Below, one piece after another: positions 1-22,246 of a stretch of 22,246 nucleotides of DNA. Under the pieces are notes generated by a model that was not told where the DNA came from, searched no databases, and saw nothing but the letters and a program-made list of their open reading frames with translations. The position numbers and the translations under genes were made by a program. The first letter of the stretch is position 1; the number at the start of each line of letters is the position of its first letter. This DNA comes from a virus, in the IMG/VR virus record IMGVR_UViG_3300037070_006184, positions 1 to 22,246 of that record. One strand, given 5' to 3'.

Positions 1-705
1 CCGGCACTGCAAAACTATCCGACGAGCGCCGACGCGGTGCAGGCGCGGCAGGGCGGCTTTGGCTATGGCGATCCGGCGAGCGCCTACATTGAGGGCACGG
101 CGGGCCGCATTTATGGCGACAAGACGGGGGCGCTTCCGATGGAAGGGCGGGCGCCCATCCCGGCGGACGGGCTCAGTCTTGGCGCATTGATTGGGCGGGG
201 TTGGCAGACGCCAACGACGCAAAATGCCACGCCGCCGCAACGGGCGATGACGCAAGACGCGATGACGCGGGCGGCGCTGGCATTGAACTACTCGCCACTT
301 GCGGCGCTCGGGTTCAATCCGCGCGAGATTACGGCGGACGTCAGCGGGCAATCGAAATTCAAGCGGCAACTTTCCGGCGCGACCGATCCGGAGACGGGCC
401 GGATATTTTATCAAGCGGGCGATCCGGAGACGATTGTGCACGAGTCGATGCACCGTGGATTGCTCAAGCTCGTCAACGATCCGCGGCTACCGGCCTATCT
501 GCGCGAGCGCATTGATCCGTCGAACCCCGATCATGAATCGACGGTGCGGCAGTTCATGAGAGCGCAGGCGGGCAACCCGGAGACCGACCGCACGGCGCTG
601 GCACAACAGGCGCAGGGCGAGCAGTGGACGCCGCAGGAAATCGCGCTCGTCAATCGACTGGCGCAACAGACGATCGCCAAAAACCGCCCGCGCGGGCCTC
701 GCTAG
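1..705 (+). CDS. HExxH-motif protein, C-terminal part (5' truncated)
   Basis: The reading frame is open from base 1 and ends at TAG 703-705, giving 234 visible residues; a GTG at 37 exists but the frame is already coding upstream, so the start is probably outside the window. The first 90 or so residues are rich in Gly, Tyr, Ala and Pro and look disordered. Visible residues 147-151 (bases 439-453) read HESMH, an HExxH zinc-metallopeptidase-like motif preceded by DPETIV, a context seen in protease-like domains of large multidomain phage proteins. A third zinc ligand cannot be assigned; the DHES about 25 residues downstream is a candidate. The stop lies 11 bp before the portal gene, so it belongs to the same transcript. 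The function is inferred only from the motif; it may be virion-associated. It could be the end of the same gene that is cut at the right edge if the molecule is circular. Confidence 0.6.
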   Translation, partial: PALQNYPTSADAVQARQGGFGYGDPASAYIEGTAGRIYGDKTGALPMEGRAPIPADGLSLGALIGRGWQTPTTQNATPPQRAMTQDAMTRAALALNYSPLAALGFNPREITADVSGQSKFKRQLSGATDPETGRIFYQAGDPETIVHESMHRGLLKLVNDPRLPAYLRERIDPSNPDHESTVRQFMRAQAGNPETDRTALAQQAQGEQWTPQEIALVNRLAQQTIAKNRPRGPR

Positions 706-716
706 GATAACCCGCT

Positions 717-2975
717 ATGCCCCTCTCTCTCGTTGTCGACAATAAGCGTGATCTTCGCGACGAGACTGCTCTTCGGCAGTCCGACGAGGACGACCTTTTT
801 GGCCTGAGCGCCCTGGTGCGTCGGTTCGAGGAGAGCGAGGAGGCGTCCTACGAAGCGCGGGAGCTGTCCGAACGCGACCGCCGCTATGTTGATTCAGACC
901 AGCTCGACGAGAAGGAAGTGAAGGAGCTTGAGAAGCGCGGGCAACCGGCGGTGATCATCAACCGGATCAAGAGAAAGATAGATTTTCTGGTCGGATTGGA
1001 GAAGCAGCAGCGGACCCGCCCGCGGGCCTTACCCCGCACGCCGGCGCATGAGCAGGACGCGGAGGCGTGCACGGATGCGCTGAATTATGTGATTGACGAC
1101 ACCGACTTCAAGATGACGCGCAGTGCGGTGTGGCGAAACATGTTGATCGAGGGGACGGGCGCGGTCGAAGTGTGCGTCAAGGGTTATGACGACAGCTACC
1201 AGGGCGATGCGAACGAGATCTGCATTGAGATCAAGCGGTTCAGGTGGGACCGGTTTTTCCACGATCCGCACAGCCTCGAGCTCGACTTCTCGGATGCGAC
1301 CTACTTTGGCGGCGTCTGGTGGATGGATTATGAGGACGCGCTCTCCCGCTGGCCCGACAAGGCGGCTGAATTAGAGCAGACGCTGGCGGGGGCCACGTAC
1401 AGCGACACCTACGACGACAAACCGTCCTATCAGGTCTGGGCCGATCGCAAGCGCAAGCGGGTTCGCATTGTGCAGATGTGGATCAAGCGGACGGGCGGAA
1501 AGAGCGCGGACGCCTGGTATTTTGCGGAGTTCACGAAGGAGGGCATTCTTCTCGACGGCAAGAGCCCGTACGTGACCGACGACGGCGACAGTGAGCCCGG
1601 GATGGTGGCGCAGAGTGCGTACGTTGATCAAGAGGGTGCGCGCTACGGCGCCGTGCGGGAGATGATCAGCCCGCAGGACGAGATCAACAAGCGCAGAAGC
1701 AAATCCCTCCACCTCTTGAACAGCAACCAAATTCTTTACGAGGAAGGTGTCGTCGACGACTTGGAAAAGGCGCGCTCGGAAGCGGCGCGTCCGGACGGAG
1801 TGATCAAGATCGCGCCGGGTGGCCTTGCCGAGAATCGTTTCCAGTTCCGCGAGCGCGTCGACCTTGCCGCCGGGCACATTCAGCTCCTGCAGGAGGCGAA
1901 GAACGAAATCGACCTGATGGGGCCGAATTCGGCGATGATGGGCGAGACCGGCGACAGTGCCAGCGGCCGGGCGATCATGGCGAGCCAGCAGGGCGGCATG
2001 ATCGAGATGGGCGACCTTTTGGACAACCTGCGCTTTTTCGACAAGCGGGTGTACCGGATGGTCTGGAACCGGATAAGGCAGTACTGGACCGGCCAGACGT
2101 GGGTGAGAATCACGGACGACGAGCGCAACGTCAGGTTTGCGGCGCTCAACAAGCCGGCGACCACCCAACTGCCGCTCCCGGACGGGCAGGTGATCGAACT
2201 GCCCGACATCGATCCGGCGACCGGGCAGCAGCGCATCCAAAACAACGTCGCGCAGGCGCAGGTCGACATTTGGATCGACGATGTCAGCGATGTGGTGGCA
2301 CCGCAGATCGAGCAGTGGCAGGCGTTGGTCGAGCTCAAGAAGGTCGACGTCAACAACGAGATACCTTTCGAGGACCTCATTCTGGCGGCGCCGAACATCA
2401 AGAACCGCGATCAGATCGTCGAGCGGATGCAGCAGCGCAAGCAGCAAGCGGCGCAGCAAGGGCAACCGCCGTCGCCGGAAGAGCAAAAATTGGCGATCCA
2501 GGCGAAGCAACAAGAGATGATGGCCGCCGGCAAGGCGCAGGAACATCAGCAACGGCTGGCGTTCGAGCAACAGACGCATCAGCAAACGATGGCGCAGAAG
2601 CAAGAGGAGCATCGGCAGGAGTTGGCGATCGAGGCCAACAAAGCGAAGTTGAAGGCGACCGTCGACGCCGACCTGGCGCGGCAAAAGGTCGACCACGACC
2701 TCGTCGCGGAGGCGCGCAAGCAAGAGCTTTCGGGGCACTATGAAGGCGAGCGGGCGCGGCAATCGCTCGACCACGAGGACCGCCGCGAAGCCGTAAAGCA
2801 GCGCGCCGAGAGCCAGCGCGAGGCCCAAAAGCAAAAGCCGGAACGCGAAGCTGCGACGTCGATCGAGAAGCGGCTTGACGCAATGGCGAAGGCGATCGAG
2901 CAACTCGCCGCTGCCGTCAAGGGCAAGACGTCAGCGCAAGGCTCGTCTTCGAGCCCTAGGAGGCCGGCGCGGTGA
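717..2975 (+). CDS. Portal protein, P22-like family
   Basis: This 752-residue protein would form the dodecameric ring at one capsid vertex through which DNA is packaged and ejected. The length suits the large P22/N4-type portals (about 720-765 residues). Family-like segments include GQPAVIINRIKRKIDFLVG near residues 76-94, a conserved RFRWDRFFHDPHS block near residues 174-186, and the stem/clip region with IKIAPGG and MGPNSAMMGETGDSASGRAI near residues 400-420. From about residue 588 to 745 the protein is a long Gln/Glu/Lys/Arg-rich helix, matching the C-terminal barrel of P22 portal but apparently longer. The ATG start has AGGAT eight bases upstream. Its stop overlaps the GTG of the next gene (GTGA at 2972-2975). 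An antisense open frame of 510 codons over this gene is a GC-content shadow. Assignment is by remembered family pattern, not by a search. Confidence 0.9.
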   Translation: MPLSLVVDNKRDLRDETALRQSDEDDLFGLSALVRRFEESEEASYEARELSERDRRYVDSDQLDEKEVKELEKRGQPAVIINRIKRKIDFLVGLEKQQRTRPRALPRTPAHEQDAEACTDALNYVIDDTDFKMTRSAVWRNMLIEGTGAVEVCVKGYDDSYQGDANEICIEIKRFRWDRFFHDPHSLELDFSDATYFGGVWWMDYEDALSRWPDKAAELEQTLAGATYSDTYDDKPSYQVWADRKRKRVRIVQMWIKRTGGKSADAWYFAEFTKEGILLDGKSPYVTDDGDSEPGMVAQSAYVDQEGARYGAVREMISPQDEINKRRSKSLHLLNSNQILYEEGVVDDLEKARSEAARPDGVIKIAPGGLAENRFQFRERVDLAAGHIQLLQEAKNEIDLMGPNSAMMGETGDSASGRAIMASQQGGMIEMGDLLDNLRFFDKRVYRMVWNRIRQYWTGQTWVRITDDERNVRFAALNKPATTQLPLPDGQVIELPDIDPATGQQRIQNNVAQAQVDIWIDDVSDVVAPQIEQWQALVELKKVDVNNEIPFEDLILAAPNIKNRDQIVERMQQRKQQAAQQGQPPSPEEQKLAIQAKQQEMMAAGKAQEHQQRLAFEQQTHQQTMAQKQEEHRQELAIEANKAKLKATVDADLARQKVDHDLVAEARKQELSGHYEGERARQSLDHEDRREAVKQRAESQREAQKQKPEREAATSIEKRLDAMAKAIEQLAAAVKGKTSAQGSSSSPRRPAR
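2958..2963 (+). promoter_or_regulatory. Perfect Shine-Dalgarno AGGAGG inside the portal gene end
   Basis: AGGAGG lies eight bases before GTG 2972, within the last codons of the portal gene. It supports the GTG start of the head-fibre-like gene in the GTGA overlap and suggests independent ribosome loading in addition to coupling. Confidence 0.75.
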
Positions 2976-4873
2976 CGACGACGCTCGATCTCGACTTCAC
3001 CATTACGACGACGCTCGATCCGCGCATTACCTTCTCCCGCACTTCGCTCGCCACGTACTACGGCAGCGACGGGCTGCTGAAGTACGCGGCGCATAACTTC
3101 GCTCTGCAATCGCAGACGTTCGACAATGCGAGTTGGGCGAAGCAGAGCGGCGCGACGGTGACAGCGGACAATACGACCGCCCCCGATAGCACGGCGACTG
3201 CCGACAGGCTCAACCACGTCACGGCTGGAACGGTGGTAGGCGGCGGCGTCAACCAGACCTTGCCGCAGCCGCCGAATCGAGCCGTGTTCAGCGTTTACGC
3301 CAAGGCCGGAACCAAGAACTGGATCAGCATCGGCACCACGACGTTGACCCTGTCGACTTATGCATTTTTCAATCTCGGGACAGGGGTCGTCGGGACGAAG
3401 GGCTCCGGTTGGGTATCGATTGGCATCCAGAGCGTGGGCGGGGGCTGGTACCGCTGTTATGGCGAGTTGGCAACCGTGACTGCGATTTTGATTCGGGTCG
3501 CGGAAGTTGACGGCACTCTCAATTGCACAAGCCCCGGCGATATCTACACCTGGGGCGCACAGTTCGAGCATGTCACTACGGCGACGACGCCCTCGACCTA
3601 CATGCCGACGACGACAGCCGCCGTGCATGGCCCGCGCTTCGACTACGACCCGGTGACGCACGTCGCCAAGGGGTTACTAATAGAGGGGGCGAATAATAAT
3701 CGTGTCCTTCAAACGCAGGACTTTTCCAACGCGAATTGGACCAAGACCGGCATGACGGCTTCGGCCAATCAGGCCGCTGCTCCCGATGCGACAACAACAG
3801 CAAATCTGATTACAGCGGCGGCGGCGTCCGCCTATTTTAACCAACCGACGTCAAGCGTTGAAATCGCGCCGGGCACCATCAGCATCTTTGCCAAGCGTGG
3901 AACAAGTGATTGGTTCTATTTCAACTTTGCCATGACTGGGGATGCCGCCGCCCCAACTGGCCCTGCGGTATGGTTCAACCTTGCGACTGGCGTCGTTGGC
4001 ACGATCGACGCAGCGTATAGCGGGGCTTTGATCGAGAGCGTCGGCAATGGCTGGTATCGCTGCCAGATCACCCGCACCGTGTCTACCTCTGCGCCAGGGT
4101 GGCGGTTGGGGCTCTGCGACGCCGACAACAGCACAACCGTGACGATCGGGCGGACAATCTATCTGTGGGGCGCACAAACCGATAATTCTGCGTCTGGCGC
4201 TACGCGGGCCAGTTCGTATATACCGGCCGCTGCTAGTACAAACGCTCGCGCCGCCGACATCGCGGTGATGACCGGCAGCAACTTTTCGGATTGGTACAAC
4301 GCGGCGGCTGGCACGTTCGTCGCGGAGTTCGCCTTGCTTACGACGAGCGGGACTCGCTCGATCATCTCGGCTGATGGCGGTTCAACGGCGGAGCAGATCC
4401 TTCTTTACGGCAGCGGCACCGATCCGAAGGCAATGGTACGGGACGGTAATGTCACGCAGGCCGATATCGATGCGGGCACTATCGCCGCGGGCACGACCTA
4501 CAAGCTCGGGGTATCGTTTGCTGCCAACGATATCGCGGCCTGCCTCAATGGCGGCACGGTCGGGACAGATGCATCCGCCACGATGCCAACGCCGACGCAA
4601 CTGCGCCTCGGGTCCGATGGCACAAACTACCTGAACGGGTGGATCGCTCATCTACAATTCCAGAATACGGCGCTCGACGACACCGCGCTGCAAACCCTCA
4701 CCACCCCTGGCGCGTGGTCGGGCGGCGAGCCGGTGCCGCCGGCCGTGGGTCCGACGACGACGGGCGGGGCGGCGTTCTGGGATCAGGACTACGACGGGCG
4801 TGAGTACGAAAGTTCGCGCAAGCGCCGCAAGAGGTTTTTGGAGGAGAGGGCTCGCAGGGTTCGCGAGCTTTAG
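2972..4873 (+). CDS. Head-fibre/spike-like protein with two jelly-roll modules and a LamG-like domain
   Basis: This 633-residue protein is probably a surface fibre or spike. Residues about 1-40 contain RITFSRTSLATYYGSDG, a lead-in common in phage head-spike proteins. Two homologous modules follow, about residues 42-199 and 242-404. Each begins with a QTFDNASW/QDFSNANW type segment and contains FSVYAK/ISIFAK, GGGWYRC/GNGWYRC and IYTWGAQ/IYLWGAQ, the layout of a carbohydrate-binding jelly roll. Between them is PRFDYDPVTHVAKGLLIEGA, another hallmark of this phage family. Residues about 430-580 look like a concanavalin A/LamG-type domain. The last 29 residues are highly charged and basic (KRRKRFLEERARR). 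The GTG start overlaps the portal stop and has a perfect AGGAGG. Its place between portal and scaffold suggests a capsid-attached fibre rather than a tail fibre, but attachment cannot be read from sequence. Confidence 0.75.
   Translation: MTTTLDLDFTITTTLDPRITFSRTSLATYYGSDGLLKYAAHNFALQSQTFDNASWAKQSGATVTADNTTAPDSTATADRLNHVTAGTVVGGGVNQTLPQPPNRAVFSVYAKAGTKNWISIGTTTLTLSTYAFFNLGTGVVGTKGSGWVSIGIQSVGGGWYRCYGELATVTAILIRVAEVDGTLNCTSPGDIYTWGAQFEHVTTATTPSTYMPTTTAAVHGPRFDYDPVTHVAKGLLIEGANNNRVLQTQDFSNANWTKTGMTASANQAAAPDATTTANLITAAAASAYFNQPTSSVEIAPGTISIFAKRGTSDWFYFNFAMTGDAAAPTGPAVWFNLATGVVGTIDAAYSGALIESVGNGWYRCQITRTVSTSAPGWRLGLCDADNSTTVTIGRTIYLWGAQTDNSASGATRASSYIPAAASTNARAADIAVMTGSNFSDWYNAAAGTFVAEFALLTTSGTRSIISADGGSTAEQILLYGSGTDPKAMVRDGNVTQADIDAGTIAAGTTYKLGVSFAANDIAACLNGGTVGTDASATMPTPTQLRLGSDGTNYLNGWIAHLQFQNTALDDTALQTLTTPGAWSGGEPVPPAVGPTTTGGAAFWDQDYDGREYESSRKRRKRFLEERARRVREL
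3095..3568 (+). repeat. Jelly-roll module, copy 1 (protein-level repeat)
   Basis: First copy of a duplicated module of about 160 residues in the head-fibre-like protein (residues 42-199). It shares ordered motifs with copy 2: an aromatic FDNASW start, FSVYAK, GTGVVGT, GGGWYRC and IYTWGAQ. Boundaries are approximate. Confidence 0.65.
3695..4183 (+). repeat. Jelly-roll module, copy 2 (protein-level repeat)
   Basis: Second copy of the module (residues 242-404), with FSNANW, ISIFAK, ATGVVGT, GNGWYRC and IYLWGAQ in the same order as copy 1. The DNA has diverged, so this is an old duplication or a recruited second domain. Confidence 0.65.
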
Positions 4874-5004
4874 ACGGGCCGCCTCCGTCGAGCTGCTCTA
4901 GGGCAGCAAAAAAGGGCGCTAAAGGCTGCACTTCGCAGCCCCACGGGTCGCCGCCGCACGGGCGCTTCGCTCGACTGAGCGTCATCAGCCACAAGGAAAC
5001 TGCA
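4874..5004 (+). other. Longest intergenic stretch, with three successive hairpins
   Basis: These 131 bases are the longest non-coding gap in the window. Three short inverted repeats follow each other: 4892-4897 with 4902-4907 (stem GCTGCT/GGCAGC, loop CTAG, one G-T pair), 4924-4929 with 4935-4940 (GGCTGC/GCAGCC, loop ACTTC), and 4968-4972 with 4977-4981 (CGCTC/GAGCG, loop GACT). The first is followed by six A residues rather than T residues, so it is not a standard intrinsic terminator on this strand. Plausible roles are mRNA processing or stabilisation ahead of scaffold and capsid genes. I see no convincing promoter. Confidence 0.5.
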
Positions 5005-5883
5005 ATGCCAAGTGCCGAGGAAATCCTCAAGGCGCGGGATGAACCCGTGGCCGAATCCGCACCGTCCATTCCGGTCGATTATCCGGAGGAAAAGCATCCG
5101 TCCGAACAAGGCGAATCGCCGCCGCGTCGGGAACCCGGGGAGCCTTCTCCGAAACGACAGGAACCTCCTGGCGACGACGATGATGGCGACGACGACAAAG
5201 GCCCGGTGCCCTATCAGGCGCTCAAGGCCGAACGTCAGAAGGCGAAGCGATACACGGAGGAGGTCACCGACCTTCGCCGGCAACTCGCAGAGCTGACGTC
5301 CGCCGTGCTGCAACAGCGTCAGCAACCGCCGCAACCGCAACAACCGCAACAACCGCAGGCCCCGCCGGAGTTCGACTGGGACAACCCGCTCGGCACGGTC
5401 GACCAGCGGTTGGAAGCGCGCATCACGCAGGAACGCGCCGCAATTCAAAGCGAGTTCCAGCGTCAGCGCGAGGCCATGCAAAGCCAATTCGCGATCACTC
5501 GCCACGGCGAGGACGTCGTGAAGGGCGCCTACGAAGCGCTGCAAGCGGCGCGGGAAACCGATCCGCAGTGGCTCAACGACTACCAGCGCATCATGCGGTC
5601 GCCCGATCAGTACGAAGCCATGGTGCAGTGGCACAAGCAGAAGACGGCATTGCAGGAAGTCGGCTCCGATCTCGAGGCCTACAAGGCCAGGATCAAGGCC
5701 GAGTATCTCGAAGAACTCCGGACGGGACGGGTGACGGAAGATGTCCGCGCGGAAACGCGCGAGCAAAAGCCGGGAACCGCCATGCCGTCCAATTTGAGCG
5801 CGGCGCGCAACGTCGGCTCCCGAAACGGCGCGGCCTGGTCTGGGCCTGCGTCCATCAAGGACATTCTCGGCAATCGCGGATGA
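5005..5883 (+). CDS. Putative scaffolding protein
   Basis: This 292-residue protein lies directly before the major capsid gene, the usual place of the scaffold, which guides capsid assembly and then leaves. The N-terminal 75 residues are Pro/Glu/Asp-rich and probably disordered, including an acidic GDDDDGDDDKGP stretch. A helix KAERQKAKRYTEEVTDLRRQLAEL follows (coiled-coil-like, about residues 73-97), then a Gln/Pro run encoded by 9-bp repeats. Residues about 130-250 are mainly helical and charged, and the C-terminal tail is basic and Gly/Asn-rich (SRNGAAWSG...ILGNRG). That overall pattern, helical and polar with no enzyme motif, is typical of scaffolds. The ATG has AAGGA about eight bases upstream. 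The assignment rests mostly on position and composition. Confidence 0.75.
   Translation: MPSAEEILKARDEPVAESAPSIPVDYPEEKHPSEQGESPPRREPGEPSPKRQEPPGDDDDGDDDKGPVPYQALKAERQKAKRYTEEVTDLRRQLAELTSAVLQQRQQPPQPQQPQQPQAPPEFDWDNPLGTVDQRLEARITQERAAIQSEFQRQREAMQSQFAITRHGEDVVKGAYEALQAARETDPQWLNDYQRIMRSPDQYEAMVQWHKQKTALQEVGSDLEAYKARIKAEYLEELRTGRVTEDVRAETREQKPGTAMPSNLSAARNVGSRNGAAWSGPASIKDILGNRG
5323..5358 (+). repeat. 9-bp tandem repeat encoding a Gln/Pro linker
   Basis: CAACCG recurs at 5323, 5332, 5341 and 5350, an exact 9-bp period, encoding a QPPQPQQPQQPQ linker in the scaffold. Such a microsatellite can change length by slippage without breaking the frame. Confidence 0.8.
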
Positions 5884-5896
5884 TTGCCGAGTGAGT

Positions 5897-5903
5897 AAAG
5901 GGG
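5897..5903 (+). promoter_or_regulatory. Strong Shine-Dalgarno for the capsid gene
   Basis: AAAGGGG lies six bases before ATG 5910. It sits in a short gap with its own spacing rather than at a stop/start overlap, fitting high independent translation of the major capsid protein. Confidence 0.6.
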
Positions 5904-5909
5904 CCGATC

Positions 5910-7001
5910 ATGGCCGACACACTCGCTGCCACGGGCCTACGGGTCCAGCGCTGGGAAGATAAGTTTTTCACCGAATATCTGACGGAAAACAGGTTCTCGG
6001 AGTCGATGGGCTCGGACGAGAACGCCGTCATCCAGGTCAAGGAAGTCCTTGGCAAAGGCAAGGGCGATTCGACGACCCTGGCGCTCGTCAACCGGCTGAC
6101 CAACGCCGCCGTGACGGGCTCGAACATGCTGGAAGGGTTCGAGGAGGACATGTCCTCGAGGAGCCAGCGCGTTTATATCGATAAGAGGCGCAATGCCGTG
6201 CGCATCGCCGAAATGGAGGAGATCAAGTCGGCGATCGATCTGCGCGATGCCGGTAGGGCCACGTTGAAAGACTGGGCCATGAAGGACACCGAGCAATTGA
6301 TCATCGATGCGCTCGCGTCGATCGACGGCGTGGCCTTTGCGACGGCCTCGGCGGGTCAGCGCAACACCTGGAACACCTCCAACTTCGACCGGGTGCTGTA
6401 CGGTGCGGCACGCTCCAACAACGGCGCCACGGCGGGCTCGGTCACGCACGCCAACGCGCTGATCACCATCGACAACACGGCCGACAAACTGACGCCGGGC
6501 GCACTGTCGTTGATGAAGGAAATGGCCGTCCTCGCCGATCCAAAAATTACGCCGATCCGGGTCGAGAAAACGAAAGGGCGCAGGTACTACGTCGTCTATG
6601 CCAACTCACGCGCCTTCCGCGACCTGAAAACCAATACGGCCATTCAGCAAGCACAGCGCGAGGTCTCTCTCGAGGTCGAGAACAACCGGCTTTTCGAGGG
6701 CGGTGACATTCTCTGGGACGGCATGATCGTCAAAGAAGTGCCAGGCATCGGCTTCACCACCAACGGCACCATCGAAACCGGGCCCGTGTACCTGTGCGGC
6801 GCGCAGGCAGTCGCCACGGTGTACGGGAAACGCTGGTCGACGATCACCAAAACCTTCGACTACGGCGACAAATACGGCATCGCCATCGAAGGCATCATGG
6901 GCGTCCGGAAAATCCAGTTCGGCACAGGGGCCAATGATTTGGATGTGCTCAAGGACAACGGGGTCGTAAGTGGATGGTTTGCCGCTGTGGCTTCGGCCTA
7001 G
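5910..7001 (+). CDS. Major capsid protein, DUF4043/N4 gp56-like
   Basis: This 363-residue protein would form the capsid shell. The order of motifs follows the N4 gp56/DUF4043 capsid family as I know it: RWEDKFFTEYLTENRF near residues 14-29, IQVKEVLGKGKGDSTTLALVNRL near 41-63, TGSNMLEGFEE near 69-79, then YIDKRRNAVRIAEMEEIKSAIDLRDAGRATLKDW near 89-122. The middle contains VEKTKGRRYYVVYANSRAFRDLK, and the C-terminal part has the beta-rich W..MIVKEVPGI and FDYGDKYGIAIEGIMGVRK segments. Its length is somewhat shorter than N4 coat (about 400 residues). It follows the scaffold and has a strong ribosome site. A stable hairpin follows the gene. The family assignment is from recognition, not a profile search, and the P22 coat family is the main alternative. 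Confidence 0.88.
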   Translation: MADTLAATGLRVQRWEDKFFTEYLTENRFSESMGSDENAVIQVKEVLGKGKGDSTTLALVNRLTNAAVTGSNMLEGFEEDMSSRSQRVYIDKRRNAVRIAEMEEIKSAIDLRDAGRATLKDWAMKDTEQLIIDALASIDGVAFATASAGQRNTWNTSNFDRVLYGAARSNNGATAGSVTHANALITIDNTADKLTPGALSLMKEMAVLADPKITPIRVEKTKGRRYYVVYANSRAFRDLKTNTAIQQAQREVSLEVENNRLFEGGDILWDGMIVKEVPGIGFTTNGTIETGPVYLCGAQAVATVYGKRWSTITKTFDYGDKYGIAIEGIMGVRKIQFGTGANDLDVLKDNGVVSGWFAAVASA

Positions 7002-7012
7002 GGTTGCATCCT

Positions 7013-7039
7013 CACCGGGCGCTCGCAAGGTGCCCGGTG
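7013..7039 (+). other. Hairpin after the capsid gene
   Basis: An 8-bp perfect stem CACCGGGC/GCCCGGTG (7013-7020 with 7032-7039) encloses an 11-base loop and begins 11 bases after the capsid stop. No T run follows, so it is better read as an mRNA 3'-end stabiliser, attenuator or rho-independent-like remnant than as a full terminator. Confidence 0.55.
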
Positions 7040-7055
7040 CTACCTGAGAAATGCC

Positions 7056-7502
7056 GTGCCCAAATACCGCTTCATCGACGACGAGCCCGAGGAGAAACCC
7101 GTGGCACGCTTCAGATATTCGAAAACCGATCAGTTCGGAAACAAAGAAAAGGTCACCTTCTACGGGCAGAGTTTCGAGGACGGCGAAGTGACCGAGGTGG
7201 CGGACGAATACGCCGCCAACAAACTGCGCACCGTCTGGAAAGGGGCGTTCGAGGAGGTTGAGGGATCCGATCCCGCCGATGCGGGCGACGAAAACGGCTC
7301 ACCGAAGAAGCGCGGACGGCCGCGCAAGACCGATGAGGAGCGCGAGGCCGAGAAAGCCGAAAAGGAAGCGGAAAAGGAAGCCGAGAAGGAAAAGCGCGAA
7401 GCCGAAAAGGAAGGCGCGCAGCCCCGTTCGGCGTCGAAAATGCCGGCAACGAAGATCACTGAAGCATCCGAGGAAGATTTCAACGAAGGAGAACCTTTCT
7501 GA
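7056..7502 (+). CDS. Small head-region protein with AT-hook-like motif and charged helix
   Basis: A 148-residue protein of unknown function. Residues about 16-70 form a small folded domain (ARFRYSKTDQFGNKEKVTFYGQSFEDGEVTEV) resembling small proteins often found beside phage capsid genes. Residues 84-91 read KKRGRPRK, a classic AT-hook core (GRP flanked by basic residues) that binds the minor groove of AT-rich DNA. Residues 93-119 are an almost uninterrupted Glu/Lys/Ala helix. The tail EEDFNEGEPF is acidic. The GTG at 7056 is chosen because codons from there already end mostly in G or C. An in-frame GTG at 7101 has a better Shine-Dalgarno (GAGGAG, six bases upstream) and is a serious alternative start. 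The ATG at 7051 is out of frame. The stop overlaps the next ATG. Confidence 0.7.
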   Translation: MPKYRFIDDEPEEKPVARFRYSKTDQFGNKEKVTFYGQSFEDGEVTEVADEYAANKLRTVWKGAFEEVEGSDPADAGDENGSPKKRGRPRKTDEEREAEKAEKEAEKEAEKEKREAEKEGAQPRSASKMPATKITEASEEDFNEGEPF

Positions 7503-8008
7503 TGGCCCTTTTTAGATCTGACAAACCCGTTCCGCGGAGCGGAGAAGCACCGACCGTCCTCAGTTCGGACCAGGCCAAAAAGGGCTATCCGGTGGCCTCC
7601 CCGGTCTCGGGGGGGTCGCTCTGCTGCTCGATCGGCACGCTGCACGTGACCGAAGCCCCAGCGGTCGGCGACGTCTGGCGCATGGTGCGCATTCCGGCCA
7701 ACGTCACGATTGTCGGCGGCACCGTGTTTTGCGACAATTTCGAGGGCCTCGACCTCGATTTCGGCTGGGAGGCCAACGGCGACATCGATGCCAATCCCAC
7801 CGGGCTGGGCGACTTCGGCGTTCTCGCGGCCGACACGGCGGCCGGCATCAAGACCGCCAATGGCTACCAGTTCCCGCTTGGCGCCGGCGGCTCGTTTGAG
7901 ACCTTCAATCAGCCGACGACGCTGGTGTTCACGGTCGCCGCTCCGCCGACAACCTTTGCCGAGGGCAAGATCGCGGTGCGGGTCGATTATCGCGCGCGGG
8001 ATTGGTAG
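7502..8008 (+). CDS. Beta-rich small virion protein, unknown role
   Basis: This 168-residue protein is not recognised with certainty. After a polar N-terminus of about 30 residues it alternates short hydrophobic strands with Gly/Asn/Asp turns (VWRMVRIPANVTIVGGTVFCDNFEGLDLDFGWEANGDID), and ends in EGKIAVRVDYRARDW. No transmembrane segment or enzyme motif is visible. Such a composition and its place just after capsid and before the head-tail adaptor suit a capsid decoration or head-completion protein. It has two adjacent cysteines at residues 41-42. The start ATG shares one base with the preceding stop (TGATG at 7500-7504), with AAGGAG ten bases upstream. Role is inferred from position only. 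Confidence 0.65.
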   Translation: MALFRSDKPVPRSGEAPTVLSSDQAKKGYPVASPVSGGSLCCSIGTLHVTEAPAVGDVWRMVRIPANVTIVGGTVFCDNFEGLDLDFGWEANGDIDANPTGLGDFGVLAADTAAGIKTANGYQFPLGAGGSFETFNQPTTLVFTVAAPPTTFAEGKIAVRVDYRARDW

Positions 8009-8018
8009 GGGCTAGGCA

Positions 8019-8360
8019 ATGGCCAAATCCTCCCTTGAGTTGATCACCCGGGCGCTCGAACGCCTGCAGCGCGTCGGGGCCGGCCAGGATCCGTCCGCCG
8101 AGGACGCGCAGCTCTTGCGCGATCACCTCGGGCCGCTGCTCGAGGAACTGGCGCAGCAGGAGGTGATCTTTGTCGCTGACGTCGAGGCCATTCCCGACAT
8201 CATCTTTCTGCCGCTTGCCAACCGGCTGGCGGCAGACGTCTCGGCTGATTTTGGGCTCGGCGCCGTCGACCCGGCGGTGATCAACAGCCTCAACAATCGG
8301 TTGCGGCTGACGTGGGTGGGGAAGCCCCTTTATGGGACACAGAGGGCTCAATATTTCTGA
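8019..8360 (+). CDS. P22 gp4-like head-tail adaptor (tail accessory factor)
   Basis: The 113-residue protein would bind beneath the portal after packaging, the first piece of the short tail. The pattern SSLELITRALERLQRVGAG, then SAEDAQLLRDHLGPLLEEL, FVADVEAIPDIIFLPLANRLAADVSADFG, and the C-terminal RLRLTW...PLYGTQRAQYF agrees with the helical core of gp4-like adaptors. It is shorter than P22 gp4 (166 residues), lacking the long C-terminal extension. It precedes a gp10-like gene, as in P22-type tails, which strengthens the call. The ATG has AGGGG seven bases upstream, overlapping the previous stop. Its own stop shares a base with the next start (TGATG). Confidence 0.75.
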   Translation: MAKSSLELITRALERLQRVGAGQDPSAEDAQLLRDHLGPLLEELAQQEVIFVADVEAIPDIIFLPLANRLAADVSADFGLGAVDPAVINSLNNRLRLTWVGKPLYGTQRAQYF

Positions 8361-9808
8361 TGGCGACGCCGATCGAGTTCCCGCAATCGAGCCTGCACTA
8401 CTACTTTTCCGGCGGGCATCCGCCGTCGGAGAGCCAAGGGCGCTTGTTAAATTGCTACCTGGAACAGGAAAAAGAGCAGGGCGTCTACAAGCGCGTGCCC
8501 GGCACGGCGCTGTTCACGGACGTCGGCGCCAACTTTCCGCGCGGCTTCATCGAGGCGGACGGCTTCGTCTATGGCGCCTACGAAGACTGCGTCAAGCGCA
8601 TCGATCCGTCAGGGACGGTGACGACGCTCTCGGGCGCACTGCCGGGGATCGATCGTGTCACATGGGCCAAGAACAACCAGGTGGCGACGCCGCCGCGCGG
8701 TCTCGTCGTCGTCACGAACGTCGGCGCCTATTCGGTGACGCCGACGACGGTCGTGCCCTTTCCGGACGGCGACCTGCCGGGAACGCCCTCGAGCGTCTGC
8801 CACCTCGACGGCTATATCTTTTTTACCTACGGCAACGGGCGCATCGTCGCGACCGGGCTCAACGATCTCGAAATCGAGCCGCTGTCGATGACGACCGCGG
8901 AATCGAACCCGGACGGGCTCCTGCGCGGTATCGTCTCGGGCCGGCAACTGTTTGCGATGGGGCCGGCATCGATCGAGGTCTATCAGAACGTCGGCTCGTC
9001 GCCGTTCCCGCTCGCTCGCTCGGCGGTCATCCCGATAGGGTTGATCGGCACGTTTGCCGCGGCCGGGGGCAACGAGACAGATGGCTGGGACCAGACGCCG
9101 CTTTTTGTCGCCTCGGACGGCACGGTGCGCTTTTTCAAGGGCTACGAGCCCGTCGTCGTCTCGACGCGCGCCGTCGAGCATTTCATCGCCGGAGTATCGG
9201 ATCCGGCAACGCTGACGGCTTACGTGTATACGAGCTACGGCAATTCGATCTGGGGCATCCGCGCGATGGGCTCGACGCCGCAGGAGCGCTGCTGGGAATT
9301 CAATACCTCGACCGGACAGTGGCACGAGCGGCAGTCGCAAGGCTTCTTTACATGGCGCGGGCATCGCACCATCCGGGCCTTTGAAAAATGGTTCGTCGGC
9401 GACGTCGGCTCGACCGAATTGCGCACCATCGATGCCCAGATGCAGAGCGAACACCTCACGCCGATTCCGTGCCGGATCGAATCCAAGGTGATGCGCAACT
9501 TCCCGGAGCGACTGGCGGTCAGCCGGGCGGATTTTTCGTTCGCTCCAGGCGTCGGCATCGCCACCGGCCAGGATCCCATCCAAACCGACCCGGTGGCGGA
9601 AATCTCCTGGTCGGACGACGGCGGCGGCACCTGGTCGCGACCGCTGCGAAGGACGATCGGCCGGCAGGGCCAATACGGCTGGGACGTGCGCGTCAACCGC
9701 ACCGGGCTGACGACCAAAGCCGGGCGGCGCTGGCGGGTCGATTTCGCCGATCCGGTGCCGATCGTGTTTTTCGGCGCGACCATGGACGTCGAGGCAAGGC
9801 CCGCATAA
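8360..9808 (+). CDS. P22 gp10-like packaged DNA stabilisation protein (tail hub)
   Basis: This 482-residue protein matches the size of P22 gp10 (472 residues), which plugs the portal channel and forms the tail hub. The N-terminus has GRLLNCYLEQEKEQGVYKRVPGTALFTDVG, typical of the family. Repeated blade-like segments follow (RGFIEADGFVYGAYED, YIFFTYGNGRIVATGL, GRQLFAMGPASIEVYQNVG). The C-terminus has ISWSDDGGGTWSRPLRRTIGRQGQYG...RVNRTGL, the family's closing motif. A longer in-frame start at 8312 exists, but ATG 8360 is preferred because it overlaps the adaptor stop and the protein then begins MATPIEFPQSSL, as relatives do. Its stop overlaps the next start (TAATG at 9806-9810). Confidence 0.9.
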   Translation: MATPIEFPQSSLHYYFSGGHPPSESQGRLLNCYLEQEKEQGVYKRVPGTALFTDVGANFPRGFIEADGFVYGAYEDCVKRIDPSGTVTTLSGALPGIDRVTWAKNNQVATPPRGLVVVTNVGAYSVTPTTVVPFPDGDLPGTPSSVCHLDGYIFFTYGNGRIVATGLNDLEIEPLSMTTAESNPDGLLRGIVSGRQLFAMGPASIEVYQNVGSSPFPLARSAVIPIGLIGTFAAAGGNETDGWDQTPLFVASDGTVRFFKGYEPVVVSTRAVEHFIAGVSDPATLTAYVYTSYGNSIWGIRAMGSTPQERCWEFNTSTGQWHERQSQGFFTWRGHRTIRAFEKWFVGDVGSTELRTIDAQMQSEHLTPIPCRIESKVMRNFPERLAVSRADFSFAPGVGIATGQDPIQTDPVAEISWSDDGGGTWSRPLRRTIGRQGQYGWDVRVNRTGLTTKAGRRWRVDFADPVPIVFFGATMDVEARPA

Positions 9809-12075
9809 TGCCGACCAAACCGCCGCCGATACCGGAATTCAACGTGCCGGTGGCCGATGTTCCAACCGGGCTCATGACGGCAGTCTGGTGGGAGTGGTTC
9901 CAGCGCTTCCTGCGCTGGGACGAGGAATGCTGCGCCGATGGCGACGGCGACGGCGGCGGTGGGGGCGCCGTGTCGTCCGTCTCCGGAACCCCGCCGGTCG
10001 TGGTGTCCGGCACGGCACTCTTGTTGGACGAAGAGCCCATTGCAGAGACAATGGCGGCGGGCAACGTGACGGTCTCGATGCCGGCGGCCACGGGCTCGGT
10101 CAACGGTTACCTGAAGGCGACCGACTGGACGACGTTCAACGGCAAGGCCGACGCAAGCCATACCCACACAGCGGCGCAGATCACGGACTTTTCAGAAGCG
10201 ACAGACGATCGCGTCGCGGCATTGCTCGTCGCCGGCACGAACGTGACGCTGAACTACAACGATGCCGCCGGTAGCCTGACGGTCAACGCCGCGGGCGGCG
10301 GATCAGGCGTTACCGATGGCGACAAGGGCGACATCGTCGTCAGCTCGTCAGGGGCGACGTGGCTGTTCGATTCGAGCGTCGTGACGCCGGCCGCCAAGAC
10401 GGTGCTCGACGATGCCACCGTTGCGGCGATGCGGACGACGCTCGGGGCAGCGCCGCTTGCCTCGCCGGTCTTCACCGGAGATCCGCAGGCGCCAACCCCA
10501 ACCGCCGGAGACAGCGACACCTCGATCGCAACGACCGGTTTCGTTGCCAATGCCGTCTCCGCCATCGGTGTCGGCGGCATGTCGACGGCGGAGTACACGT
10601 ACTCGACGACAACCGGCGTTCCACCTTCGACCGGGCAGTTGCGGGCCAACACCACGACGCAAACCGCGATCACGCAATTCTACCTGCATGAAACCAACGC
10701 GGTCGGCATCGACATCACCAACGCGCTGAAAATCATTGCGACCGGCGTCAAGGTGCTGGTGCAGGACAAGACCAATGCCGCCAACGTTCAGTATTACGTC
10801 GTGAGCGGGCCGGCGGTCGACAACGGCGTTTATTTTACCATTCCGGTCACCTGGGTCTCGACCAGCAGCGGCACGCCGTTCACCGCCGGCAGGGTGATTT
10901 TTGCCGGTTTCGGCATCGGCTCGAACAACATGCCGGAAGCGCCGGCGGACGGGCAGATCTACGGCCGGAGAGGGTCGGACACGTCGTGGCAGGTGCCTGT
11001 GCTGGCGTCGATGCCGGCCTATACGTTCAAGGCCAACAATACGTCGGGTACGGCGGCGCCGACCGATGTCACCATCGCCGGGTTGACGACCAAAGCCTCG
11101 CCGACCACGGCGGATTGGCTGATGATCTCCGACACGGCAGCAACGGGGGCCTTTAAGAAGGTTGCCTGGCCGACCGGGACCTCGACGCCGGCAACCGTTG
11201 CGCCGCTCATGGACGGCGTCGCTGCGGTTGGCACGACGTCCAAGTATGCGCGCGAGGATCACGTCCACCCGAGCGACACGGCCCGGGTCGCGAAGGCCGG
11301 CGATACGATGACCGGCAGTCTCACGATCGACGGCGCAACGGACCGGGTTATTCAGTTTACGAAAGCCGGCAAAAACACATGGGGGCTTTGGGACTACCAA
11401 GCGGACGGTAATTTCTACATCACGCGGTCCAATGCAACGACCGGGGCGGAAATAGACAGTCCGCTGACAATCAGCGGATCGACCGGCCTCATGACCGCCG
11501 GCAAAGGACTCGTGCTGCCGCATGAGGGCGTGGCGGGGTTTGAATATTCGTCGTCGGTGTATTTCAATACGACGAACTACGGCGGCAATAACACTTACAT
11601 GTATCTGACGCATACCGTCGGCGTTGCCGCCTACATGACATTCGTGGTCGGCAGTTCCTCCGCCACGATGAAACTGGACAATCTCGGCAACCTGAGCATC
11701 ACCGGCACCACCGGCACCAAAGCGTCCGGGACGACTTGGGCCAACCCATCGGACGCGCGCGTCAAGGAAGACATCCACGCTTATCCGCAGGGGCTCGCGG
11801 CCATCTGCGGCCTGCGCCCGGTGATGTTCCGCTTCAGGAGTGAGACAAAACAAGTCGATGACGTGCGCGTCGGGCTCATCGCGCAGGAAGCCGAAAAGGT
11901 CATGCCGGGGATCGTCACGACGGCGCCGGGCGGGCTCGGGGACTTGCAGTTTGAGGATTTCAAGTCGCTTGATGCGTCAAACGTCATCTGGGCGCTGGTC
12001 AACAGTTGCCGGCAGCTCAAGGAAATGAACGAGGCGCTCGACGCGCGGCTGAGAGAATTGGAAGGAATCGGCTGA
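9808..12075 (+). CDS. Tail fibre/spike with C-terminal peptidase S74 chaperone
   Basis: A 755-residue protein likely to be the main receptor-binding fibre. The N-terminus is unusual: about 20 residues rich in Trp and Phe (LMTAVWWEWFQRFLRW), a CC pair, then a DGDGDGGGGG hinge, probably the part that docks on the tail hub. The shaft has typical fibre repeats (ADASHTHTAAQITDFSEATDDRV; YAREDHVHPSDTARVAKAGDTMTGSLTI). From Ser648 the sequence SDARVKED gives the Ser-Lys dyad (Ser648 and Lys653) of the S74 intramolecular chaperone, which trimerises the fibre and then cuts itself off; GLIAQEAEKVMPGIV follows. The last 25 residues form a short coiled coil. The start at 9808 is chosen over an upstream in-frame extension because it overlaps the gp10 stop. 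A glycan-degrading domain is not obvious. Confidence 0.87.
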   Translation: MPTKPPPIPEFNVPVADVPTGLMTAVWWEWFQRFLRWDEECCADGDGDGGGGGAVSSVSGTPPVVVSGTALLLDEEPIAETMAAGNVTVSMPAATGSVNGYLKATDWTTFNGKADASHTHTAAQITDFSEATDDRVAALLVAGTNVTLNYNDAAGSLTVNAAGGGSGVTDGDKGDIVVSSSGATWLFDSSVVTPAAKTVLDDATVAAMRTTLGAAPLASPVFTGDPQAPTPTAGDSDTSIATTGFVANAVSAIGVGGMSTAEYTYSTTTGVPPSTGQLRANTTTQTAITQFYLHETNAVGIDITNALKIIATGVKVLVQDKTNAANVQYYVVSGPAVDNGVYFTIPVTWVSTSSGTPFTAGRVIFAGFGIGSNNMPEAPADGQIYGRRGSDTSWQVPVLASMPAYTFKANNTSGTAAPTDVTIAGLTTKASPTTADWLMISDTAATGAFKKVAWPTGTSTPATVAPLMDGVAAVGTTSKYAREDHVHPSDTARVAKAGDTMTGSLTIDGATDRVIQFTKAGKNTWGLWDYQADGNFYITRSNATTGAEIDSPLTISGSTGLMTAGKGLVLPHEGVAGFEYSSSVYFNTTNYGGNNTYMYLTHTVGVAAYMTFVVGSSSATMKLDNLGNLSITGTTGTKASGTTWANPSDARVKEDIHAYPQGLAAICGLRPVMFRFRSETKQVDDVRVGLIAQEAEKVMPGIVTTAPGGLGDLQFEDFKSLDASNVIWALVNSCRQLKEMNEALDARLRELEGIG

Positions 12076-13145
12076 TGGGCCTCTTGGATCTTTTCAGCGG
12101 CGAATCCGGTCGCAATACGGCGATCTGGGGTGCCAACAACACCAACCTCGGCGCGCAGCAACAGCGCGACTACATCAACCGCGGCACCGACTTGAGCCTG
12201 TCCGCGCTGGGCTCCGGCAATGCAATGGCGCGGCAACAGTTGGAGCCCTCGACGACATGGGCCGACCAACGGCTCGGCGAGGCTTGGGGCAGCGCCTTGA
12301 ATACGCTTGCCGCCAACGACCCGAACTATCGCGCTCTCGCCGGACAAGGCGATCAGTATCTCGCCAATGCCGGGCAGCAGGGCGACCAGTATCTCGCCAA
12401 TGCCGGGCAGCAAGCAGACCTCTATTACCAACCGCTCGGCGCTCAGGCGAATGCCGGGTTTTCGGCTTACGGCGATGCGGCCGGCGTCAATGGCGACCAA
12501 GGCCAGACGCGAGCGCGGCAGAACTTCCAGACCGGGCCGGGCTACACCTTTGCCCGGGACGAAGCGCTGAACGCGGCGACCCGCGGCGCCAATGCCGCCG
12601 GCATGACGGCCAGCGGCAATACGATGGATTCGCTGTCGCGGCTCGGCAACAATCTGGCCAATCAGGAATGGGGCTCCTACGTCAACCGGCTCAGCCCGTA
12701 TCTCAACCTCGCGCCGCAGATTGCCGGGCAGCGCGCCGGCTATGCGACCGGCATTGCCGGACAACGCGCCAATCTCGGGCAACAGACGGCCAACCAACGT
12801 GCCACCCTCGGGCAGCAGTTGGCCGGCCAACTGGGCCAGAATCAGCGCGACATCGCCGGCTTGCATACCGGGCTAGGGAACGCGCGAGCCGGTTTGTCGA
12901 CCGGCTACGGCAATACGCTGGCCTCGCTCGCGACTGGCCTCGGCACAAGCCAGGCAGGCCTTTACAGCGACCAGGCGCGCAATCTCTCCAACATCACGGG
13001 CGCCGAAACCGGCACCCTGACCGGGCTCGGCACGGCCGGCCTGCAAGCCGGGCAGCAGGCCAACGCCAATACCTGGAACGCCGGCATGCAGGTCGCCAAC
13101 CTCGCCGCCGATATGTTCGGCAAGGTCAAGAACCCGTTCGGGTAA
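12075..13145 (+). CDS. Ejection-type internal protein with 11-residue repeats
   Basis: This 356-residue, Ala/Gly/Gln-rich protein is probably an internal virion protein ejected with the DNA. Residues about 154-205 hold a motif common in phage DNA-transfer proteins: GPGYTFARDEALNAATRGANAAGMTASGNTMDSLSRLGNNLANQEWGSYVNRL (segments shortened in meaning: residue 154 onward). Two exact copies of GDQYLANAGQQ occur at residues 92-102 and 103-113. Residues 216-347 can be written as twelve consecutive 11-residue units with small or aliphatic residues at positions 1, 4 and 8. The ATG overlaps the fibre stop (TGATG at 12073-12077) and has AAGGA eight bases upstream. Two similar genes follow, as for P22 gp7-gp20-gp16. 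No signal peptide is visible. Confidence 0.7.
   Translation: MGLLDLFSGESGRNTAIWGANNTNLGAQQQRDYINRGTDLSLSALGSGNAMARQQLEPSTTWADQRLGEAWGSALNTLAANDPNYRALAGQGDQYLANAGQQGDQYLANAGQQADLYYQPLGAQANAGFSAYGDAAGVNGDQGQTRARQNFQTGPGYTFARDEALNAATRGANAAGMTASGNTMDSLSRLGNNLANQEWGSYVNRLSPYLNLAPQIAGQRAGYATGIAGQRANLGQQTANQRATLGQQLAGQLGQNQRDIAGLHTGLGNARAGLSTGYGNTLASLATGLGTSQAGLYSDQARNLSNITGAETGTLTGLGTAGLQAGQQANANTWNAGMQVANLAADMFGKVKNPFG
12348..12413 (+). repeat. 33-bp tandem repeat, two copies
   Basis: 12348-12380 and 12381-12413 encode identical 11-residue units (GDQYLANAGQQ) and differ at only two bases, third positions of the second and last codons. The near identity indicates a recent duplication compared with the diverged C-terminal repeats of the same gene. 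Confidence 0.9.
12720..13115 (+). repeat. Twelve-unit hendecad (33-bp) repeat, diverged
   Basis: Residues 216-347 fall into twelve units of 11 residues without gaps: IAGQRAGYATG, IAGQRANLGQQ, TANQRATLGQQ, LAGQLGQNQRD, IAGLHTGLGNA and so on. Position 2 is Ala in the first eight units, position 4 is Gln in the first four and then mostly Leu, and position 8 is often Leu or Tyr. The 1-4-8 spacing is the hydrophobic pattern of hendecad helices. The final three units are weaker. Confidence 0.75.
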
Positions 13146-13157
13146 GAGGGGTTTTCG

Positions 13158-14591
13158 ATGGTTCAATACAATTTCGCACCGCCAGCCATTGATTTCAGCC
13201 CGCTCGGCAGGCTCGGCGAGACCTACGACCGCTCGGTCAAGCGCACGCGCGATGCCGAAGTGGCGGCCAACCGGGAGCGTGCGCTCGCCGGCTTCGGGCA
13301 GAACGGCGATCTTGCGGCGCTCGGCACGACGCTGCTGCGGGCGGGCGACCTTGAGGGCGGGATGCAGGCGCTGCGGCTCGACGCGGCGCAAAAGGGCTCG
13401 CCCTTCCAACGCGAGCGCGCGGCGGCCGAGGATGCGCGTTACGAGCAACAGCGCGCCGATCAGCAAGCGGAGCGCGATCGGCAGGAAGCGGCGAGGCAAC
13501 GCGACGATGCTCGGCAAGATCGACTGCAACCCTACACGGGGACGGATGAATTCAAGGACCCGAGATCTGGCCTCCGCGATCCAGTCACGGGCGATATTTT
13601 CTGGCAGGACGGCACTGTGACGCCAGGGCCGAAGCGTCCCCCCGGACTGCGGTCCGGCGGCGCCGGTGACCCAAACCTGCCGCCGCTCGGCGGCGTACCC
13701 GCGCAATCGATGGTACCGGCCGGGACGAACCCGCCGGATTACGGCTACGTGCTGCCGGGGGCATCCGGCGGGCAGTATCAGCCGATGGGCACCGTGCGGA
13801 TGCCGAAGCCGGACGTCGTGCCGCCGCAGGGCAACGCTGCGGTGGCAGCGCCGCCGCCTGCCGCGCTGCCCATAGCCCCGCCTGCCGAGGCTGGCCCGAC
13901 TGCAATCGCTGCGCCGCCGGCCCCGCAGGCCTCACAGACTGCGGCCTCGGGAACTGCTCCTCCGGTCCAAGGTGCACCGCTCACGGCGACGCAGATCAAC
14001 CAAGGCACCTCCAACATCGCGCCGATGACCAACGCCGAGATGATCGCCGAAGCGCACCGGATTGGTATCTCGCCGGGGCAATATCGGGCGGCACGAGCGG
14101 CGGCAATTCAGAAAGAGATGATCGCGAAGTCGGGAGGGCCCGATCCCGAGAAGAACCTCGGCGAGCAGGCCGGCCGACTGGCCGTCGCCGAGACCTATCT
14201 CGCCAACGCGCCAAAGATCCGCGAGGCAATCGCCAATGGCGAGCAGACGGGTTTTTGGGATCGCACCATGGGGGTCAACAAGATCGGCGAGCAGGGGCAC
14301 GTCCAAAACCAGATCGAGAGCGGCGTCGATGCGCTCGTCCACATGATGACCGGCGCCGGCATGAGCGAGTCGGAGGCGCGCCGCAAGGTCGGGCGCTATG
14401 AACCGGCGCTCCTCGACACATCGACATCGCTCCTCGCCAAGCACGACCAGCTCGTGACCGAACTGAAGCACTGGCGCGAGCTCGCCTATCGCGGCAAGGG
14501 CGCCGCGGGGGCGCTGCCGGAACCGAGTCCCGCGTATGGGGCCGGCAGTAATTCCATCACGCTGGACAACGGCATTAAGGCCACCTGGTAA
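13158..14591 (+). CDS. Internal virion/ejection protein (second of three)
   Basis: A 477-residue protein of modular composition. Residues 1-80 are mixed helical; residues 83-122 form a strongly charged Arg/Glu/Gln helix, probably coiled coil; residues about 150-285 are a Pro/Ala/Gly-rich linker; residues about 290-445 are helical and contain QNQIESGVDALVHMMTGAGMSESEARRKVGRYEP, a segment I associate with structural proteins of rhizobial-type podoviruses. It sits in the middle of three genes in the position of P22 gp20. No enzyme motif is visible. The ATG has GAGGGG six bases upstream, and the stop overlaps the next start (TAATG at 14589-14593). The role is inferred mainly from position. Confidence 0.65.
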   Translation: MVQYNFAPPAIDFSPLGRLGETYDRSVKRTRDAEVAANRERALAGFGQNGDLAALGTTLLRAGDLEGGMQALRLDAAQKGSPFQRERAAAEDARYEQQRADQQAERDRQEAARQRDDARQDRLQPYTGTDEFKDPRSGLRDPVTGDIFWQDGTVTPGPKRPPGLRSGGAGDPNLPPLGGVPAQSMVPAGTNPPDYGYVLPGASGGQYQPMGTVRMPKPDVVPPQGNAAVAAPPPAALPIAPPAEAGPTAIAAPPAPQASQTAASGTAPPVQGAPLTATQINQGTSNIAPMTNAEMIAEAHRIGISPGQYRAARAAAIQKEMIAKSGGPDPEKNLGEQAGRLAVAETYLANAPKIREAIANGEQTGFWDRTMGVNKIGEQGHVQNQIESGVDALVHMMTGAGMSESEARRKVGRYEPALLDTSTSLLAKHDQLVTELKHWRELAYRGKGAAGALPEPSPAYGAGSNSITLDNGIKATW

Positions 14592-17317
14592 TGGAACTCA
14601 AACTCGACGGGCGGACGGTCACGGTTGACGACACGTTCCGTGACCTCTCTCCGGTTGAGCAGAAGGCTTCGCTCGAAAAGATCCATGTGGCAATGAACCG
14701 ACAGGCGGCAACGGAAACGACGGCGGAGGACGTGGCGCAGGGCGTCGGGACCGGGGCGATTGTCGGCGGCCTGATGGGCGGGACCGGAGCGGGCGTTGCG
14801 GGACTCATCAACGATGCCGTGCAGTATCCGACGCAGTACGGCTATCGCGCCATTGATGCCGTGTTGGGCACTGACCTTGCCGAACGCCACGAGCGCTCGA
14901 CCGGCGGCTACATGGGCACGACGCGGGCGTTGACGGAGAACGCGGAGAAACTCGCGGCCAACATTGTTGACCCGCCCGTGTCGAAGGGCGGCAAGATCGC
15001 GCAAGCCGTCACGTCGGGCGGCGTCGAAGCGCTCGCCGGCTCCGGGCTGTTTCGGGTCGGCGGCAGGATTTTTTCATCCTATGACGATGCGGTGAAATTC
15101 GCAGAACAGGCGGGCGTCAATCCGGCAGTCGCCGCAACGATCAAGGAAATGGCGCAGACACCCGTCGTGCAGGGCGTCTATGGCGCTGCGGCCGGGGGCG
15201 GCGGCGAGTTTGCACAACAGAACGACGTTCATCCGCTCTTCGGGACGATTGCGGGACTGGGCGTGGCAGTTGCTGGCCATACAGCGGCTTCCGCAGGCAA
15301 GACAGCGGTTAGGAACACGCTTGCGGATTTTGACGAAAACCTGCAGCGGACAGAGCCTGCGCAGCAGCGGGCTGCGGCAGAGCGGTTGCGCACGTCCGCG
15401 ACCGATCGGCCTGCCTTGGAGGAATGGGCGCGGCGCGGTGAGACCGGCGAGCTGGTGCCGGGGTCCAAGCCGACGCTGTTCGAGGCAACCGGCGACACCG
15501 GCATCGGTGGCCAGGAAAATCGGGCATTCCAACAGGGCACCGAACTCGACCGGGAGACAGGCGCAACCTTCAAGACGGCGATGGAGGAGCGCCGCACGCA
15601 ACAGAATGCGGCGCGGCTCGCCGAGATCGAGAGTGCCGGAGGCGAGGGGCGCAAGGCCGCTGTGCTCGATGAATTCCGCCAGCAACGCGACGCTCTCGAC
15701 CGGACGACGGCAGAGGCGGAAACGGTAGCGCAATCAGGCGCTGATACCGCCGCCGCGCGGGCCGGGACCGCAGCGACGGCGGAGGAAGTCGGGTCCGCCC
15801 TCCGCGATCCGATGGTGACGGCGCAGCGCGACGTCAAGGCGGAGGGCAACAAGTTATACGACGCCATCGGCGCGGAGGGTGTGACGGTCGGCACGGGCCG
15901 GCTGAAGGCTGTCATTGCGCAGCATTATCGGGACATTGCCGAGAATCCGTTGAGCCATGTCGAGAAACAAACGGCGGATCTCGTCAAGAGTTACGGGCCG
16001 CAGCGGGATTTCAACCTGCTCAAGGAATTGCGCACCAGTCTCACGTCGCGGGCCGCGGATCAGGGATTGTCCCTCGTCGAGCGGTTCCGGGCGAAGCAAC
16101 TGCGCAACGCCATCGATCAGGCGATGGACGACGGTTTGGCACGGGCGATCGAGAGCGATTCGAACCTCTTTCAACGTGTCGCCGACACCATGGCGGCCCC
16201 GCCGGGGCTTGAGGCGGGCGACGCGGGCGCGACACAGAGGCTGCGCGAGGCCAATCGCTTCTGGCGCGAGCGGGTGAAGGAGCCCTACGGGGCAAAGCCG
16301 GTCGAGGCAATCGTCAAGGATGCGCGGACGCCGTCCGGGTTCAAGATGACCGAGGCGGCGGTGCCGGAAGCGGCGTTCCGGCCCGGCCCGACCGGCGCGG
16401 AGCATGTCCGCGCTTTGCGGGCGGCGGGAGCGACTGATGCCGCGCTGACTGACGCGGCCGCACTGTCATTTCAGCAAAAGGTCATTCGCGACGGCGCCGT
16501 CAACCCGAATGATTTCCGGCGCTGGGCGCACAATCACGCCGCCGCGATCAGCGAACTGCCGGCGGCGGTGCAGCGCCGGTTCCTCTCGGCGGCGGATGCG
16601 ACGGCAACCTTGCGCGATGCGACCGCCAAGCGCCTGGCAGACCTGCACGACTTCGACCAATCGGCGGTCGGCAAGGTTCTTGGCATTCCCGAGCAGGATC
16701 TGGAAAAGGCCATCAAGTCGTATCTCGAAACGACATCGCAGGCCGAAAAACTGGCGGAGGCGGTCGCCGGCAACGCGGAGGCGCAAGCGGGTCTCCGCCG
16801 GCTTGCCGCCGACTATATCGTCCGTCAATTCACGGGCGCGTCAGATGACATCTCCAAAGCCTCGCTGACGACTTGGCTGAAACGCAATCGGGGTGGCATG
16901 GAGGCGATTTTCGGCAAAGAGGGCGCCACGCGCTTCCAACGGCTGTCGGACGACATCGAGCGCTCGCGCAAGCAAATGACGGTCGGAAAAGACCCAGCCG
17001 GGTCGAGCACTGCCGGTAATCTTGCGAGCATGGTCAAGCCGGCTGCCGGCGCGACCGTCATGACGCTCCTCGCGCACGCGCTCGGCCCGAAAGGGCTCAT
17101 GGTGGCGGGCGCGCTCAAGTCGGTTGCCAGCAATATGAAACTTGCCGGCATGGCAGACGTCGATTCGCTGTTTGCCCGCGCGCTGCTCGATCCCGAGCTC
17201 GCGCGCAAGCTTTTGACCAAGGCGCCGGCGCTCAAGAACGAGAAATTCCGCAAGGGGCTCGGGACGACGATCCTGCGCTCGTCGCTTGCAGGCATGGCAT
17301 ACGGCGGGAATCAGTAA
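14591..17317 (+). CDS. Large internal ejection protein (third of three)
   Basis: This 908-residue protein starts with MELKLDGRTVTVDDTFRDLSPVEQKA, an N-terminal module (DGR..VDD.F..LSP.EQ) that recurs in phage virion ejection proteins. Residues 51-73 are a Gly-rich hydrophobic stretch (GVGTGAIVGGLMGGTGAGVAG) with GxxxG spacing. A second hydrophobic segment lies at about residues 817-843. The centre is long, helical and rich in Ala, Glu, Arg and Gln, with repeated charged coils. The two hydrophobic segments suit a protein that enters the envelope and helps build a channel for DNA, as proposed for P22 gp16. No lytic transglycosylase motif is visible. It overlaps the previous gene by one base and is followed directly (TAAATG) by the second fibre. 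Confidence 0.68.
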   Translation: MELKLDGRTVTVDDTFRDLSPVEQKASLEKIHVAMNRQAATETTAEDVAQGVGTGAIVGGLMGGTGAGVAGLINDAVQYPTQYGYRAIDAVLGTDLAERHERSTGGYMGTTRALTENAEKLAANIVDPPVSKGGKIAQAVTSGGVEALAGSGLFRVGGRIFSSYDDAVKFAEQAGVNPAVAATIKEMAQTPVVQGVYGAAAGGGGEFAQQNDVHPLFGTIAGLGVAVAGHTAASAGKTAVRNTLADFDENLQRTEPAQQRAAAERLRTSATDRPALEEWARRGETGELVPGSKPTLFEATGDTGIGGQENRAFQQGTELDRETGATFKTAMEERRTQQNAARLAEIESAGGEGRKAAVLDEFRQQRDALDRTTAEAETVAQSGADTAAARAGTAATAEEVGSALRDPMVTAQRDVKAEGNKLYDAIGAEGVTVGTGRLKAVIAQHYRDIAENPLSHVEKQTADLVKSYGPQRDFNLLKELRTSLTSRAADQGLSLVERFRAKQLRNAIDQAMDDGLARAIESDSNLFQRVADTMAAPPGLEAGDAGATQRLREANRFWRERVKEPYGAKPVEAIVKDARTPSGFKMTEAAVPEAAFRPGPTGAEHVRALRAAGATDAALTDAAALSFQQKVIRDGAVNPNDFRRWAHNHAAAISELPAAVQRRFLSAADATATLRDATAKRLADLHDFDQSAVGKVLGIPEQDLEKAIKSYLETTSQAEKLAEAVAGNAEAQAGLRRLAADYIVRQFTGASDDISKASLTTWLKRNRGGMEAIFGKEGATRFQRLSDDIERSRKQMTVGKDPAGSSTAGNLASMVKPAAGATVMTLLAHALGPKGLMVAGALKSVASNMKLAGMADVDSLFARALLDPELARKLLTKAPALKNEKFRKGLGTTILRSSLAGMAYGGNQ

Positions 17318-18946
17318 ATGGCCCTTTCGATTTTATATAATGTTCAACCCGTCCGCCTGTTCGAGGCCGATGGCGACTTCGCGGCGGGCGCCAAGGCATA
17401 TTTCTACCTGGCGCGCACGACGACGCCGCTCACCGTCTACACCGACGCGCCGATGACGGCCGCGCACACCTGGCCGGTCGTCGCCGACGCATATGGCCTC
17501 TTGCCGCCGATCTACATCGCGAAGGGCACGGAGTATAAAGTCCGCATCGAGGACGCGCTCGGGTCTATTCTTTATGCGGCCGATGGCATTTCAAATCCCG
17601 AGGACGTGATCGTCGAGGGCGGTGGCGGGGGAGGGGGCGTCGTCGTTGCCGCCGATGAGATTTTCCAGACCGGCGATGTCATGTGGAACCCGGCGAGCGG
17701 GGCTCGCGCTGGTTGGGTCCGCTGCAACGGGCGCACGATCTCGAAAGCGAGCGGTGCCGGCACTGAATCCAATAACGACGATTGCCACGACCTGTTTGTG
17801 TTTCTCTGGAATAACTTTAACGACTCGATTTGCCCGGTGACGCCGGGCGGTCGCGGCGGCAGTGCGCAGGCCGATTGGGATCTCGCCAAGGCGATTGCCA
17901 CGCTCGACATGCGTGGCCGCAGCGCCGTCGGCCTCGACGACATGGGCAATACCGCCGCAAACTTGATCCAGGTCGCGACGACCATCAACACCACGAACGC
18001 TAGCGCGGCGGCAACGGTTGCGTCCAGCGATGGGCTGGCCAGTGGCATGTTCGTGCTGGCGGCAGGCGTCACGGCGGGCACCAAGATCGCCCGCGTCGAC
18101 ACGGCGACGACGATTACGCTGTCGGCCAATGCAACGGCGACGGCGACAGGGGTCGCGGCGCGGTTCTCGGCTTTCTCCGATGCGCAGACGCCGGGCGCGG
18201 CGGGCGGCGAGAATACACACACGCTGCTGGTGTCCGAAGGTGGGCTGAAGGAACAGTATTTCGACATGGCCGGAAAGACCGAGCAAGTTGTTTTGGTGCC
18301 GACGTGGGCCAAGATGGTGGAGTTTCAGGGCTCCTGCTTCCTGCCGACCGGCACCGGGGCAACTGTGCAGATCTCCGGGGATGGAACGACATTTGTGAGC
18401 AGCGCTGTCTATTCGGTGGCGGGGCCTTATCACGACGTCGGCGGATCGACCCATTACGGGACTCAGGCGGTGACCACGGCGAATGCGTTGGTGATGACGC
18501 TAGCGGTCGTGTCTTCGACGCAGCCTATTCCGCATGTTTTTGCGGGGCACATGTCGCTGACGGGTCCAGCGGCGACCTTCATCATCCTGAAGTCGCAAGC
18601 CTCGAATTTCGACGACACGCTCAGTTATCGCTCTTACGCACTTTCGAGTGCCGTCAACCTCAGCGAGATCAGCGGCACCGAGATCAGGGCGCTGCGGTTC
18701 GGCGGTGGATTGTTCGGCGCAGGCTCGCGCGTGTCCGTCCGCTGGTTCGGCGATGATGCCACGGTGCCGGCTGTCCTCGAGGCGCTGACCGCCCCCGAGG
18801 ACCTCGAACCGCCCGAGGCGCCGGAAGGCGCGCTGACCGTTCCGTCCGGGCGGGATGTGACCGCCGGGACGACAAGCGCATCGGTCGGCTATCCGATGAA
18901 CCTGCATACGCCGGCTCGGGTCGGGACAGTTTATGCCAAGAAGTAG
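17318..18946 (+). CDS. Second tail fibre with tail-collar domain
   Basis: A 542-residue fibre-like protein. The N-terminus (FEADGDFAAGAKAYFYLARTTTPLTVYTDA...YKVRIEDALGSILYAADGI, about residues 15-91) is a phage fibre module often found at the virion-attachment end. A seven-glycine hinge occupies residues 101-107. A tail-collar-like domain starts near 113 (FQTGDVMWNPASGARAGWVRCNGRTI; DLFVFLWNNF; DMRGRSAVGLDDMGN) and resumes near residue 292 (PGAAGGENTHTLLVSE). Between these halves is an insert of about 75 residues with ASGMFVLAAGVTAGTKIARVDTATTITLSANATAT, a beta motif seen in other fibres. The C-terminal half (about 310-480) is beta-rich and not recognised, and the end is Pro/Glu-rich. The ATG directly follows the previous stop with only a weak ribosome site. 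Confidence 0.8.
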   Translation: MALSILYNVQPVRLFEADGDFAAGAKAYFYLARTTTPLTVYTDAPMTAAHTWPVVADAYGLLPPIYIAKGTEYKVRIEDALGSILYAADGISNPEDVIVEGGGGGGGVVVAADEIFQTGDVMWNPASGARAGWVRCNGRTISKASGAGTESNNDDCHDLFVFLWNNFNDSICPVTPGGRGGSAQADWDLAKAIATLDMRGRSAVGLDDMGNTAANLIQVATTINTTNASAAATVASSDGLASGMFVLAAGVTAGTKIARVDTATTITLSANATATATGVAARFSAFSDAQTPGAAGGENTHTLLVSEGGLKEQYFDMAGKTEQVVLVPTWAKMVEFQGSCFLPTGTGATVQISGDGTTFVSSAVYSVAGPYHDVGGSTHYGTQAVTTANALVMTLAVVSSTQPIPHVFAGHMSLTGPAATFIILKSQASNFDDTLSYRSYALSSAVNLSEISGTEIRALRFGGGLFGAGSRVSVRWFGDDATVPAVLEALTAPEDLEPPEAPEGALTVPSGRDVTAGTTSASVGYPMNLHTPARVGTVYAKK

Positions 18947-18950
18947 GAGG
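18945..18950 (+). promoter_or_regulatory. Perfect Shine-Dalgarno overlapping a stop codon, fixing a TTG start
   Basis: AGGAGG begins inside the TAG stop of the second fibre (18944-18946) and lies five bases before TTG 18956. It decides for the TTG start over the in-frame ATG at 19004, which has no comparable site. Confidence 0.75.
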
Positions 18951-18955
18951 GGCGA

Positions 18956-19336
18956 TTGCTCCATCTCGCCAAGGGCCGCCGGCCCCTCGTCTACACCTGG
19001 CCGATGCCGGCGATCACGGCCGGGACGACGTGGGAGGCCGAGTTTCCCGTGTGGAATGAGGACGGCACGCCGGCTGATCTGACCGGCGCGACCATCGAGG
19101 CGCGGATTTGGGACGGATACCGCGACGATGTCCGGGGCACCGCGACGGTCACGACCCCGGACGTGGGGATGATCGCCTGGTCGTTCCCGGCCTCCGCGCT
19201 CGCCGATGAAGCGACCGGCACCTACCGCTTTACGCTCGACGTCAGTTGGCCGGACGGGACGAGGCAACGCCTGATCGATTCAGCCTTGCCGGTGAAGGGC
19301 GTCTATCACCGAAGGGATGATTACGGGTCGCCGTGA
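18956..19336 (+). CDS. Small beta-sandwich protein, BppU-N-like
   Basis: A 126-residue protein from a TTG start. The pattern TAGTTWEAEFPVW.EDGTPADLTGATIEARIWDG, with later TGTYRFTLDVSWPDGTRQRLIDSALPVKG, resembles the immunoglobulin-like N-terminal domain of upper baseplate (BppU-type) and other small phage structural proteins. No signal peptide or membrane segment is seen. Its place right after a fibre gene, with ribosome site overlapping that gene's stop, suggests a fibre-associated structural part. Without the TTG start the protein would begin at ATG 19004 and lose 16 residues, which include a basic KGRRP segment. The function is inferred. Confidence 0.6.
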   Translation: MLHLAKGRRPLVYTWPMPAITAGTTWEAEFPVWNEDGTPADLTGATIEARIWDGYRDDVRGTATVTTPDVGMIAWSFPASALADEATGTYRFTLDVSWPDGTRQRLIDSALPVKGVYHRRDDYGSP

Positions 19337-19360
19337 GGGGTGGTAAATCTGGGCCTCATC

Positions 19361-19380
19361 GGGATGCCCAAGAGCATCCT
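19361..19380 (+). other. Hairpin in the leader of the secreted-protein gene
   Basis: GGGATGC (19361-19367) pairs with GCATCCT (19374-19380), one G-T pair, around the six-base loop CCAAGA. Six A residues follow. It lies 20 bases before ATG 19400, so it might affect translation or RNA stability. It is not a standard terminator on this strand. Confidence 0.45.
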
Positions 19381-19399
19381 AAAAAATTATGGGGCTCAC

Positions 19400-19729
19400 A
19401 TGAAAACACTTCGCATCCTTCTCGCCGCTGCCGTCATCCTTGGAACAGGGGCGGCGCAGGCGGGTGCCGATCATATCAGCTTCGAGACGGCGATTATGAT
19501 CATGGAAAAGATGCCGTGGTCGGAAAAAGTCGAACTTGTGGGTGCGCCGCTGCGCAAGAAATGCCGCAAGAACTCTGGTTGCGTCTACACCGCTCGGATG
19601 AAGAGCGAGGGGATCGTCTACAGCGTCACGGAGCGGCGGGGCGCCAAGGCCGATCCCTATCCGTCGTTCCAGCAATGGTGTGTCGAGGAAGTCGAAGAAC
19701 AGCGGATGCGCTGCGACGACCAAAAATGA
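19400..19729 (+). CDS. Small secreted (periplasmic) protein with four cysteines
   Basis: A 109-residue protein with a clear Sec signal peptide: basic MKTLR, hydrophobic ILLAAAVILGTGA and an AQA cleavage site after residue 21. The mature part is about 88 residues, charged, with four Cys (in KKCRKNSGC and QQWC...RMRC), suited to two disulfide bonds in the periplasm. It is not a lipoprotein (no Cys right after the cleavage site). The longer open frame from GTG 19340 would hide the signal peptide behind 20 residues, so ATG 19400 is preferred; GGGG lies five bases upstream. I do not recognise the family. In a phage late region it could modify the envelope, block superinfection or assist lysis. These are guesses. 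Confidence 0.65.
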   Translation: MKTLRILLAAAVILGTGAAQAGADHISFETAIMIMEKMPWSEKVELVGAPLRKKCRKNSGCVYTARMKSEGIVYSVTERRGAKADPYPSFQQWCVEEVEEQRMRCDDQK

Positions 19730-19741
19730 AAGTAGCAGGCG

Positions 19742-22246
19742 ATGGCGAATCCTCTGAGCGACAAAGGCTATTCGGACAGGGATTTCGCTGCGGCTGTCGG
19801 TATCGCCATGGGCGAGACGGGGGCAAATCGGATCAGCAAAGACGAGATGGCGGCGGTCATTGATGTCGCCAAGAACCGGCTCGACACCCCTGAGACGAGG
19901 CATCGAGCGAAGGAAACGAGCCTTTACGGAGTCATAACTGCGCCGGGGCAATTCGACGCCTCGAACCCGCGCGGCAGCAAGGGCGGGCGGGAGAAGTATG
20001 ACGCCGCGTGGAATACGATCATAAACGGAGCGCCAATGCGCCCGGATATGCAAGCGCGCTACAACGAAGCCGTCAAACAGGTCGTGGGCGTTCTCGGGAC
20101 CGGGACGCGGGCGGGCATTGCGCGCAACGCGACAGAGTTTTCCTCGACGGCGAAGAAACTATCCGCAAAAGAAACGCGGATTCACAACGCGCTCGGGAAG
20201 CGAACCGGCACCAAGATCGGCGCTACGACATTCTACGGGCCGCGGCACAATACGAAGGAGAAGCCCTATTCCGGATTCGGGCGCTACGGCACGCCAAAAG
20301 AGGCGCGGGCGCCGCAGCAAACCGCTATCTCCCCAACGTCGTATTCGCGGCATGATCTCGGGCCTTATGGCACGCCGAAGGAAGCCATCCCGGCCGCGAC
20401 CCCTGATATTTCGATGGGGCGGTTTTACGACGAGGCAGCGGCGCCCGCTCCCTACAGCCCCGCGTCGCTCGACTTCGGCCCGGACTTTTCCTCGCCACCC
20501 TCGCAGGCGCGCGGAGCCGTGACGGATCCGTATGGGTTCTCCAACGTCAACACGGCCGTCGAGGCGGCACCCGGCAACTTCGCCGGGTATGGGCCGAATG
20601 CCTTCGCGGGGCTCGACGAGGCACCCGTCGACTACGGGCAGACTTATCCGGACATCACGGCGGGGCTGTATTCTAACGTCGCCGGGATTGCGCCGCCTGA
20701 CGTTCCCGCCGTTCCCGACGTGATGAGCCAATTCGACGCTCCGTCGCGGATGACGGAGCAGGAAGCGATCGAGCGCGCCGGGCTTGCGGGGCAGGTGCCT
20801 TCCGCGAATGTCGAGACGCGCTATTCGGACTACGGCGAAACGGTCGACGAGCAGGTGGCGCGCAATGCGGCAGCGGTTGAGCAGAACGACTACCTTGCCG
20901 CGCTCTACGGCAACATCACCGGCCAGCCGGTCAATCCGGCCTCGTTCACCACGAACCCCTATGAGGTGCCGACCGGGCCGCTGCCGCCGGAGCGGGTCGA
21001 CGCTGGCAGATGGGGCGGCACGACGCCGTTCAACGACAAGTTCGCCGATCTGTCGCTCCCTTCCTTCCAGGAGTACGAAAACCGATCCCCGCTATCGCTC
21101 GCCGATCTCGGCATTGGCGCGATTGCGTCACCGGGGCCGGTCGGCATGGCGAAGGCGGGCGGGGTCGAGTTGCAGCGCGACATCTCTGGCATCTCGGCGG
21201 GGATGTATCCCTATGAGGCGGTTTTCGAGGCGGTGCGCAATGCGCCGACTTCGACGACGCCGATGTCGAACGAGGATTTTAACGCGATCTTCGGCAACCT
21301 GCCGGACGACGCGACTGGATCGGTGCGGGGCGCGCGGGCGGCGCCCGATGCGTTTCCGGTCAACGCACCGCGGGCGGGCGGGCCGTACAGCTTTTCCAAT
21401 ATGCAGAGTTGGGCGCCGGCACCTGACGCCGCGACGATCCCGAACGACGTCACCGGCTACGGACCGGGCGGGGCGTTCTCCTCGCGCGCGCCGGCGCCCG
21501 GGTTCGATTTCGGCAGCATCGTCAACGATACGTTCGGGCCGTATGCGGATGGCGGCGACATTCCGGCCGCGTCGGCGCAAGTGAGCGGGGCGCCGATGAC
21601 GGCCGGCCCCGGTCCGGCCGAGACGGGGATGACATTTCCGGACATCTCCGCCGGGCTCTACGGCGGGCCAGCCGTCACAGCTTCGACGAGCCCCTTCTCG
21701 CCCTCGGCGCTTGGCCCCGCGACCGGGTTCGGCAATTACGGCAATTACGACGCCGTCAACAATCCGGTCGGCTATTCGGCGAAGGAGTTCTCGCAGGCGC
21801 CGAATGTGCCGGCGCCCTCACCACAGATCATCGGCTACGAGCCCGGCAAGACGATCACGCGCGATGTGCCCAACCCGGCGTGGTCCGACTGGTCGCGGGA
21901 GTACGGGACGCGCAACGCGTTGCAGGACGCCTGGCTGGCTGCCGACGAAGACAAGTTCGGAGTTGATCCCATCCGGAGCTCGTTCGTGTCGCGACCGGCC
22001 GAACCGGCGCGGACGATCCAGCGAGAGAAGACTTTGCCGGCCACGCCGATTTACGGTCCTTCCGTGCCGGCGGTGAACGCGCAGCCTGTGTCGGCACCCA
22101 TGCAACCGTCAACCTGGTCGCCCGGCATGACCGCGCAGGCGAATGCGTTCGGGTCGCTCCTCGGCAGCATCGGCGGCTATGGTTTGCAAGGGGTGCCAGG
22201 GACGTTTGCGGGCGGCTTCGACCTTGCCGCCCTAGGCGGTGGCTCT
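19742..22246 (+). CDS. SleB-like cell-wall hydrolase with long disordered region (3' truncated)
   Basis: The frame is open from ATG 19742 to the window end, 835 residues without a stop; a TAG at 19733-19735 in the same frame limits the start. Residues about 12-166 follow a SleB/CwlJ (Hydrolase_2) pattern: IAMGE with a candidate catalytic Glu25, DVAKNRL 22 residues later, SLYGVITAPGQFDA near 60-73, and IGATTFYGP near 159-167. In relatives the last motif usually reads ATH or GAxYYNP; here His is absent. This fold cleaves peptidoglycan glycan strands. From about residue 170 on, the protein is rich in Gly, Tyr, Pro, Ala and Asn, with repeated YGTPKEA, PYGFSN/PYSFSN, GYGP and PDI(T/S)AGLY motifs, probably disordered. 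It may be a virion-associated hydrolase or an endolysin fusion; its size favours a virion role. Confidence 0.65.
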   Translation, partial: MANPLSDKGYSDRDFAAAVGIAMGETGANRISKDEMAAVIDVAKNRLDTPETRHRAKETSLYGVITAPGQFDASNPRGSKGGREKYDAAWNTIINGAPMRPDMQARYNEAVKQVVGVLGTGTRAGIARNATEFSSTAKKLSAKETRIHNALGKRTGTKIGATTFYGPRHNTKEKPYSGFGRYGTPKEARAPQQTAISPTSYSRHDLGPYGTPKEAIPAATPDISMGRFYDEAAAPAPYSPASLDFGPDFSSPPSQARGAVTDPYGFSNVNTAVEAAPGNFAGYGPNAFAGLDEAPVDYGQTYPDITAGLYSNVAGIAPPDVPAVPDVMSQFDAPSRMTEQEAIERAGLAGQVPSANVETRYSDYGETVDEQVARNAAAVEQNDYLAALYGNITGQPVNPASFTTNPYEVPTGPLPPERVDAGRWGGTTPFNDKFADLSLPSFQEYENRSPLSLADLGIGAIASPGPVGMAKAGGVELQRDISGISAGMYPYEAVFEAVRNAPTSTTPMSNEDFNAIFGNLPDDATGSVRGARAAPDAFPVNAPRAGGPYSFSNMQSWAPAPDAATIPNDVTGYGPGGAFSSRAPAPGFDFGSIVNDTFGPYADGGDIPAASAQVSGAPMTAGPGPAETGMTFPDISAGLYGGPAVTASTSPFSPSALGPATGFGNYGNYDAVNNPVGYSAKEFSQAPNVPAPSPQIIGYEPGKTITRDVPNPAWSDWSREYGTRNALQDAWLAADEDKFGVDPIRSSFVSRPAEPARTIQREKTLPATPIYGPSVPAVNAQPVSAPMQPSTWSPGMTAQANAFGSLLGSIGGYGLQGVPGTFAGGFDLAALGGGS

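Follow-up and report, generated by a model that had tools for sequence, protein, structure and literature searches.

What is the 356-residue protein that is encoded directly behind the tail fibre gene of this virus, and what might its 11-residue repeat be for? The window, by which we mean the whole stretch of 22,246 nucleotides that was analysed, contains a P22-type structural module in which the portal, capsid and fibre genes are followed by open reading frames for 356, 477 and 908 residues.

Gene order and family of the 356-residue protein

The genes relevant for this question are the following:
717..2975, + strand: P22-like portal protein (Pfam P22_portal, E 2e-106)
5910..7001, + strand: major capsid protein (Phage_capsid_3, E 9e-46)
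9388..12075, + strand: tail fibre with a C-terminal Peptidase_S74 domain, by domain match
12075..13145, + strand: putative gp7-like ejection protein, 356 aa (phrog_598 match)
13158..14591, + strand: putative second protein of the ejection cassette (gp20 position), 477 aa, assigned by position and without a family match
14591..17317, + strand: putative third protein of the ejection cassette (gp16 position), 908 aa, likewise assigned by position and without a family match

The order gp7-gp20-gp16 of P22 is found in the window downstream of the portal and capsid genes, and most relatives with enough contig also carry the gp7-like gene followed by a gene for a protein of ~470-620 residues and then by a longer one. 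Two other reading frames may be mentioned here. Right behind the capsid gene lies a 148-aa ORF (7056-7502) with a AEKEAEKEAEKEK tandem stretch and the basic, AT-hook-like motif KKRGRPRK, and an ORF of at least 835 aa (19742-22246) without a PHROG match runs past the window end.

The earlier note had proposed an ejection-type protein, and sequence comparison supports this label. The 356-aa protein matches PHROG 598 'DNA ejection' across its conserved core (E 3.1e-7, profile positions 61-185), P22 gp7 belongs to the same family (E 1.4e-97), the cassette is syntenic, and the core profile of the window family in turn finds P22 gp7 weakly. Going by these profile matches, P22 gp7 is a remote homologue of the window protein, which would occupy the slot of P22 gp7 and T7 gp14 and be the smallest of the ejection proteins in a short-tailed phage of the P22 type. 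P22 gp7 (DNA transfer protein p32) shares with it the profile-level homology through the core and the downstream gene order but differs in its length of 229 aa and its cleaved leader of 20 residues, whereas the window protein starts with MGLLDLF, without an extension ahead of this motif comparable to the P22 leader, and has arms of 115 and 116 residues (see below). In P22 the N-terminal leader is cut off by the host protease OpdA, a step that is not known to be general in the family.

Relatives of the window protein are scarce among deposited phages, and tblastn in two bacterial-genome scans found none. One relative that is in culture is Pseudoalteromonas phage vB_PspP-H6/1. A sequence search of the PDB with the window protein alone as query gave noise only, no P22 gp7 homologue was found there among the solved structures, and the family profile (A5) matched neither T7 gp14 nor the phiX174 H protein among the PDB sequences. 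According to the literature, P22 and T7 themselves have ejection proteins without a recognisable sequence relationship (PMC8402733). In our literature search, which used an incomplete library, no paper tied hendecads to podovirus ejection proteins, and only the phiX174 H protein surfaced.

The 11-residue repeat

The 11-residue repeat of the window protein is real. Residues 216-347 indeed divide into twelve gapless 11-residue units, Ala occupying position 2 of units one to eight, as had been claimed earlier, yet only about ten of these units are genuine since the last two (GQQANANTWNA and GMQVANLAADM) depart from the pattern. The periodicity analysis that had been suggested for this region gave lag 11 as the best among lags 1-40 (identity 0.306, z 7.0), with 0/2000 shuffles as strong, and an aliphatic spectrum with its peak at 3.65 residues and a power of 15.3, which again none of 2000 shuffles reached. 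When ten proteins of the window were tested, a strong lag-11 signal was seen only in the 356-aa protein (z 8.4; runner-up 2.8). The best lag of the N-terminal 215 residues is again 11 (z 5.1). This half holds the two identical units GDQYLANAGQQ that had been described for residues 92-113 and is periodic also outside of them. At the DNA level, both arms contain a tandem repeat:
12348..12413, + strand: 33-bp tandem duplication coding for the two identical 11-residue units of the N-terminal arm (96% matches)
12756..12831, + strand: 33-bp tandem repeat with 2.3 copies in the C-terminal arm

The 908-aa protein (14591-17317) was also found to have an aliphatic period, in this case of 3.81 residues (P ~0.0005 by shuffling).

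Among the five closest homologues, the C-arm units carry an aliphatic residue at position 1 in 72%, at position 4 in 58% and at position 8 in 56%, and A, S or G at position 2 in 90%. Charges amount to 0-26% per position and follow no K/E pattern; the arms are rich in Q and N, and about a quarter of the C-arm units have R at position 5. In 73 homologues, lag 11 stood out as the strongest in either arm, among lags 1-59 for the C-arm (observed/expected 1.53) and among lags 1-49 for the N-arm (1.85), with the z-scores over this set not being independent as the sequences are related. Gap lengths in the homologue alignment peak at 11, 22 and 33, and the insertions in an alignment of the three closest sequences are mostly multiples of 11; a broad alignment of eight sequences was too divergent for pattern scans. 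Judged from these comparisons, the hendecad period is conserved and expands and contracts among relatives.

Arms of matching length on both sides of a constant core

The main feature of the protein is one that the earlier note did not contain, namely two equal arms flanking a constant core. In the window protein these parts are:
12075..12419, + strand: N-terminal arm, residues 1-115 (MGLLDLFSG... to the core), predicted hendecad-periodic helix (periodicity, landmarks, AlphaFold)
12420..12704, + strand: conserved core of ~95 residues (116-210; NFQTGPGY...AAGMTASGNT...NRLSPYL), presumed hairpin tip (profile alignment, AlphaFold)
12705..13052, + strand: C-terminal arm, residues 211-326, ~10 hendecads (repeat statistics, landmarks)
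13053..13142, + strand: C-terminal anchor (QQANANTWNAG...) and tail, residues 327-356 (anchor profile)

With the motif MGLFDxF at the start, a core profile of 95 positions and a profile of the C-terminal N-x-W segment as landmarks, 87 non-identical homologues were measured, and 76 of them had a confident C-terminal landmark. In 75 of these 76 proteins the N-arm equals the C-arm within one residue, around a core that stays constant at ~95 residues. The length classes (N-arm/C-arm) are 49/49 with 58 proteins, 53/53, 60/60, 75/75, 82/82, 86/86, 93/94, 104/105, 115/116, which is the window protein, and 159/159 or 160. The correlation between both arms is 0.9997, and when the ten length classes were permuted 1,000,000 times, no permutation came as close. 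Differences in arm length from 49 are 11n or 11n+4, corresponding to full helical turns of 3.67 residues each. The five closest homologues, measured with slightly different landmarks, have N-arms of ~94-160 and C-arms of 106-172 residues with a constant difference: the exact equality of the arms hinges on the placement of the core borders, but the constancy of the difference between N- and C-arm does not.

The only confident exception to equal arms is L165 (L165:1935-2870) with 60/64, a mismatch of one turn. This protein is close to L091 (75/75) and is possibly an evolutionary intermediate. A second deviating homologue, L079 with 63/71, has a weak anchor. As the family itself had supplied the landmark profiles, and the cut-off, a score of 8, was picked after the scores had been seen, the cleaner test is provided by four homologues that were obtained after the rule had been framed. 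They showed 86/86, 135/137, 49/49 and 46/46, with two of the four below the cut-off (L205 with 7.0 and L207 with 3.4) and the N-arm of L206 counted from MGLMDAF. In the 135/137 homologue the start is two residues shorter, and 137 equals 49 + 88. The C-terminal anchor is not recognisable in P22 gp7, so that its arm lengths are not measurable, and the counts given here exclude P22 gp7 and other deposited phages without the landmarks. Unlike those of the window protein, the arms of P22 gp7 also gave no significant hendecad signal. In two homologues (L140:852-1865 and L136:1989-2867) the conserved start Met is replaced by Ile (IGLFDLF and IGLFSLF), possibly reflecting an ATA/ATT/ATC-type start or a sequencing error.

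In a tree built from the core only, parsimony needs 14 changes of the arm-length class, and in several pairs with 79-91% identical cores both arms differ by an equal amount. The simplest reading of matched arms that change together is an antiparallel helical hairpin which grows by whole turns. This co-varying pair of arms is a new element beyond the earlier repeat finding. As an internal constraint read from sequence only, the equal-arm rule predicts that the fold is an antiparallel hairpin, and it connects the gp7 type with the gp14 type. One could also think of the repeats as neutral low-complexity expansions that arose by replication slippage and have no structural meaning, as 33-bp tandem duplications occur in both arms. 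We consider this scarcely credible, since the arms stayed matched through the ~14 changes with steps of 11n or 11n+4 and the hydrophobic register is conserved, and the equal-arm rule already contradicts it.

The equal arms also bear on the suggestion of the earlier note that the repeat might coat or bind membranes as amphipathic helices do in synucleins and LEA proteins. The 11-residue units themselves, the Gly and Ala content and the hydrophobic residues at both chain ends would fit such a role. However, synuclein and LEA 11-mers are charged with conserved Lys/Glu positions, whereas the C-arm of the window protein has few charges and no Lys pattern, and coating a membrane does not need arms of equal length. 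With arms that are poor in charges, lack the K/E pattern and have their lengths locked together, membrane coating is not supported and we regard it as very improbable.

Predicted fold and a possible role in DNA ejection

AlphaFold predicted for the window protein one long helix, three short ones and again a long helix (mean pLDDT 71, pTM 0.47), and the same layout for a relative of 217 aa (pLDDT 73, pTM 0.48). The window model has helices 10-79 and 83-136 for the N-arm and, for the core, helices 140-153, 157-175 and 181-206 with a pLDDT of mostly 80-93, the core being the confident part of both models. The prediction, which is of moderate confidence, together with the period conserved in relatives agrees with the helical hendecad protein that had been proposed, and supports a helical hairpin fold, against which it counts that the arms are rich in Gly, unusual for long helices.

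The top structural match for the model of the 217-aa relative was the hairpin of the antifreeze protein Maxi (4ke2, Z 9.8), and T7 gp14 (8e4g_a) ranked second of 733 chains with Z 9.6 and an rmsd of 3.6 Å over 126/127 residues. Both are folded-back helices, indicating a hairpin also for the relative's model. For long helices a Z below 13 can be a generic match, so we take these matches as support and not as proof. The list obtained with VIA-align for the window model contained mainly helical bundles and some pore-forming helical proteins and was treated as generic. Foldseek gave no significant match in the PDB for either model, and among viral models its best match reached E 2.6e-7 and a 'DNA transfer protein' ranked second. 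Maxi, a hyperactive type I antifreeze protein, is a hairpin of long helices made of Ala-rich 11-residue repeats at ~3.7 residues per turn (PMC5304152). It resembles the relative's model in being a helix hairpin with 11-residue repeats, which in a fish antifreeze protein would be convergence only.

Among ejection proteins, T7 gp14 shows what such a hairpin might do. In the DNA-ejected particle it consists of a pair of antiparallel helices with a short loop between them, and six copies extend the tail channel (PMC11784390). It takes the same place in the ejection operon as the window protein but differs in having no 11-residue period, a point against our reading, and a short loop where the window protein has its core of ~95 residues. 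P22 gp7 is ejected, is present in ~12 copies per virion and has been proposed to build the virion-proximal conduit (PMC8402733), and DEV gp73 and N4 gp52 have an outer-membrane-channel role in other podoviruses (PMC10925440, PMC12633501). The H tube of phiX174 has hendecads in its N-terminal part and Q, N and R side chains pointing towards the DNA (PMC7354561); H has hendecads in common with the window protein, whose arms are likewise rich in Q and N, but it contributes one helix per subunit to a decamer, has mostly heptads and is not a hairpin. By analogy with T7 gp14 and phiX174 H, the tube that the earlier note had imagined is plausible for the window protein, which most likely is a hairpin forming the first segment of the ejection channel.

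Our whole explanation, to which we would assign a probability of about two in three, is a gp7-like antiparallel hendecad hairpin that assembles into the ejection channel and whose length is set by its hendecads. The chain would run as a long N-terminal helix to the conserved three-helix tip formed by the core and return alongside as a long C-terminal helix, placing the N-terminus and the C-terminal N-x-W segment at the same end. The 11-residue repeat, at 3.67 residues per turn, would keep a straight aliphatic stripe towards the partner helix, the Ala/Gly faces would permit close packing, and the hendecads would hold the long helices straight and in register. As the arms must stay paired in this proposal, both would change length together and grow by whole turns, chiefly in steps of 11 residues (33 bp). 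After leaving the virion, several hairpins would line up next to each other and make up the virion-proximal portion of the DNA channel, comparable to the six copies of T7 gp14, with the number of hendecads setting the length of this segment: ~175 Å for the arms of 115-116 residues found here and ~75-240 Å across the family, at 1.5 Å per residue. We infer that the hendecad arms may make up the wall of the DNA-ejection channel, a wall of tunable length.

The hairpin could even act as a molecular ruler, its hendecad count setting the channel length and being selected for the span of the envelope, the tail or the portal. We put this forward only tentatively; no description of such a ruler was found for short-tailed phages. 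The hairpin may also be real but have its length set by storage in the virion, where it would wrap or line the portal barrel so that the arms fit the portal and not the envelope. Before ejection, T7 gp14 is wound about the portal barrel (PMC11784390). In P22 the ejection proteins are located near the portal barrel, and 12 copies of gp7 would be enough to fill the channel of the portal (PMC8402733). Arm lengths spanning from 46 to 160 residues speak against this explanation, which appears unlikely to us although it deserves attention. Under the channel reading, the family supplies naturally occurring variants of a single channel protein, whose predicted rods measure ~75-240 Å, and these make the fit of the ejection channel to the cell envelope directly testable.

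The Peptidase_S74 (endosialidase) chaperone domain usually occurs on trimeric tail proteins. It is fused C-terminally to five gp7-like relatives (L004:11062-12138, which is KX257490 gp17, L047:2863-3756, L061:1090-2034, L071:2577-3512 and L092:2746-3621), which would suit arms forming a parallel, fibre-like homotrimeric coiled coil. We consider such a coil improbable, as it gives no reason for N- and C-arms of equal length within one chain. A trimer of hairpins is possible and would fit both the equal arms and the fusion. The fusion may point to trimeric assembly of the hairpins or to processing of the fused proteins before packaging.
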